Shown here: positions 1-64,000 of the stretch, piece after piece | Layout of the letters: every line of letters starts with the position of its first letter | Position numbering within the stretch: position 1 is the first letter of the stretch | Notes under the pieces: model-generated | Databases searched by the model: none | What the model saw: only the letters and a program-made list of their open reading frames with translations | What the model was told of the DNA's origin: nothing | NCBI GenBank assembly: GCA_951813605.1 | Contig: OX638379.1 | Location: forward strand, 496,001-560,000 | Length of the DNA: 64,000 nucleotides | Source of the DNA: an uncultured Bryobacterales bacterium | Lineage (GTDB): Bacteria > Acidobacteriota > Terriglobia > Bryobacterales > UBA6623 | Reading direction: 5' to 3' | Position numbers and translations under genes: made by a program

Positions 1-832
1 GATCACTGTGATAGCCCAGGCCGTCCAGGCTCGAGGAAATGCTGCCGATCACCTCGAGCTGTTCTGCGACGCCCTCAGTGTCGGCGAACAGATCCCCGAG
101 CTGCTTGAGGACGTCGGATCGCGTATCCCCTCTGATAGAAAGGAATTGCTCGATCACAGCGACTTGTTCCCCGGTCAGGCCAACCCCCCGAATTGGATCC
201 CCTGACCTGTCGACATAGCCCGAGGTCAGTTCGAGCCGAACCCGCTTCAGCCCGATCTTGTCTAGCTTATCGAGGACTCGGAACACGTCTGTGGCGAGTT
301 CCTCCGCAATCTCCGCTCGCTTCAGCAACAGGTTGAGGATCTCCCTGCTAGAGAATCTGACCAGGTAAGGCTCGGCACCGACAGCGGTCAGCGAATCGCA
401 GATCGCCGCGAGAATCTCTATGTCGGCTCGACCGCAGGGAGCCCCCACGGCGTCGAGGTCGAATTGCGTGAACTGCCGATAGCGCCCCGGGTCCGGCTTG
501 TCGGCCCGCCAGACTTGCGAGACTTGGTAGCGCCTGAAGGGCAACTGGATCCCGGCATGCTGGCTCACGACTCGCGAGAGTGGCACTGTGAGGTCGAAGC
601 GTAGCCCCAGTGGCTCCTTCTCGGGGCTAGAGACGCGGAAAATGGATTGTTGCGCTTCTTGTCCCGCGGATCCGGAGAGCACGTCTAAGTATTCGATCGC
701 CGGGGTGTCAAGCGGTGAGAATCCATACGTCTCGTAGACGCCTCGCACCGCTTCGATAAGGCGCTGCCGCGCCATCATCGCTTCGGGAAGCAAATCGCGC
801 AATCCGCGAGATAGGCGAGGCTTGATGCTCAT
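1..832 (-). CDS. hisS: Histidyl-tRNA synthetase, 3' end outside the window
   Basis: Class II aminoacyl-tRNA synthetase that charges tRNA-His in the cytoplasm. Reading the minus strand from the ATG at 832 gives 277 codons without a stop before the window edge, so the C-terminal part is missing. The N-terminus has the family opening RGLRDLLPEAM. Motif 2 is visible as QVWRADKPDPGRYRQFTQFD, where the Arg contacts ATP and acceptor stem, and LRFDLTVPLSRVV precedes it. The paralogue HisZ shares this fold. The well-kept motif 2 favours the synthetase, but the histidine-specific motifs further downstream are cut off. It diverges from the glycine-rich protein gene at 1098, with a shared upstream region of about 265 bases in which I see no clear promoter. 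Confidence 0.88.
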   Translation of the reverse strand, partial: MSIKPRLSRGLRDLLPEAMMARQRLIEAVRGVYETYGFSPLDTPAIEYLDVLSGSAGQEAQQSIFRVSSPEKEPLGLRFDLTVPLSRVVSQHAGIQLPFRRYQVSQVWRADKPDPGRYRQFTQFDLDAVGAPCGRADIEILAAICDSLTAVGAEPYLVRFSSREILNLLLKRAEIAEELATDVFRVLDKLDKIGLKRVRLELTSGYVDRSGDPIRGVGLTGEQVAVIEQFLSIRGDTRSDVLKQLGDLFADTEGVAEQLEVIGSISSSLDGLGYHSD

Positions 833-1097
833 ATGCCCAAAAGTTCAACGATATCACGAGCTTTCGGACCGCTAGGCTGCTTGCTGGGAGCCTAGTCGCA
901 AACGGCTACTCGCCGCGAGCTGCCGTCCGTCGGTGGACGAGCGAGAGCTTGGCTAGTCCAGTCTCTTTGCCTGCTTGGAAGCAACTTCCAGCGGTCTCGA
1001 ACTGATGTGGGCTAACTTGAGAACAAATGGCCCAATTCTGCCCAGGGCGGTAACCAGATGGCCATCGGAATTCGCCTATTACGCAGAGGATTAGCTC

Positions 1098-2051
1098 ATG
1101 ACCGCGAAGCATCCATCCATGTCCAGAATCGCTATCAGGCTCCTGCTAGGCGTTGCCGTGCTGGCAGCGACGCTGTGGGGTGCCGGCTTTTGGGACAAAA
1201 AGGAATTTGTCCAGTGGAACGACAAAGAGGTCGAGAGGATCTTCCTGAACTCACCATGGGCAAAGTCAGTGAACATCACCTTGGGCCCGCCCCCGGGTGC
1301 GTTTAGCGGCGGTGGCGGTGGCCGCGGTCGCGGCGGCGGCGCCGGTGGGGGCGGTCGCGGCGGCGGTGGCGCCGGAGGGCCCGGCGGCGGTGGCGGATTC
1401 GGCGGCGGCGGTGGCGGCGGTCGCGGCGGCGGCGGTGGTGGGATGCCCCAGATGGCACCTTCGCTCACCTTGATGGTCCGATTCAATTCGGCCCTTCCCG
1501 TCAAGCATGCCATTGTCAAGCACAACATGGGAGAGAGCACGGTACTGACGCCCGCGATGAAAGAATTCATTGAACGCGAGGAAAACTATTACGTCGTGGC
1601 TGTGGAAAACCTTCCCCCGGCGCTGGCGCGATTCGAGGAGGAGCCGGAGCGACTCATTGGAACTGCCCGTCTGCGTCGCAAGAACCAAGAGGACCTCATG
1701 CCTGCAACTGTCGAGGTGAAGGTCAACCAGCGTGTAGAGATCAGTTACTTCTTCGTGAAGACGGATCCAATCGAGCTAGCTGACAAAGAGGTAGAGTTCT
1801 ATATGAAGCTAGAGCGGCCCGCTGGTGCAGGACGCGCTGCCCGGGGTGGCGGGCAAGGCGGGCAGCGTGGCCAAGGCGGGCAAGGCGCCCAGCGTGGCCA
1901 GGGAGCCCAAAGGCAACGAGGCGGTCAAGGTGCCGGTGAGGGCGGCCGCGGCGCAGGAGGGGGAATGGCGATGGCGGCGCTCTTCGGCAAGGAGATCAAG
2001 CGCAAATTCCGCCTTAAGGACATGGTCTACAAGGGCCAGCTGGCGCTGTAA
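1098..2051 (+). CDS. Exported glycine-rich protein of unknown function
   Basis: Residues 8-28 form a hydrophobic segment (RIAIRLLLGVAVLAATLWGA) that looks like a signal peptide or membrane anchor. A short motif, WNDKEVERIFLNSPWAKSV (about 39-57), resembles the start of a group of exported Acidobacteria proteins. Two low-complexity blocks follow: an almost pure Gly/Arg stretch at about 71-113 and a Gly/Gln/Arg stretch at about 244-290. Between them is an ordinary-looking domain (about 114-240). The C-terminus ends in LFGKEIKRKFRLKDMVYKGQLAL, suggesting a second folded piece. The start at 1098 follows AGAGGA by about seven bases; an internal Met at 1119 would leave a shorter signal. Function unknown; a surface or matrix role is only a guess. 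Confidence 0.8.
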   Translation: MTAKHPSMSRIAIRLLLGVAVLAATLWGAGFWDKKEFVQWNDKEVERIFLNSPWAKSVNITLGPPPGAFSGGGGGRGRGGGAGGGGRGGGGAGGPGGGGGFGGGGGGGRGGGGGGMPQMAPSLTLMVRFNSALPVKHAIVKHNMGESTVLTPAMKEFIEREENYYVVAVENLPPALARFEEEPERLIGTARLRRKNQEDLMPATVEVKVNQRVEISYFFVKTDPIELADKEVEFYMKLERPAGAGRAARGGGQGGQRGQGGQGAQRGQGAQRQRGGQGAGEGGRGAGGGMAMAALFGKEIKRKFRLKDMVYKGQLAL

Positions 2052-2838
2052 CACGGACTCTCGCCGAGGCTTGTGTCAGGCCCCGTGCTCGGGGTGCAAC
2101 ACCGGGGAACAGCAAGAGGCGCGCGGTAGTTCTAATACGAGATCCTCGGCCCGACGACAAGCTCAGCCGGGTTCTCAGCGCAGCTCATTCCAAGCGACCT
2201 TAGCGGATCGAATGTGTTGGATCCTCGTCGCTGGCGGTGAGATTCTCGACGCTCACTTCCCTTGCGCCCGCCACCTGCGATTGCAATCGAGTTGCCCCGG
2301 CGTTTCCGGTCTTGCGCCAACCAGAGACCGACCTTGCCGAGTTCCCGGGCGCAGCCACAAACGCAATGCTAGCTGCGTAGCTGGTCGCCGACGAATCGCC
2401 ACAGTCCGTCTTGCCGGCCTGCCGGGCCAGGTGCGGATGGGGGCGGAGAGTGCATACTACATTGTGTCCAATGCAGTGATATAGGGTCTGCGCTGCTCGG
2501 CGCCCTTGAGCGCGACTAGTCATTCGCTATCAACTTGCAGGAATTTCCGGACAAGACTGCCGACTGGGGCCATCGTCGTTCCTAGCGCGTTCGTTACGCC
2601 CTTGTCGCGCGCCCTGCGCTTGCTACAGGTTGATTCGGTCCAGCGCGGGTTGTTTAGGAAGGGATTAGATGCCTTGGATTGCGCCCCCGAATTCTTCGCG
2701 ATCATTCCGGCTAGTTGCGGAATCTCTCTCGCCTTTGGAAATCTCGCATCCGGCCGCCTCCGTCGGCTGCATCTATGCTGTCGATGCTGTGCTCGGTCGT
2801 TGCGATTCGACGCGCATGTCAGACCCTGCCGAGGCCTA
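2052..2838. other. Intergenic stretch, no gene recognised
   Basis: Between two genes whose 3' ends face each other. Open frames exist here but none has a recognisable protein, a good ribosome site or sensible composition. I see no tRNA-like arms and no hairpin followed by a T run. Confidence 0.5.
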
Positions 2839-4788
2839 CTAAGCCCGCGATAGTTCGATCGATCCCTTCTCGGCGTCCAGTTTCTTGATCCTGAACGAAT
2901 GGACTGACCCAGGGGTCAGGGGAATCTGCTCTGCACTCGCAGAAGACTCAGGCCCCCCTTGCCATGCCGACTCTAGCATCGATTTCAGGGACGACAGGTC
3001 CGAGGTCTGTCCCAGCGGAATGCTCTTCTTGCCCGTGTCGCTCGTTTTCGTCGAGCATCTCCCCCGTATGCCGCTTCCGATTTCGACTACCGCGTAGTCT
3101 GCCTGGGCCTTGACGACCCGTCCGGTGACTGTTTCGCCTACTTCGACTTGGGACAGGAACAGGTCGAGTTCGGTTGGCTCGAGCTGCTTCATCCCGACCT
3201 TGAGCCGCCTGCGGTCGGAATCAATCTCAAGGATCTTGACGCGGACCTTTTGCCCTTCCCGTAGAACTTCGGCCGGGCTGTTGAGACGCCTCTCGGAAGT
3301 AATGTCGGAAATGTGAAGCAGGGCGTCCACGCCCTCGATGATTTCTACGAAGGCCCCGAAGCTGGTGATTTTCCGGACTGTCCCGATCACTGCCGAATTA
3401 ACGGGATGCTCCGTGCCTACTCTTTGCCAAGGATCACCGAGAGCCTGCTTCAAGCCGAGCGCGATCCGTCTTTGATGGGCTCTCACGTTGAGAACCATGA
3501 CCTCTACGACATCGCCGACTTTGACGATTTCGCTGGGATGCCTCACTCGCCGCGCGTAAGACATGTCCGAGATATGAACCAAGCCCTCGATGCCGGGAAT
3601 CACTTCAACGAACGCGCCGTAGTCCTTGATCCGGACTACCTTGCCTTTGATGCGGTCATCCGCCTTGATCTGGTCGCTGACCACGCTCCACGGCTCGGGC
3701 TGGAGCTGCTTCAGACCGACCGCGATGCGCTGTGCCTTTCGGTCGACCTTCAGAACCTGAACCTCTAGCTCTTGGCTCACTCGAAGCATGTCCGAAGGGT
3801 CGTTAACGCGTTGCCATGCGATGTCGCTGACGTGCAGCAGGCCGTCGATACCGCCTAGATCTACGAACGCGCCGAACCTGCGAAGGGTTCGAACAATCCC
3901 GTTCACTCTGTCACCGACATTGAACTTAGCCAAGGCCTCCTGGCGACGCTCCGTGCGCTCTTCTTCTAGTACGACGCGCCGGTCGAGGACGACGTTCCTG
4001 TCCGCTTCGTCGAACTGGACGATTCGCGCCCGCACCTCCTGTCCGACGAGTGACTGGAGCCCTTCCTCGGTCCGCTCGCCCGAGCGGGAAGCCGGCATAA
4101 ACGCACGGACACCAACATCGACCGACAACCCTCCCTTGATGGTGCCTGTCACTTTGCCGAGGATAGTGCCGCCTGTGTTGTAGGCGGCTTCCAGCTGGAG
4201 CCAACCACTGGGCTTTTGCGTCTTGAGGCTGCTCAGCAATGGGTAGCCCTCGCGCGAGTGCCCAGAGACCACGACTTCGATAGTCTGGCCGACCTCGAGC
4301 GGTTCGTCCACTTCCAGGTTCGGCTCGATTGGCAGGAAGGCTTCCGATTTCTGGCCGATGTCCACAAACACGCCGTCAGGGCGCTTGCCAACGATCAAGC
4401 CTTGGAGGATCTTTGAAGAGCGATGTGCTGATGCTCGGGGGCCCCTGCTCCCGGTCCTGACGATGTCTTGGTAATCGACATCCTCCGGAATCTCGTAGTC
4501 GTCGTCATCCAAGTCGTCGCTCTCCGCCAAAGCCTCGCCCGGCATCGCGGGCATTCCCGGCGGGGCAGATTGCCACAGACTATCTGTTGGCCTTGCAGGG
4601 CTCGCCGGGACGGACGATTCAGCCTCCAAGACGGCCTTCGGCGATCCGTCCGCTCGTGATTCAGCTGTCGCTGCGTCTGTCTCGGACTCAACCGACACCG
4701 GCTCTGGCTCCGTATCTTCTGCCGGCCGTCGGCTAGGCAACTCTGGCACTTCCCGATTCACGCGCTCCTCAAGGACCTTCTCTCCCAT
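2839..4788 (-). CDS. rpsA: 30S ribosomal protein S1-like, multiple S1 domains
   Basis: RNA-binding protein of the small ribosomal subunit that helps mRNA docking. The 649 residues hold repeated S1 OB folds at roughly 127-195, 210-280, 292-362, 377-449 and 464-536. Repeats three to five are canonical, with RRFGAFVDLGGIDGLLHVSD, KDYGAFVEVIPGIEGLVHIS and TSFGAFVEIIEGVDALLHIS. A weaker sixth repeat occupies about 550-645. The first 120 residues are an acidic, low-complexity extension (DDLDDDDYEIPEDVDYQD) that the standard protein of about 560 residues lacks. The start at 4788 has no strong Shine-Dalgarno sequence. It lies directly downstream of eno on the same strand, 180 bases away. Confidence 0.88.
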   Translation of the reverse strand: MGEKVLEERVNREVPELPSRRPAEDTEPEPVSVESETDAATAESRADGSPKAVLEAESSVPASPARPTDSLWQSAPPGMPAMPGEALAESDDLDDDDYEIPEDVDYQDIVRTGSRGPRASAHRSSKILQGLIVGKRPDGVFVDIGQKSEAFLPIEPNLEVDEPLEVGQTIEVVVSGHSREGYPLLSSLKTQKPSGWLQLEAAYNTGGTILGKVTGTIKGGLSVDVGVRAFMPASRSGERTEEGLQSLVGQEVRARIVQFDEADRNVVLDRRVVLEEERTERRQEALAKFNVGDRVNGIVRTLRRFGAFVDLGGIDGLLHVSDIAWQRVNDPSDMLRVSQELEVQVLKVDRKAQRIAVGLKQLQPEPWSVVSDQIKADDRIKGKVVRIKDYGAFVEVIPGIEGLVHISDMSYARRVRHPSEIVKVGDVVEVMVLNVRAHQRRIALGLKQALGDPWQRVGTEHPVNSAVIGTVRKITSFGAFVEIIEGVDALLHISDITSERRLNSPAEVLREGQKVRVKILEIDSDRRRLKVGMKQLEPTELDLFLSQVEVGETVTGRVVKAQADYAVVEIGSGIRGRCSTKTSDTGKKSIPLGQTSDLSSLKSMLESAWQGGPESSASAEQIPLTPGSVHSFRIKKLDAEKGSIELSRA

Positions 4789-4968
4789 TGTTCCACAAGA
4801 GATAGTCGTACTTCATTTGGCCTTGGCGTCGGGGGCGCGACGGTCGACCGCCGCTCGTACGGAAGTTGGTTTCCAGACTGCGCGGTCCTGCTCCTCGAAC
4901 GGAGATTTGTGCCGTAATCCCTCGGGTCTGCCCACCCCAAATCCCCTTTGGACTGAACGAAGTTTGCC

Positions 4969-6255
4969 CTACAACCAAGCCCCAAACGCTTGCCGGCCCG
5001 CGTAGACAGCATGCGACCCGAGTTCTGCCTCGATCTCGAGCAGTCGATTGTACTTCGCCACGCGGTCGCTGCGGCAGGTCGAGCCCGTCTTGATCTGGCC
5101 TCCCCCGCAGGCCACCGCAAGATCTGCGATGGTCGTATCCGAGGTCTCCCCCGAACGGTGCGAAATGATGAACGTGTATCCGTTGTCTCGGGCCATTTGG
5201 ATGCAGTCGAGCGTTTCGGTCACCGTGCCGATTTGGTTGAGCTTGATGAGGATCGAGTTGGCCAGACCGTCCGAAATCCCGGCTTGGAAGATCTTCGGGT
5301 TTGTTACGAATAGGTCATCGCCTACGAGCTGCAGCTGGCCGCCCAGCTGTGCTGTGCCGGTCTTCCAACCGGAGTGGTCGACCTCGGAAAACCCATCTTC
5401 TAGGGAAATCAGAGGATACCTGGCTGCCCAATCCGCCCACATCGCTGAGATCTCAACTGCGCTACGGCGGCTGCCGTCCGACTGGTCGAATACGTAGACT
5501 CCGTCCTTGCAAAACTCGCTCGCAGCGGCGTCCAGCCCGATCAAGACATCCCCGCCGGGTTCGTAACCCGCCGTGGCGATCGCCTCGACGATCAATTCCA
5601 TCGGCTCCTCGTTGGACTTCAATTCGGGCGCGAAACCGCCTTCGTCGCCAACGGCGGTGCCGTATCCTTTGGACTTGAGTATTGCCTTTAGGGCATGGAA
5701 CGTTTCTGCCGCCGCGCGCAGGCCCTCCGAGAATGTCGGCAGGCCCAGCGGCAGCACCATGAACTCCTGGATGTCCACGTTGTTGTCGGCGTGCTGGCCT
5801 CCGTTCAATATGTTGAACATCGGCACTGGCAGCTCGTAGCGATCCCGGTTCGCGAGCCGCCTGTAGAGCGGGACACCCTGCTCAGACGCCATGGCGTGGG
5901 CCACGGCAAGCGACACACCGAGGATGGCGTTGGCTCCGAGCCGACCCTTGTTCTCTGTGCCATCCAGACGGATCAGGGTCTCGTCGATAGCCCGTTGGTC
6001 GTCGGCTGCGAATCCCTCTAGCGCGAGCAGGATCTCGGTGTTTACGTTGTTGACCGCTTCGCGGACTCCCTTGCCCAGATACCGGCTCGTGTCGCCATCG
6101 CGCAACTCGACGGCTTCGTTGATTCCCGTAGACGCCCCGGATGGGACCTTGGCGGACGCCCTGGATCCGGAAGCCAGCTCCGCTTGGACCTGCAGGGTCG
6201 GGTTGCCCCGTGAGTCGAGGATTTCGATCGCTCGCAGATTGGTTACAGCGGACAT
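4969..6255 (-). CDS. eno: Enolase
   Basis: Converts 2-phosphoglycerate to phosphoenolpyruvate in glycolysis. The start was set at the ATG at 6255, because a GGAG lies five bases upstream and the protein then begins [20 protein letters not shown], the standard opening. That gives 428 residues, the normal length; the open frame continues upstream but that part has no enolase similarity. Visible signatures are [16 protein letters not shown], the [10 protein letters not shown] loop with a catalytic acid, [14 protein letters not shown] with a metal-binding acid, [15 protein letters not shown] with the catalytic lysine, and [18 protein letters not shown]. The loop [18 protein letters not shown] is slightly divergent from the commoner KTGAPSRSER. 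Same strand as rpsA downstream. Confidence 0.97.
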
Positions 6256-7251
6256 CGATTCTCCAGGGAAACTAGGAAGCGGGCCGCGAACGCAGCCCTG
6301 GAAGCATTTGATCTCGGCCTCTCCGGCGCGAGTCGCTGCAAAAATCCAGACTAGCACGGTGCGTTTCTTGCGCCGGAGCAACTGTCTTGGCAGCGAAGCG
6401 CACGGGCCTAGAGATCGCTGAAACGTGTCCTCGGCGATGCATTCGCTTCGCCCTAGGCTGGTCCCAGTCGCATGCGCAACACGGGACCCCTTGGTACGCG
6501 TGCAGTTTTCAGTGACGTCCAAGGCTCGCCCATCGCAGCGCTCTTCGACCATCTGAGTAACGAACGGAACATGATTCGACCGGCGGAAGCTTTCGCTCTT
6601 CTCGGTGAATTCCGTCGCCTGCGATCTGAATCTGGATTCCTTGGCAAAGACCGCTTGGCGCGTCGCGTGCAACCTGCCCGCGGGAACCCCTGTGCTCGTT
6701 GGCTACCTGATCGACCGGGCGTCACGCGATCCACTGGGCAGCTGCGACCGAAATCATCAAATGGCGCACGCCTAGCATCGCGGCGAACTAACGCGCAACG
6801 CATACCTGCCGGAACGTTGTCGAAATTGCAGGTGCCATCGTGCTTCGCAAGAGCGCTGAGCCCACGCTCGACAATGAGCGCGCTGGATCCTTGCATCGGT
6901 CCTCCGGTCTCTTGCAAGATGACTCGGCCGCTTGGCTGCCGGTCAGATTAAGCGATAGCCTGAATCGCGGCAAGCGCGAAAAAGACGAACACTTGGATGG
7001 CAGACCACAAGAAATGGCATCTGACGTAACCGCTCGTATGGCAAGGCACCCACTTCCGATTCGGACTCGGATGATATTCTCCGAAACACGAAATGCAAAG
7101 GTTTTTTCCCGCGCCCTCAAGGATTCAAAGAAGGGAACCGTCAGGCGTCATCCGATTGGCCAGAGTTCTACCTAGCGCACGAGACTTCATCACGGCTTGG
7201 CCTCATAGATTTGAACTGCCGGTCCGTCACCGTTGCCGTCTGGGCGAACAA
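6256..7251. other. Long intergenic stretch, no gene recognised
   Basis: Nearly one kilobase between the start of eno and the end of the zinc transporter gene. Several open frames overlap on both strands but none resembles a known protein. Arg/Ser-rich composition of all of them suggests chance frames in GC-rich DNA. No tRNA, terminator or repeat was recognised. Confidence 0.45.
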
Positions 7252-8090
7252 CTACAGCCATATCCCGAGCACAGCCATGCTTCCGAGGCCAACGTTCACC
7301 AGAACGAACTTGAAGATGCGGTCCGTGTCATGCAATGGCATCGGCAGGTCGTCCTTCCCGACCAATGTGCTGCGGACAAAATGAGCGACGCGGTCATCGT
7401 AACTGGACATCTCAGCATTGATGACATCCAGAATAGCCACGTAGATGAAGGTACCCGCAGCAAGCGCGTTGAAGCTCGCCTCGATCAGTGATGCGGTTTG
7501 TGCCTCGAGCATGCTTGAGGCCACGGTGCCAAGCACGATCCCTACCGGCGTCATCAAGACGAAGACGGTCAGGACCATCCAAAGGCGTCTTTTTTCGGCG
7601 CCGGAAGCATACACGCTGACCATCAAGGCGAAGGCAGCCGAGCCTTTATGGAAGAGTATGCCGAGCATGACAAGCACTGAAGTGGCCATTTGAGACTCTA
7701 GCCCGAGAGCTGTGCCGGCGATGATCGAATGCATCGACAGCACCACAAGCAGAACCAAGGGATAGATCGGCTCATGCCTCCCCTTGTCCCGTCCCGACCG
7801 CCCGGGAACTTCAAACAGCACGCGATCAACGAGTAGCAGCAGACCGACGCCGACTGCCGCCAGCAGCGTCGCAACTGAATACTCGGCTACCTCCTCGAAA
7901 ACCTCGCTTGCTTCTGGGAGCAGGTGGATGAACCCAGTTCCGAGGAAAATGCCCCCCGCCAAGGCATTGCCCAGCGACAAGAACCGGTGGCTCGCGCGGT
8001 GACGGGCCGCCAGAAGCGGGATCACACCTCCCGCGAGACCCACGAGAGGATCGCCACAGCCGCTATGGCCTTGATCAGCAACAAGGACAT
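7252..8090 (-). pseudogene. ZIP-family metal transporter, frameshifted near the N-terminus
   Basis: ZIP proteins import zinc and other divalent metals across the cytoplasmic membrane. The main frame (from 8043, GTG) has the family's metal site: HSIIAGTALGLE in membrane segment four and HKGSAAFALM in segment five, with about seven hydrophobic segments overall. It lacks a normal beginning. A second frame starts at ATG 8090, behind a perfect AGGAGG about twelve bases upstream, and encodes MSLLLIKAIAAVAIL, an ideal first membrane segment. It leads into VGLAGGVIPLLAARH of the main frame if one base is added or removed close to 8043-8048. This is either a true frameshift mutation or a sequence error; with the repair the protein would be about 280 residues. 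Confidence 0.8.
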
Positions 8091-8527
8091 GATGATGAAT
8101 GCTCCTCCTGTCCGCCTGAGAATGCGCCCCAATGATGCACTAGAACTGAGATCAAGGATTCCCTGGCAACTCAACAGGAACCAAGCACAGCCATGGTACA
8201 GTACGCACCGCGTTCACCGGGCTTGGCAACTGTGCGCAGCGTGGGCTGGCAGGGTAAAGCGTTTGGCTAGTTGGTAGGGTCGCGGATCGAAACGCTAGTC
8301 GAATGACTCTTGGCAGCGTCCCGCCGTACTTGGTGACCTCGTTGCTCTAAGTTGGTCCGGGCATCTCGCAACGACCCTAGGCCCGCCCGTCACTCGCGCA
8401 TCGCGCTTGCAGTTCGCTCAGCCTTCCGCTAGGAGGTGCAGATTGAAACGCCGATTCCGCGATCGTCCAACAAGTAGCCAGTCTTGTATCTGTTCGGCTT
8501 TAACCAGAGGACGGCTTCATGCACCGG
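8091..8527. other. Intergenic stretch, only the zip ribosome site recognised
   Basis: Immediately next to the zip start, bases 8102-8108 hold the reverse complement of AGGAGGA, the presumed ribosome site of that gene. The rest contains no gene, tRNA or repeat that I can recognise. Confidence 0.45.
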
Positions 8528-9469
8528 TCACCGCCTTTGAACCAGCGAAGCCAACCGGGCGTTGACCGCGTCAAACTTGCTTTCGGTCCCGTTGTGCTCC
8601 GGTCTGTTGGGCAAGACTTTGTCGATTGCCTTCTGAACGCGTCGGATGCGGCCGCGAGTCAACGGGTCGGACTGGAACAGTCTGGTGACGGCGTATGGTT
8701 TTGGTTTCTGCAGCGCCGCGAGTCTCTCAAAGAACTGCACCTCGCCTGGTGGATCGTAGCCGGCAGCGTAGAGATATTGAACGCCGAAGACGTCTGCTTG
8801 TGATTCGAAATCCCGGTAGAACTTGAAACAAGCCATGGGCTGGCCAATTCGCGCGATGGCGTATGCCACTTTGGCTTTCTTGGCTTCGGTCCCGAAAATC
8901 GCTCCACGAGCCAGAGTCGCTGCGCTGGCTGCTGTCGCTCGCGTGACCGAGCGTGCGCGTTGCCGAGCCGCGACATGCGCGATTTCATGGACAAGGACTC
9001 TGGCTAGGTCCGATTTGTCCCGAGCGAATTCAATCAGAGCGAAGTGCACAACCACGTAGCCCCTAGGGGCGCCATTGCGTTTACCTGCGTCGAATGAACG
9101 ACTTTCGCTGTGACCGGACTCTTGGTGTCGGAGTTCCGTGCTATGTCTTGCGCGATGCGGTTGACGAATTCCGCGACCACGGGGTCCTCGATGAGCTCCT
9201 CGCTCTCCTCGATCTGGTTTGCGAACTCTCGCCCCTCTGCGTTCGGCTCCAAGCGTATGCCTGCGGAACGTGCACACGCCGACGCCGCGGTCGCCGATTT
9301 TCGTAACGTCTTCCTTGGGCCTCTTCGGCTGACGCTTGGGAGTGGATTGCGCGGTCGCGAAGCTCGCGGCCAACACGAGTAGGCTTGCCCCTGCCATGGC
9401 TAGGCAGAAACTCGGCAAAGGATGCGCCACGGTAGGTGACGCGGCAGCGCGAACGTAGGAAGTCTTCAT
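8528..9469 (-). pseudogene. M48-family zinc metallopeptidase, two frameshifts
   Basis: Secreted or periplasmic zinc peptidase of the M48 family, often involved in outer-membrane quality control. Residues 17-40 look like a signal peptide. The HExxH zinc site is present as VLVHEIAHVAARQ and the third ligand as ESQADVFGVQYLYAAGYDP. Between about 9060 and 9280 this frame gives Arg-rich nonsense, whereas another minus frame at 9034-9252 gives the expected EGREFANQIEESEELIEDP and VVAEFVNRIAQDIARNSD, then VNAMAPLG. That frame joins GYVVVHFALIEFARD of the main frame if one G is added to the run at 9060-9063. The other break is near 9255-9285. The two shifts compensate, so either sequence errors or a genuinely decayed gene. 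Confidence 0.82.
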
Positions 9470-9745
9470 TGGTTGGAATTCTCAGGTGGAAGCACAGTAG
9501 CTATACGTGACCAGTGCCGGTCGGAGGATTTGGGTGCTGGAGCGGTGGTGGCGCTTGCATTCGAACGACGAACGAGTCGAGATCCCAAGCGCCAAGTCGA
9601 CGGTTTGGGCATCAATTGGACGGGGCGGACCGCTTCGGCCGGCCTAGAGTTTGTAGCCCGCCGTTGTGGGAACCGCGACAGTCTCCGAACGGGCCTTGGA
9701 GCCAGTTACGAAGCTTGAGCGGGATGCCCCTGATAAGATTCGAGT

Positions 9746-10903
9746 GTGGCTTTCGTAACCGTCGAGGAGGCGCTTCACGAGCTGCGTTGCGGCCGCATGA
9801 TCGTTGTCGTCGACGACTCCGACCGCGAGAACGAAGGTGACCTCACGCTGGGGGCGGAGCACGCTACGCCCGAGGCGATCAACTTCATGGCCAAGCACGG
9901 CCGGGGGCTGATCTGCCTCGCGATGACCGAACAGCGCCTCGATCATCTTGCGATTCCGCTAGTTTCGCAGCGGAACACCTCCATGTTCGGCACGGCCTTC
10001 AGCGAGCCGATCGACGCAGTTCGCGGAGTGACCACCGGGATTTCCGCCGCTGACCGGGCCCGGACGATACAAGTAGCAATCGACCCGGCGACCCATGCCA
10101 GGGATCTCGCTCGGCCCGGGCACGTGCAGACGCTGCGCGCTAGGCGTGGCGGGGTCTTGGTGCGGGCGGGCCAGACAGAGGCGGCCGTGGATCTGGCCCG
10201 ACTGGCGGGACTCGTCCCCGCGGGCGTGATCTGTGAAGTCATGAAGGATGACGGCACGATGGCCCGTGTACCCGACTTGCTGGACTTTTGTGAAACTCAC
10301 AGCCTGAAGATGCTCACGGTAGCCAGCCTGATCCGATACCGGCTAGAACACGAGACCTTCGTTCAGCGTGTCGGAGAGGGTGCTATCGATACTGAGTTCG
10401 GCGAATTCAGGGTGGTGGCCTATCGCACTGATCTTGACGAGGAAATCCATTTGGCTCTAGTGAGAGGGGACCTCAAGTCCGTCGATTCAGTACTGGTCCG
10501 GATGCATTCCCAAGATCTTTTCGGAGACGTGTTCGGGTCGAAGGAGAATCCCGGCTACCGGCAAGTACACGATTCCCTGAGAATGATCTCCGAACAGGGG
10601 CTGGGCGTGCTGGTCTACTTGCACCACGGGGCGCTCGGGTTTGCGATCGACGATGCCCCGGGTGGCGTGGGAGCAATCCGACCCCATCCGCAGCTTGCTC
10701 CCCATTCGACTGCCGGCAGCCGGTCTCGGATGCAGTACCGAGTCGGGCTGGGCGCCCAGATCCTCATAGATCTCGGATTGCGGAAGATTCGGTTGCTCAC
10801 CAATCGGCCGCGTCGCGTGGCCGGACTCGACGGTTTCGGGATCCAGATCGTCGACCAGCTGCCCATATTGGCCCCCGCGACCCTGCACGTCGCGACGAGC
10901 TAG
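9746..10903 (+). CDS. ribB: 3,4-dihydroxy-2-butanone-4-phosphate synthase with degenerate GTP cyclohydrolase II-like domain
   Basis: RibB makes the four-carbon unit of riboflavin from ribulose 5-phosphate. The N-terminal domain (about 1-200) shows [20 protein letters not shown] with the acidic loop, [18 protein letters not shown] and [11 protein letters not shown]. The usual RAGHTEA metal-binding histidine is Gln here ([17 protein letters not shown]). The second domain (about 210-385) looks like GTP cyclohydrolase II but lacks the three zinc cysteines: where the family has HSECLTGD and RCDCG, this protein has HSQDLFGD and [25 protein letters not shown] remains. It is therefore probably monofunctional or regulatory in its second half. 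It starts with GTG. Its stop shares the CTAG tetranucleotide with the convergent TPR gene. Confidence 0.9.
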
Positions 10904-12195
10904 CGTCGGTTCGTTCCTGCTGTGTTTGCCAACTCCGGAGGCAACCCGCCGACCTGCATAGCCTGTCGTTCACGCTCTGCAATTCGCTTATGCAATTCGC
11001 GCTCGCGCTTGGCTTCCTTGGCCTTTCCTAATCTTTGGTAGACCCTCGCCAGCCTGTAGTGGGGCTTTGAAGAGTCTGGATTGAGTTCCACCGCTCGCTC
11101 GAGATATTCCTCGGCCGCTCGAAAGTCGCGTTTCTTCTCGAACAATACGCCAAGCTCGTAGTGTGATTCCCAGAAGTCCTTTTTTCGCTCGATCGACTCC
11201 CTCAGCAAAGACTCGATATTCGAAAGGGCTTCCGGGTCGCGCCTAGCCCCGATCCTCGCTAGCAGTACCTGTCCGTATAGGAAAGGCCCGAAGTGATTCT
11301 TTGAATGCTCCTCGTAAAAAGCTCGCATGCGCTCTTCGACTTCCGCGATGCGTTCGGTAGAGTGCTGTAGCAATCGTCCGAGAAATGCGTGTGGCTGCTC
11401 CATCTCCGGTGCCAGCTCGGCTGCGCGAAGGAAATGGTCCACAGCCTGCTGGAATCGACGTTGTCCGTACGCCGCGATCCCGAGCCCGATTTCAATCGCC
11501 GCGCTTTTGTCGAAAAACTTGCGTCCAGCCAAGAATGCCTCTTTGGCCGCATCGAAGTCTTGCTGCCGCAAATGGAAATAGCCGAGATCGTAATGGACAG
11601 ATTCCTCGTAGGGTTGTACCTCGACGGCGAGCTTCAGGTGGCGTAAGCCTTCCTTGAGGCGGTTCGCAATGGTATAAGCCTTGCCTAGAGCGTTGTGCAG
11701 GGCTCCTGAATCGCCATGTTCGAGCGCGGCCTGGCCCACCCGGGCGGCCTGCAGTGGCATGTCCGCTTGCAGATAGAGCGAGACCGTGCGCAAGTAGGCG
11801 TCTTGATCTCCGTCGCTCCCACGGGCGAACTCTTCCTCCCACTTAGCCGCCTCGGCCCAATTGCCGTAGTCGGTATGGAACATTGCCAGTGCGTGCTGGA
11901 TGAGCGGCTCGTCTTTCCCTAGACGGGCGGCCTCGGCTGCGTGGCGCGAGGCCTGCGCGTGCAGGTTGAGAATGCGGTAGATCTGCGCCAGCCCTATCCA
12001 AGCGCGGGCCTCGGTCGGCGCTTGTTCAACCGCGCGCTCAAGATACTCCTGGGCCCTGGGAACATCCCTCGACTGGAGTGCAATCAGCCCCTGCCTGACT
12101 AGTGCTTCTGTCGGCGGGCCACCCTGCTGGGCCAAGCCCAAGGCTGCGGACAGCGCCAGCGCCGCCACGACCAGCAGCAAACGGTTCCCCACCAC
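10900..12195 (-). CDS. Exported tetratricopeptide-repeat protein
   Basis: The 431 residues open with a signal peptide (RLLLVVAALALSAALGLAQQ) and are followed by about nine to ten helix-pair TPR units. Examples are ALQSRDVPRAQEYLERAVEQ, AIEIGLGIAAYGQRRFQQAV and KKRDFRAAEEYLERAVELNP, where the Gly/Ala and terminal Pro positions of the motif are easy to see. The last 40 residues are charged and helical. TPR proteins of this kind act as scaffolds in the periplasm or on the outer membrane; the partner cannot be told from the sequence. The gene converges with ribB, the two stops overlapping by four bases, and it diverges from the sulfatase gene at 12285 with about 90 bases between. Confidence 0.85.
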   Translation of the reverse strand: MVGNRLLLVVAALALSAALGLAQQGGPPTEALVRQGLIALQSRDVPRAQEYLERAVEQAPTEARAWIGLAQIYRILNLHAQASRHAAEAARLGKDEPLIQHALAMFHTDYGNWAEAAKWEEEFARGSDGDQDAYLRTVSLYLQADMPLQAARVGQAALEHGDSGALHNALGKAYTIANRLKEGLRHLKLAVEVQPYEESVHYDLGYFHLRQQDFDAAKEAFLAGRKFFDKSAAIEIGLGIAAYGQRRFQQAVDHFLRAAELAPEMEQPHAFLGRLLQHSTERIAEVEERMRAFYEEHSKNHFGPFLYGQVLLARIGARRDPEALSNIESLLRESIERKKDFWESHYELGVLFEKKRDFRAAEEYLERAVELNPDSSKPHYRLARVYQRLGKAKEAKRERELHKRIAERERQAMQVGGLPPELANTAGTNRR

Positions 12196-12284
12196 TAGAA
12201 CCCACTATAAGGCGTCTTGACCGGAACCGCTTCGACGCAAGAGCCCTTTCCGCACGGCCCGCAGCCTTCGATACACTTCATACG

Positions 12285-13829
12285 ATGATCCAGCGATCTC
12301 TCTTCATATTGACGGCCTGGTTGGCTGCGCTCGGCTGCTCTCCCGTTTCGGACGCCGACCGGCCCAACATTCTCTTCGCCATATGGGACGACGTGTCTTA
12401 CCCGCACGTGTCGGCAGCGGGTTCAACGATGGTCTCGACACCTGCCTTCGACCGCGTCGCTTCTGAAGGCGTTATGTTCCAGAAGGCCTACGCTCCCGCC
12501 CCGGGCTGCAGTCCAACGCGGGCGGCCTTCCTTACAGGGCGGCACATCTGGATGATCGAGCAGGCCGGGACGCATGCCAGCTCGTTCCCGCGCACATACG
12601 TCTCCTATCAGGACCTGCTCGAGCAGGCGGGCTACGCCATCGGATACACAGGTAAGCCGTGGGGACCCGGGCGGTGGGAGAAGTCGGGACGGACGCGTAA
12701 CCCGGCCGGCCCAGCGTTCACGGACCGGACTCTCGACCCGCCGTACGGCGGCATCAGAGATTGGGACTACGCAGGCAACTTCGAGGCGTTCTACGAACAG
12801 AAGGCTGAAGGGAAGCCTTTCAGCTTTTGGGTGGGCGGCAGCGAAGCGCATCGGCGGTTCGAAAAGGGATCTTGGAGAGCCGCGGGCAAGCGGCTCGAGG
12901 ACGCCGAAGTCCCTCCGTTCCTTCCGGACACGCCCGAGATTCGGGAGGACATTCTTGACTACGCCGTCGAGATCGAGTGGTTCGATTCGCATGTAGGAAC
13001 GATCTTGGACTATTTGGAAGACACGGGGGAACTCGACAACACTCTCGTTATCTTCACCGCCGACAATGGCATGGCGTTCCCGCGCGCGAAGGCCAATCTG
13101 TACGACTACGGCATCCACATGCCGCTTGCAGTGCGCTGGGCAGGCCGCGGTCGCCCCGGACGCACGGTGACGGATCTCGTGCAATTCGTTGACCTGACGG
13201 CCACGATCTTCGACCTCACGGGAGTCTCCCACCCGGGCGGCGAGTCAGCACTGGCCGGACGTAGCATCCGCGGCATTCTCGAGTCCACAGACGAAGGGCT
13301 TGTAGACGCTAGCCGGACCCGCGCCTACTCTGGACGCGAGCGCCATTCGTCCTCCCGCTGGAACAACCTGACCTATCCCCAACGCTCCATGCGGACGCCG
13401 CGGCATCTCTACATTCGGAATTTCAAGCCGCGGCGCTGGCCCGCAGGCGCACCGCAAAAGTACGGGTCGAATGGGCGACTAGAGGAGATGCACAAGGCCT
13501 ATCACGACATCGACTCCTCTCCTAGCCTTACGAGACTCATCGAGGGCCGGGACCAGGAAGGCATCAAGCAGTACTTCGAGTGGGCGGTTGGCAAGCGCCC
13601 AGGGGAAGAACTGTACGACCTCGAATTGGATCCCGGATGCCTCGTTAACCTAGCGGAAAATCCCGAGCACGAGGGTTTGCTGGTTGAATTACGCGCGGAG
13701 CTCGAAGCGTACTTGCGAGAGACAGGCGATCCGAGGGTCACGCGCAATGGTGGAATCTGGGAAGATTACATCCGGTATTCCCCAGTTCGTAAGTTCCCGA
13801 AGCCGCCGAACGCAGGCCCAGAGTACTGA
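12285..13829 (+). CDS. Sulfatase, heparan N-sulfatase-like
   Basis: Type I sulfatases hydrolyse sulfate esters or sulfamates, using a formylglycine made from a conserved cysteine. Here the signature is GCSPTRAAFLTGRHIW, with Cys in a CxPTR context, so maturation by a formylglycine-generating enzyme is expected. Metal ligands are in NILFAIWDDVSYPHVSAAG and ADNGMAFPRAKANLYDYGIH. The pattern with PFSFWVGGSEAHR and EVPPFLPDTPEIREDILDYA resembles N-sulfoglucosamine sulfohydrolases, an assignment from pattern only. Start set at ATG 12285: this gives a 17-residue hydrophobic leader ending ALGC, a possible lipobox, so the enzyme may be a periplasmic lipoprotein. The natural substrate is unknown. Confidence 0.88.
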   Translation: MIQRSLFILTAWLAALGCSPVSDADRPNILFAIWDDVSYPHVSAAGSTMVSTPAFDRVASEGVMFQKAYAPAPGCSPTRAAFLTGRHIWMIEQAGTHASSFPRTYVSYQDLLEQAGYAIGYTGKPWGPGRWEKSGRTRNPAGPAFTDRTLDPPYGGIRDWDYAGNFEAFYEQKAEGKPFSFWVGGSEAHRRFEKGSWRAAGKRLEDAEVPPFLPDTPEIREDILDYAVEIEWFDSHVGTILDYLEDTGELDNTLVIFTADNGMAFPRAKANLYDYGIHMPLAVRWAGRGRPGRTVTDLVQFVDLTATIFDLTGVSHPGGESALAGRSIRGILESTDEGLVDASRTRAYSGRERHSSSRWNNLTYPQRSMRTPRHLYIRNFKPRRWPAGAPQKYGSNGRLEEMHKAYHDIDSSPSLTRLIEGRDQEGIKQYFEWAVGKRPGEELYDLELDPGCLVNLAENPEHEGLLVELRAELEAYLRETGDPRVTRNGGIWEDYIRYSPVRKFPKPPNAGPEY

Positions 13830-14051
13830 TCGTAATTGCTCCTGCGGCAATTTGAATGGCGGCTCGCAAAGGCTGAATGAATCGCTGCCAGAGATGGACG
13901 CGAACCCATCTTGCCGGGACTCGCGGGTTCACTCTTCGAAGAAATCCTCGTCAATTTCCTTGAGTTCGAACGATTGCTTCTTTCGAACACCGACGTCGTG
14001 TTCGTACATAAGGGCAGCGAGGCGCTTGCCGTTGATGAGAACTACGCTCTG

Positions 14052-14055
14052 AGTG
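14052..14055. repeat. Target-site duplication, left copy
   Basis: AGTG directly before the left end of the IS3-family element; identical to the bases directly after its right end. Confidence 0.85.
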
Positions 14056-14129
14056 TGACCGTTCCCCCGTAATCCGAGCCGTTTCGGATGTGGGATTTCC
14101 TTGTATGTTGACCCCAAGGAGGTCCCCCG

Positions 14130-14396
14130 ATGAAGCGGAAGCGGTATACGCACGAACAGATCATTTCGATCCTCAAGGAGCACGAAGCCGGCCAGCCGGT
14201 CGGCGAGTTGGCGCGCCGGTATGGCGTCGTCGAGAACACGATCTATCGCTGGAAGTCGAAGTACGGCGGCATGGAGATATCCGATGCCAGGCGGCTGCGT
14301 GAGCTCGAGCGGGAGAACGCGAAGCTCAAGAAGCTGTTGGCCGAAGCGGAACTGGACAAGGCGGCGCTGAAGGAGCTGGTCCAGGGGAAATGGTGA
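14130..14396 (+). CDS. IS3-family transposase OrfA
   Basis: Helix-turn-helix DNA-binding subunit of the transposase (88 residues). MKRKRYTHEQIISILKEHEA starts the family's DNA-binding fold, with the recognition helix around NTIYRWKSKYGGME, and the C-terminal half (LRELERENAKLKKLLAEAEL) is a leucine-zipper coiled coil for dimerisation. A perfect AAGGAGG lies seven bases before the ATG. Its stop overlaps the start of OrfB in ATGGTGA, so OrfB can be made by coupled re-initiation. OrfB lies in the minus-one frame, as in other IS3 elements that make a fused OrfAB by frameshifting, but I see no clear slippery heptamer here. Confidence 0.95.
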   Translation: MKRKRYTHEQIISILKEHEAGQPVGELARRYGVVENTIYRWKSKYGGMEISDARRLRELERENAKLKKLLAEAELDKAALKELVQGKW

Positions 14397-15205
14397 CGGC
14401 CGCCCAGCGGCGAGCGGCCGTGGATCACCTAACCGATCGCCGCTACAGTCAGCGACGTGCCTGCCGCCTGGTGGGCTTGCCTCGTTCGGTGGCTTGGTAT
14501 CGGCTCAAGGGCCGTGACGACGCGGATCTGTGCCATCGGCTGAAGGTCCTGGCCGAGCGCTATCCCCGCTACGGCTATCTGACGCTGCACGAGATGCTCA
14601 AGCAGGAAGGTCGGGTCATCAACCGCAAGCGCACCTATCGGGTCTACCGCGAGGAAGGCCTGCAGGTGCGCACCAAGCGCCGCAAGAAGATCACGCGGCC
14701 CAGAGTGCCGATGCCGGTGCCGACGAAGGCCAACGAGCGCTGGTCCGCGGACTTCATGTCCGATCAGCTCGCCAATGGCCGGCGGTTCCGGATCCTTAAC
14801 CTAATCGATGACTTCTCCCGCCAGTGTGTCGGTCAGATCGTCGACACGTCGATCTCCGGCGCCCGCGTGGCTCGGTATCTCGATGAGCTCAGCACAACCC
14901 GGCCACTGCCCAGGACCCTGGTTCTGGACAATGGCCCGGAGTTCACTGCCAAGGCCATGTTCTTCTGGGCCCGGCGAACCGCTGTGAGGCTGCACTTTAT
15001 CCAGCCCGGAAAGCCAACTCAGAATGCGTTCGTGGAGAGCTTCAATGGCAAGTTTAGGGAGTACTGCCTGGACTTACATTGGTTCGGCAGCCTGACTGAG
15101 GCACGCGCCATCATCGAACGCTGGCGAACGCACTACAACCATGTCCGGCCACACCGATCGGTGGGCAAAATGCCGCCCTCGGTGTTCGCCAGGAAAGTAG
15201 CTTGA
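14390..15205 (+). CDS. IS3-family transposase OrfB, DDE integrase fold
   Basis: Catalytic subunit of 271 residues. The HTH_21-like region is near 50-100 (YPRYGYLTLHEMLKQEGRVI). The retroviral-integrase core follows with the DDE triad: the first Asp in ERWSADFMSD, the second in TLVLDNGPEFT, the Glu in NAFVESFNGKFREYCL. The C-terminus HYNHVRPHRSVGKMPPSVFA is the usual end. The frame is intact, so the element may be able to move. Confidence 0.96.
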   Translation: MVTAAQRRAAVDHLTDRRYSQRRACRLVGLPRSVAWYRLKGRDDADLCHRLKVLAERYPRYGYLTLHEMLKQEGRVINRKRTYRVYREEGLQVRTKRRKKITRPRVPMPVPTKANERWSADFMSDQLANGRRFRILNLIDDFSRQCVGQIVDTSISGARVARYLDELSTTRPLPRTLVLDNGPEFTAKAMFFWARRTAVRLHFIQPGKPTQNAFVESFNGKFREYCLDLHWFGSLTEARAIIERWRTHYNHVRPHRSVGKMPPSVFARKVA

Positions 15206-15255
15206 TATGATGAATTTCCCACATCCCGGGTGGCTCGGATCCAGGGGAACGGTCA

Positions 15256-15259
15256 AGTG
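15256..15259. repeat. Target-site duplication, right copy
   Basis: AGTG directly after the right end of the IS3-family element, matching bases 14052-14055. Confidence 0.85.
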
Positions 15260-16196
15260 ACGGACTCCGCGTACTTTCGGGCCCCCTCAGTAAAGTTAGA
15301 GGTTGTGACGAAGACGCCCTTGGTAGCGGCCCTTCCCGTCATGCTCCCCACAAACATCTGCAGCGCAGGCCTGCCAATGGAATTGCCTGGCTTGTACCGC
15401 TTCGCTTGCAAGAAGATCTTGTCCAGGCCGAGCTTATCTTCATCGATAACCCCGTCAATGCCCTCGTCGTTTGCCTTGCCCAGATGATGGCTTGATTCGG
15501 GACTGGAACCGCCGTAGCCCATCGCACGAACAAGGTCGAGGATCAGGTGCTCGAAGAATTCCGGACTCTGCTGCAGAATCCGCTCCAAGAGTTCGCCCTG
15601 GACGCTACTGGCGAACGCGTGGTAGGCCGATTCGATCTGCTCGACCGGCGTGCCTATCAGTGACTCGGAAGGAGCATATTCGTTGCGTTGAGCGGAACCG
15701 TTGTGATCCCGCGCGGGTTCGAACTGCAAGAGGTACTTATGGGTCGATTCTTTCGGGAGGGTTCTCAAGTACCTTTGACCCGGAGGCCGCGACCACATAG
15801 ACTCCACGACGAGGCCGCTGCAGCAAACCCGACCGTCTCAGGTGGAACAGCGACCAAGCAATCCGATTATGGAATCGACGCTGCCTTCCACTTGGCAGCA
15901 GCTTGGCTAGTTCATCTGAGGTGACCCCGAATTCTTCGGCAAGGGGATCTATCAAATCGCTGGGCTTGGTCTCCCCTCTTGAAGCGACCTGCGTGAGCAC
16001 CGGCAATAACAGGGATTGGAAAGCAGGGATGGGCATCAGTCCGTCGATCTGTAGCCAGCGTAGATGGTCAAGTTGAGCTCCAAGAGTTGGGGCTTTGGAC
16101 TACGCTGCTGCGCCATGCCCGGCCGAAACTAGCAGCACTTCTCGATCCTAGGCTAACTTCCCACCGTATCCTATGCTCTTGGATCGTTCGGCATCG

Positions 16197-16883
16197 TCAT
16201 ACCCAGTAGAGCAACCGGACCGCGCCTCGCAGAACGGGCCAGAACAGATCACCGAAGAAATACCACGCCAGCACCAATCCCAGGATGCCGAATGCGCGGT
16301 CGCGGGTCAGGTCGAACCACCTTCTCGCCAATCGCTCAGGCATCAGCAAGCCGATTGCCGTGTTGCCGTCCAACGGGGGGACCGGGAGCAGATTGAAGGT
16401 CATTAGCAGGACGTTTTGCGTGAATAGGATGCTGAGAAACTGGGCGACCGGTGCTAGATCGCCCGATCCTTCGACCACGTTATAAAACGTAACCGACGCT
16501 GGAATCTCGAATGCCCCCGCCGCGATGCCGATGTTGATCAGCACGGCTGCGGCGAAGGCAAGCAGGAAGTTGGCAGCGGGACCGGCCAGTGCCATCAGGC
16601 CCGCCCTGTGAGGGTAGCGGTGCTCCCAGAGCGTGCTGTAGGGTGCAGACGCCCACCCCAGCATCCAATTGTTCAGCGCAAATGTGAGGAGGGGCACCGC
16701 GATTGTCCCAAGCGGCTCGCGACGCATGTGGGGTAGTGGATTGAGAGTGACCTGTCCAGCCGCAGCCGCCGTGTTGTCTCCGCCGCGGAATGCCGCAAGT
16801 GCGTGCGCCGCCTCATGGCACGTAAGGGAGAGTAGGAATGCGACGTACCACAGGCCCCCAAGGCCTAGCATTTGAGGGTCCAT
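16197..16883 (-). CDS. Site-2 protease-like membrane metallopeptidase (M50)
   Basis: Multi-pass zinc protease that would cut peptide bonds inside or next to membrane segments. The 228 residues have about six hydrophobic segments. The zinc motif HExxH is in TCHEAAHALAAFRGGD, early in the protein, and the third ligand Asp in NLLPVPPLDGNTAIGL. The preceding repeated feature GLMALAGPAANFLLAF is typical. There is no PDZ domain, as in the short bacterial subgroup. It sits alone on the minus strand, 160 bases downstream in sequence from the mrr start; the neighbours give no hint of its substrate. Confidence 0.88.
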   Translation of the reverse strand: MDPQMLGLGGLWYVAFLLSLTCHEAAHALAAFRGGDNTAAAAGQVTLNPLPHMRREPLGTIAVPLLTFALNNWMLGWASAPYSTLWEHRYPHRAGLMALAGPAANFLLAFAAAVLINIGIAAGAFEIPASVTFYNVVEGSGDLAPVAQFLSILFTQNVLLMTFNLLPVPPLDGNTAIGLLMPERLARRWFDLTRDRAFGILGLVLAWYFFGDLFWPVLRGAVRLLYWV

Positions 16884-16953
16884 TGGGAACCGCCCATCTT
16901 AGCCCATGGCAATTGTTGCAGGCGTTGCTCACTAGGTGGTGGCCTACTGGCCG

Positions 16954-18458
16954 TCAGCGCGAGCGCCCAGCGTTGCGCACTCGCCTGAGTTCAGCGAGGA
17001 GTTCGGCCTTCTTCTCCGGCCTAGCCATAGCTAGGTTGCGACGCTCGCGCGGATCCTCGTCCAGCAAATAGAGCTGCATCGGGCCGTCTTCATCGATCTG
17101 CAAGATTCGTCCGCGGGGCGACGAGAATCCACCGCTGCCATCGCCTAGGATCAGCTTCCATCCGGCCTTGCGGATCGCGAACAAACCCACCAGGCTGTGG
17201 TGAATGGTCGTTATCCGCAGATACGCTCCCTCGCCGAATAGCAGGGGTCCCAGACTGAAGCTATCCTCTCCGGAGTTGGCCGGCATCTCGAATCCCACGA
17301 TCTCGCTCATCGTCGCGAAGAGATCGGTCAAGCAGACGGCACGGTCGCTTGCAGATCCTGGCTCGATCCGCCCGTCCCAACGGACTACCAACGGCACTCG
17401 GTGGCCGGCTTCCCACGCGTCCGCCTTGAGGCCGCGCCAAGGCGCGTTAGGAACGTGGGAGTACAGCTCGGCAACCGTGTTCGTCGCGCCAAAACTCCCA
17501 ATGCCGCTACGTGCGGGCGAGCCGTTGTCAGACGTGAACACCACGATTGTGTTTTCGATTGCGCCTGTTCGTTCTAGCACTGCGACCACTTTCCCAAGGA
17601 TCGCGTCCATCTGATGCACCCAGTCCCCGTAGGGGCCCGCTTCGCTCTTTCCACGATTCTCGGCGTTCGGAACGATCGGCGTGTGAGGTCCTAGCAGGGG
17701 CATGTAGAGGAAGAACGGAACGTTTGGTTCTGCCGTGCGCTCTGCGAGCCATTCGAGAGCCCGCGCTGTGATGGTGGGCTGAGCTGCCCAGAGGTCCCAC
17801 CGCGGCATCATCGGCCCCGATCGCTGGCCCTTGTTCGCGGGCATGCGGTCCGTGGGGTCGCCAAGTAGCCGGTCATTCTCGATGAAGGCGTATGGCGGAA
17901 AGTTCGGCACGTCGTCGCCGAAGTAGTAGTCAAAGCCCCGCGTGGTGGGACCTTCGCCAAGCGGGCGTGCAAATCGACTCTTTCTCCAAACGGCTCGTAG
18001 TCACGCCCTACGTTGATACCTTCCAACTCATCGGATAGGTACCCGCCTTCCTCCACCGGCCAATCCCAGCCCAGATGCCACTTGCCGATGCAGGCGGTTC
18101 GGTACCCTTTCGCCTGCAGGGCTTTGCCAAGGGTAAGGCGGTCCTTGTCTATGACCGCTCCGCCCCAGCTATTGACGATGCCGGCGGGCAGACGCGAGCG
18201 CCAAGGGTAACGTCCCGTGAGAAGGCCGTACCGGGATGGGGTGCAGACCGAAGAGGCCGAATGAGCGTCCGTGAATCGCATTCCGCGTCCAGCAAGAGCG
18301 TCGATATTCGGCGTCGGGATCCGTGACCGCGAATTGTAGACTTGCGGGTCGCCATAGCCCAAATCGTCCGCGAACACTATCACGAGATTCGGGGGCCTCG
18401 ACTGTCCCAGAGCTGACGCGCAGAGCAAGAACAGGACGGCGAGTGCCTTGGGCTGCAT
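16954..18458 (-). pseudogene. Arylsulfatase-type sulfatase, one frameshift
   Basis: Second sulfatase of the window, of the arylsulfatase A type. The N-terminal frame has a signal peptide (MQPKALAVLFLLCASALGQ), the metal site NLVIVFADDLGYGDPQ, the formylglycine signature CTPSRYGLLTGRYPWRS and the second signature ACIGKWHLGW. Near 17950 the frame breaks: the first gives RLAKVPPRGALTTTSATT, while the next minus frame gives EGPTTRGFDYYFGDDVPNF and continues with FFLYMPLLGPHTPIVP and FTSDNGSPARSGIGSFG to the end. Adding one base at the joint restores LAEGPTTRGFDYYFGDD. The start at 18458 gives the signal peptide; a longer frame upstream is unlikely. Real mutation or sequence error cannot be told apart here. 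Confidence 0.85.
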
Positions 18459-18497
18459 GGGAGGTTTCGAGTCTAGCACCGCTTCGCTCCTCGCCGC

Positions 18498-20453
18498 GTG
18501 TCGACGGACGCGTTGGCGCAAGTGCCGGGATTCCGGCATTCGGGCTTAGCGGTATCATCCAAGACTGTCGTGGAAAGGATCCTGCTAGCTGCTGCCACCC
18601 TTGCGAGCCTGGCCTATTTCCTGTATTCGGTGTGGCGACGACTCGCCCCGATGTCCGCCGCCCGTGAGCGGAACCTAGCCTTTGACAGACTCGGCAACCG
18701 AATTTGGACCGTATTCGCCGAAGTGTTCCTTCAGACCCGAGTCATCAGGGAACGGCCGGTCGCAGGCACGCTTCACGCCCTAGTAATGTGGGGGTTCTTC
18801 GCCTTCGCCTGGGTTAGCATTGAGCACTTTGCGCTTGGATTTTCAGGATTCGGCGGGAGGCCCGAGAGTCATTCCTGGTACGCTGCCTTTGCCGCCGCTT
18901 GGGCCGTCGCGGTACTCGCAGGCATCGTCGGCTTGAGCTTTCGCCGCTTCGTCCTTCGCCCGAAAGCGCTCGGCGAGCGGCCATCCGCTACGTCCGCCGC
19001 GGTCGCCTTGCTGATCGTCGCCCTCATGGCGACTTACCTAGCCGACTGGGGGAACGTCTACGGTTCCCACGTGACTTGGAAGGCGAACTGGTGGGCGCAC
19101 ACTGGTGCCTTGCTGGGGATGCTGTGGTTGATACCGAATTCCAAGCACCTGCACTTGGTTCTATCGCCCGTAGCGATCTTCTTCCGCGGAAACGTCACCA
19201 GCGGCATGCGCCCGCTCCGCGACGAGGATGACGACGACTTCGGCATGATCTGGTTCGCGGACCTCTCCCAGAAGGACATTCTCGACGTCAACTCGTGTGT
19301 CGAGTGCGGCCGCTGCACCGACAACTGCCCCGCTCACGCCATCGGTGGCTCGCTTGACCCGAAGAAGATTGTCTTGCAATTGCAGAAGGGCGTGCTCGCC
19401 GGCGGCGATGTCATTGCCGGAGCCGAAAATCTTGTCCAGCGCGGCGAGGCCTGGGTGAGTGAGCAGGATCTGTACCAGTGCCTCTCCTGCGGAGCGTGCG
19501 AGGAGGCATGCCCGGTCGGCATCGAGCATGTCGGGCTCAAGATCCTCGACCTGCGCCGCGGGTTGGTGAGCGAGGGACGCACTGGAAGCGAGAAGCTCGC
19601 GGCGATGTTCACGACCATGGAGCGCTCGCCGCACAATGCATGGGGCGTTTCGCAGGAGGTGCGCCGCAAGCTTCTAAAGACGCAACGCCTGCCGGTGCTC
19701 GAGCGCCAGACCGAGTGGCTCCTTTGGCTGGGCTGCGGATGCAATTACGATCCGCACGGGCAGGAGGTCGTGAGTGCGATGCAGAGGATTCTCGATGCTG
19801 CCGGGGTTTCGTGGGGCGTGCTGGCGTCGGAGACCTGCTGCGGCGAGCCGGCCCGACGGGCTGGGAACGAGTACTTATACCTCGAGCTTTCCGAGCGAGT
19901 CATCGGTTCGCTGCGTTCGAAGGGTGTCCGCAGGATCGTAACCTGCGACCCGCATTGCCTCCGCATGTTCGATGCAGACTATCGTCAGCAGGCGGAGTAC
20001 GCGGGGCTTGGCATCGAAGTCGTCCACCATTCCGAACTCCTCGCGCGTCTGATGCCTGCGCTCCCCGTTCAGGGCGAAGCGGGAAAGGTCACGCTCCACG
20101 ATCCTTGCTACTTGGCGCGCGGGCGCGGCGTTACCGAGGAACCTCGCGAAGTGCTGCGCGCCGTTGGCGCGGACCTCGTCGAGATGCGCCACCACGCAGC
20201 CCGCACGTTCTGCTGCGGAGCTGGCGGCGGACAGCTATATATCGCCGATGACAAGGTCGAACTGCCGGGCGGCCGGGTCAACTACAAGCGTTTCGAAGAG
20301 GCTGCGGCGACCGGCGCGGAAACCGTGGCGGTCGCCTGTCCTTACTGCCCCATCATGCTGCGTGATGCCGCCGGTCAGGCCGGCCGCGAGGACGTGCGGG
20401 TCGCCGACATCGCCGAGCTTGTGGCAGAGCGGCTCCCCGCCGCTACCGGTTGA
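18498..20453 (+). CDS. Membrane Fe-S oxidoreductase, ETF:menaquinone oxidoreductase (EtfD/EMO)-like
   Basis: The N-terminal 240 residues carry about six membrane segments of the NarI type with histidines (for example TLHALVMWGFFAF, SIEHFALGF, WWAHTGALLG), suggesting b-type heme. Two ferredoxin motifs follow at about 267-277 (CVECGRCTDNCPAH) and 328-338 (CLSCGACEEACPVG). Two cysteine-rich CCG domains complete the protein: GCGCNYDP/ETCCGEP and LHDPCYLARG/TFCCGAGGG. This order, heme-b membrane part then HdrD part, is that of the proteins that pass electrons from reduced electron-transfer flavoprotein to menaquinone in fatty acid breakdown. The acyl-CoA dehydrogenase at 56-58 kb fits; no etfAB lies nearby. 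The start is uncertain: GTG at 18498 or a later GTG close to 18570. It overlaps the convergent DUF1549 gene by eleven bases. Confidence 0.82.
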   Translation: MSTDALAQVPGFRHSGLAVSSKTVVERILLAAATLASLAYFLYSVWRRLAPMSAARERNLAFDRLGNRIWTVFAEVFLQTRVIRERPVAGTLHALVMWGFFAFAWVSIEHFALGFSGFGGRPESHSWYAAFAAAWAVAVLAGIVGLSFRRFVLRPKALGERPSATSAAVALLIVALMATYLADWGNVYGSHVTWKANWWAHTGALLGMLWLIPNSKHLHLVLSPVAIFFRGNVTSGMRPLRDEDDDDFGMIWFADLSQKDILDVNSCVECGRCTDNCPAHAIGGSLDPKKIVLQLQKGVLAGGDVIAGAENLVQRGEAWVSEQDLYQCLSCGACEEACPVGIEHVGLKILDLRRGLVSEGRTGSEKLAAMFTTMERSPHNAWGVSQEVRRKLLKTQRLPVLERQTEWLLWLGCGCNYDPHGQEVVSAMQRILDAAGVSWGVLASETCCGEPARRAGNEYLYLELSERVIGSLRSKGVRRIVTCDPHCLRMFDADYRQQAEYAGLGIEVVHHSELLARLMPALPVQGEAGKVTLHDPCYLARGRGVTEEPREVLRAVGADLVEMRHHAARTFCCGAGGGQLYIADDKVELPGGRVNYKRFEEAAATGAETVAVACPYCPIMLRDAAGQAGREDVRVADIAELVAERLPAATG

Positions 20454-22635
20454 ACAAGAACGAATTGGAGTTGATCAATGCCCAGAGCAGGTCCTGGGCC
20501 TTTGCCGCACGCCCCGGAGTGCTGCCTAGGTACGTGATCGCCTCGTCCATCTCCGATGGGGTCGGGAAGCGACTCAGGGATGACAAGTAGAGTTCCTCGA
20601 TCAGTTCGCGATCCGTTCGGCCAGCGAGAATCGCCTTCGCGATGCGTCCGTCCGGGTTGGCGACCGCGTCCGCGAGCGTCGGACCGTTCACGAGGCTCAT
20701 CGCCAGCGGCAGGCTCAGGTCGTTGCGCCGCTCGCACTCGCACGGGGACTCGCGCTCGGGCCGGCCGAACATGTTCAGGAATCCGCCCGCGTCGACATGG
20801 GGATCCGGCAATTGCTGCGCGTTGAAATCCTCGGGCACTTCAGGGAAGTCCGGACGGGAACCCGTCGCGATCGTCATCGCGTCCAGCAGGGACTCCGCAG
20901 GTAGGCGACGCGGCTGGAAGTGCGAGAAGTTGAGCTCGTCCGTCTCGTTCCACTCATTCGTTTCCATTGCCGCTTGGTACGTGCGCGACCTAACGATGGC
21001 CTCGATCAGGTGCTTGAGGTCGAATCCGCTGTCGATGAAGTCCTTCTCGAGAGCTTCCAGCAGAGGGGGGTTGATCGGCGGGTTCGATCCCCTGATGTCG
21101 TCGACCGGCTCAATGATCCCCCGCCCGAAGAAATAGCTCCATACGCGGTTGACGATGGCCTTGGCGAAATACGGGTTCTTTTTCGATGTCAGCCATTGGG
21201 CGAGCGCCTCTCGGCTGTCGCTGAATGCGCCGATCTCGGGCATGCCAGCTGACGCTAGCAGGTACTCGGGCTGCACGGGCTTGTTCGTCTTCGGGTGCAT
21301 GAAGTCCGTGTCCTCCCGCTTCAGGTAGACGATCTGCTCGTCGCTGTCGAAACCCGGCTTCATGCCAACTGCCGCGAAGAACGCGGCTAGCTGGAAGTAC
21401 TGGTTTTGCGTCCACCGCTCGAACGGGTGGTCGTGGCACTGAGCGCAGACCATGCGCACGCCAAGGAAGAGCTGGGTGGTCGTTTCCATCGCCAGCTTGG
21501 GGTCGTCGTTGACCCGGAAATAGTTGGCCGCCGGCGACTGGAACGTGCTGCCCACCGAGGTGAGCAGCTCGCGCACGAAGTCGTCGTAGGGCTGGTTGGA
21601 CGCGATCGCGTCACGGATCCACTGGCGGAAGGCCCACATGCCCTTTTCGCCCAGGTGCTTGCGATTCGACTGCAGCAGGTCGCCCCACTTGAGCGACCAG
21701 TGGTCGATATAGGGCCGACTGCCGACCAGCTCGCCGATCAGCCGGGCGCGCTTCGCGCGGGACGAATCGGAATCCTCGATGAATGCGCGTGCCTGCTGGG
21801 GAGTGGGGGGAATGCCGGTCAAGTCCAGATAGATCCGGCGGACGAACATTTCGTCGCTCGCCGCTTCGGACGGCTGGATCTTCAAGCGCTTCAGCTTGGC
21901 GTCGATATGCTCGTCGATGTAGTTGTTCTGCGGCAGCTGGTTCCAGACGAAGCCCGGGGCCGGATTCAGCACTGTCAGCGGAACCGTGGTGAATTTGCCC
22001 TCGTAGCGGACCATGAGGGCCGCTTCGCCTATACGCTCCCCGAGCACCACGCCGCCCTCTTCGATTTCTGCGGTGCTGGTCGAGTTGCTTTCTATGACGG
22101 CCATCTTGGATACGTCCCGGGTCGAGCCGTCTCCGTAGTGGGCGGTCACTTTGATGGACTGCCGTTCCCCGGGCTCCTTCAGGAGCATTTCTGTGGGCTC
22201 GACCTCCAGCTTGACCACGCCGTCTGCCTGCGGATCCCCAAACGGTGCCCCGCGCGAGATCCATTCCACGATGGTGTTGAATTGCTCGGAACCTTCCTCG
22301 AAGCGCTGGCCGCCTTCGTGTGGCACTCGCATCGTCGGCTTGGCAAGCAACAAGCTGGCCTCGGGCACGGCTCGGTTGAAGCGCCGCCCGGACACTTCGA
22401 ATAGCAAGGCTTGATAGTCGAATACCGGGTCGTATCCGCGCAGCGAGAGCTTGAAGCCGTTCTTGCCCTTGGCCGCGCCGTGACACGCTCCGGCCGTGCA
22501 GCCCGTGTTGTTCAGGATCGGCATCACGTCGCGCAGGAAGTTGGTGCGACTCTCCTCTGCGGTGGCGCCGTGCATTGGGGCGGCCGCGCTGGCGACGAGC
22601 GCAAGCACCGAGACCAAGATTGTGAACTTCTGCAT
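20443..22635 (-). CDS. PSCyt1/DUF1549/DUF1553 exported protein with heme motifs
   Basis: Large family of exported proteins typical of Planctomycetes and Acidobacteria; their reaction is not established. After a signal peptide (FTILVSVLALVASAAAP) comes a cytochrome-like region with NNTGCTAGACHGAAKGKNGF (CxxxxCH) and a covalent-heme style CAQCHDHPFERW at about 399. DUF1549 covers about 250-440 (YIDEHIDAKLKRLKI onward) and DUF1553 about 480-700 (VNRVWSYFFGRGI, RRLPAESLLDAMTIATG). A bacterial Ig-like section lies at about 140-230. It is third in a tight operon, 14 bases behind the PPC gene. An oxidative role outside the cytoplasm is an inference from the heme motifs. Confidence 0.88.
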   Translation of the reverse strand: MQKFTILVSVLALVASAAAPMHGATAEESRTNFLRDVMPILNNTGCTAGACHGAAKGKNGFKLSLRGYDPVFDYQALLFEVSGRRFNRAVPEASLLLAKPTMRVPHEGGQRFEEGSEQFNTIVEWISRGAPFGDPQADGVVKLEVEPTEMLLKEPGERQSIKVTAHYGDGSTRDVSKMAVIESNSTSTAEIEEGGVVLGERIGEAALMVRYEGKFTTVPLTVLNPAPGFVWNQLPQNNYIDEHIDAKLKRLKIQPSEAASDEMFVRRIYLDLTGIPPTPQQARAFIEDSDSSRAKRARLIGELVGSRPYIDHWSLKWGDLLQSNRKHLGEKGMWAFRQWIRDAIASNQPYDDFVRELLTSVGSTFQSPAANYFRVNDDPKLAMETTTQLFLGVRMVCAQCHDHPFERWTQNQYFQLAAFFAAVGMKPGFDSDEQIVYLKREDTDFMHPKTNKPVQPEYLLASAGMPEIGAFSDSREALAQWLTSKKNPYFAKAIVNRVWSYFFGRGIIEPVDDIRGSNPPINPPLLEALEKDFIDSGFDLKHLIEAIVRSRTYQAAMETNEWNETDELNFSHFQPRRLPAESLLDAMTIATGSRPDFPEVPEDFNAQQLPDPHVDAGGFLNMFGRPERESPCECERRNDLSLPLAMSLVNGPTLADAVANPDGRIAKAILAGRTDRELIEELYLSSLSRFPTPSEMDEAITYLGSTPGRAAKAQDLLWALINSNSFLFNR

Positions 22636-22649
22636 TTGGAACGACCTCG

Positions 22650-25061
22650 CTAGAGCGGCTGCTTAACCGCTATTGTATCCCCGTGCCCGATGACAAGCAC
22701 CGCTTCCACGGGAGGGATGTTGTATGGCACCGCTTCTTTGTCGCGCCCGGCAAGGACGGATTGCGGCGCGATCTCGACCAAGTATTCGCCGGGCTCGGCG
22801 CTAGATCCGGCGCGGCATCTCAAGGAGTAGCTGCCCGGACTGTCGCCGATGCTCTGGGATTCGCAGTCCACTCCCACCGGCAAGTTGATCGCTTCCACGA
22901 CCACCTCGGAATCGAATTCCGCCTCGCGAGAGAAGCTGCCGGCGATCTCGAATTCGCCCCCCGCGCTGACGGACACCGGCTCGCCCGGAGTGCCGAGCGT
23001 GTAGCCCTGGACGACGTCCACCGTGATGGCGGGCGAGTAGATCGTGTGCTCGACGCCCGCGTGTTGGACGCGGGCTTGGAACACCAAGTCGAAGCGCATT
23101 GCGGGCGTGCCCATCGTGGTGTTCATTTCGAGCGTCCCCTCGGTGTCGCCCGGCTTGATCTTCGCGTCCCCGAGAATTCTCAGGTTCGCCACGGCGGGCG
23201 CATTGATAAGATTCACCGCCGAAAGTGCTTCGACGCCTGGCTCGCGCGTTCGGTAGGCCCAGCGGATGTCGTGCTTGAGTCCCTGGATCAGTCGCAGCGA
23301 CCGCGGCGACAGCACGTGGATGCTAGCCGGGCCTTCCGCGGCAATCACAGCGACTACTTTTCCTGCCGTTCCCGGCAGGCGTACCGGCCGCTGCTTGGTG
23401 CCGGCCACCGGGGTCAGCAAGCTCGAGGTAACCACTGGCCGGCGGAAGACTTGGCCATCGGCAGTGCGACCCTCGCCGTACAGGCGCACGGTCACCGGGC
23501 CGGGCTTGGCGTCCGCCGTCGCTGTTAGCATCAGGCGTCCATTGAGGGAGGTTCTCTGGGTAGTCATTCCGCCGAACTCCGCGGGAATGTTGCCGCCCTC
23601 CGCGATCACTCCGCCAGGGAGTCCCTCGGCAACGATTCGCACAGCGCCGTCATAGCCCCGGCGATCCAAGGTCAGCGAAACGCTGGTGGTGCCTCCCCGG
23701 GGAATGTTCAATTCGGTCTCGTCGAGGCGCGCGATGAAATCGGCGGGCTGGCGTCGTGCAACCAGCCGGTAGGCGAAGCCCGGACCGCCGCGCCCAAGCA
23801 AGTCCTCGACGCTGAACTCCAGTTCTCGAACCCCTTCTGGCACTCGAAATCCCAGCGCCGGGTCTCCGAATGTCTCCGCGCGCGTCGAAATGTTGGACAG
23901 CAATTCTTCCGGGGGCTGGTCTCCCGCGGAGGCGAGCTTGTTGCCGTCCCGGTCCCGCATTACGAGCAGCGTGTAGAGCTGCGACGTGCCAAGGATGGCG
24001 GCTTGCGTCTCGACCATCCACTGCTCGCCCGCCCGAACCTTGAGGCGGTAGCGGTCGATCTCTCCCGGCTGGGCGATCCGGCCATTGACAACCGTTCTTT
24101 CGGTCAAATGCCTGCGCCTCTTGCCAGCAGGTTCCAGTGTTTCAGGATCCTCGCCTCGCAAAAACGGCATCGGCAGGCCGCTGTTGGGGCCGGGCAGCGC
24201 AACTCGGTCGCCCTCGACCGTCACCTTTCTCGCTGCCTCTAGGCTCCCGCCGGACAGTTCGACCTCAACTGGAGCCCCCGCCTGCCAGCCGAGCGGATAG
24301 ATTGCTTCGGCGTATTGGAGCGGCCCGGCGAGAAGCCGGTAGAAGTTGCGCTTCTGGTTGCTGAACCGGGCATCGTGCACTTCCACGATGTAATCGCCGT
24401 CTGCAGGGGGCACGAAGCTCAGCCGCGCGTCGGCGCCAATCCCTGGGGAATCGTCGCTACGCTCGATGATGCGACCGTCGCGCGAGCGTATTGCTAGCAC
24501 TGGATCAACAGCGGAGCCGAGTCGTCTGGCCTCGACTTCGAACACAATCCGTTCGCCCGCGGTTAGGGAAACCCGGTAGAGGTCCCGATCTGCCTCGCCG
24601 AGGGTGCCGTTGACCACGGCCGGGGTCTCGATCGGCTGCGCTCGGTCCGCCGCGCCGTTGCTAGGACCGCGCGGGCGCTCCGACTCGGTCTCAGCGGTCT
24701 CCGGGAACGTCGAAACGCTGAACAGCCAGGTGTTCGTTAGGCCGTCCTTGGTTTCGATGGCCAGCGGGTACGCGCCCGGCGCGGCGCCCGGGTCTATCTC
24801 GAGTAGGTACTGGCGTCCCGACCCCTCGGAGCTGAGTTCGGCAAGCGAGCCCGGAATTCCGGAGCGCACCTCGATCTTGCCGTCGAGGCCGTTTCCGTCC
24901 AGAACGAGCCGCACGGCCGAGCCGCGCTGCCCTCCAGGCGGCGTGACGCTGGTCAGGGTAGGCCCCCCGGGCAGTTGCCGGGCCGCTAAAGCTGTCAGCG
25001 CACAGAGCGCGACGAGCCGCGCGCTGGCTAGAAGACTTGTTCGATTCCGGCTCGCATCCAT
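22650..25061 (-). CDS. Exported pre-peptidase-C-terminal (PPC) domain protein
   Basis: 803 residues with a signal peptide (about 8-30) and beta-rich tandem domains. A PPC-like domain at about 145-260 is recognisable from DRDLYRVSLTAGERIVFEVE and DYIVEVHDARF. A second PPC-type unit follows near 330-440 (EIDRYRLKVRAGEQWMVETQ). The rest looks like Ig-like sandwiches (GDTEGTLEMNTTMGTPAMRF). I see no catalytic motif. PPC proteins of this size are the usual partners of DUF1549/DUF1553 proteins in Planctomycetes-type operons. Four bases separate it from the upstream WD40 gene and 14 from the downstream DUF1549 gene, so one transcript is likely. Role unknown; probably adhesion or substrate binding outside the cell membrane. 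Confidence 0.82.
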   Translation of the reverse strand: MDASRNRTSLLASARLVALCALTALAARQLPGGPTLTSVTPPGGQRGSAVRLVLDGNGLDGKIEVRSGIPGSLAELSSEGSGRQYLLEIDPGAAPGAYPLAIETKDGLTNTWLFSVSTFPETAETESERPRGPSNGAADRAQPIETPAVVNGTLGEADRDLYRVSLTAGERIVFEVEARRLGSAVDPVLAIRSRDGRIIERSDDSPGIGADARLSFVPPADGDYIVEVHDARFSNQKRNFYRLLAGPLQYAEAIYPLGWQAGAPVEVELSGGSLEAARKVTVEGDRVALPGPNSGLPMPFLRGEDPETLEPAGKRRRHLTERTVVNGRIAQPGEIDRYRLKVRAGEQWMVETQAAILGTSQLYTLLVMRDRDGNKLASAGDQPPEELLSNISTRAETFGDPALGFRVPEGVRELEFSVEDLLGRGGPGFAYRLVARRQPADFIARLDETELNIPRGGTTSVSLTLDRRGYDGAVRIVAEGLPGGVIAEGGNIPAEFGGMTTQRTSLNGRLMLTATADAKPGPVTVRLYGEGRTADGQVFRRPVVTSSLLTPVAGTKQRPVRLPGTAGKVVAVIAAEGPASIHVLSPRSLRLIQGLKHDIRWAYRTREPGVEALSAVNLINAPAVANLRILGDAKIKPGDTEGTLEMNTTMGTPAMRFDLVFQARVQHAGVEHTIYSPAITVDVVQGYTLGTPGEPVSVSAGGEFEIAGSFSREAEFDSEVVVEAINLPVGVDCESQSIGDSPGSYSLRCRAGSSAEPGEYLVEIAPQSVLAGRDKEAVPYNIPPVEAVLVIGHGDTIAVKQPL

Positions 25062-25065
25062 CGGG

Positions 25066-26439
25066 TCACCCCGCTCTCTTGCTGTCGGCAGCGCTCTCCG
25101 CGGATTCGACCGGTACCGGCACGAACGCTTTCACTTCGTTGCCGGACTCGGCCTCGTAGACCCTGACAACCCCGTCGAACCCGCCCGTCGCCAACTGCCC
25201 GCCGTCTGGATGGAACGCGATGACGAAGATGCCGCCATCGTGCCCCTTGCAGGTTGCGACGCGATCTCCTGATTCGGTGTCGTAGACGTTGACTGTGGCC
25301 GACACCCCGCCGACCGCGACGCGCGAGCCGTCCGGGCTGAACGCCAGCGCGAATATCGTGCCGTCCTGCTCTTCGAACTTACGTATCAGGGTCGAGTCGT
25401 CGGCGATCTTGAGGGCCCGCGGCCGGTCCATGGTGTAGAGGTACGGGACGCGGTCCTCGCCCCCGACGATCACGTAGTCGCGCCTGGGGTGGCGCGCGAC
25501 CGCGTACAGCTTGTCCCTCAAAAAATTCACGTTCTCCAGGAACGCGCCCGTGCCCGCGTCGGCTAGCTTGGCCGCGCGGTCGCGGCTGACGGATACGATC
25601 CGCTTGCCGTCGATGCCGAACACCGCTTGCAGCACCCAGTCCTCGTGGTGGCCGGCCTTGAAGAGTTCCTCTCCGCTTGCAACTTCAACGACCCGAACGG
25701 ATTTGTCAGCTGCTCCGAATACCGCCCGGGTGCCGTCCGGGGACAGGTCGCCTGCGAACAACGTGTCGGACGTGGCTGTCACCGATCGCTCCTGCTTCCC
25801 GGAATCGAGATTCCAGACCTGGAGCTCGCCAAATCGCGCGGGAGTGCCTCCCACCGCGACCAGCCTCTTGCCGTCTGTCGAGAAATCGAGCGAGTGGATC
25901 TTGTCGGATCGCCCTAGCAGACGGGCTTCGATGCCCGATCCGTCGGATTTGTGCAGAAGGATCTCTTGGAATCCGCCCACCGCCAACAGGCTTCCGTCAG
26001 GCGAATAGGCCAAGCCGGTAATGGTGGGTGCTTGCCGGTACTGCGGAGGCTCGGAGGGTGCCTGGGGTGCCTTGGCTTCCGCCGGTGTGTCGTCTTCGGC
26101 CCCTTCGCGAATCCACCGTGTCAGAAGTTCGATGGCCTCCGCGGGCAGCGCGGCGCCGCCCATCGGCATGCGCGGCTCCATCTTTCCCGTGACGAGGCTT
26201 ACGAGCGGGCTGTTCTCGGGCGCCCCTTGGATCACCGAATTGCCGTGCTTCGCCCCGCCCCTCACGATGCCGGCATACTCCGTAATATCCAGGTTGCTCA
26301 TCTTGTTCGCCGGCTGGTGGCAGCCCGAGCAATGAACCTGCAGCACGGGCCGGACGTCCTCGAAGTAACTTACTGGCTCGGCGGCCGGCAAGAGGGCAGT
26401 CGCCGCGGCTAGTACCGCGATCAGGTGAAAATGTCGCAT
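25066..26439 (-). CDS. Exported c-type cytochrome domain plus WD40 beta-propeller
   Basis: First gene of the three-gene operon. After a signal peptide comes a PSCyt1-like cytochrome region (FEDVRPVLQVHCSGCHQPAN) with one CxxCH heme site at about 37-41. Residues about 130-430 are WD40/YVTN-like repeats, seen as GLAYSPDGSLLAVGG, SLDFSTDGKRLVAVGG, ALAFSPDGSRVAVGGV and IAFHPDGGQLATGGFDG, enough for a seven-bladed propeller. This cytochrome/propeller fusion is a known arrangement in Planctomycetes and Acidobacteria and is often encoded with DUF1549/DUF1553 genes. The function is not established. The gene has a clear ATG at 26439, with no strong ribosome site. Confidence 0.88.
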   Translation of the reverse strand: MRHFHLIAVLAAATALLPAAEPVSYFEDVRPVLQVHCSGCHQPANKMSNLDITEYAGIVRGGAKHGNSVIQGAPENSPLVSLVTGKMEPRMPMGGAALPAEAIELLTRWIREGAEDDTPAEAKAPQAPSEPPQYRQAPTITGLAYSPDGSLLAVGGFQEILLHKSDGSGIEARLLGRSDKIHSLDFSTDGKRLVAVGGTPARFGELQVWNLDSGKQERSVTATSDTLFAGDLSPDGTRAVFGAADKSVRVVEVASGEELFKAGHHEDWVLQAVFGIDGKRIVSVSRDRAAKLADAGTGAFLENVNFLRDKLYAVARHPRRDYVIVGGEDRVPYLYTMDRPRALKIADDSTLIRKFEEQDGTIFALAFSPDGSRVAVGGVSATVNVYDTESGDRVATCKGHDGGIFVIAFHPDGGQLATGGFDGVVRVYEAESGNEVKAFVPVPVESAESAADSKRAG

Positions 26440-27022
26440 CGGAGTTGTGTTCCAGCTCTATTGTAGGGACGACGGGCCCCCAGCTCAAGGCCAGGGCGAT
26501 CAATTCGCATTCGGGCGGCACTCCTAAGGCCCGCAAAATCCAACGAAGCGAGGACCCTGAAGTGCGGAACGGGACCTGAATCGTCTCGGTAGCTCTCAGC
26601 GTCAGTAACAAGAACACCAACGCGTATCGCGACGGCATCGCTGTCACTTACAACTTGAAGCTTGACGGGATTCTTGCGTTGAGCACCCGTGAGTGCGTTA
26701 CCGCAAAAGAGGTGGGGAGCGAGATCGGAGACGCGCTGGCCCGTCGGCCGGAGATCGAGCACGCGCAGTTGCTCGGCGCGCGCTGGACGATTTCGGCGGC
26801 AGCGGTTCCGCTTCCCCGAGGATTGCTCGAGGGGCCCGCGTCCCGTACCGCGTCCCACGGATCGTGGCAAATCCAGCCTTCCGCCGCGGCAGGAGGCTCG
26901 GTGGGCATACCCTGAGCCACAGACGAGGCTCGCGGACATCTGCGCCGTTCGTTGCGCTCGCAGTACACACAGTCTCCAGATGCTGCGTAGTATGCTAGTA
27001 TCTGCATGTCGTAGCGGCATGG
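26440..27022. other. Intergenic stretch, no gene recognised
   Basis: Upstream regions of the cytochrome operon (minus) and of the YtxH gene (plus) share this stretch, so promoters for both should be here, but I cannot point to convincing -35/-10 pairs. Open frames on either strand have no recognisable protein. Confidence 0.45.
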
Positions 27023-27313
27023 ATGTCTATGTCTGGTAACCGGTTTCCCTGCTTTTTGATCGGACTCGGCCTAGGATCCGCATTCGGGCTCCTTGTGGCT
27101 CCGAAGCGCGGGGACGAGACGCGTGCCGACTTGCGACGTGGCGCCCAGGAGGGACGCGACTTCGTCGTCCGCAATTCCGACGAGCTGCGCAAAGCTGCAA
27201 ACGAGGCACTCGACCTAGGCAAGGAGGCCGCAGAGGCGCAGCGCTCTCATTTGGAATCGGCCCTCGTGGCTGGCATGGAGGCGTACCGCAAGGCTGCTGG
27301 CGGCCACTGGTAA
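27023..27313 (+). CDS. YtxH-domain protein
   Basis: Small protein (96 residues) with one hydrophobic N-terminal segment, FLIGLGLGSAFGLLVAPKRG, followed by a helical, charged tail (AANEALDLGKEAAEAQRSHL). The GLGxGxxxGLLxAPxxG pattern is the YtxH signature. Such proteins are linked to the membrane and stress in Firmicutes but have no known biochemistry. It starts at ATG 27023, or at the second ATG 27029. The DUF948-like gene follows 45 bases later on the same strand. This pairing is common and suggests a joint role at the membrane. Confidence 0.85.
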   Translation: MSMSGNRFPCFLIGLGLGSAFGLLVAPKRGDETRADLRRGAQEGRDFVVRNSDELRKAANEALDLGKEAAEAQRSHLESALVAGMEAYRKAAGGHW

Positions 27314-27358
27314 GAGGCATCCAGCCACCAGCAGCATTTCGACGCTTCGAATCAACCA

Positions 27359-27865
27359 ATGAGCGAGAGTCAGTTGCTTTTGGTGGTTGCCGCCTCGGCG
27401 GTCGTAGTCGCCTTGTCCATGGCGGTGATCGCTTGGTGTGCCGTCTCCTCCAGGCGAAGCATCCGGAACTTGGAGGAGCGAGCGGAGGCTCTATTCGACA
27501 GATGGGAGCCGGTAGCGGAGGAAACCAGCCAAGCGGTCAGAGGTTTCGCAGAGCAATCCGGGGAATTACTTTTGCGGCTGAACAGCCTCAGCGCCATCTT
27601 GCACAATCAGGCGGGGCAGGCGGGAGAGGTTCTCGATGAGCTCGCATCGGCAGTGCAGCGCAACATCCTGGAACTCGATGTGGCCGTCCGCGACACGCTG
27701 GCCCGCTTCAACTCGGCGTCGGAGGGGCTAGAGCGAGCCTTGCGCTTTCCCGCGACAAGGGTTCGCGCCATTGTGGAAGGCATAAGCGCCGCACTGCGCC
27801 ACCTCGCACGGCGCAAGCAGCCCAGCCCCGAGCGAATCTCGACCGACGAGGAGATGTTCATCTAG
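27359..27865 (+). CDS. Membrane-anchored coiled-coil protein, DUF948-like
   Basis: One N-terminal membrane segment (LLLVVAASAVVVALSMAVIAW) and then long amphipathic helices with heptad spacing (for example LEERAEALFDRWEPVAEETS, ELLLRLNSLSAILHNQAG). The tail is basic, ending in KQPSPERISTDEEMFI. Architecture and placement after a YtxH gene agree with the DUF948 group. There is no catalytic motif and no known reaction. Immediately downstream at 27864-27884 the stretch AGCCCG/CGGGCT can form a short hairpin, without a T run. Confidence 0.75.
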   Translation: MSESQLLLVVAASAVVVALSMAVIAWCAVSSRRSIRNLEERAEALFDRWEPVAEETSQAVRGFAEQSGELLLRLNSLSAILHNQAGQAGEVLDELASAVQRNILELDVAVRDTLARFNSASEGLERALRFPATRVRAIVEGISAALRHLARRKQPSPERISTDEEMFI

Positions 27866-27904
27866 CCCGGCGGGCAAGCGGGCTGGCGACCGGAGGAAAA
27901 CGCC

Positions 27905-29062
27905 TTGAAACCCAGGGAAAAAGCAACAACTCAGCAACCTGTCTACCGGGTGGCCTTGCTCGGTACGAAATTCATGGGCAAAGCCCACAGCCAGGCCTAC
28001 CGCAACGTGAACATGTACTTTTCGGACGCGCCCAAGGTCGAGCAGGCTGTGATTTGCGGGCGTAGCCCCGAAGAGACTGAGCAGGCCCGCGAGGCGTTCG
28101 GCTGGCAGGAGGCCTCCACGGACTGGAAGGCCGTGGTTGCCCGCGATGACATCGACATCGTTGATGTCTCCACTCCGGGGAACATGCATTGCGAGATGGT
28201 CTTGGCCGCCGCCGAGGCCGGCAAGCAGATCGTTTGCGAGAAGCCTCTCGCCAATACGCTCCAGGAGGCGGAGCGGATGGTCGCGGCTGTCGAATCTGCG
28301 GGCGTGAGGCACCTGCTGATGCACAATTACCGCAGGGTGCCGGCTGTCGCACTTGCCAAGCGCATGGTGGACGACGGCCGGATCGGCAAGATTTACCATT
28401 TCCGAGCGCGCTACCTGCAGGACTGGGCGCTTTCTCCAGGCTTGGAACTGGTCTGGCGATTCGACGCCAAGCTGGCGGGTAGCGGGGCGCTGGGAGACCT
28501 TGGCGCCCACGTCATCGACCTCGGGCGCTACCTTTGCGGGGAAGTGGCCGAGTTGGCTGCGACTTCCGAGACTTTCATCAAGCAGAGGCCCGTCGAAGCT
28601 GGTTCGAGCGAGATGGCGGACGTGACCGTGGACGATGCAGCGGCGCTGTGCGTACGGTTCGCCAACGGTGCGATCGGAACCATCGAGGCTTCGCGATTCG
28701 CGCCCGGCCGCAAGAACCACAACACCTTCGAGATCAACGGCAGCAAAGGCTCCCTGACGTTCGACCTAGAGAACCTGAACAACCTCAAGTTCTACTCGGT
28801 CGACGATCAGCCCGATACCCAAGGCTTCCACGAGATCATCGCCTGCTCCCTCGGCAAGCACCCTTATGCTGACAATTGGTGGTTCGACGGCCACCTGCTG
28901 GGATACGAACACAGTTTCACGCACATGATTTACGACTGGCTCCGGGCGCTCGCCGCGGGCGGGTCCACGCATCCGGATTTCCACGACGGACTCCGGAACC
29001 AGCGGATCCTTGACGCGGCTGCGCGGGCGTCGCAGAGCCGTAGCTGGGAAGTCGTCGGATAG
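27905..29062 (+). CDS. Gfo/Idh/MocA-family NAD(P)-dependent oxidoreductase
   Basis: Cytoplasmic sugar- or inositol-type dehydrogenase of 385 residues. The N-terminal Rossmann fold begins YRVALLGTKFMGKAHSQAYR, where GTKFMG replaces the classical GxGxxG. The family motif EKPLANTLQEAERM (Glu-Lys-Pro) is present and the catalytic-region pattern GDLGAHVIDLGRYLCGE follows, with Asp-x-x-x-His in the usual place. Starts with TTG at 27905 behind GGAGG with about eight bases spacing. No transport or sugar genes lie next to it, so the substrate cannot be inferred. Confidence 0.92.
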   Translation: MKPREKATTQQPVYRVALLGTKFMGKAHSQAYRNVNMYFSDAPKVEQAVICGRSPEETEQAREAFGWQEASTDWKAVVARDDIDIVDVSTPGNMHCEMVLAAAEAGKQIVCEKPLANTLQEAERMVAAVESAGVRHLLMHNYRRVPAVALAKRMVDDGRIGKIYHFRARYLQDWALSPGLELVWRFDAKLAGSGALGDLGAHVIDLGRYLCGEVAELAATSETFIKQRPVEAGSSEMADVTVDDAAALCVRFANGAIGTIEASRFAPGRKNHNTFEINGSKGSLTFDLENLNNLKFYSVDDQPDTQGFHEIIACSLGKHPYADNWWFDGHLLGYEHSFTHMIYDWLRALAAGGSTHPDFHDGLRNQRILDAAARASQSRSWEVVG

Positions 29063-29112
29063 CTGCCCGCCGGGCATCCTGCACCTTCATCCAACCGTGT
29101 TGTAATAAGTAA

Positions 29113-29886
29113 TTGCGCGTCGCCACTTGGAACGTAAACGGCTTCCGTGCGCGGCACCAATTTGTGTTGCGCTGGTTGCGCGAGAGGCGTCCGGACATCG
29201 TAGGCCTGCAAGAGCTCAAGATGCGCGACGAGCAGTTTCAGGCCGGTGATTTCGAGGCGGAGGGCTATCGGGCAATCACGCACGGTCAGAAAAGCTGGAA
29301 TGGCGTGGCCATCTTGAGCAAGCAGCCGGCCAAGGTGACCCAAGTGGGCCTGCCGGGGCAAGAGGATTTCGGAGCACGCCTTCTAACGGCGGAGGTGTCC
29401 GGCCTGTCGTTCACGACGGTGTATGTGCCGAACGGAAAGAATCTCGAGCATGCGGACTATGAGCGTAAGCTTGGGTGGCTGGACGCTCTGGCTGGCCATT
29501 TGCGGGAGCGGCACAACTCGTCCGCCCCGACCGTCCTTTGCGGCGACTTCAACGTCGTGCCCGAGCCGATTGACTCGTGGAACGAGGACGGCTTGGCTGG
29601 GAGCATCTTCCATTCGGAACCCGAGCGGCGGCGTTTTGCGTATTTCGCACAATGGGGGCTGTCGGATCTCTTCAGAAGTCTGCATCCCAACGAGAAGATG
29701 TTCTCTTGGTGGGACTACCGTGCCCTCGCGTTCCCCCGGAACCGAGGGCTTCGGATTGACTTCCTGCTGGGGACGAATCCCATCGTGGAGCGGCTCGCGT
29801 CCGTCCGGATCGACCGCGACTACCGCAAGAAGAAGGATGGCCTCACGGCGTCTGACCACGCTCCTGTGATCGCCGATCTCAATTGA
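29113..29886 (+). CDS. xth: Exodeoxyribonuclease III (AP endonuclease)
   Basis: Base-excision repair enzyme that cuts at abasic sites and trims 3' ends. MRVATWNVNGFRAR, IVGLQELKMRDEQF with the metal-binding Glu, WNGVAILSK, CGDFNVVPEPID with the Asp/Asn pair, RIDFLLGT, and the C-terminal SDHAPVIADL with the catalytic Asp-His are all present. The 257 residues match the family. The start is TTG at 29113; this starts exactly at the conserved first strand. The preceding oxidoreductase ends 50 bases upstream. No SOS-type box noticed. Confidence 0.95.
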   Translation: MRVATWNVNGFRARHQFVLRWLRERRPDIVGLQELKMRDEQFQAGDFEAEGYRAITHGQKSWNGVAILSKQPAKVTQVGLPGQEDFGARLLTAEVSGLSFTTVYVPNGKNLEHADYERKLGWLDALAGHLRERHNSSAPTVLCGDFNVVPEPIDSWNEDGLAGSIFHSEPERRRFAYFAQWGLSDLFRSLHPNEKMFSWWDYRALAFPRNRGLRIDFLLGTNPIVERLASVRIDRDYRKKKDGLTASDHAPVIADLN

Positions 29887-29933
29887 GAAGCCCCGGGAAA
29901 TGCCAATCTGACTGAAAGGGGTCGCAACAACTA

Positions 29934-30713
29934 ATGACAGGTAGCAGCCGATGCTTCCGCGCCTTCCTCGGGCTGGCGTTCGCGGGCCTCCTGCCCGCAG
30001 GCCTTTCCGGCCAGCAGGATCCCGCGCCCCAGAGGCGCAGTCCCAGAGTCGAGTTCGAGCGGTTTTCCGTCGGATTCCGCCTCGGTTACCACATCACGGC
30101 GCAGGTCACCGAGGGCCAAGACGACCAGCGCAGCACATCCACCAACCCGCCCACGCTGTTCCATGCGAGCTCTGAGCCGCAGAAGGACGCTTGGGGGATG
30201 GGTGGCGGCGCGCAGTTCAACATCCTGCCCCGGTGGGGCATCACCGGCGAACTGATCGCGCATAGCGTCCGCTTCAAGACAGGCACCCGCGTCGAGCGTT
30301 CGCAAACGGCGACCCGGCCCCAGCAGCTTCTGTCCAACGAATTCGTGGTCACGGAGGCCAACCACTGGGACATCCCGGTGACGGTTCGCTATTACTTGAA
30401 CGGCCCCCGCCAGAGAGTGCGGCCGTTCATTTCCGGAGGCGCCGCGATGCGCATGGTGCGTAACGCCAAGGCGACGCGCGAGATCGGCTCTATTGACCGA
30501 GGAGAGAGCGAATTTGTCCAAACCAAGCCGCAGGTGAATTCCATGCGGACGATGGGCTTAGTCGGCGGGCTCGGCTTCGAGCTGATCGACGACATCAATC
30601 TCAAGCTGAGCGTCGAGGGTCGCTACATGCGCTGGCAGGAGAAGACGTTCGAAATAGGTTTGGCTAACACGCTCCGGAATCACGTCGAGATCATGGTGGG
30701 CCTTTCTTGGTAG
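29934..30713 (+). CDS. Outer-membrane beta-barrel protein
   Basis: 259 residues with a signal peptide ([20 protein letters not shown]) and strongly alternating hydrophobic strands, for example [35 protein letters not shown] and [18 protein letters not shown]. It ends in [10 protein letters not shown] with a terminal aromatic residue, the usual Bam recognition signal. Eight strands are likely. The wide extracellular loop near residues 60-80 and 115-145 varies in composition. Function unknown: porin-like, adhesion or an OmpA-like barrel without the peptidoglycan domain. Confidence 0.8.
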
Positions 30714-30777
30714 GCTTGCTTCGCGAAACCGGGGCTGCGTCCCTGGCGCATGCCTTGCGCTGACACGGTTACGAACA

Positions 30778-32868
30778 ATGCCCAACAGGCTTGCGGGCGA
30801 AACCAGCCCATACTTGCTGCAGCACGCGGGGAATCCGGTTGAGTGGTTTCCTTGGGGCGAGGAGGCTTTGGAACTCGCACGTCTCGAGAACAAGCTGATT
30901 TTTCTCAGTATCGGTTACGCCGCGTGCCACTGGTGCCACGTCATGGAGCACGAGTCCTTCGAGGACGAGGCGGTGGCGGAGGTTCTCAACCGAGACTTTG
31001 TATCGATCAAGGTGGACCGCGAGGAGAGGCCAGACCTTGACGAGATCTACATGGCCGCCACGATGCTCTTTTCGGGAGGGCACGGCGGCTGGCCGATGAG
31101 CGTATTCCTAGCCCCGAACCTGAAGCCGGTCTATGCCGGCACCTACTTCCCGAAGGAAGACGCGTACGGGCGGCCCGGGTTCAAGAGCCTCCTTCGCTAC
31201 CTGCAGCAGAAATGGCGCCTCGAGGGCCTTGCGCTCCTGCGAGACGCCGATCGAGTCGCGGAGGCCGTGCGTCGGATGCACGAGCGACCGGGAGGCTCGT
31301 CGCTGCCTGGTCCGGAGCACGTTACCCAAGCGGCAGATACGATCTACCGCGCGGTCGATCATACCTACGGCGGCATTGCGAGCGGGGTAAATAAGTTTCC
31401 GCAAAGCCTGTCACTCGAACTGCTCTTGCGAGCCTTCAAGTCGACAGGGACCACCAGGTATCGCGATGCCGTTGAACTGACCCTGGAACGAATGTGCTCG
31501 GGCGGGATATACGATCACCTCGGAGGTGGCCTGCATCGCTACGCGACAGACACAAAGTGGCTTGTTCCGCACTTCGAGAAAATGCTTTACGACCAAGCCC
31601 TGATCGTTTCGGTGCTAGTCGAAGCCCGGCAAGCTTCTGGAGACGCGGACAAGATTGCCCTGTTCGACAGCCGAATTCAGGGGATATGCAACTACGTCCT
31701 GCGGGACTTGTGCAGTCCTGGCGGAGCGTTCTACTCCAGCGAGGACGCTGATAGCGAGGGACAGGAAGGCAAGTACTACATCTGGACTCGCGATCAGATC
31801 CTAGATGTGCTCGGCGCGTCGGACGCAAAGCTCTTTGCTTCCCATTACGACGTGACCGATTACGGGAACTGGATGCATCCAGGAGACGCGCACGTGCCGC
31901 ACGGCCCCAAGAACGTGCTCCAGGTCGTGCGCTCGGCGGAAGTGCTAGCCAGGCTGGACGGCGTGAGCCTCGACGAGATTGAGTCGACGTTGGCGAGATC
32001 GCGAGCGAGCTTGCTTGAGGTCAGGGGCAAAAGGGTCCGTCCGGCGCTGGATGACAAAGTGCTTACCGGCTGGAACGGCTTGATGATCGCGGCGCTGGCC
32101 AGAGCGGCCGCCGCTCTGCGTGTGCCGCGATATGGAGAGGCCGCATTGCAAGCGGCTAGATTTGTCCTGCGCGAGATTCGCTGCGGAGAGCGCTTGCTTG
32201 CGACCTACGGCAAGGGACGCGCCCGCCTTACGGCGTACAGCACCGACTATGCATTCATAGTGGACGGACTGGTCGCCATCTACGAGTGGAACGGTGAGTC
32301 GGAATATCTCTTCGAAGCCGAGCGCCTCACGGACACTCTCTTCCAGCATTACTGGGACGACGCTGACGGCGGATTCTACTTGACCGCTTCAGATCACGAG
32401 CAGCTTCTCGTCAGGAGCAAGACAGTCCAAGACGGTGCGACGCCTTCGGCGAACTCGACGATGGCGCTGGTGCTTCAGAAGCTGGCTATTTTGCTTGGGC
32501 GCCACGATTACCGGGAAAAGGCCGGTGTCGTTCTCGAAGCTTTCGTCGATTCGTCACTCAAGAGCGTTTTCCAGCAGGAGCGCTTGCTGTGCGCACTCGA
32601 TGCATGGCACGGAGGTTGGAGCGAAGTCGCGCTTATCGGTCCCCGCGAAGATCCCCGCACCGAAGATTTTCTTGCCAGCATTCACGGGAGCTACCGTCCG
32701 AACCAGGTCGTCGCGTGGGCTGATCGGCCCGGCACCGAAGTCGCCGATCGAATCCCACTGCTGGCCGGTCGAGGAATGGTCGATGAGAGACCGACGGTGT
32801 ATGTCTGCCAGAATTACGTGTGCGAGCGGCCCGTCACCGATCCGGGAGAGCTGTTCTCGAAGCGCTAA
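30778..32868 (+). CDS. DUF255 thioredoxin-domain protein (YyaL/SSP411-like)
   Basis: Protein of 696 residues. The N-terminal 160 residues are the thioredoxin-like DUF255 domain with [20 protein letters not shown] and [16 protein letters not shown]-like [14 protein letters not shown]. The rest is an (alpha/alpha)6 glycosidase-like toroid ([60 protein letters not shown]). Members occur from bacteria to mammals (SPATA20) and are thought to act in redox or carbohydrate metabolism; the reaction is not settled. ATG at 30778, intact length. The GNAT gene follows 91 bases later. Confidence 0.92.
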
Positions 32869-32959
32869 TTGCGGGGCTGCCGACAGGTCTGCGGTGAGCG
32901 CTCCGCCGGGCACGCTCGGCGTGTCCCCGTAGGATTCGGAGGCGGCGACGTACAACGAT

Positions 32960-33364
32960 ATGTCGAAGGAGCCCTTGGAAAGCAACGTCATCGTTCGGCC
33001 CGCGAAACGAGGTGAGATGCTGCGGATTCGCGAGTTAATCGCCTTGTTTCCCGACGAACTTGTGCAGAATGAGATTCCCCGTATCCCGTCATTCTTCGTG
33101 GCCGAACATCGCGGCAAGATAGTTGGCTGCTGCGCTTTGCAGGTGTATTCGCGAAGGCTGGCTGAAGTACGTAGCTTGGCTGTTCAGCCGGATTACAGCG
33201 GCCAGGGCATCGCCGCACGCTTGGTGGACGCTTGCCGGAAGCGCGGGGGCGAGCGCCGCGTGAAGCAGCTCTTAGCCGTCACCAGCGAACCAGCGTTTTT
33301 CGAACGCCGCGGGTTTACTGTCCACTCGGGTTGGAAGACCGCGCTGTTCGCCAGTCTTGATTAA
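32960..33364 (+). CDS. GNAT-family N-acetyltransferase
   Basis: 134 residues with the acetyl-CoA-binding fold. VRSLAVQPDYSGQGIAARLV is the conserved V-x-Q/R-x-x-G-x-G/A loop, and the terminal FFERRGFTVHSGWKTALF is the usual beta-bulge end. The first part, AKRGEMLRIRELIALFPDE, resembles ArgA-type N-acetylglutamate synthase stand-alone acetyltransferases, but the substrate is not clear. Monocistronic. Confidence 0.85.
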   Translation: MSKEPLESNVIVRPAKRGEMLRIRELIALFPDELVQNEIPRIPSFFVAEHRGKIVGCCALQVYSRRLAEVRSLAVQPDYSGQGIAARLVDACRKRGGERRVKQLLAVTSEPAFFERRGFTVHSGWKTALFASLD

Positions 33365-33981
33365 CGGTCGTAATCTACGTCCGGGCGGATCGACCACGGC
33401 CTCCCCTGTGGTTCGTCCGCCTTTCCCTTGGTAGCGAGTGCCATTCGCCGCGCGGGTCGCCACGCGTCGCCAGAGGGTTTTAATTGCAACTGGTATCACA
33501 AATGATGAAACAGCGAGATTGAGCGAGAATGATCAATCGAGTGACATTTGAATACAAACTATTGATATAAGAGACTGTAATTGGATTTCGGCTCGGCGCA
33601 CCAGGGGACGATCAATGGAATCGTCAAGATATTATTGACATGTAGTCGAAATTATGTCGATGCTTGGGCATGAGTCTCGTCGTGCGATTCACTGCGAAAT
33701 CGCACCGATCGTCCGAGAAACAAAGGGGAAATCGAAATGTTCAGACAATCGGAACGGTCCAGCAGCGAAGCGACGCTGTTGCAACAAGCCGTTTGACGCG
33801 TACGGCGGATCGTGACAGCGCTTGTCATCAGGACCAGCCTGACGGCGTTCCTGTCCTTGCCTAGTCCTAGCCCGGGCGGCACGTATGGGAATCAGCCCAA
33901 CGTTGAGATACTACTCGACCAGGCGAGGGCCCACCGGAGCCACTATCCGCCGAGTTTCCAGGATTTCGCAGCAATCTGGCG
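33365..33981. other. Intergenic stretch with an AT-rich island at about 33480-33660
   Basis: Flanks the ThuA remnant. From roughly 33480 to 33660 the composition shifts to AT-rich (for example TACAAACTATTGATATAAGA, TATTATTGACATG), unlike the GC-rich rest of the window. I see no gene. It may hold promoters or be imported DNA; no hairpin terminator recognised. Confidence 0.5.
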
Positions 33982-35156
33982 GTGAGCAACGATGGCGAGC
34001 TTCATCAGGTCTTGATCTCAGGCGACGAGGAGTACCGCCCGGAAGGGGGCCTCGCGATGCTGGCCAGAACGCTGTCGACGCTGCATGGCTTCCGTTGCAC
34101 GGTGCTGTTCGCCGTAGACTGCGAGACTGGCATCGTCAACCCGCACGTAAACACCAACATTCCTGGTTCGGGAAGCCTCGACGACACGGACCTGATGATC
34201 ATTCTGGCGCGGTGGCGGGTCTTGCCGGACGACCAGACGGAGCCGATCGATCGCTTCGTCATGTCCGGCAAGCCGGTCATTGCCTTGCGTACCGCCACGC
34301 ATGCCTCCGCCCCGAAGCCCGAGGTTCATAGGCAGGTCCGCGCCTATCTCCGAAACGCTTCGCGTGCCGACGATCCCGAGTCAGTGCCGGTGCCGGACAT
34401 CGCGCCCAATGCATGGAGCGCGTACGACCACTATGACGACGGCTACACCGGGCCCATGGAGGCATGCCGAGATGGGTTCGGCCGCCTCGTGGTGGGAGAG
34501 CGCGCTGGGTCGCGCACCATGGCCGTCACAAGCACGAGTCGGCCCGAGGCATCATCGCCGAAGGGGCCGCCGATCATCCGATTCTACGCGGGGTTGACCC
34601 AGACGGAATCTGGAGTTCCGCAAATGTGTATACGGTCCGGCTCCCGCTCCCTGTCGACTCGATGCCGCTGGTCTATGGCAAGGTGATGGCTCGCGCCGGC
34701 GAATACGACGACGAGGACTCGCATCACGGAATGCGACCTTCCGACGACGAGCCGGCCGATAGCAAGAACGATCCCTTGATGCCGGTCGTATGAACCAAGA
34801 CTTGCCAGCTTCCGCGAGGATAGCCAGGCAGGGTACTGTCCACGACGCTCGGGACCTCGACGGACCTGCTCGAAGCGGGCGTCCGCCAACTGCTCGTGAA
34901 TTGCGTGCTCTGGGCACTCGAGATGGAGGACGCCATCACTGCTGACGGTGCGGCATCTGAACTTGTCGGCGAGTTCAACTTAACGAGGTTCAACAATCAT
35001 CCGACGGAGTACTGGGTGGAGCGGCCTGCGAAGCCGGCTGACTTCCGGCAGGCGGGGAGTCAGTTGCGTAGTGCGGCGAGCGCCCGGACGGCGTCCTCGC
35101 CGGTCGGCGTCTGGAACGCCCGGAGCCCGAAATTCGGCAGAGCTGCGAATATATGA
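33982..35156 (+). pseudogene. ThuA-like (trehalose utilisation) gene, one frameshift and two stop codons
   Basis: ThuA-like proteins have a glutamine-amidotransferase-type fold, role not fixed. The first frame (from GTG 33982) gives LISGDEEYRPEGGLAMLART, HGFRCTVLFAVDCETG and SGKPVIALRTATHAS, all ThuA-like, and then breaks near 34500. The next frame continues WVAHHGRHKHESARGIIAEG, ADHPILRGVDPDGIWSSAN and KNDPLMPVV, where a TGA (34791) replaces an expected Trp. It continues TKTCQLPRG with a TAG at 34821 (a Lys or Gln codon in relatives), then GRVLSTTLGTSTDLLEAGVR and VGEFNLTRFNNHPTEYWVER. Both stops are single-base changes from a sense codon. This is therefore genuine decay and not only indel error. 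The tail overlaps the mscS 3' end. Confidence 0.85.
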
Positions 35157-36313
35157 TCGAAGATGTCCGATTGGATGCCTTCGTACGCTACCCATTCCTT
35201 GTTGGCGCTGAAGGCGTACAACTCGAGTGGCAAGCCGTGCTCGCTCGGCTGGAGTTGCCTTACGATCAGAGTCAGCTCCTCGTTGATCATTGGGTGCGAG
35301 CGCAAATAGCCCACGAGGTACTGCCGGAACACGCCCACATTGGTCAGGCGACGCCCGTTTGCAAGCACTGACTCGGTCACTCCGTGCTTCCGGTTGTATT
35401 CCGAGAGCTCCGCTTCCTTGATCTCGACATACTCTCGAAGCAAGTCGATCTCCTTGAACTGGGCGATCATCTTGGCATCGCAAAACTGCACACTGGAGAT
35501 ATCGAGGTAAATCGAGCGCTTGATCCTTCGGCCGCCGGACTCGGACATGCCTCGCCAGTTCTTGAAGCTTCCCGTGACGAGTGAGTAGGTCGGGATCATC
35601 GAAATCGTTTTGTCCCAATTCTGGACCTTCACGGTGTTCAGGGTGATCGCTATAACGTCCCCATCGGCACCGTATTGGGGCATTTCAATCCAGTCGCCCA
35701 CCCGCACCATGTCATTGCTCACCAACTGGACGCCTGCTACCAAGCCTTGGATACTGTCCTTGGAGATGAGCAGCAGGATTGCGGTCATCGCCCCCAGACC
35801 GCTCAATAGGAGCACCGGCGATTGGCCGGTCACGATCGAGACCGCGATGATCACAAACGCCGACACCAGCAGGATCCGGACAACTTGGACATAGACCAGG
35901 ATCGGGGCCCGGCGCGCGAGATCGTAGGTGTTGTAGATGTCCAGGCCGACAGACAGAACCACGTTTGCAGTTGCCAGGACAGCTGCCAGCATGTAAATCT
36001 CGGCCCCCCGGCGCGCCCACATGACCACGGCTTCCGACGTCACTGCGAGCGGCGCCAGCGCGTGGATCACGATTGCCGGCACTACATGAGCGAACCGCCT
36101 GAAGGCCTTTCTTTCTACCAGCCTGTCATCCCAGTGCGTTCGCGTCTTGGCTGCCATCCGCTGGATCAAGCGGACCAAGCTCTTCTGAGCTACGCGGTAG
36201 GCGAAAAAGGCAGTCAGTACCAGTCCCACGATGTCCAGCGCGCTCATTGTCGCTGCAGCCGTGTCTGGGTCCATGCCCCAGGCAAGAAGTTGCGACTGAA
36301 TCCGATCGATCAT
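35060..36313 (-). CDS. Mechanosensitive channel, MscS family (YbdG-like)
   Basis: Small-conductance mechanosensitive channel of 417 residues. Four to five membrane segments lie in the first 190 residues. The pore-and-beta region follows as LISKDSIQGLVAGVQLVSND, then VGDWIEMPQYGADGDV and TLNTVKVQNWDKTISMIPTY, the MscS-beta domain. The stretch TYSLVTGSFKNWRGMSESGG is like the E. coli YbdG subgroup. The start at 36313 (ATG) is preceded by no strong ribosome site. The intact frame contrasts with decayed genes on both sides. Confidence 0.93.
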   Translation of the reverse strand: MIDRIQSQLLAWGMDPDTAAATMSALDIVGLVLTAFFAYRVAQKSLVRLIQRMAAKTRTHWDDRLVERKAFRRFAHVVPAIVIHALAPLAVTSEAVVMWARRGAEIYMLAAVLATANVVLSVGLDIYNTYDLARRAPILVYVQVVRILLVSAFVIIAVSIVTGQSPVLLLSGLGAMTAILLLISKDSIQGLVAGVQLVSNDMVRVGDWIEMPQYGADGDVIAITLNTVKVQNWDKTISMIPTYSLVTGSFKNWRGMSESGGRRIKRSIYLDISSVQFCDAKMIAQFKEIDLLREYVEIKEAELSEYNRKHGVTESVLANGRRLTNVGVFRQYLVGYLRSHPMINEELTLIVRQLQPSEHGLPLELYAFSANKEWVAYEGIQSDIFDHIFAALPNFGLRAFQTPTGEDAVRALAALRN

Positions 36314-36388
36314 TGGTCCGTTCTTAAGATGAATACCACAAGGCTTGCGCCCGAAAGCCTATCCGTGTCGAGTACGCGCTTGCCGGTC

Positions 36389-36680
36389 CTACGTGTCCAA
36401 GTGCAGCCTGCACACGACCCCGACATCGTCGCAGTGCCACATCCATCCGTCGTGAATCGTCATTCCATGAGGCAACGGGTCGGTGTCCGCAAGCTGGATC
36501 TTGGCTCGGTCTCGCCTGTCTAGGGATCAATGCGGTAGAACGCGTTGTCGTTGGACCCCGCGCACCAGAGCCAGCGGCCTTCCCAGCCCAGGCCGTGCGG
36601 CCTGTTGCCCGCGGTAGCGAATTCTTCTCGAGCTGGAAAGGTCCTGGATCGATTCGGTAAATCTGCTGTGCCGGGGCTGG
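36389..36680 (-). pseudogene. Remnant of a beta-propeller (6-bladed, Vgb/glutaminyl-cyclase-like) protein
   Basis: Only the end of a gene remains. One minus frame gives RPHGLGWEGRWLWCAGSNDN and AFYRIDP, closed by a TAG at 36520. The next frame gives AKIQLADTDPLPHGMTIHDG then WMWHCDDVGVVCRLHLD, the family's last blade, ending at a stop at 36389. In relatives YRIDP is followed by ETGE; here TAG replaces the Glu codon and one base is lost a few codons later. Upstream of about 36680 the similarity stops. Inference: a dead, truncated propeller gene, antiparallel to the DinB remnant beside it. Confidence 0.65.
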
Positions 36681-36705
36681 AGGTGCCAGGGGGCTGCGCC
36701 TCGGG

Positions 36706-36900
36706 GTGGTCCAGGCCACAGCCCGCGAAGCGATCTCCGCAATGAATGACGCCGATCTCGACGCGTCCGTTCCGGCCAACGAGCGACTCAAGATCCGGGA
36801 TGTGCAGTCGCAAATCGAGTTCATGGTGTGGCACGATTCGCACCATGCGGCGCAGCTGGGAGCGATCGTCAACACTTACAAGCAGAGCCTCGGCGGCTAG
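36706..36900 (+). pseudogene. C-terminal fragment of a DinB-like four-helix protein
   Basis: Sixty-four residues: MVQATAREAISAMNDADLDA then IEFMVWHDSHHAAQLGAIVN. The pair of histidines in HDSHHAAQLG is the last metal-binding helix of DinB/YfiT-type proteins; the first three helices, with the other ligand, are missing upstream. The GTG at 36706 is not a native start. This is a remnant, probably joined to the propeller remnant by a deletion. DinB-family proteins act as damage-inducible metal-dependent transferases, but nothing indicates this piece works. Confidence 0.65.
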
Positions 36901-36926
36901 GCGGCCGATTCCACCCTGTCGCACGC

Positions 36927-37289
36927 CTATTGCGGGTCTGGCTTGGATCCCTCGTTCCAGTAGATCTTGAGATTGTGGGTACCGTGCCCGGCGGCGATGA
37001 TTTCGCTCCGCCCGTCGCCGTTCAGGACCGCGACCGTGAGGTCTTCGGTTGCCATGCATCCGCAGTCGACGATCTGCACCTTTCCCGTTCCGGGGTCGTA
37101 GACTCCGACGCCCCGGCGGTCGCAAGGCATGCTTCCCTTGAGTCGCCAACCGAACGCGAGTTTTTCGTCCTCGTCGCCGTCAAGATCAGCGGCCCAGAGA
37201 GCGTGGCCGCCACCGACTCGCGTGACCACCGCGCTCCAGATCCATCGTTGCCGGGGATTCGCGGGTTCGGCGTAAATCACGATATTGTT
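36927..37289 (-). pseudogene. C-terminal end of an FG-GAP/VCBS-repeat protein, cut by the IS1595 element
   Basis: Reads VTRVGGGHALWAADLDGDED then VYDPGTGKVQIVDCGCMATE and LTVAVLNGDGRSEIIAAGHG, the Ca-binding DLDGDxD and VLNGDGxxEII loops of beta-propeller FG-GAP repeats. The frame opens straight out of the element's left end (NNIVIYAEP) and has no start of its own. The N-terminal part is not found on the other side of the element. Whole relatives are secreted and several hundred residues long. Confidence 0.72.
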
Positions 37290-37314
37290 GGGGCTTATAT
37301 ACGTGTTTACCCAA
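37290..37314. repeat. Left terminal inverted repeat of the IS1595-family element
   Basis: Starts GGGGCTTATATACGTG and is a perfect inverted match to 38736-38760. Confidence 0.88.
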
Positions 37315-37338
37315 GCCCCGCTTGGCCGACACGGGCCG

Positions 37339-37503
37339 TTAGCGCTTACGGTTCGATGTTTTCAGGAAGTCCCAGTCCTTCTTGGGAGGCCCTGCCATGA
37401 TCGCCCGAGCGATGTTCTCGGGCGTGTCCGGGATGGGGCGCGGCATCTTGTACTTCACCGGTCGCCCGCGGTTGCGCTTGCCTGGCCCTCGGTTCTTGAG
37501 CAT
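37339..37503 (-). CDS. IS1595-associated accessory small protein
   Basis: Fifty-four residues from ATG 37503: MLKNRGPGKRNRGRPVKYKM, then PIPDTPENIARAIMAGPPKK and DWDFLKT. Basic at the start, with a conserved-looking IPDTPENIARAI core. I recall small ORFs of this type beside some IS1595 transposases, which is weak evidence; no function known. It lies inside the element, between the transposase end and the left inverted repeat, on the same strand, so it is an accessory gene and not a host gene. Confidence 0.7.
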   Translation of the reverse strand: MLKNRGPGKRNRGRPVKYKMPRPIPDTPENIARAIMAGPPKKDWDFLKTSNRKR

Positions 37504-37714
37504 GTGCCTGCCTGCTTGCGACTGTAGCCCCTGCCCACGCAGCCTGACCACCAACGTGGCCCGATGCATCGTTCCCCTGGTGGGATTGCACGCATTGCCT
37601 GGCAGCCGGAGATCGTCCCGGTGGTCGAGAGCAGGTCTACGGAGTCCGGGTTGATCCCGCGCATGCCATCGAGGTTGTCCCCGGGGAACGGGGCGCGGTT
37701 CCCGGCGCTCCAGC

Positions 37715-38638
37715 TCACGCCGTGATCTCGCGTGCGCCCGAAGACAGTCCGTTACCCTTGACCAGGCTCTTGCAGCGGCGTTGCTTGCCGTGCATGGTGG
37801 CAGCCAGCGCGCACATCTGCTGGATCGTATCCAGATCGCGAAAATTGTGCCGTCCGGCGAACTCGTTCACATAGCGGTCGAGGTGCTTGCAGCTCATCTT
37901 GTGGAATGTGCCGTAGTAGCCGCGTCCCAGCATCGATCAGAACGACTCCATGCCGTTGACGTGAGCCTTGCCCCTCACGTACTCGCCCGCGCTGTGTTTG
38001 ACGGACTCGTGATGCGCCAGGCTGCCGTACAGGCTGCCTTCGTCCGCGTACACCGGGGCGTCCGGATCGGGCGTCTCCCCGAGGATTCCTCCGACCGTGA
38101 CTTTGGTCACGCTCTCTACCGGCGTGGCTGCAGTCCTGTTGGAATTCCGGTCTTCCACTCCGACCACGGCTGTCTTGCCGACCGATCCACGCCCGGCCTT
38201 CAACTTCTTCGACTCGCGCTTGTTCCTCTCCTTGCCGCCGATGCAGACCTCGTCCATTGCCACCGGGCCGGAGAACCGCGCACCCCTCGCGCGCCATGTC
38301 TCGCGGATGCGATGCGCGAGGAACCAGGCCGTCTTCCGGGTCACGCCCAGGTCCCGGTGGATCTTCATGCTGGAGGTTTCCTTGAGCCCGGTCGAGAGCA
38401 GGTACAGGGCAATCGCCCAAGTCTGGAGACCGAGCTTGGAGTTGTGCATGAGCGTCCCGGTCTTGACCGAGAAGTCCTTGGGGCAGTCCCGGCAGCGGTA
38501 CGGCTGCGGCTTGCGCGTTGGTCGCTCCTGCACGTTCAGCGATCCGCAATCCGGACAGCATGCACCAGCAGGCCAGCGGTGCTTGACGAACCATTCCTCA
38601 GCCGTGGCATCGTCCGGGAATATGCGCGTGATGTCCAC
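37715..38638 (-). pseudogene. IS1595/ISXO2-like transposase with an internal stop
   Basis: Starts MDITRIFPDDATAEEWF with a zinc-ribbon, CCPDCGSLN ... YRCRDCPKDFSVKTGTLMHN, followed by the ISXO2 DDE(N/K) domain: GPVAMDEVCIGGKERNKR, with the first Asp, TKVTVGGILGE, APVYADEGSLYGSLAHHESV with the second Asp, and YVRGKAHVNGMESF. There the frame meets TGA at 37937 where relatives have Trp (ESFWSMLKRGY); the same frame continues SMLGRGYYGTFHKMSCKHLD then RYVNEFAGRHNFRDLDTIQQ to a stop at 37715. Unless the TGA is read through, the protein is truncated at 233 residues and lacks its last catalytic acid region. The element is therefore probably immobile. Confidence 0.85.
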
Positions 38639-38735
38639 CAGCGAAAGTCCTTTGCGTTCACGGCGCCTGGGTGCCTAGCGTGCCATTCTTATGTACTCAG
38701 TTCACCCAAAAGTGGGGCCGTGCGTGAAGCGGGTT

Positions 38736-38760
38736 TTGGGTAAACACGTATATAAGCCCC
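38736..38760. repeat. Right terminal inverted repeat of the IS1595-family element
   Basis: Reverse complement of the left repeat, ending TATAAGCCCC. Confidence 0.88.
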
Positions 38761-39062
38761 AAATTCTTGGGGTGTGGTGGGCGACGGACCGTATCGGGGG
38801 CTTCCGTACGAACCTCCGCGGCACCTATTTCAGCAAGTGGCCGATCTCCGGGCGGGCCGGGACCTTTGTAGGCGACGCGCACCAGATTTGGGACTGGTAC
38901 GCGGCAAAGCCGATCCGGGACAGATTCGAACTGTACTTCGCACTAGGCAACCTCCTTGACTCCGTGGATCCAAACCTCGGGGGCGATCGCCCCACGCTTT
39001 TCCGGGCCGACTTTGGCCGGACGATCCGCGGCGGGATTCGCTGGAACATCGGAGCGGAGTAA
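38761..39062 (+). pseudogene. C-terminal fragment of a TonB-dependent receptor
   Basis: The frame opens directly out of the element's right end, reads RTNLRGTYFSKWPISGRAGT, FELYFALGNLLDSVDPNLGG, then RADFGRTIRGGIRWNIGAE and stops at 39062. The terminal pattern GRTIRGGIRWNI is the last barrel strand with its aromatic residues. The N-terminal plug and most of the barrel are missing, so the piece cannot work. The fragment has no start of its own. Inference: truncated by the same event that left the IS1595 element here. Confidence 0.68.
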
Positions 39063-39138
39063 GTCTAATCGGTCGCAGAGTCAGCTGTGCCAACATAGAT
39101 GCAGGAATCGCGAGGTCCTCGCGACATCGCTGTAGGGA

Positions 39139-39630
39139 ATGCACTGGAACCGGACGATTCTCGGCGGTGGCTTGCTTGGTGGCGTGGTTGTTGCCGGGCT
39201 GATCATTGTCTACAACTGGGGCGCGACGCCACGGCTCGAGGGCGAGATAACCGGGGTGCGGACGCTCGGAATGGACGGCTCCAGTTCCGTAGCGATCGTC
39301 AATTTCGCGGCCTCGAACTCCTCGAACTACGAGCTGTGGATCAATCGTCGGGAACTAGCGATCATCGGCCAGGGGGGGCATCAGTTCGAAGGGCGCATCC
39401 TCAGCGTGTTCGACATCCAGCAGCTGTTCAAGTACTTTCCGGCGCTTGGCGGAATGCGTGACGAGCCCTTGATCGACAATCGGCATCTCGCTCCGGGCGA
39501 GGCGGTGCGGGGCCTTGTCGCGGCCCGATTCGAGGTGCCCAAGCACGAGCTGGACATACGCCAGGAGATCGTCTTCCGGACGGTGGATAACAAGAATCGC
39601 AAGACCGCTCTGCGCTTGGAGTCGCAATGA
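39139..39630 (+). CDS. Membrane-anchored protein of unknown function
   Basis: 163 residues: one N-terminal membrane segment (TILGGGLLGGVVVAGLIIVY) and a beta-rich soluble part facing the periplasm, with FAASNSSNYELWINRRELAI and RHLAPGEAVRGLVAARFEVP, a late-embryogenesis/Ig-like appearance. I do not recognise a named family. ATG at 39139. It ends 12 bases before the NifU-like gene, so the two may be co-transcribed, but nothing in the sequence ties their functions. Confidence 0.65.
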   Translation: MHWNRTILGGGLLGGVVVAGLIIVYNWGATPRLEGEITGVRTLGMDGSSSVAIVNFAASNSSNYELWINRRELAIIGQGGHQFEGRILSVFDIQQLFKYFPALGGMRDEPLIDNRHLAPGEAVRGLVAARFEVPKHELDIRQEIVFRTVDNKNRKTALRLESQ

Positions 39631-39642
39631 GCGCCGGCAACC

Positions 39643-40005
39643 GTGTATAGCGAAATTCTTCTCGACCACCTCAGGAACCCGCGTCGCGCGGGACACTTGG
39701 ACCCGCCGGCGGTGACCGTCAAGGTCGAGAACCCGATTTGCGGAGACATCATGGTGGTTTCGGCGCAGGTCGAAGGCAACGTGATCCGCGACGTTCGGTT
39801 CAAAGCCCGTGGATGCACGGCTTCCATCGCGGCCGGCTCGGCCCTTACCGATCTGCTGATCGGTCGCCGCGTCGAGGATCTGGCGACGCTTGCCCCGGAC
39901 CGCGTGGAAGTCGCGCTGGGGGGCCTGCCCAACGAGTCCAAGCATGCAGCGAGGCTGGCTAGCGACGCGGCCAATGCCTTGGTCAAGCGACTCAGCGCAC
40001 CATAG
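39643..40005 (+). CDS. NifU/IscU-like iron-sulfur scaffold protein
   Basis: IscU-type scaffolds assemble Fe-S clusters on three cysteines. This 120-residue protein keeps two: NPICGDIMVVSAQV and ARGCTASIAAGSALTDLLIG. At the third position (usually HCSMLAEDA) it has SKHAARLASDAANALV, an Ala instead of Cys. The LGGLP-x3-H-A-A-x-L-A-x-D-A form occurs in a group of IscU-like proteins, so it may be a sub-family trait. Starts with GTG at 39643, and there is no cysteine desulfurase nearby. A working cluster-transfer role is likely but unproven. Confidence 0.85.
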   Translation: MYSEILLDHLRNPRRAGHLDPPAVTVKVENPICGDIMVVSAQVEGNVIRDVRFKARGCTASIAAGSALTDLLIGRRVEDLATLAPDRVEVALGGLPNESKHAARLASDAANALVKRLSAP

Positions 40006-40463
40006 CGACTCGCTCCGACAATCGGGAGCGCGATCCGCGGGCCTGTGCATAGCAAGCTGTCGGGGCCGCATGCCTCTTCACAGCCATACTTGCCCTCTAG
40101 GACTTGATAGCTCTTGCGGTGCCGGCTACATGCGTCATGGGCCCTTGGATGCCTAGCTCGGGATCGGGGTCCTTCAATGCCTGCTGGCTTCATCCAGTCT
40201 GTCTGCAGGCCATCCCCAGATCTAGTGCTGGCGAGCGACCACAGGCGAAGGAGCGGACTTGGCGTCATCGACCGACCGCTGTCGCTTGCCTTTCGAAGTC
40301 AATGCGACGGCACGTCCCAATACCGCGACGCGAAGGAGCTGCCCGCATTTCGCAGAGAATGCCCGGAGATTCCGCGCGGCGGATTCGTGCCGCACAAAGG
40401 AGCTGTATTCACGTGGCTTGCATCAGGCGTTATGGTCGCCCCGAGTGGACGGTCCTCGGGCTC
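40006..40463. other. Intergenic stretch, no gene recognised
   Basis: Between the NifU-like gene and the left end of the IS1380-family element. Open frames exist on both strands but none resembles a protein I know. Confidence 0.45.
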
Positions 40464-40495
40464 CCCTAGCCCGGATTTCTCACGAGGGGTAGGGT

Positions 40496-40566
40496 ATAAG
40501 GCCGTGTCTTGTGGTATAATCGGTTTATTATGAACAATTTACCACGTAACAGGACGACGGCCTTAT
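40496..40566. repeat. Nested inverted repeats over the IS1380 transposase start
   Basis: ATAAGGCCGT (40496-40505) is the exact reverse complement of ACGGCCTTAT (40557-40566), which includes the first two bases of the start codon. Inside it, GTGGTA (40511-40516) is the reverse complement of TACCAC (40540-40545). The outer left arm lies upstream of the promoter's start point, so only RNA entering from outside can form the outer stem. Confidence 0.8.
40512..40520 (+). promoter_or_regulatory. Extended -10 promoter of the IS1380 transposase
   Basis: TGG followed by the consensus TATAAT at 40515-40520 is an extended -10 element (TGnTATAAT). The -35 at the 17-base spacing (GGGTAT) is poor, as extended -10 promoters tolerate. 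Transcription would begin near 40527, giving a leader of about 38 bases before the ATG at 40565. Confidence 0.55.
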
Positions 40567-41968
40567 GACGACAGAGTGTAGCACAGCACGCTTGGAGTTC
40601 GCAGGCTTGCGAAGGCAGCGTGTAGTCGGTCGGTTTGACGGCGGGGAACTGGGGTCGGATGGCGGCGGGCTGCTGCTGCGCGAGCTGGCGCTGCGGACGG
40701 GGCTGTTCCGGCGGTTGAGTGCGTGTTTCCGGGATCACCGCGACCCGCGGCGGACGCAGCATGCGCTGGAAGTGCTGCTGGCAGCGCGCGTGCTGGGGCT
40801 GGCGCTGGGCTATGAGGATTTGAACGATCACGACACGTTGCGCCAGAGCAGGCTGTGGTCATTGCTGTGCGGGGCGGCGGGCCGCGGGCGGCGCCGGGCG
40901 AGCTGGGCGAGCTGGCCGCCGGGCAAGAGCACGCTGAACCGCCTGGAGCTGACGGGGGCGGCGCTGGGCCCCGGGGAACGCTGCAAGAAGATCGTGGCCG
41001 ACACGGCGCGGCTGGACGCCCTGCTGGCGGACCTGTTCCTGGACTGGCACGGCGCGCAGCCGGAGCGCATCGTGCTGGACGTGGACGCGACGGATGACCC
41101 GCTGCATGGCCGGCAGGAAGGCCGCTTCTTCCATGGGTACTGCCGCAGCTACTGTTACTTGCCGCTGTACATCTTCTGCGGCCAGCAGCTGCTGGGGGCG
41201 CGCCTGCGGACGGCGGACCGCGACGCGGCGGAGGGCACGGTGCAGGAGCTGGAACGCATCGCGGGGCGCATCCGGGAGCGCTGGCCGGGGGTGGAGATCC
41301 GGCTGCGCGGGGACAGCGGGTTCTGCCGCGAGGAATTGCTGGCCTGGTGCGAGGCGCAGGGAGTGGAGCATGTGCTGGGAATCGCGCAGAATGCGCGCTT
41401 GAAGCGGAGCCTGGCCCCGGCGATGGAGCGCGCCCGGCAGGCATGCGAGCGGACGGGGCAGGCGGCGCGGGTGTTCCAGGACTTCCGCTACCGGACGCTG
41501 GACAGCTGGAGCCGCGAGCGGCGCCTGATCGGCAAGGCAGAGCATTTGCCGCGGGGGGCCAGCCCGCGTTTCGTGGTGACGTCGCTGGGGGCCGGGCGGA
41601 TGGCGGCGCGCACGCTGTACGAGCAGGTGTACTGCGCGCGGGGCGACATGGAGAACCGCATCAAGGAACAGCAGCTGGCGCTGTTCGCGGATCGCACCTC
41701 GGCGCACACCATGCGGGCCAACCAGCTGCGCCTGTATTTCGCCTCGTTCGCTTATGCGCTGCTGGAGTTGCTGCGGCGCCGGGGCCTGCGGGGCACGCGG
41801 CTGGCGCGGGCGCCATGCGGCACGATCCGCCTGCAGCTGCTCAAGATCGGCGTGCGGATCCGGGTCAGCGCGCGGGCCGTGCGGCTGTCGTTCGACGAGG
41901 GCTTCCCGGAAGCGGGCCTCTTCGGGCAGGTGCTGGCCCGTCTCCAGAGCCTGCCCCTGCGCTGCTAG
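40565..41968 (+). CDS. IS1380-family transposase
   Basis: 467 residues, DDE-type. Opening RFDGGELGSDGGGLLLRELA and RDPRRTQHALEVLLAARVLG are family-typical. The first catalytic Asp is in ERIVLDVDATDDPLHGRQEG, the second region in IRLRGDSGFCREELLAWCEA, and the last acid in CARGDMENRIKEQQLALFAD. LRLYFASFAYALLELLRRRG follows near the C-terminus. The frame is intact and very GC-rich (poly-Leu/Arg codons CTG and CGG/CGC dominate), unlike neighbouring genes, consistent with a recent arrival. AGGA lies ten bases before the ATG. Confidence 0.93.
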   Translation: MTTECSTARLEFAGLRRQRVVGRFDGGELGSDGGGLLLRELALRTGLFRRLSACFRDHRDPRRTQHALEVLLAARVLGLALGYEDLNDHDTLRQSRLWSLLCGAAGRGRRRASWASWPPGKSTLNRLELTGAALGPGERCKKIVADTARLDALLADLFLDWHGAQPERIVLDVDATDDPLHGRQEGRFFHGYCRSYCYLPLYIFCGQQLLGARLRTADRDAAEGTVQELERIAGRIRERWPGVEIRLRGDSGFCREELLAWCEAQGVEHVLGIAQNARLKRSLAPAMERARQACERTGQAARVFQDFRYRTLDSWSRERRLIGKAEHLPRGASPRFVVTSLGAGRMAARTLYEQVYCARGDMENRIKEQQLALFADRTSAHTMRANQLRLYFASFAYALLELLRRRGLRGTRLARAPCGTIRLQLLKIGVRIRVSARAVRLSFDEGFPEAGLFGQVLARLQSLPLRC

Positions 41969-42305
41969 CCGCGGCACTGCAGCCATCGTCTCGAGCCCCG
42001 TCGGAGGTCAGCGGGACCACTGCGTCGGCAGGCCGGGAGGCAAGACAAAACGGACCCCGGCAACCGCGGATCTGGCGACCCTTGCCCGGCCTCTGCCCGG
42101 ATCCAGCACGCCACGCAACATTGCCAGGCTATCCAACCACCCCAAATGGACAAAACGCCTCCAAATCCAAAACTCTTGAGAAGGTCGGGCTAGAGTTGAT
42201 TCCGCGGCACCTGCCATGATCGCGAGCGCCGCATCATGCTCCTCGGTTTGATGCAACGCAGCCCCTCCGCTGGAGAAATCGCTCCGGCATGAGCCCCGCC
42301 AGCTG

Positions 42306-43643
42306 CTAATTGGGATTCTTGCGTTCCCGGAAGATGGCCACGAATAGCGCCAGGACCAGCGCGGAAAGCGCCGCCGGAAGGCCCCAGATCGCCTGCCAGT
42401 TGATGAGGCCCTGAGCGCGGAGCAGTTTCTCGGATTGCTCCTTGCGAACCGATGCGACTTCTTCGGCGCTCGCTCCTGACTCTTCCAAGCGCGCCAGCTC
42501 GGAGCCAAGCTGCTGCACCTCGGCGCTCAAGTCGCGTGATTCTTGAGGAGTGTTCCGCTCTTCCCAGACCCCGGCGACGCGCGCCCCGATCAGCATCCCC
42601 AGGCCCAGCGTAAAGAGCACGAGCATGCCCTGGGCCTGCGCGCGGATCTCTTTCCTAGCCGACATATCGGTGTAGATCTGGCCAGTGACGAAGAGGAAGT
42701 CGTAGCAGATGCCGTGGAGTATGATGCCGCCGTACATCATCCAGATCACCGAGTCCGGGGTGCCCAGAGCGAACAGCGCATAGCGCAGAACCCACGCGAG
42801 CATGCCCACGGCCAGCATCCACTTCACGCCCAGCCGACGGAAGAAGAGCGGCATGAGCAGCATGAAAACGATCTCGGAAATCTGGCCGTAGCTCATTGCC
42901 TGCGTCACGTCGCTGATACCCGCCAGCTGGACCGCCTTGGCAGCCAACTGGAAGTAAAAGGCCAACGGGATGCATATCAGGAAGGTGCTCAGGATAAAGA
43001 CCGAGAACGACGGCTTACGGAAGAGCTCGAAGGCGTCGGCTCCCGCTAGCTCCCGCCACGAAGTGCGTGTCCCCTTGGACGGCGGCGGAGTGTGCGGGAG
43101 CGTGAGGCAGTAGAGCCCCATCAAGATCCCGGCCGCGCCGGTCAGCTGGAACATCTCGAGCCGATCGCCCCACCCGATCCAAGCCAGCGCGAAGCCCGCA
43201 ACGATCCACCCGATCGTCCCGAAAACGCGAATCAGCGGGAATTGCTCTTTCGAGTCCGTCACATGGTGCAGCGCGAGGGCGTTCGTCAGTGCCAAGGTCG
43301 GGAAATAGCAGAGTGTGTGCCCGAGGAAGACAAGGTTGATTGTCGAAGGTGCGGACGGCGCTGCCGGGTCCATCAGGCCTGCCGCGAGAATCATGAAGGC
43401 GCCCGCAAGGATATGCAGAGCGCACAGGATCTTCTCTGTTGCGAAGAACCGATCCGCCACCATGCCGACGAAGAACGGCGAGATCATGCACGCGAGCGGG
43501 CCGACGGCGTAGGTCCATCCGAGATCGCTGCCGCTGAAACCGATCTTGACCAGGTACAGCGGCGCGCCGACGTACCACGCACCCCAGACGAAGAACTGGA
43601 GAAACATCATCGCGGCGAGGCGCGCTCCAATGCTGCCGAGCAT
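42306..43643 (-). CDS. MFS nucleoside permease
   Basis: Twelve-segment major-facilitator protein of 445 residues of the nucleoside:H+ symporter (NupG/XapB) type: LQFFVWGAWYVGAPLYLVKI, then GPLACMISPFFVGMVADRFF, FPTLALTNALALHHV, and CYDFLFVTGQIYTDMSARKE, the typical nucleoside-permease motif. It imports purine or pyrimidine nucleosides with protons. An insert of about 60 charged residues (STRUCT-free helix EVQQLGSELARLEESG) lies before the last membrane segment; that insert is common in Acidobacteria and Planctomycetes versions. It diverges from recX, with 26 bases between the starts. Confidence 0.9.
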   Translation of the reverse strand: MLGSIGARLAAMMFLQFFVWGAWYVGAPLYLVKIGFSGSDLGWTYAVGPLACMISPFFVGMVADRFFATEKILCALHILAGAFMILAAGLMDPAAPSAPSTINLVFLGHTLCYFPTLALTNALALHHVTDSKEQFPLIRVFGTIGWIVAGFALAWIGWGDRLEMFQLTGAAGILMGLYCLTLPHTPPPSKGTRTSWRELAGADAFELFRKPSFSVFILSTFLICIPLAFYFQLAAKAVQLAGISDVTQAMSYGQISEIVFMLLMPLFFRRLGVKWMLAVGMLAWVLRYALFALGTPDSVIWMMYGGIILHGICYDFLFVTGQIYTDMSARKEIRAQAQGMLVLFTLGLGMLIGARVAGVWEERNTPQESRDLSAEVQQLGSELARLEESGASAEEVASVRKEQSEKLLRAQGLINWQAIWGLPAALSALVLALFVAIFRERKNPN

Positions 43644-43669
43644 CGCCCTATCGTAACTGGCCTAAGATA

Positions 43670-44230
43670 ATGCCGATGGCTCGTGCTCCCAAAGCCGGCA
43701 GCAGGCTCGCGGGCGAAGCGCTGTACGAGTACGCGCTGCGTGCTCTCGCGCGCCGCTCGCACACGTCGGACGAGTTGCAGGCCAAGCTGCACCGGCGATG
43801 CGCTTCCGAGGAGGATGTGGAAGGGATCCTGTCGAGGCTCCGTAGTCACGGCTATCTTGACGACGAGCGGGTTGCCGAGTCGCACTCGGCATTCCGGCGG
43901 GACGTCGCCCTTGTCGGGCAGAAGCGAGTGCTTGTCGAATTGCGGCGTCGCGGCGTCGCGGCGTCGCTGGCCGAGCGCGCCGTTGCGGAGGCTTACGGCG
44001 AGTCGGACGAATCAGAGATTGCCCTAGAATTCCTGCGACGGAAGCTCGGTTCGCGTTTCCGCCAGACGCGCATCCAAGCGCCCAAGGAGATACTTCGGCT
44101 GTACCGCGCCTTGGTCCGTGCGGGCTTCCGGCCGTCTGCCATCGACAGCGCACTGCGCGCAGTGTCTTCCAATGATGGATTGCTGGACCAACTCTATGAG
44201 GCGACCGCGGCGGCTGACCCGTTTGAGTGA
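43670..44230 (+). CDS. recX: Regulatory protein RecX
   Basis: RecX limits RecA filaments. The 186 residues contain the tandem three-helix repeats: LYEYALRALARRSHTSDELQ, LRSHGYLDDERVAESHSAFR, KRVLVELRRRGVAASLAERA and LYRALVRAGFRPSAIDSALR. Start ATG at 43670 or at the second ATG at 43676. recA is not in the window. It is followed 69 bases later by anmK on the same strand. Confidence 0.92.
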   Translation: MPMARAPKAGSRLAGEALYEYALRALARRSHTSDELQAKLHRRCASEEDVEGILSRLRSHGYLDDERVAESHSAFRRDVALVGQKRVLVELRRRGVAASLAERAVAEAYGESDESEIALEFLRRKLGSRFRQTRIQAPKEILRLYRALVRAGFRPSAIDSALRAVSSNDGLLDQLYEATAAADPFE

Positions 44231-44299
44231 ATCCGATCCCGGCGCGTCCCGGCCGTCGGGAGGCTTCGGCAATTGGCGAGTCGCTAGCTGGAAGGAATA

Positions 44300-45460
44300 A
44301 TGCTCGTTGCGGGAATCATGAGCGGGACATCGGTCGATGCCATCGATGTCGCGCTCGTCGAGATCAGCGGAGCCGGATCCTCCTTGGTAGTCCAACTTGT
44401 ATGTTTTGAAGAGATCCCCTTCCCGGAGGGAGTGCGAGAGGAGGTGCTGGGCGTGTCCAATGCGGTCGTCGCCACCTCTCGAATCAGCCAGCTCAACTTC
44501 ATGCTCGGTCGGTTGTTCGGTGAGGCGGTGCTCGAAACTTGCGGGCGCTCCGGGGTTACCGTTCAGGAACTGGATCTCGTGGGATCGCACGGCCAGACCA
44601 TCTATCACCAAGCCGCCCCGACACGGCTGCGCGGCTTCCAGGTGTCCAGCACGATGCAGATTGGCGAGCCCGCTTGCATCGCCCTTGTCGTCGGGAAGCC
44701 CGTAGTTGCCGACTTCCGTCCAGCGGACGTTGCAGCCGGAGGGCATGGCGCTCCTCTTGTCCCGTTCTTGGACTTCGTGCTGTTTCGGGATCCGAAGATC
44801 AATCGCGTCGCCCTCAACATTGGGGGCATTGCCAACCTCACCGCCATACCGGCCGCCGCCGGAAGTGAAGCGGTGTTCGCCTTCGACACCGGTCCGGGCA
44901 ACATGGTCATCGACCAGCTGGTGCAGCGCTTCTCTGACGGCGCGGAACGATTCGACCGAGACGGGCGAATAGCTGCGAGAGGTGCCGTAGACGAGTTGCT
45001 GCTCGCTGACTTGCTGGAAGATCCCTACTACGCGCAACCGCCGCCCAAGAGCACTGGCCGGGAACTGTTCGGAGAAGAATTCGCAACGATGTTGCAAGAG
45101 CAAGGCCTCGCGCGCGAATCGCTTGTCGCCACGGCGACCGAACTGACGGCACGGTCGATCCTGCTTGCCATCGAACGCTTCGTGCTGCCGACAATGCCTG
45201 TCGACGAACTGCTAGTTTCCGGCGGGGGATGGCGCAATCCAGCCATCATCCAACCCATCCGCGAAGGCCTGGCACATACCCGGGTCCAGTCAACCGACCA
45301 GAACGGCATCGACAGCGACGCCAAGGAGGCGATCGCTTTCGCTGTCCTCGCGTATGAGACATTCCACGGGCGGCCAGCCAACCTGCCGTCGGCTACGGGA
45401 GCGGACCATCCGACAATCCTCGGCAAGATCGTCCCGGGTGTGGGGAGGTGTCCGCACTAA
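44300..45460 (+). CDS. anmK: Anhydro-N-acetylmuramic acid kinase
   Basis: Phosphorylates and opens 1,6-anhydro-MurNAc during cell-wall recycling. MLVAGIMSGTSVDAIDVALV has the ATP/glycine loop, DLVGSHGQTIYHQA the catalytic histidine, NIGGIANLTAIPA and FDTGPGNMVIDQLVQRFSDG the sugar/nucleotide site, and LLVSGGGWRNPAIIQPIREG the adenosine motif; 386 residues is normal. A GGAAGGA three bases from the ATG is an excellent ribosome site. Its stop overlaps the convergent DUF1592 gene by four bases. NagA at 60 kb would continue amino-sugar salvage. Confidence 0.96.
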   Translation: MLVAGIMSGTSVDAIDVALVEISGAGSSLVVQLVCFEEIPFPEGVREEVLGVSNAVVATSRISQLNFMLGRLFGEAVLETCGRSGVTVQELDLVGSHGQTIYHQAAPTRLRGFQVSSTMQIGEPACIALVVGKPVVADFRPADVAAGGHGAPLVPFLDFVLFRDPKINRVALNIGGIANLTAIPAAAGSEAVFAFDTGPGNMVIDQLVQRFSDGAERFDRDGRIAARGAVDELLLADLLEDPYYAQPPPKSTGRELFGEEFATMLQEQGLARESLVATATELTARSILLAIERFVLPTMPVDELLVSGGGWRNPAIIQPIREGLAHTRVQSTDQNGIDSDAKEAIAFAVLAYETFHGRPANLPSATGADHPTILGKIVPGVGRCPH

Positions 45461-47835
45461 TCGCCGCGCGCTGACGGCTGCTTCCCCGGCTCTCGTGCAC
45501 TCATGCGAAATGGCATGCTGTTGACGATGCCTTCAACTAGGGCGGAAAACCGATAGTCGGCCCGCTCCATATTGCGTTGGATCTCGTTGATCGCTGGGTT
45601 GTCGTGGCGGTCGACACCACGGCCGAGCGCGTAGGTCAGCAGCTTTTTTGTCAGATTACGGGTGAAGGTGCCGGCCTCCGTATCAACGAGAATGCGCCGA
45701 AGCTCCCCGGGCGATTTGAATGAGAGTGCTCCGGGCAGCGTTCCGGAAGCGTCCACCGGCCGCTCGCCATCTTTCGTCCGCCACTTTCCGACTGCGTCGT
45801 AATTCTCCAGCCCGAACCCAATTGCATCCATGACCAAATGGCACGACATGCAGCCTTCGCTGGCTCTGTGGGCCTCGAGCTGCTCGCGCAGAGTGCCGTC
45901 GGTTTGGCCCTCCTGCACTTCGAGTTCCGGCACGTCGGGAGGTGGTGGGGGCGGGCTCTGCCCGAGTACTGTGTCAAGGACCCAGAGTCCGCGCATAACC
46001 GGGGAGGTGCGGGTCGGGTAAGAGGAAATCGTCAGCACGCTCGCTTGACCGAGAAGCCCGCCTCGCCGATTGTCCGGCAGATCGACCCGCCGGAACTCGT
46101 CGCCGGAAACGCCGTTGATGCCGTAGTGACGGGCCAGGCGCTCGTTCACAAAGGTGTAGTCGCTGTCGAGGAACTCGAGGATGCTTCGGTCGTTGCGGAC
46201 GACGCTCTCGAGAAAGAGTTCCGACTCGCGAAGCATCGCCTCTCGCAGCTCGTCATCGAACTCGGGAAACCGCGCAGCGTCGGGCTCTGACTGCGCCAGA
46301 TTGCGCAGTTGAAGCCACTGGCCTCCGAAGTTCTCGACAAGAGCGGCAGACTTCCGGTCCCCTAGCATGCGCTTCAATTGCTGCCCGAGACCCTCGGGAT
46401 TACGGAGTAGACCAGTCTCCGCAGCTTCCAAGAGTTCGTCGTCAGGCATGCTGCTCCAGAGGAAGTACGACAACCGGGTTGCCAATTCGTAACTGTCGAT
46501 ACTCCGGGCCCCGCCTTCGGTGCCGGGCGCCGCGTCCCTTTCGATCCGGAACAGGAACTGCGGCGACACAAGAACGGCCTGCAACACTGTCTGCAACATG
46601 CCCTCGAAACTCTGGCCGCCACGCATCGATTCCTCGGCAAGTTGCATTAGGCGGTGCATTTCCTCGTATGTGGGCGGTCGACGATAGGCTCGTCGAGCAA
46701 GTCGATCGACAATCGCCCCTGCGCAGGCGCGCCACGGCTCCTCGCCTTCGGGACGGCAGATAAGGATTCTGCGATGGCTCTCTGGCAATGGTCTGGGCTC
46801 GGCGTCGTACGGGCCGTTGATCTCCAGGTAGTCGACCCAAAGCTTGCGCTGGGCATACTCCGAGTTCGGATTCATGGACTTGCCCTCGAAGTCGATGAAT
46901 CCAAGCCAAATCTCCTTCTCCCCAGGATCGACAAGATGCGTGACTCGCTCGTTCCGGTCGAAGTACTGGCCGGCCTCGACGGCCTTGGTCGCCACCCGCC
47001 GCCCGTCGAGGCGCAATGTCATCAGTCGCGGCGGCGGGGGCTCCATGTCGGGAAGGTACCGTCCGTTGTCCTCGGATCGCTGGCGCCGGTCCACCGCGCC
47101 AAACGCGAACTCATAAAAGCCCTTGGCGGGAAACTTGAAGGTCAGGCCTATCGAGCCGTTCGCGGCGAACGGCGAGACCCTGCCGATCGCGGCGGAATTC
47201 TCAGTGTCTCGTACAGCCTGTATCCGGAATCGCGTCGCCTCGACCGTGCGGGGACGGTCCCAAACCGCCGCGCGGGCCAACTTGCCTGCCGCCTCGAGAT
47301 ATTTTTCCATCAATAGCGGAGAGACCGAGAGCACGTCGCCGATGTTGTCGAATCCGTAGCCGGAATCGTCAACTGGGAACGAGTCCGCTGGACTCAGATC
47401 AACGTGCAGCAGATCACGCACTGTGTTGTTGTATTCGGCTCGATTCAAGCGCCTAGCGGTGACTCGACCAGGCCGCGGCACGCGGTAGGCAGCCATTGCG
47501 CCGCGACGGCTCTGGATCCACGCAGCTACGCCTTCCACCGCCGACACTCCAGGACGCGGGCTTCCGGGGGGCGGCATTTTCCCAGCGCTCGTCATGCGCA
47601 GTACGTCGTCCCAGACGCCCGGATGCCTCAGGGCGTCTTCCTCGCCGCCAAACTGGTCTAGGCGCAACTCCGCCATCTGCATCTGTGCGCCGTGACACGC
47701 AGTGCAGTACGTAGCTAGAAATGGTTGGACCGTTCCCTCGAATGTAGTCGCAGTCACGCCCGCGGAAACCAGCGAGAAAAGGACCAGTATGCGTGGAAAC
47801 ACCGAGACCATTGTATTCCGCGAGGAGCCTTTCAA
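45457..47835 (-). CDS. Exported DUF1587/DUF1595/DUF1592/DUF1588/DUF1585 protein with heme motif
   Basis: A 792-residue exported protein of the PSCyt-type family frequent in Planctomycetes and Acidobacteria; enzymatic role not established. A signal peptide (SVFPRILVLFSLVSAGVTAT) is followed by a cytochrome-like stretch with TYCTACHGAQMQMAELRLDQ, a CxxCH heme site. Then come DUF1587 (RLNRAEYNNTVRDLLHVDLS), a carbohydrate-binding-like DUF1595 region, DUF1592 (RLSYFLWSSMPDDELLEAAE), DUF1588 (GRRGGLLGQASVL-like RRGGLLGQASVLTISSYPTR, TLREQLEAHRASEGCMSCH) and DUF1585 (LTYALGRGVDRHDNPAINE). A second CMSCH suggests another heme. The first Met at 47835 or the ninth at 47811 may start it. It diverges from pyc, 41 bases away. 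Confidence 0.88.
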   Translation of the reverse strand: MKGSSRNTMVSVFPRILVLFSLVSAGVTATTFEGTVQPFLATYCTACHGAQMQMAELRLDQFGGEEDALRHPGVWDDVLRMTSAGKMPPPGSPRPGVSAVEGVAAWIQSRRGAMAAYRVPRPGRVTARRLNRAEYNNTVRDLLHVDLSPADSFPVDDSGYGFDNIGDVLSVSPLLMEKYLEAAGKLARAAVWDRPRTVEATRFRIQAVRDTENSAAIGRVSPFAANGSIGLTFKFPAKGFYEFAFGAVDRRQRSEDNGRYLPDMEPPPPRLMTLRLDGRRVATKAVEAGQYFDRNERVTHLVDPGEKEIWLGFIDFEGKSMNPNSEYAQRKLWVDYLEINGPYDAEPRPLPESHRRILICRPEGEEPWRACAGAIVDRLARRAYRRPPTYEEMHRLMQLAEESMRGGQSFEGMLQTVLQAVLVSPQFLFRIERDAAPGTEGGARSIDSYELATRLSYFLWSSMPDDELLEAAETGLLRNPEGLGQQLKRMLGDRKSAALVENFGGQWLQLRNLAQSEPDAARFPEFDDELREAMLRESELFLESVVRNDRSILEFLDSDYTFVNERLARHYGINGVSGDEFRRVDLPDNRRGGLLGQASVLTISSYPTRTSPVMRGLWVLDTVLGQSPPPPPPDVPELEVQEGQTDGTLREQLEAHRASEGCMSCHLVMDAIGFGLENYDAVGKWRTKDGERPVDASGTLPGALSFKSPGELRRILVDTEAGTFTRNLTKKLLTYALGRGVDRHDNPAINEIQRNMERADYRFSALVEGIVNSMPFRMSAREPGKQPSARGD

Positions 47836-47876
47836 GGCCGAATCGCATCGGTTGCTAGCCTATGTTATACGGGCAT

Positions 47877-50800
47877 ATGCGTAAGATTCTTGCAGCTAAC
47901 CGGGGGGAAATTGCGATCCGCATCTTGCGGGCTGCGACCGAGCTCGGCCTTAGGACGGCCACGATTTACTCGAACGAGGATCGCCTCAGCCTGCACCGAT
48001 TCAAGGCGGACGAGGCCTACGAGGTAGGCGGGGGCAAGGGCCCTGTCGCGGCCTACCTCGATATCGACGGCATTGTCGCCCTCGCCAAGGACTGCGAGAT
48101 CGACGCCATTCACCCCGGTTACGGGTTCCTATCCGAGAACAGCGCCTTCGCCCGCGCCTGCGAGGAAGCCGGAATCAAATTCGTCGGGCCCACTCCCGGG
48201 TTGCTCAGCGCGCTCGGTGACAAGATGCAGGCCCGAGAGATCGCGATTCGGGCGGGCGTGCCGATCGTGCCCGGAACCGACCTAGCCGCGGACGACCCCT
48301 CGGAGGTGGGCAAGGCCGCGGAATCCATCGGCTATCCGCTAATTGTCAAGGCGTCGTTTGGCGGGGGCGGTCGAGGAATGCGTGTCGTTCGAAACCGCGA
48401 AGAGCTGGCGGAGAGAGTCGAGGAGGCTCGGACGGAGGCGCAGCGCACCTTTGGTGACGGCTCTGTCTTTCTGGAACGCTACGTCGCGCGAGCGCGGCAC
48501 ATAGAAGTGCAGGTTCTTGCGGATGAGCACGGGTCGATCGTGCATCTCTGGGAAAGAGATTGCTCCGTTCAGCGACGCCACCAGAAGGTCGTCGAACTCG
48601 CGCCGGCGGCGAACATCACGGACGAATTGCGCAGCAGCATCTGCGACGCAGCAATCCGGGTCACAAGAGCCTCGGGATACGTCAACGCTGGCACGGTCGA
48701 GTTTCTAGTCGATGCTGACACGGGGGAATGGTTCTTCATCGAGGTGAATCCCCGCATCCAGGTAGAGCACACCGTTACAGAGCAGATCACTGGCATCGAC
48801 ATCGTGCGGTCCCAGATCCTTGTTGCTCAGGGGTGTCGCCTGCACGATGCCCCCCTCAAGATCCCGCCCCAGCAAGAAATCCCGCGACGGGGGTTTGCCA
48901 TTCAGTGCCGGATCACCACCGAGGATCCCGAGGACGGATTCTCTCCCGACTACGGGCGTCTTCAAGCGTTTCGGTCCGCGGCGGGCTTGGGGATTCGCCT
49001 CGACGGTACCGCCTACCCAGGGGCGGTCTTGAGCCCGTTCTACGATTCGCTCCTCGTCAAGCTCACGGCTTGGGACTCCACGCTGCGTGGCGCGTGCGCG
49101 CGCGCCGACCGGGCGCTGCGGGAGTTCCGCATCCGGGGTGTCAAGACCAATATCCAGTTCCTCGAGAACGTTGTTAACCACAAGGCCTTCCAAGCGGGAA
49201 TAGTGACGACGGGCTTCCTTGACGAGACGCCCGAACTGCTTCGTTTTCAGCCCAGGCGGGACCGGGCGAACCGGCTGCTGAGCTTTATCGGAGACACCAT
49301 CGTGAACGGCAATGCGACGGTCGCCGACAAGGAGCGCCCGCGCAAGTTCGTGCCGCCGCCGGAAGTGCCCTTCGAGCGTGGCACTCAGCCTCCCTCGGGA
49401 ACCCGCCAGCTGCTTCGGAAGCTGGGGCCGGAGAGATTCTGCGAGTGGGTGATGAATCAGAAGCCCCTGCTCGTGACCGACACGACCTTCCGAGACGCGC
49501 ACCAGTCCCTGCTAGCGACCCGCGTTCGGACGTACGACCTGCTTGGCACAGCCCCAGCCGTGGCCAAGCGCCTCTCGAACCTTTTCAGCGTTGAAATGTG
49601 GGGTGGTGCGACATTCGATTCGGCGTTGCGATTCCTCTACGAGGACCCTTGGGAGCGATTGAGGCTTCTGCGCAAGGCGATCCCGAACATCTGCTTCCAG
49701 ATGCTTCTGCGGGCCTCGAACGCAGTCGGGTACACGAGCTATCCGGACAACGTCGTCAGGGACTTCACGATCGAGGCTGCTCGCCAGGGCATCGACGTGT
49801 TCCGCATATTCGATTCGCTCAACGATGTGCGCAACATGCAGGTGGCAATGGACGCGGTCCGAGGCACCGGCGCGATTTGCGAGCCCGCAATCTGCTACAC
49901 GGGCGACATCTGGGACCCGGGCCGCCCCAAGTACAGCCTGAACTACTACGTCGACCTCGCGTTGCGGCTCAAGCAGATGGGCGCGCACATGCTCGCCGTA
50001 AAGGATATGGCCGGGCTTTGCCGACCCTACGCCGGCTATGAACTGGTGAAAATTCTGCGAGAAGAGGTCGGCTTGCCCCTCCACTTCCACACGCACGATG
50101 CAAGCGGCCTGAACGCGGCAACGCTCCTGAAGGCGTCCGAGGCCGGTGTCGACGTGGTCGACGCCGCGATCGCCGCGCTTTCCGGATCGACAAGCCAGCC
50201 AAACCTCAACACCTTGGCCGGTTCTCTTGAAGGCACGCCTCGAGACCCCAAGCTTGACGCGAAAGCGCTCGGCGACTGCTCATTGTACTGGGAGACGGTG
50301 CGCACCTACTACCTGCCATTCGACAACGCGCCCAAGTCAGGTAGCGCGCGCCTCTACACCCACGAGATCCCCGGTGGCCAGTTCACCAACTTGCAGCAGC
50401 AGGCCGCCGCCATGGGTCTCGCCCAGCGCTGGCGCGATGTTGAGCAAATGTACGCTGACGTAAACCAACTGCTGGGAGATATCGTCAAGGTCACGCCGTC
50501 TAGCAAGGTTGTGGGCGATCTGGCATTGTTCCTGCTGACCAAGGGCATGACGTGCGACGAAGTCCGCAAGCTTCCCCCCGACCACAACGTGGGATTCCCG
50601 GACTCCGTCATCGACATGATGCGTGGTTCGCTCGGCGAGCCTCCCGGAGGCTGGCCAGAAGGGGTGCGGGAGATCCTGCTTTGCCGGAAGAAGCCGATTG
50701 AGGGTCGGGCCGGCGCGAGGCTTCCTGCGGCGGACATTGAAGTCGCGTCCGAGACAGCGGCTGAGCTACTCGGGAGAAAGCCGAGGCGAACCGACGCTCT

Positions 50801-51317
50801 TAGCTTCCTGCTGTACCCGGAAGTGTTCAGGGAATTCGCGGAGATTCAGCGCAACCACGCAGATGTGGGCGTGCTGCCAACGCCCGTGTTCTTCTACGGA
50901 TTGGACATGGACGGTGAGTGTTTCTTCGACATCGCGCCAGGAAAGCGGCTGATCGTGAAATTCCTCGCGCTTGGCGAGCCGCAGCCGAATGGAACGAGGA
51001 CAGTGTTCTTCGAACTCAACGGGCAGCCTCGCGAAGTGCGCGTTCGGGACCGGTCCCTGCAGGCCGCCCGACCCCCGGCCCGCAAAGCGTCCGGCGGGAA
51101 TCCCGGGCATGTCGGGGCCCCGACTCCCGGCTTGGTCACAGGGCTGTTCGTGGCCCCCGGAGAGGAAGTGGAAGCGAACGCCAAGCTGCTCACCCTCGAG
51201 GCAATGAAAATGCAGAGCACCATCTACGCGCCCAAACCGGGCAAGGTGCGCGAGATCTTGGTGAGCGCAGGGAGTCGGGTGCAGTCCAAGGATCTCTTGC
51301 TGGTCTTGGGGTTCTAG
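47877..51317 (+). CDS. pyc: Pyruvate carboxylase
   Basis: Biotin enzyme that makes oxaloacetate from pyruvate and bicarbonate. One polypeptide of about 1146 residues: biotin carboxylase (about 1-450) with KASFGGGGRGMRVVRNREEL and FIEVNPRIQVEHTVTEQITG; carboxyltransferase (about 525-800) with TFRDAHQSLLATRVRT, KDMAGL and LHFHTHDASGLNAATLLKAS; a PYC-type central domain; and the biotinyl domain with LEAMKMQSTIYAPKPGKV, whose Lys carries biotin. The start at 47877 puts the protein at the usual MRKILAANRGEIAIRILRAA; an ATG at 47862 would add five residues. ctaA begins four bases after the stop, so these two are co-transcribed. Confidence 0.97.
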   Translation: MRKILAANRGEIAIRILRAATELGLRTATIYSNEDRLSLHRFKADEAYEVGGGKGPVAAYLDIDGIVALAKDCEIDAIHPGYGFLSENSAFARACEEAGIKFVGPTPGLLSALGDKMQAREIAIRAGVPIVPGTDLAADDPSEVGKAAESIGYPLIVKASFGGGGRGMRVVRNREELAERVEEARTEAQRTFGDGSVFLERYVARARHIEVQVLADEHGSIVHLWERDCSVQRRHQKVVELAPAANITDELRSSICDAAIRVTRASGYVNAGTVEFLVDADTGEWFFIEVNPRIQVEHTVTEQITGIDIVRSQILVAQGCRLHDAPLKIPPQQEIPRRGFAIQCRITTEDPEDGFSPDYGRLQAFRSAAGLGIRLDGTAYPGAVLSPFYDSLLVKLTAWDSTLRGACARADRALREFRIRGVKTNIQFLENVVNHKAFQAGIVTTGFLDETPELLRFQPRRDRANRLLSFIGDTIVNGNATVADKERPRKFVPPPEVPFERGTQPPSGTRQLLRKLGPERFCEWVMNQKPLLVTDTTFRDAHQSLLATRVRTYDLLGTAPAVAKRLSNLFSVEMWGGATFDSALRFLYEDPWERLRLLRKAIPNICFQMLLRASNAVGYTSYPDNVVRDFTIEAARQGIDVFRIFDSLNDVRNMQVAMDAVRGTGAICEPAICYTGDIWDPGRPKYSLNYYVDLALRLKQMGAHMLAVKDMAGLCRPYAGYELVKILREEVGLPLHFHTHDASGLNAATLLKASEAGVDVVDAAIAALSGSTSQPNLNTLAGSLEGTPRDPKLDAKALGDCSLYWETVRTYYLPFDNAPKSGSARLYTHEIPGGQFTNLQQQAAAMGLAQRWRDVEQMYADVNQLLGDIVKVTPSSKVVGDLALFLLTKGMTCDEVRKLPPDHNVGFPDSVIDMMRGSLGEPPGGWPEGVREILLCRKKPIEGRAGARLPAADIEVASETAAELLGRKPRRTDALSFLLYPEVFREFAEIQRNHADVGVLPTPVFFYGLDMDGECFFDIAPGKRLIVKFLALGEPQPNGTRTVFFELNGQPREVRVRDRSLQAARPPARKASGGNPGHVGAPTPGLVTGLFVAPGEEVEANAKLLTLEAMKMQSTIYAPKPGKVREILVSAGSRVQSKDLLLVLGF

Positions 51318-51321
51318 CCGC

Positions 51322-52239
51322 GTGGGAGCGCGCGATTCGCGATTCACGGTCGCGGCTTGGCTCTTTCTCGCTTACTTGATTGCCGTGATCCTCTTTGGTG
51401 CATGGGTGCGCATCAGCCATTCCGGCGATGGCTGCGGGAGCAACTGGCCCACTTGTCATGGCGAGGTCGTTCCGACAGCCCCCTCGACTGCGACGCTTAT
51501 CGAATTCACGCACCGCCTGACTAGCGGGCTCTGCGGCGTTTTCGGCTTGTCAATGCTGGCTTGGTCGTGGAGGCGCTTCGGGCGAGGGCAGGTTACTAGC
51601 GCGGTCGCCCTCACCCTGCTGTTCATCGTCTTTGAGGGAGCGATCGGGGCCGGTTTGGTCTTGGGGGGATTGGTCGCAGAAGACGACTCGGCCGCCCGTG
51701 CGATCGTCATCTCGTTGCACCTGACAAACACGCTCGCTTTGACTGCATTCGCGGCCCTTGCTGCTTGGTATTCCGGGCAGCCGGATGCCGGGCAATTCCT
51801 GCCTAAGCGCAGGATCGCGTTCGCGATCGGACTCGGCTTGCTGGTAGCGACCTCGATGGGCGGGGCCGTCACCGCCTTGGGCGACACGCTGTTCCCCAAG
51901 GAGATGGTTGTTTCATCGGGCGTGTTTGCCGAGATCCGCGACGATCTTTCGGCAAGCAATCATTTCCTGGTTAGGCTGCGGTTGCTGCACCCGGCTCTCG
52001 CTATAGTCGCCGCCGGCTACCTGCTATGGCTCCTCGCGAGCGAGGCGAATGCAAACTTCTGGGCGCGGGCTGCGATGTACCTGGTTGCGGTCGAAGTGGC
52101 CGTCGGGTTCTTCAACATAGCCCTTTCCGCACCAGGCTGGCTACAGATAATGCATCTTCTCGGCGCGCAGGTACTTTGGGTGGCGCTGATCTTGTCCTGC
52201 GCGTCAATGGAGCGCGGTGCTCGGTCCAGAGTGCCGTGA
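51322..52239 (+). CDS. ctaA: Heme A synthase, COX15/CtaA
   Basis: Membrane enzyme that oxidises the C8 methyl group of heme O to make heme A for cytochrome aa3 oxidase. Eight membrane segments are predicted in 305 residues. The conserved GAWVRISHSGDGCGSNWPTC HGE segment with a CxxxxxxC pair, IEFTHRLTSGL, VISLHLTNTLALTAF and LRLLHPALAIVAAG carry the heme-binding histidines. The four-base gap behind pyc indicates an operon. No oxidase subunits are next to it. Starts with GTG at 51322. Confidence 0.9.
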   Translation: MGARDSRFTVAAWLFLAYLIAVILFGAWVRISHSGDGCGSNWPTCHGEVVPTAPSTATLIEFTHRLTSGLCGVFGLSMLAWSWRRFGRGQVTSAVALTLLFIVFEGAIGAGLVLGGLVAEDDSAARAIVISLHLTNTLALTAFAALAAWYSGQPDAGQFLPKRRIAFAIGLGLLVATSMGGAVTALGDTLFPKEMVVSSGVFAEIRDDLSASNHFLVRLRLLHPALAIVAAGYLLWLLASEANANFWARAAMYLVAVEVAVGFFNIALSAPGWLQIMHLLGAQVLWVALILSCASMERGARSRVP

Positions 52240-52428
52240 ACTCGGACGCTTCCAGGTCTTCGGTTGCGCCCTCGCGTCCAATCCCAAGCCCGCGCTCCAG
52301 AAGACCGACGGTCGCCGCTGCCAATGACAAGCTCATCTCTCGCCGTGTTGAGTTGCTTCAAGTAACATAGCTTGGGTCCTCATAAAGGATCCAACAGCCT
52401 GACCTCGTCGTCTGGCATGCGATGCCCT

Positions 52429-52632
52429 TGGCGGCTCAACTTCGACCTGATACTCGCGAAGAACTTCTAACGGGGCGAGCACTGGACGGACCAATTGCGC
52501 TGGGAGCTGTACGATTTCACCAACACGCCGACGCTCTTGCTGCATAATGGCAATTTCGGTAGCGAAGACTTCGACCTCGTAACCGGCGTGCTGGCCAACA
52601 GTTACTGTTTCGTGTAGATAGGGCTCCGGCAA
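52429..52632 (+). pseudogene. C-terminal fragment of a TonB-dependent receptor with stop codons
   Basis: Read in one frame: WRLNFDLILAKNF, TAA at 52468, RGEHWTDQLRWELYDFTNTP, LLHNGNFGSEDFDLVTGVLA, NSYCFV, TAG at 52615, IGLR. This is the end of a receptor-type barrel (relatives: LYNLFNTPQFGN, ...GRxxQFGLKLxF). The two stops are single-base changes from likely sense codons. No N-terminal part is present. So this is a dead remnant and unrelated to the neighbours; a hairpin lies at its end. Confidence 0.6.
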
Positions 52633-52644
52633 ATGCCGGGGCCC
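52621..52644 (+). terminator. Hairpin at the end of the TonB remnant
   Basis: GGGCTCCGGCA AA TGCCGGGGCCC pairs almost perfectly over about eleven bases with one T:G pair. It is followed by TTGG and only a weak T run, so termination in the usual intrinsic way is uncertain. Placement after the receptor remnant suggests it was that gene's terminator. Confidence 0.5.
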
Positions 52645-52715
52645 TTGGCCTTGTCTGGGGCAGGCTTTGCAATTCGGGTCTCTACGACTCTGCTCCCAAG
52701 GGAGGGGAACCTTAG

Positions 52716-55574
52716 ATGTCCATGAAACGAGTCGCTAGAATCGGCAGAGAGATGCGACCGGTGTTTTTGGTGCTGCTGGCCCTTGCCACCTGGGGATGTC
52801 AATTCACCGATCCGGTTCTAAAAGGCCCCTACCGTGTTCCGCAAGGATTCGTTGTGGAAGCCGCTGCCGCTGCCGACAGTGTCGGCTCACTCATCCAAGT
52901 GACTTTCGACGCCGAGGGGCGTCCTGTCGTTTCCAAGGAGCGCAGCCATCCCGTCCGGCTTCTCGACAACGACGGCGACGGCTTCTTTGAAGGCGAGCAG
53001 GTTGTTAGCGACGAGGTCGAGAACTGCCAGGGCATTTGGTTCGATGGCTCGACGCTGTACGCCAACTGCACCAATCCCGAAAACGGTGAGGCCTGCTTGT
53101 TCCGCCTGCCCGACGAGGATGGCGACGGAGTGGCTGACTCGCGGGAAATCATCGTGCAATACACCGGCCGCATCGGCGAGCACGGTCCTCACGACATCCG
53201 TCGTGCTCCGGACGGGTCGATGACCGTTCTAGTCGGCAATGGCACGTTCATCCCCGCCGAACGCATCAATGCTGACTCGCCGTTGCGCGATTACAGGGAA
53301 TCGCAACTGCTCTCACGGTACATGGACGCGCGGGGGCACGCCGTCGGACGGATGGCACCGGGAGGCGCGCTGTTCCGGGTGCAGGACGGCGGAGCGTCCT
53401 TCTCGCTACTGTTCGGCGGATTCCGCAACCCCTACAACCACGCCTACAGCTACGAGGGAGAGACGTTCACGTTCGATTCCGACATGGAGTGGGACATTAA
53501 CCTTCCTTGGTATCGCGAAGTGCGGACCGTTCATGGCATCCCTTCGGCCGACTATGGGTGGCGTACGGGTTCTGGCAAATTCCCTGCTTACTACCTCGAC
53601 TCGCTTCCTCCTGTTGATGATCTCGGCCGTGGTTCTCCCGTAGGCTTGGAGTTCTACCAAAGCTATGCGTACCCTGCGGAATATTTCGACGCTTTCCTGC
53701 AAGGCGACTGGTCTCGCGGAAGAGTTGTGCTTTCGAGGTTCAAGAGAGCTGGGGCGAGTTACGACCTAGCGGAACCGACATCCGATTTCATATACGGCGA
53801 GCCGCTGAACGTAACCGATCTCGCAGTCGGCCCGGATGGCATGGTTTATTTCACGATGGGAGGTCGCATGACGCAGGGCGGCTTCTACAGGGTGGCCTAC
53901 AAGGGGTATCGCACCAACACCAGCCGCCATCCGGGATCGGGAATCCTTTCTGTCGTCCGCCAGCCCCAGCCGCTCTCGGCGTTCAGCCACGCATACTTCG
54001 CGGCAAAGAAGAACGAAATGGGCGACGCTTGGGCTGCACAGCTTCAAGAGCTTGTCAGGGACGAGCTGGCTGAGACCGCAGACCGCATCCAAGCCCTTCA
54101 TCTGCTCCAGCGCCACGCCCCGAAGCCCGATGCGGTCCTAATTCGATCCGCCTACGAGAGCGAGGATCCATCGTTGCGGGCCGCCGCAATTTACGTCGTC
54201 GGCCAGCATGGCAGCGACCGCGCCAAGAGGATCGCTGCCGACGCGCTCCTAGATGCGGACCCGCTAGTACGCCGCCACGCCGCCGAGGCGCTACTGAGGA
54301 TCGGCGATCCAGAGTTTGCTGACCCCGAGCATCTGTACTCGCTCCTGAGAGATGGCGATCGCTTCGTTCGCTGGTCCGGACGCGTGGCCTTGGAGTCGAC
54401 ACCCCGTGCGAATTGGAAAGACCTTGTGATCGAGGAAGTGGATCCGATGGCCGCGGCTACGGGCCTGCTCGGCCTAGTGCGAACGGCTGAGAAACCCATC
54501 GAACTTGAGCCAGTCTTAGAGAAGGGCTTGTCGATGCTCCGACGCGACGGCCTCGACGCGGGATCAGAGGTTGCGTTGCTTCGCGCTTTTCATCTCGCCT
54601 GCTTGGAACTCATGGGAGGTTGCAGGCAAAGCCTGCGCAATCAGCTGTACGATATCGTGGCCCCGCGCTTCCCATCCGCAAACGAGCGGCTGAACAGGGA
54701 GTACGCGCTCACGATGGCCTATTCCGGCCGTCCGGAAGCGATCGCGAGCATCCTAGGCCAGATCCCGCCCGGTGACGAGAACCTAAAGTTGCAGATCCAC
54801 TACGTCTACGCCTTGCGCGAGATCAAGAACGGCTGGACAGCGGATCAGAAGCAGACGTTAGTGGCGTGGTTCCGCAAGGCCAAGGAATGGCGCGGAGGGG
54901 CGAGCTTCCCAGGGTTCATCAACCGTCTTTTCGAGTCGTCATTGGAGTTCTTCGACAAAGAGGAAACGGAGGCGGCGTACGCTGCCATTCCGGAGTACGC
55001 GCCCGTCGACGACGAGCGGATTCTAGCGGCGCTGCAACGCCGCTCAGACCATGTCATGCCAAACGTATTCGCTCGCAAGACAGGCACGATCCTCTACAGC
55101 AAGCAGGAAATCTTCGAGTACATGATGTACGACCCGATGACCACGGTGGCTAGGAGCGAGCAAGGCGTGCGAATCTTCGAGGAGGCGTGTTCGAAATGCC
55201 ATCGCTACGGCAACATAGGCAACGACTATGGACCTGACCTGACTACTATCGCCAACAGGTTCACACGGCGCGACTTGCTGGAAGCGACTCTTTGGCCTTC
55301 GAGAACGATTTCAGACCAGTACACCGCGTGGCGCATCGAGACCCAAGACGACGTTTACTCGGCGATGATCCTGGAGGAAGACGAGGAGTTCATCACCGTG
55401 CTCATTCCCGATCTGGAACGCCCTGTGTCGATTGCGAGAGCGAACATCGTTGACATGCGCGAATCGGAAGTCTCGATCATGCCGGACGGCCTCTTGGACA
55501 CGTACCAGATGCGTCAGACGGCCGCGCTATTCCGCCTGCTAGAGGAAACCCCCTCCGAACAGGGCGGGGATTGA
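52716..55574 (+). CDS. PVC-type heme-binding protein: beta-propeller, HEAT repeats, cytochrome c
   Basis: 952 residues, probably exported: the leader (FLVLLALATWGCQF) ends in a Cys that may be a lipobox. The first half (about 40-400) is a soluble-glucose-dehydrogenase-like propeller, with LDNDGDGFFEGEQVV, DEDGDGVADSREI, GEHGPHDIRRAPDGSM and FGGFRNPYNHAYSYEGE. HEAT-like repeats follow near 470-700 (PLVRRHAAEALLRIGDPEF). The C-terminus is a cytochrome c domain with FEEACSKCHRYGNIGNDYGP, one CxxCH. This arrangement is the 'PVC-type heme-binding CxxCH' family, a candidate pyrroloquinoline-quinone or metal dehydrogenase whose substrate is unknown. Start at 52716 ATG. Confidence 0.9.
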   Translation: MSMKRVARIGREMRPVFLVLLALATWGCQFTDPVLKGPYRVPQGFVVEAAAAADSVGSLIQVTFDAEGRPVVSKERSHPVRLLDNDGDGFFEGEQVVSDEVENCQGIWFDGSTLYANCTNPENGEACLFRLPDEDGDGVADSREIIVQYTGRIGEHGPHDIRRAPDGSMTVLVGNGTFIPAERINADSPLRDYRESQLLSRYMDARGHAVGRMAPGGALFRVQDGGASFSLLFGGFRNPYNHAYSYEGETFTFDSDMEWDINLPWYREVRTVHGIPSADYGWRTGSGKFPAYYLDSLPPVDDLGRGSPVGLEFYQSYAYPAEYFDAFLQGDWSRGRVVLSRFKRAGASYDLAEPTSDFIYGEPLNVTDLAVGPDGMVYFTMGGRMTQGGFYRVAYKGYRTNTSRHPGSGILSVVRQPQPLSAFSHAYFAAKKNEMGDAWAAQLQELVRDELAETADRIQALHLLQRHAPKPDAVLIRSAYESEDPSLRAAAIYVVGQHGSDRAKRIAADALLDADPLVRRHAAEALLRIGDPEFADPEHLYSLLRDGDRFVRWSGRVALESTPRANWKDLVIEEVDPMAAATGLLGLVRTAEKPIELEPVLEKGLSMLRRDGLDAGSEVALLRAFHLACLELMGGCRQSLRNQLYDIVAPRFPSANERLNREYALTMAYSGRPEAIASILGQIPPGDENLKLQIHYVYALREIKNGWTADQKQTLVAWFRKAKEWRGGASFPGFINRLFESSLEFFDKEETEAAYAAIPEYAPVDDERILAALQRRSDHVMPNVFARKTGTILYSKQEIFEYMMYDPMTTVARSEQGVRIFEEACSKCHRYGNIGNDYGPDLTTIANRFTRRDLLEATLWPSRTISDQYTAWRIETQDDVYSAMILEEDEEFITVLIPDLERPVSIARANIVDMRESEVSIMPDGLLDTYQMRQTAALFRLLEETPSEQGGD

Positions 55575-56317
55575 CAGAATCCCTGGCTCAGAAACGAAAA
55601 CGAGGCAGTCACTCGGCAGCTGCCCCGCGGACTCCCCCGAGGCTGGAGAAGCGGGGCCGCATGTGCTGCGCTTGACGCTGCCTTCGAAGTGGTTGGAGCA
55701 ATTCCCGTGAGTGGGTGCAAGACTGTTCCTCTTGAATTCGAATCGGGTCTATGACGTACACGGTTCCGAACACTTCCACGCACGGGACGCAGCCTCGGCT
55801 TCCTTCGGTCGACTACAAGCCTGTTTAGGATCCCGGCTTTGATCGGGCTTCTGCTCGGCGATTCGGGACTTGGCCCCGCATAGGCGGCCGACCCCGCATC
55901 GCCCCCGCGGAGATCGGCCTTGATGCATGTGAGCGGCGGACCGGGTCGGAATGGCCCAATGTTGGCGCTGGCTCGGAGTTGGTCGCCCTAGAATCGGCCT
56001 CTACGCAGCAAGTCCGAAGTGCAGCGCCGCAGAAGGAGTTGTTTGACGGCGCCCGAACGAAGATTCCGCGCATCTTGAACGGGAATCGTCGCTGCCAAGA
56101 GGACGCGAGCAGGCAGAAGACGCCCTAGCTGAGTCTAAGGAGACTCTACTTGCTTGAGGATTTCGGTTCGTCGGGATCAGCCGGCCAGCGAATCGCGGGA
56201 ATCACACTTTTCAGTCGGCAGACGGGTGAAGCCCGTCCCTCCGCTTCGAAAGCAAGGCTCGCGGAGCCCGATCCCTCGCGCTTGATCTTGCCGTGCCCCA
56301 GCTTCGGCAGCAGCGGC
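55575..56317. other. Intergenic stretch, no gene recognised
   Basis: Lies between the converging 3' ends of the heme protein and of the acyl-CoA dehydrogenase. No gene, tRNA or terminator recognised. Confidence 0.45.
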
Positions 56318-58111
56318 CTAAACGGTGTAGCCGCCAGCCGCAAGCACCCGCGCTGCGATACGATCGCGCGCAGCCGGCAAGTCCTCTGGCAGCGCTCTCG
56401 AGAGGCTCTCAAATGAGGCGTATCCGCGCTCGAGCTCGCTTCCTTCGCAGCAGGAGCCCAAGACCAGGCTGCCCTGTTGCCGCATCGCTCCGATCATCTG
56501 TTGGGTGTGCACTGTGAGCATGTCTTGCGCATTGGCACCTAGCCCTGCCTCCCGAAGCTTCTCTGCCCGGAGAAGCGCGGATTCAGCCGCATACACGCCT
56601 GCGAGCATATCGGCGATCGCGGCGCACACCTCCTGCTGTTTTGCCAGACTGGTTCCGAACCGCTGGTAAGCCAAGCCAGCTATTGAGAGGGTGCTCCTTT
56701 TCGATCTCTCGACGAGGTCGCGATGTCTCGAAAGCGAATCGAGCGACTGGGCCTCCGTCGAAGCGCTTGCACTCCTCGATGCGCATTGCGCGATTGCTGC
56801 CAGCAGGTCGAGCCGCCCTTGGCCCGCACGCTTGAAGAGCATGTCCGTCGTCAGAAGACGGTTGATCTCGTTGGTTCCCTCGAAAATGCGGTTGATGCGC
56901 GAGTCGCGGTACCCGCGCTCGACTGCGTAATCCTCGTGGTAGCCATAGCCCCCGTGCACCTGGACGGCCTCGTCGGCGACAAAGTCCATCGCTTCCGAGA
57001 GATAGACTTTAGCAACCGAGCACTCGATAGCGTACTCCTCGACGGCTTGGAGAGCGATCTTGGCCGCTCCCGGCGCGTCCCAGGAGAACGTGTCTAACCG
57101 TGCGTCGATCATTCCCGAAGTCCTGTAGACCATGGCTTCACCCGCAAAGGTCCGAACAGCCATGTCGGCAAGTTTCTGGCGTATCATGCCGAATTGCGCG
57201 ATCGGCCGACCGAACGCCTTTCGCTGGGAGCCGTAGGAGGCGGCCTCTGCGATCAGATCCTTGCTGCCGCCTACGCAAGCGGCTGCCAGTTCCAGCCGCC
57301 CCATGTTAAGGACATTGAACGCGATCACGTGACCTCGCCCGACTTGGCCTAATACGTTCTCGACCGGCACTCGAACGTTGTCGAGGTAAAGCGCGGTTGT
57401 CGAGCTGCCGCGGAGGCCCATCTTGTGCTCTTCCGCACCAGTCTTGACTCCATCCCACGACCGCTCGACCAGAAAGGCTGTGAACTTCTCGCCGGATACT
57501 TTCGCGAAGACTGTGTAAAGATCGGCCCATCCCCCGTTCGAGATCCACATCTTTTGCCCGTTCAGCACGTAGTGCCTGCCGTCCGGGGTTAGCTCCGCGC
57601 GCGTCAGCGACGCGAGCGAGTCGCTTCCCGCATGCGGTTCGCTCAGACAGTAGGCTCCTATCAGCTCAGCCGCCACTAGTCGCGGCAAGTATTTGCGCTT
57701 CTGCTCCTGGCTTCCGAAAAATACGATCGGCAGCGTACCGATTCCGGCGTGCGCGCCGTAGGTCGTGGAGAACGAAGCGTACGATCCCAGCCGCTCCGCG
57801 ACCAGCATTTGCGTCGTAATGTCCATTTCCAGACCGTCATAGCGCTCGGGTACGAGGACTCCGAGCAATCCGATCTCAGCAGAGCTCTCGATTAGCGAGC
57901 GTGCGAGCCCTTCCTGCTTGCGCTCGAAGTCCGCGACCCTGGGAAGGACTTCCTCGCCCATGAAGCGATCTGTAGTCGCTTTCACTTGGAGTTGCGATTC
58001 GGTGAAGTCTTCCGGAGTGAGCACATGCTGGGCGGGAACATTTTCGATCAGAAAGCTGCCGCCCGGCGGGGCGGCCACCTTGGTACGGGGGACGCTATCT
58101 ATGAGTGCCAT
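56318..58111 (-). CDS. Acyl-CoA dehydrogenase with C-terminal extension
   Basis: FAD enzyme for the first step of fatty acid beta-oxidation. The 597 residues have the three standard regions: AYCLSEPHAGSDSLASLTRA in the middle (FAD contact), VQVHGGYGYHEDYAVERGYR, and RDSRINRIFEGTNEINRLLT with the catalytic Glu. Beyond about residue 440 a second, C-terminal domain as in the very-long-chain or FadE-like type is present, hence the length over the usual 380-400. Electrons would go to ETF, consistent with the EMO-like protein at 18.5 kb. Start ATG at 58111, 87 bases downstream of holB on the same strand. Confidence 0.93.
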   Translation of the reverse strand: MALIDSVPRTKVAAPPGGSFLIENVPAQHVLTPEDFTESQLQVKATTDRFMGEEVLPRVADFERKQEGLARSLIESSAEIGLLGVLVPERYDGLEMDITTQMLVAERLGSYASFSTTYGAHAGIGTLPIVFFGSQEQKRKYLPRLVAAELIGAYCLSEPHAGSDSLASLTRAELTPDGRHYVLNGQKMWISNGGWADLYTVFAKVSGEKFTAFLVERSWDGVKTGAEEHKMGLRGSSTTALYLDNVRVPVENVLGQVGRGHVIAFNVLNMGRLELAAACVGGSKDLIAEAASYGSQRKAFGRPIAQFGMIRQKLADMAVRTFAGEAMVYRTSGMIDARLDTFSWDAPGAAKIALQAVEEYAIECSVAKVYLSEAMDFVADEAVQVHGGYGYHEDYAVERGYRDSRINRIFEGTNEINRLLTTDMLFKRAGQGRLDLLAAIAQCASRSASASTEAQSLDSLSRHRDLVERSKRSTLSIAGLAYQRFGTSLAKQQEVCAAIADMLAGVYAAESALLRAEKLREAGLGANAQDMLTVHTQQMIGAMRQQGSLVLGSCCEGSELERGYASFESLSRALPEDLPAARDRIAARVLAAGGYTV

Positions 58112-58197
58112 CGGGATCTCCGTTGCTTCAGTTTAAGGGTGCGTCGACTTTAAGAGGTGCGGTCTCGAGAGGGTTGCGCCGCAACATGCGCAATTCC

Positions 58198-59271
58198 CTA
58201 CTTCCGCATCGACAAGGCATATGCTTCTAAGGCGATTTGCTTCTGGATGTTTGTCTGCTGCAACTGCTCCAACATGTCGAGGGCAGCGACGGCACGTTCC
58301 GTCCAAGCGAAGGTTGACTGGCCCGCCAGCTGTGCCAGCTCAGTCGCGATGTCTCGGTGAGTCAAGCCGTCCTTGACTTTCAGGTGCAGGCGTAGAAGGT
58401 CACGGAGCAGCGAGGACAGCATTTCCGCCAGCACGTCGATACTCTCCGCCTGCTTACGGGCGATGGCATCCATCTCACTCGCCAACTGCACGAATTCCCC
58501 CTTCGCGAGCGCCGTTCGGACAAGTGCGAGCATCGCCTTCCGTCTTGCGAGGAATTCGGCTACATCGATGGACAAAGCAACACCGGGACTGCCCCGGGAC
58601 CAAGCGCCGACTTGCTTCCGGAGTGAATCCGAAATGTCCTCGCGAGTATTCAGAAAGATCTCGATCTCAGCCGGGGACAGAGCGTCGAAATAGAACGGGA
58701 TCGATCGTGACCGAATCGTTGCTGGGAGCAGGTACGGGTTCACAGAGGTCAGGATGATCGTCAGGTTCGGAGCCGGTTCCTCGAGGGTCTTCAGCAGCGC
58801 GTTTGCTGCCTCCGAGTTGGCTCGCTCCGCATTCTTGATTACAAAGATCCTGCGACGTCCCTCGGATGGGCTAAGGCGGGCCTGGTTGCGCAGGAGCCGG
58901 GCTTGGTCAATCCCGATGATTCGCATCGGGCCGTCTGGCGGAAAGATGAGCACATCCGGATGGGTGGCGACGATGAGCGGATTCTCCGATCGCTTGGCTG
59001 CTGGCAGCTTGCGACGGTCGGCGAGGATCTTGCGGTACTCCTGCTTGGAGAGGTCAGCGGCAAGGATTCGCTGGCACGGGGAGCAATCTCCGCAGGGCTT
59101 GCCAGGACCGATCGAGCAGTTGATCCCTGCCGCCAAGTGACGAGCGAGCGTCGTTTTGCCGACGCCTGCCTGTCCCGCAAAAAGCAGCGTTTGTGGCAAA
59201 CGCCCTTCCGAGACCATTCGCCAAAGGGAGTCGGCGATCCTCTGATGACCGATGAGGGTAGGAGCGGGCAT
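58198..59271 (-). CDS. holB: DNA polymerase III, delta-prime subunit
   Basis: Clamp-loader subunit, AAA+ fold. LLFAGQAGVGKTTLARHLAA is the P-loop; zinc-binding cysteines lie in CSIGPGKPCGDCSPCQRILA; AERANSEAANALLKTLEEPA and IILTSVNPYLLPATIRSRSI are the delta-prime sensor motifs, with SRS. The 357 residues are a normal length. It begins five bases after tmk, as in many genomes where tmk and holB are adjacent. Confidence 0.92.
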   Translation of the reverse strand: MPAPTLIGHQRIADSLWRMVSEGRLPQTLLFAGQAGVGKTTLARHLAAGINCSIGPGKPCGDCSPCQRILAADLSKQEYRKILADRRKLPAAKRSENPLIVATHPDVLIFPPDGPMRIIGIDQARLLRNQARLSPSEGRRRIFVIKNAERANSEAANALLKTLEEPAPNLTIILTSVNPYLLPATIRSRSIPFYFDALSPAEIEIFLNTREDISDSLRKQVGAWSRGSPGVALSIDVAEFLARRKAMLALVRTALAKGEFVQLASEMDAIARKQAESIDVLAEMLSSLLRDLLRLHLKVKDGLTHRDIATELAQLAGQSTFAWTERAVAALDMLEQLQQTNIQKQIALEAYALSMRK

Positions 59272-59276
59272 GGATA

Positions 59277-59939
59277 CTAGGCACCGCAGAGGCCGCGGCT
59301 CTGAAGAGCGGGCAAGACGGAACTAAGGACTTTCCAAGCAACGTCCCTTGCTGGTCCGTTCGCGTCGATCCGTAGCACTCGCTCGGGATCGGCCTCGTGA
59401 AGTGACGCGTATCCCTGGCGAACAATCGAGAAGAATCTCATCGATTCGGATTCCATCAAGCTCTCGTCGACGGCTTGTTTCTCGTTCCTGGCCCTAGCAC
59501 GTGCGATCGCGGTAAAAGGGTCGACATCGAGCCAAAGCGTCAGGTCCGGCTGGAAACCGTCGCAGGCGAACTCGCTCAGCCGCAGCACACGCTCCGCGCC
59601 CAGATCTCGACCGTAGCCTTGATAGGCGACGGTGGCATCGGTGAAGCGGTCTGAAATCACTACCTTGCCCGCAGAAAGTGCGGGGGTTATGACCTCCTCC
59701 AGGTTCTGCACACGTGAGGCAAAGTACAGCAGCAACTCCGTCGTTGGGTGCAGTTCGGAGTTGGCTGAGTCAAGCAGGATAGCCCGGATCATGCGTCCGA
59801 CACGAGTGCCGCCCGGCTCCTGAGCTAGGACCGGGGCAAGGCCCCGTTCCTGCAATGCAGTGGCTAGCCTACCGATCTGGGTTGTCTTGCCCGATCCGTC
59901 GATCCCCTCGAAACTGAGGAAGAACCCCTGCCCTGCCAA
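59277..59939 (-). CDS. tmk: Thymidylate kinase
   Basis: Phosphorylates dTMP to dTDP. FLSFEGIDGSGKTTQIGRLA is the P-loop, LAQEPGGTRVGRMIRAILLD the DR-like dTMP loop, VVISDRFTDATVAYQGYGRD the signature with DRF, and DLTLWLDVDPFTAIARARAR the lid region. I place the start at TTG 59939: the 220 residues then match the family. The frame extends to 60200 but that part overlaps nagA and has no kinase similarity. No strong ribosome site precedes the TTG, so the start is uncertain by a few codons. It lies 37 bases after nagA. Confidence 0.88.
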   Translation of the reverse strand: MAGQGFFLSFEGIDGSGKTTQIGRLATALQERGLAPVLAQEPGGTRVGRMIRAILLDSANSELHPTTELLLYFASRVQNLEEVITPALSAGKVVISDRFTDATVAYQGYGRDLGAERVLRLSEFACDGFQPDLTLWLDVDPFTAIARARARNEKQAVDESLMESESMRFFSIVRQGYASLHEADPERVLRIDANGPARDVAWKVLSSVLPALQSRGLCGA

Positions 59940-59976
59940 ATTGCAAGTATATCCCGCGCCGCAAGGGCTTCCTGCG

Positions 59977-61107
59977 TCACACCGTGATGGTCCGCTCCAC
60001 TTCAACGCGTCCTTCAGTGCTGAGGCGAAATACTGTGAAATCGGCGGCTTGGCCCGGCTCCAGGTAACCGCTGCGATCCTCGAGCCCCATGGCCTTCCCT
60101 GGGTTTGAGCTAGCGAGGCGCGTTGATTGGAACAGAGCGAGCCCCGCGAAACGCATTGAATTCTCGATGCCGCGGTCCATACTAAGGGCCGAGCCGGCAA
60201 GGCGCCTGCTGCTGGCGAGCTCGACTCGCTGTTCCGGCAACAGTTCGACCTCCTGTTCGCCTAGCTTGTACAGGCCCGGACGGCAATGGGCGGGTGCGAC
60301 AGCGTCGGTCACCAAGATCGCCTTGTCCGGGCCCTTCGCGCGGATGGCAATCTTGGCAAAGGGAGGCGGAAGATGGATTCCGTCGACGATCAATCCGGCG
60401 TACAGCCGGTCGTCAGCCAATTGATGGATTATGTAGTTGTCGTGTCGCGGCACCATGGAGGCGGCGCCGTTGCCAAGGTGGGTGCTCATGGTGGCACCGG
60501 CCTTTATCGCGTCGGCGATCTGCGAGGCTGTGGCGTCCGTGTGGCCGATGGAGACCACGACGCCGGACGCAACCATGTGCTCGATCACCGCGGGAGCCTC
60601 TGCGTGCTCAGGGCTTAGCGTCACTAGCCGGACGTTCCCTTCTGCAGCTTCCTGGAAGCGCTCGAACTCCCCCACGGTGGGAGGTCGGACATGGGGCTTC
60701 GGATGTGCTCCGCGAGGACCGTCGCGCGGCGAGATCCAAGGCCCTTCGACGTGGAAGCCGAGCATGGCGCCTCCGTTTGCCAAATCCCTCCTAGCCCGCG
60801 CAAGGTTGCACAGCGAGCCGATCATGTCTTGCCGGGAACCCGTGATAACAGTTGGGTACAAGCGCGCAACTCCAGTCGAGCGCTGGATATCGATCGATCT
60901 GGCAATTTGATCCGCAGGTGAGGCCGGATCGTTGTAGTCGACGCCTGCAAAGCCGTTCACCTGTAGGTCGATCCAGCCCGGGGACACGAAGGGGCCCGCC
61001 GATTCGTCGGAAAGTCTCACGTGCTCGACGAGCCCGCCCTTCGTCTCGATGTCGATAGCCTGATTGGTTGACGGGTGGATCCCGCGCACATTCATTTGTC
61101 CAAACAC
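59977..61107 (-). CDS. nagA: N-acetylglucosamine-6-phosphate deacetylase
   Basis: Removes acetate from GlcNAc-6-phosphate to feed glycolysis or cell-wall synthesis. Amidohydrolase-fold motifs are PGWIDLQVNGFAGVDYNDPA, MLGFHVEGPWISPRDGPRGA with the metal Glu, VSIGHTDATASQIADAIKAG and STHLGNGAASMVPRHDN with metal histidines, and AILVTDAVAPAHCRPGLYKL with the catalytic Asp. The 376 residues are normal. Start is GTG 61107 or ATG 61095. It heads a nagA-tmk-holB cluster and matches AnmK's role in recycling. Confidence 0.93.
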   Translation of the reverse strand: MFGQMNVRGIHPSTNQAIDIETKGGLVEHVRLSDESAGPFVSPGWIDLQVNGFAGVDYNDPASPADQIARSIDIQRSTGVARLYPTVITGSRQDMIGSLCNLARARRDLANGGAMLGFHVEGPWISPRDGPRGAHPKPHVRPPTVGEFERFQEAAEGNVRLVTLSPEHAEAPAVIEHMVASGVVVSIGHTDATASQIADAIKAGATMSTHLGNGAASMVPRHDNYIIHQLADDRLYAGLIVDGIHLPPPFAKIAIRAKGPDKAILVTDAVAPAHCRPGLYKLGEQEVELLPEQRVELASSRRLAGSALSMDRGIENSMRFAGLALFQSTRLASSNPGKAMGLEDRSGYLEPGQAADFTVFRLSTEGRVEVERTITV

Positions 61108-62327
61108 CCCGTGAAATTCGAAATCGTGAGAGGGCCGCTATTCTCGAAAGCCGGATCGTCTGCGCCTGGCTCGAGCCCGGCCGCATTGTTTCCGGCGATT
61201 GACTCGAGTCTCATGGACGCGCTTGCTGGCGGAGCCTCTCTACGGGAGCCGGAGCCAATTCTCCTGTGCATCCCCCGTCAAGTCAGTCAGTGTACCCTTG
61301 GCGAAGGCGATCCCATTGCCGCTCGCTTGACTCCATCCGAGCACTCGCCCGAGTCTTGCAATCTGCCGGCAGGGAAAGACCAGTGACACTCCAATGCTCC
61401 CGGTGATCCGAGGCCAGGAAGACGATCGTGGACTCTGGCCGTATCTGCTCCTGGCATCCGCTGAACCCGTTCGCTGCCGTCCGAGCAACATACAGAACTC
61501 GCCGAAGAGCGCCGCGCTTATCTTCAAGCTCTGCTGGTGAGCGCGCAGGTCGCAGGCGGTATCCCCCTTCTCGGAAAGAATTCTCGGCCCAGGAGTCGCG
61601 ACCATCCGCAGGGAAACAATAAATACCGAATGTGCCAACGGCATCGCGGAACTCACCTATTCCGTCGAATCCCCATTATGAAGTGGTTGGCCGGGTCTGT
61701 CCCTGCTCCCTTTCCTCGCGGAGACCGGGGGCTTCGTAGCGTCCCGCCAGGGCTTGGAGAACGTTCGCGCACACCGGTCCCCTTTTTCAATGCGCGATAC
61801 CGGCTTTCCATGCCATGCACTTCCTTTGCTCCTAGCACGGTGGTCGCAAGTCCCCAATACGAATACTAATTCCTGTTGGTGAGACTGGTGGAACCAAAGC
61901 CATTGGCTCGCAATCCATGATGCGCTCTTACCCTCTTGGGGGGCTGTTACGTCATGCATTCAGAACCGATGCCTTGCCGATCCGGACTTGAGACTCGAGA
62001 GGCGCAGCTGTGTGAGATGTGTATCGCAACGGAAATGCAACGCGCGGCCAGTTTCGTGACACGTCGCGTGGTCCGCTTGCTACGGAACTTCCGGCTTGGC
62101 CTCGCCGTGCGAACCCCAGTGCTCTGCCCGATGCCTGTCGGATCGGGTGCGGTTCGCTACGCTGCCCGATTTGCAACCGGCTTAGGTCGAGCGGCTATCG
62201 TGCTCTGCCGCTCTTGCCATCGGCCGCTTGACCGGCTGCGACGCGAAAGGCTACATTGGTTGCTACTCTTGAGCAGGAGGGATGGGTTCCCGAGTCGTTC
62301 GGACTCTTCGCTCAGGTGAAGCGTCTT
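61108..62327. other. Longest gene-free stretch, nothing recognised
   Basis: About 1.2 kb with overlapping short open frames on both strands, none of which I can assign. No recognisable tRNA, insertion sequence or terminator. Confidence 0.45.
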
Positions 62328-62759
62328 ATGCCTAAGTTGTTTGAAATACTAGCGATCGCAGTGCATCTGTGCCTAGGCCTCTTGTGTTTCGCGCTGGGGA
62401 TCCTTGGCTGGATCGCCCGCGGAGATATGTACGTTCCGGTAGTGCCAGTTGCTCCCGAAAACGTCGCTACGTCTCTGGTCTTTGCCGGGGCGTTCGCGAT
62501 TCTAGCCGTTGGCTTGGCTATCCGAGGCGGGGGATGGAGCAGTTTCCTGATGCTGGTTTGGTCGGTCGGACTGGTGGCGGTTCTAGGCTCGACTGTGTTC
62601 CGCGGTGGCTTTCGGTTCGATGGGATGACAGACCTCGCAACGTACTGGTGGATGTTCGTAGGTTCCCTGGTCCTACTGTATGCAGCGTGGCTGCGATTCC
62701 GGAGGCGCCCGCGATATGGGATTGGATCTCAAGCCTACATGCGCCGACCGCTAGGCTAG
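62328..62759 (+). CDS. Small multi-pass membrane protein of unknown function
   Basis: 143 residues from ATG 62328, with four hydrophobic segments: IAVHLCLGLLCFALGILGWI, SLVFAGAFAILAVGLAIRGG, SFLMLVWSVGLVAVLGSTVF and WWMFVGSLVLLYAAWLRFRR. A basic tail follows. An upstream extension of the frame to 62256 adds poor residues. No family recognised; its location alone gives no function. Confidence 0.7.
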   Translation: MPKLFEILAIAVHLCLGLLCFALGILGWIARGDMYVPVVPVAPENVATSLVFAGAFAILAVGLAIRGGGWSSFLMLVWSVGLVAVLGSTVFRGGFRFDGMTDLATYWWMFVGSLVLLYAAWLRFRRRPRYGIGSQAYMRRPLG

Positions 62760-63156
62760 ATTACAGTGACGCAGTCGCGGGATCTAGCGGGCGGGCGCTC
62801 GTCACCGAATCGTCTGTTGACCGTGCCGCGACCGGAAGCGGCGGAGTCCATTCTCCCAGTCACAATTGGGCTGGGCTATGCGCCCGGCGCGGCAACGGGG
62901 AGAAAACGTAGCGCGGCCATGGGCAGAGCCGCTCAAGGATTTCAGGTGAGGCTCGCGTGAGGTCAGGTTGCCGCTGGACTCTGTCAGTCCGGCAGCATGC
63001 TTATTCTTCGAAGCCCGCTGGCGCGCCAAGCTTTCCAGGGCAGCAGCGAATGCCTGCGCCGCCTACTGCGAATTCTGTGGACAGCAGGGCGTCTTTGGCA
63101 GCGCTGAAGCTTAGCGAACCCAGGTTTGGATCATAATATCCATAGGTTTAGTGGCG
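62760..63156. other. Short intergenic stretch
   Basis: No gene recognised. Bases 63126-63150 are AT-rich (TTTGGATCATAATATCCATA) and may hold the promoter of the gene starting at 63157, with CATAATAT as a weak -10; the -35 is unclear. Confidence 0.4.
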
Positions 63157-64000
63157 ATGGATGTATTCGATCAAGTGCGAGACGCGTTGGAATCAGGCGA
63201 TGTCGAGGCCGGCTTCGACTTGGCTGTCGAGCGATTCCTCGGCGAGCGATCCTACCCGTTGATATTCGAGGCTCGCCTGATGAAGGCCCGCTACCAGCTT
63301 GGAATGCCTCTGATCCAGACCTCTCCGTGGCGCGACCTGAGCCCGGACGTGCAGGCCGCGTACGAGAAGGCGACAGTCACAGCCGCACGAGAAGTCGGCA
63401 CGCTCTTCCTTGCCGACGGCGAGATTGGCCGAGCTTGGCCGTACTTTCGGGCAATTGGAGACAAGGCAGAGGTGCGGGCAGCGATTGAAGCCTGCAACGA
63501 TGCCGCGGCAGGCGAGGCCCTCGATGGCCTGATCGAAGTCGCCTATCACGAGCAGGTGAATCCCAAGAAAGGCTTCGAACTCATTCTGGAGCACTACGGT
63601 ACCTGCCGCGCGATCACGAACTTTTCTCAGTATCCGGTGGAGGAGGGGCGAGCGGACTGTGCTCAACTGCTGGCCGAGAACGTCCACTCCGAACTGCTCT
63701 CGAACATCAAGTACGCCGTGACCCAGAAGGAAGGAACAGATCCCGCCGGAGATGACCTAGCCGCCATTGTGTGCGGTCGTGACTGGCTGTTCGAAGGCAA
63801 TGCCTACTACTTGGACACGTCGCATGTCTCTTCGCTGGTCCAGATGGCCCCTTCCATAGACCGCCGCGCGACGCTCGAGCTACTGTACGGACTGACCGAA
63901 TACGGCAAGCGGCTTGGCGAAATGTACCAGTTTCCAGGCAACCCTCCGTTCGAGAACGTCTTCAAGGACTACGGCATCTACATCCGCACGGCGCTCGGGC
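63157..64000 (+). CDS. Hypothetical protein, C-terminal part outside the window
   Basis: Starts at ATG 63157 (MDVFDQVRDALESGDVEAGF) and stays open to the edge: at least 281 residues. The sequence is helical and acidic, with FLADGEIGRAWPYFRAIGDK, VAYHEQVNPKKGFELILEHY and YGLTEYGKRLGEMYQFPGNP. It resembles a TPR-like solenoid but I see no clear repeat and cannot name a family. No frameshift is visible. Its neighbours do not point to a function. Confidence 0.78.
   Translation, partial: MDVFDQVRDALESGDVEAGFDLAVERFLGERSYPLIFEARLMKARYQLGMPLIQTSPWRDLSPDVQAAYEKATVTAAREVGTLFLADGEIGRAWPYFRAIGDKAEVRAAIEACNDAAAGEALDGLIEVAYHEQVNPKKGFELILEHYGTCRAITNFSQYPVEEGRADCAQLLAENVHSELLSNIKYAVTQKEGTDPAGDDLAAIVCGRDWLFEGNAYYLDTSHVSSLVQMAPSIDRRATLELLYGLTEYGKRLGEMYQFPGNPPFENVFKDYGIYIRTALG

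Follow-up and report, generated by a model that had tools for sequence, protein, structure and literature searches.

A degenerate IS1595-family element at the seam between two truncated genes in an uncultured Bryobacterales bacterium

Copies of insertion sequences at deletion or recombination junctions are a known kind of genomic scar, in which an element edges truncated genes and no clean target duplication remains. The closest described counterpart of the element reported here is ISApl4, a 712-bp member of the IS1595 family with GGGG terminal bases. According to its published description, all insertions but four carry 8-bp repeats that are preferably A/T-rich, and the four exceptions belong to a compound transposon and to an inversion (PMC12561309).

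We analyzed a 64,000-nucleotide stretch (hereafter the window; G000:C1:496001-560000) of a 6.19-Mb genome that is 98.6% complete and assembled as a single contig. An initial annotation had placed an IS1595-type element between an FG-GAP gene on the minus strand and the end of a TonB receptor gene on the plus strand, and inverted repeats, family profiles and flanking homology all agree with this placement. The seam thus formed shares with insertion-sequence scars both the truncated genes at the element's edges and the lack of a clean duplication. It differs from the usual scar in its left partner, a probably acquired block that has also lost DNA where no element is present.

The element spans positions 37290–38760 (1,471 bp, coding strand minus). 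Its inverted repeats were detected at 37288–37323 and 38727–38762 as 36-nucleotide segments that are 94% complementary; two bases were trimmed from each to reach the GGGG and CCCC ends, giving a left repeat at 37290–37323 and a right repeat at 38727–38760 (plus-strand coordinates). The ends were set in this way because the perfect duplications of related elements, which come from the same genome and from the congener G004 and have the same GGGG...CCCC ends, sit just outside those bases. The transposase frame (37715–38638, minus strand, 307 codons) is interrupted by one in-frame TGA at 37937–37939. Its open N-terminal part (37937–38638) scores 63.4 bits against PF12762 (cut-off 27), 32.1 bits against PF12760 (cut-off 25.4) and 123.2 bits against the IS1595 model NF033547 (cut-off 75). 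The copy therefore carries the ISXO2-like DDE transposase domain and zinc ribbon of the IS1595 family, together with terminal inverted repeats that start with GGGG as in ISApl4. The intact transposase frame of an autonomous IS1595 element is lacking, making this a degenerate copy that is still homologous to the family.

Besides the GGGG terminal bases, the window element and ISApl4 have in common a DDE transposase with a DE / VYxD / HxNGxE pattern (motifs compared by eye with the published pattern), and A+T-rich 8-bp targets are typical of ISApl4 and of the window element's relatives alike. However, the window element is the longer of the two, its transposase frame is broken by the TGA, its flanks match at only six of eight positions, and it contains an additional open reading frame of 54 amino acids (37339–37503, minus strand). 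This frame is open in both full copies of the element, with 92.6% amino acid identity between them, and has no match in Pfam or NCBIfam. It encodes an RGRP motif and PIPDTPENIARAI. At C1:268851 (L026) there is a relative that is 54% identical, and a piece of 21 residues containing a stop lies near C1:2158957 (L004).

The second full copy, at C1:1652202 (L002), is 86% identical to the window element and also has a broken transposase; its flanks agree at only two of eight positions (by eye). Along the element, identity between the two copies ranges between 76.7 and 91.3% and dips near 37590–37814. The genome search for IS1595-type matches scored 40 of 62 candidates, such that weak fragments may be missed. 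An assembly chimera through the element is unlikely, given that the genome is one contig and that the sole other full-length match is only 86% identical.

On the left, the C-terminal 120 codons of the FG-GAP gene (36927–37289, minus strand, PF13517) run up to the element. They are 79% identical to the G004 gene and correspond to 120 of the 398 residues of its open reading frame (∼30%). Homology to intact FG-GAP genes continues up to 37289, the base adjoining the element, and the left flanking 8-mer ATATTGTT (37282–37289, plus strand) is native FG-GAP sequence. On the right, the C-terminal ∼96 codons of a TonB-dependent receptor gene (38772–39062, plus strand) are 68% identical to their counterpart in G014 and make up ∼12% of a gene of ∼800 codons. 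The tail itself has no Pfam match; it aligns to the C-termini of open frames of 745–877 amino acids in relatives, and the G014 frame is a TonB receptor according to Pfam. In named records, the TonB relatives (16 loci) are metagenome-assembled and mostly titled Bryobacterales, Terriglobia, Acidobacteria or Acidobacteriota. Another remnant of a TonB gene from this group, located at G000:C1:5345025-5346111 (L118), retains N- and C-terminal parts and lacks the middle; no IS1595-type match was found within 280 kb of it among the 40 of 62 candidates scored.

The left flank is native to its gene up to the element, whereas the first 11 bases of the right flank are not native in register: of the 11 bases that precede the start of TonB homology at 38772, AAATTCTTGGG, only three agree with the closest relative (by eye). 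All 16 loci have the codons NFR at the break, and the native sequence there is AACTTCCG in most of them, a poor fit to the A+T-rich targets. If a two-nucleotide insertion is allowed, AAATTCTTGGGG resembles the native TonB sequence AACTTCCGGG of some loci, and given this likeness the right flank could be derived from the TonB gene. The right flanking 8-mer AAATTCTT (38761–38768, plus strand) is identical to the left one at six of eight positions (by eye), and there is no clean 8-bp duplication.

These observations bear out the initial annotation with respect to the lack of a clean duplication and to the FG-GAP gene opening directly out of the element. The same had been said of the TonB gene, which indeed lies as a tail on the plus strand, with homology from 38772 onwards. 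The flanking genes had also been called halves of two dead genes; both are truncated, but the surviving portions are smaller than halves and retain open frames with no internal stops, such that "dead" applies only in the sense of truncated. With respect to selection, dN/dS for the FG-GAP remnant is 0.169, compared with 0.058–0.078 for intact copies (two comparisons). For the TonB tail it is 0.16–0.30 against four relatives and 0.19 between two intact ones, with no clear sign of relaxation. The span originally described begins at 36389, where we find debris of two further genes that had gone unmentioned.

This debris belongs to a larger patch (∼33365–39137) that occupies a variable slot between a GNAT acetyltransferase gene (32960–33364, plus strand, PF13508) and a gene for a 163-aa protein (39139–39630, plus strand), after which comes a NifU-like gene, as it does in relatives. 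In four of ten congeners (G002, G004, G007 and G008; 1.5-kb flanks) the GNAT gene lies at most 0.75 kb from the 163-aa gene, the gap in G004 being ∼0.74 kb. Two genes separate them in G001 and G005, identified by Pfam in G005 as PSD1/DUF1549 and DUF1501 and alike by sequence in G001; in the remaining four congeners, no GNAT gene was seen within 1.5 kb of the 163-aa gene. At its left margin, the patch contains unassigned DNA (33365–33942), and a query covering 33364–33999 gave no DNA matches in 20 relatives and only itself in its own genome. Outside the slot, a 467-aa IS1380 transposase open reading frame (NF033539; 40565–41968, plus strand) lies between the NifU-like gene and a transporter gene, which are neighbors in relatives such as G004.

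Within the patch, 34000–37289 is collinear, up to the element edge, with a block of genes in G004 that lies between two genes we take to be rho and infB, with 82.5% nucleotide identity over the longest stretch (2,678 columns). The G004 block contains, in order, ThuA-like, MscS-type, SGL-like, two sulfatase, chromate transporter, DinB-like, FG-GAP and FAD-type oxidoreductase genes. Pfam supports the ThuA-like (29.4 bits, below the cut-off of 33.4), SGL-like, one sulfatase and the chromate transporter frames; the other names are those that we presume from the sequences. In the window, the ThuA-like gene survives as a remnant (33943–35048, plus strand; tblastn with the G004 frame) whose residues 40–224 and 224–405 fall in two frames, with a frameshift near 34503. 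Its first ∼39 codons are not recognized, and protein-level homology extends back to 33943. It is followed by an intact gene for an MscS-type mechanosensitive channel (35060–36313, minus strand, PF00924), which is 87% identical to the G004 protein and has a dN/dS of 0.126 against G004. Next is a frameshifted C-terminal remnant of the DUF6923/SGL-like gene (36392–36719, minus strand), recognized by tblastn, blastn and the Pfam assignment of the G004 gene. A deletion junction (36719–36724), established by blastn and the junction sequence, then leads directly into a C-terminal remnant of the presumably DinB-like gene (36724–36900, plus strand; named from a motif, with the remnant supported by its translation), which is collinear with the G004 block (L109) from 12138. 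At this junction ∼5.9 kb is gone relative to that block (L109 6282 to 12138), and no element is present.

The block sits between rho and infB across the genus, and at this usual place the genome carries a copy of its own (2.38–2.40 Mb; L110). The window fragment (∼33943–37289) is therefore an extra, partly decayed copy. Its identity to G004 is 81.5%, as against 72.8% to the own copy (three blocks, 1,868 columns, six sequences), and the tree built from the same alignment joins it with G004 at 100% ultrafast bootstrap support; the control tree is weakly supported (42) at one inner node. The own copy, at 73.4% identity, is no closer to G004 than are three congeners (72.8–74.2%). Synonymous divergence from G004 is 0.55 for the window mscS gene and 0.62 for the window FG-GAP gene; the FG-GAP genes of the own copy and of G007 are further away, at 1.9 and 2.1, respectively. 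Since the fragment is more similar to G004 than to the copy in its own genome, and as tree and synteny point the same way, we infer that it was probably acquired horizontally, in the direction from a G004-related bacterium as judged among 11 genomes of the genus. An ancient duplication followed by differential loss would be less economical.

The initial annotation had proposed that recombination between two copies, or an element-mediated deletion, removed the rest of both genes, and expected each missing N-terminal part beside another copy of the element. The genome searches found no such arrangement. The FG-GAP N-terminal part has two matches, in an intact ortholog at C1:2387732 (80% identity) and a paralog at 3859063 (34%). 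The TonB N-terminal part has 113 matches, and identity rises above 37% at just two places: it is 67% for an intact paralog at 2690249 and 61% for a remnant with an internal deletion at 5345272. The nearest IS1595-type match is more than 40 kb from all four of these FG-GAP and TonB places (40 of 62 candidates scored). With no N-terminal part beside a partner copy, the missing parts were most likely lost from the genome and not moved. The contrary case named at the outset, a relative in which the two genes are adjacent without the element, was absent from the loci examined: FG-GAP and TonB genes occur together at none of 19 other FG-GAP loci and none of 19 other TonB loci (flanks up to ∼1.5 kb), nor does an FG-GAP gene lie beside TonB at any of 20 larger TonB loci, some of which overlap the smaller set. 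These counts refer to the loci that were fetched, which are fewer than all the FG-GAP and TonB matches listed.

How much the imperfect flanks reveal can be gauged from related elements. Among nine complete ones, defined by both ends having matching inverted repeats (L003, L005, L007–L011, L132 and L137), five are flanked by perfect A+T-rich 8-bp duplications (L005, L010 and L011, and L132 and L137 of G004), whereas four have none (L003, L007, L008 and L009), all in the window's genome. The count leaves aside single-ended and fragmentary loci, as well as L002, whose left end is degenerate and whose flanks match at two of eight positions by eye. If the excess in FG-GAP dN/dS dates the insertion (0.061 per site by our own arithmetic, assuming that the remnant has been unconstrained since then), about one mismatch is expected between two duplicate copies, and the probability of two or more is 0.26. 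The 6/8 flanks are thus compatible with a worn duplication. As four of the nine relatives lack a duplication and modest decay fits the flanks, the missing clean duplication is not by itself evidence for recombination.

Two of the copies without duplications, L008 (C1:2640572) and L009 (C1:2626695), are inverted with respect to each other and ∼14 kb apart. Read in element orientation, they share TACCCAAA, the right 8-mer of L008 being the left 8-mer of L009. Judging from these sequences, an inversion between the copies is possible; joining their flanks gave no decisive reading frame. The right flank of L008 itself is 76% similar to part of L127, a G005 locus with an IS1595-type match, and the shared 8-mer is therefore only suggestive.

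With good confidence, the layout of the locus can be read as an extra, decaying block with the element at its seam and with the missing gene parts lost. How the seam formed is less certain, and the weights we attach to the possible routes are matters of judgement and were not computed. The route that we tentatively favor, at a little less than an even chance, combines a worn duplication with a deletion at its edge, and we infer the following order of events. A fragment of the rho-infB block from a G004-related bacterium would have entered the GNAT/163-aa slot, as identity, tree and synteny indicate. The element would then have inserted into the FG-GAP gene of this fragment, producing a normal A+T-rich 8-bp duplication, the two copies of which may have drifted to their present 6/8 match. 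A deletion just outside the right duplicate would have taken the remainder of the FG-GAP gene together with most of the TonB gene, thereby joining the element to the TonB tail, and a separate deletion involving no element would have removed the ∼5.9 kb inside the block.

This sequence of events is favored because the right 8-mer has the A+T richness of a true target, with seven of eight positions A or T, a level reached by only 0.28% of the 8-mers in the window, whereas the native TonB sequence at that place is not. Against it, the deletion must end ∼4 bp from the right duplicate, a coincidence unless the element promoted the deletion. A match at six or more of eight positions also arises in 20 of 351 pairs among 27 target words, some of which come from single-ended loci with less certain ends. 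In addition, the right flank could be TonB sequence if the two-nucleotide insertion is allowed, the TonB tail bears no sign of long decay, and the 2/8 flanks of the C1:1652202 copy demonstrate that copies of the element lacking a duplication exist.

The near-exact coincidence of element and seam favors two other routes. In one, homologous recombination between a copy of the element in an FG-GAP gene and another in a TonB gene would yield a hybrid element whose flanks are unlike. In favor of this route, the two 8-mers share the A+T richness of true targets; four of nine complete relatives likewise lack duplications, L008 and L009 with their shared 8-mer among them, and the copies of ISApl4 without repeats are those involved in a compound transposon and an inversion (PMC12561309). 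However, neither a reciprocal product nor a missing part beside another copy turned up in the genome searches (40 of 62 IS1595-type candidates scored), although the reciprocal may have been lost. The NFR codons conserved at all 16 TonB loci are hard to reconcile with a window flank that agrees at three of 11 bases in register, identity to the other full copy shows no clear switch along the element, and joining flanks did not confirm the L008/L009 parallel. We therefore consider two-copy recombination possible but unlikely. In the other route, the transposase of an FG-GAP-resident element would have attacked a TonB site on the same molecule and deleted the interval. Such an adjacent deletion accounts for the exact native edge, for the lack of a duplication and for the missing parts having been lost and not relocated. 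It requires an FG-GAP gene and a TonB gene close together, an arrangement seen at none of the loci examined, and a native TonB target that matches the A+T-rich targets poorly, and on balance it is distinctly improbable.

Two further possibilities carry little weight. The element might have acted as portable homology, with a resident copy in a TonB gene beside the 163-aa gene recombining with an FG-GAP copy on an incoming G004-like fragment whose other end was joined illegitimately, in which case the capture would have given the genome a whole MscS-type gene in addition to its own broken one; we regard this as a long shot. Still less credible is insertion beside a pre-existing junction of FG-GAP and TonB debris, with the seam independent of the element: the block does contain at least one junction without an element (36719/36724) and two frameshifted genes, and the duplication could be worn in this case too, but the insertion would have had to fall by chance within ∼4 bp of the junction.

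The initial proposal of recombination or element-mediated deletion keeps its basis in an element that lies at the seam, in gene remainders that are missing from its sides and in the separate location of the two genes at all the relatives' loci examined, while the unlike 8-mers that were offered for it are no proof. That reading was right in part but incomplete, as the left side is an extra, probably foreign block with a deletion of its own. Taken as a whole, a dead IS1595 copy at the seam of a decaying, probably acquired patch is the best explanation of the locus, and we give it an even chance of being correct. With both the element and this type of scar already known, the seam looks like an ordinary product of genome shuffling and not like a new system. 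It serves as a warning that unlike flanks alone do not demonstrate recombination. The one biologically suggestive feature is the probably acquired MscS-type gene, which alone among the genes recognized in the left fragment is whole, while of its ortholog at the usual place (L110, C1:2.396 Mb) only C-terminal scraps are recognizable. More generally, the locus is an example of an insertion sequence marking the seam of a decaying, probably acquired block, here in a lineage with Acidobacteriota as its nearest named relatives.
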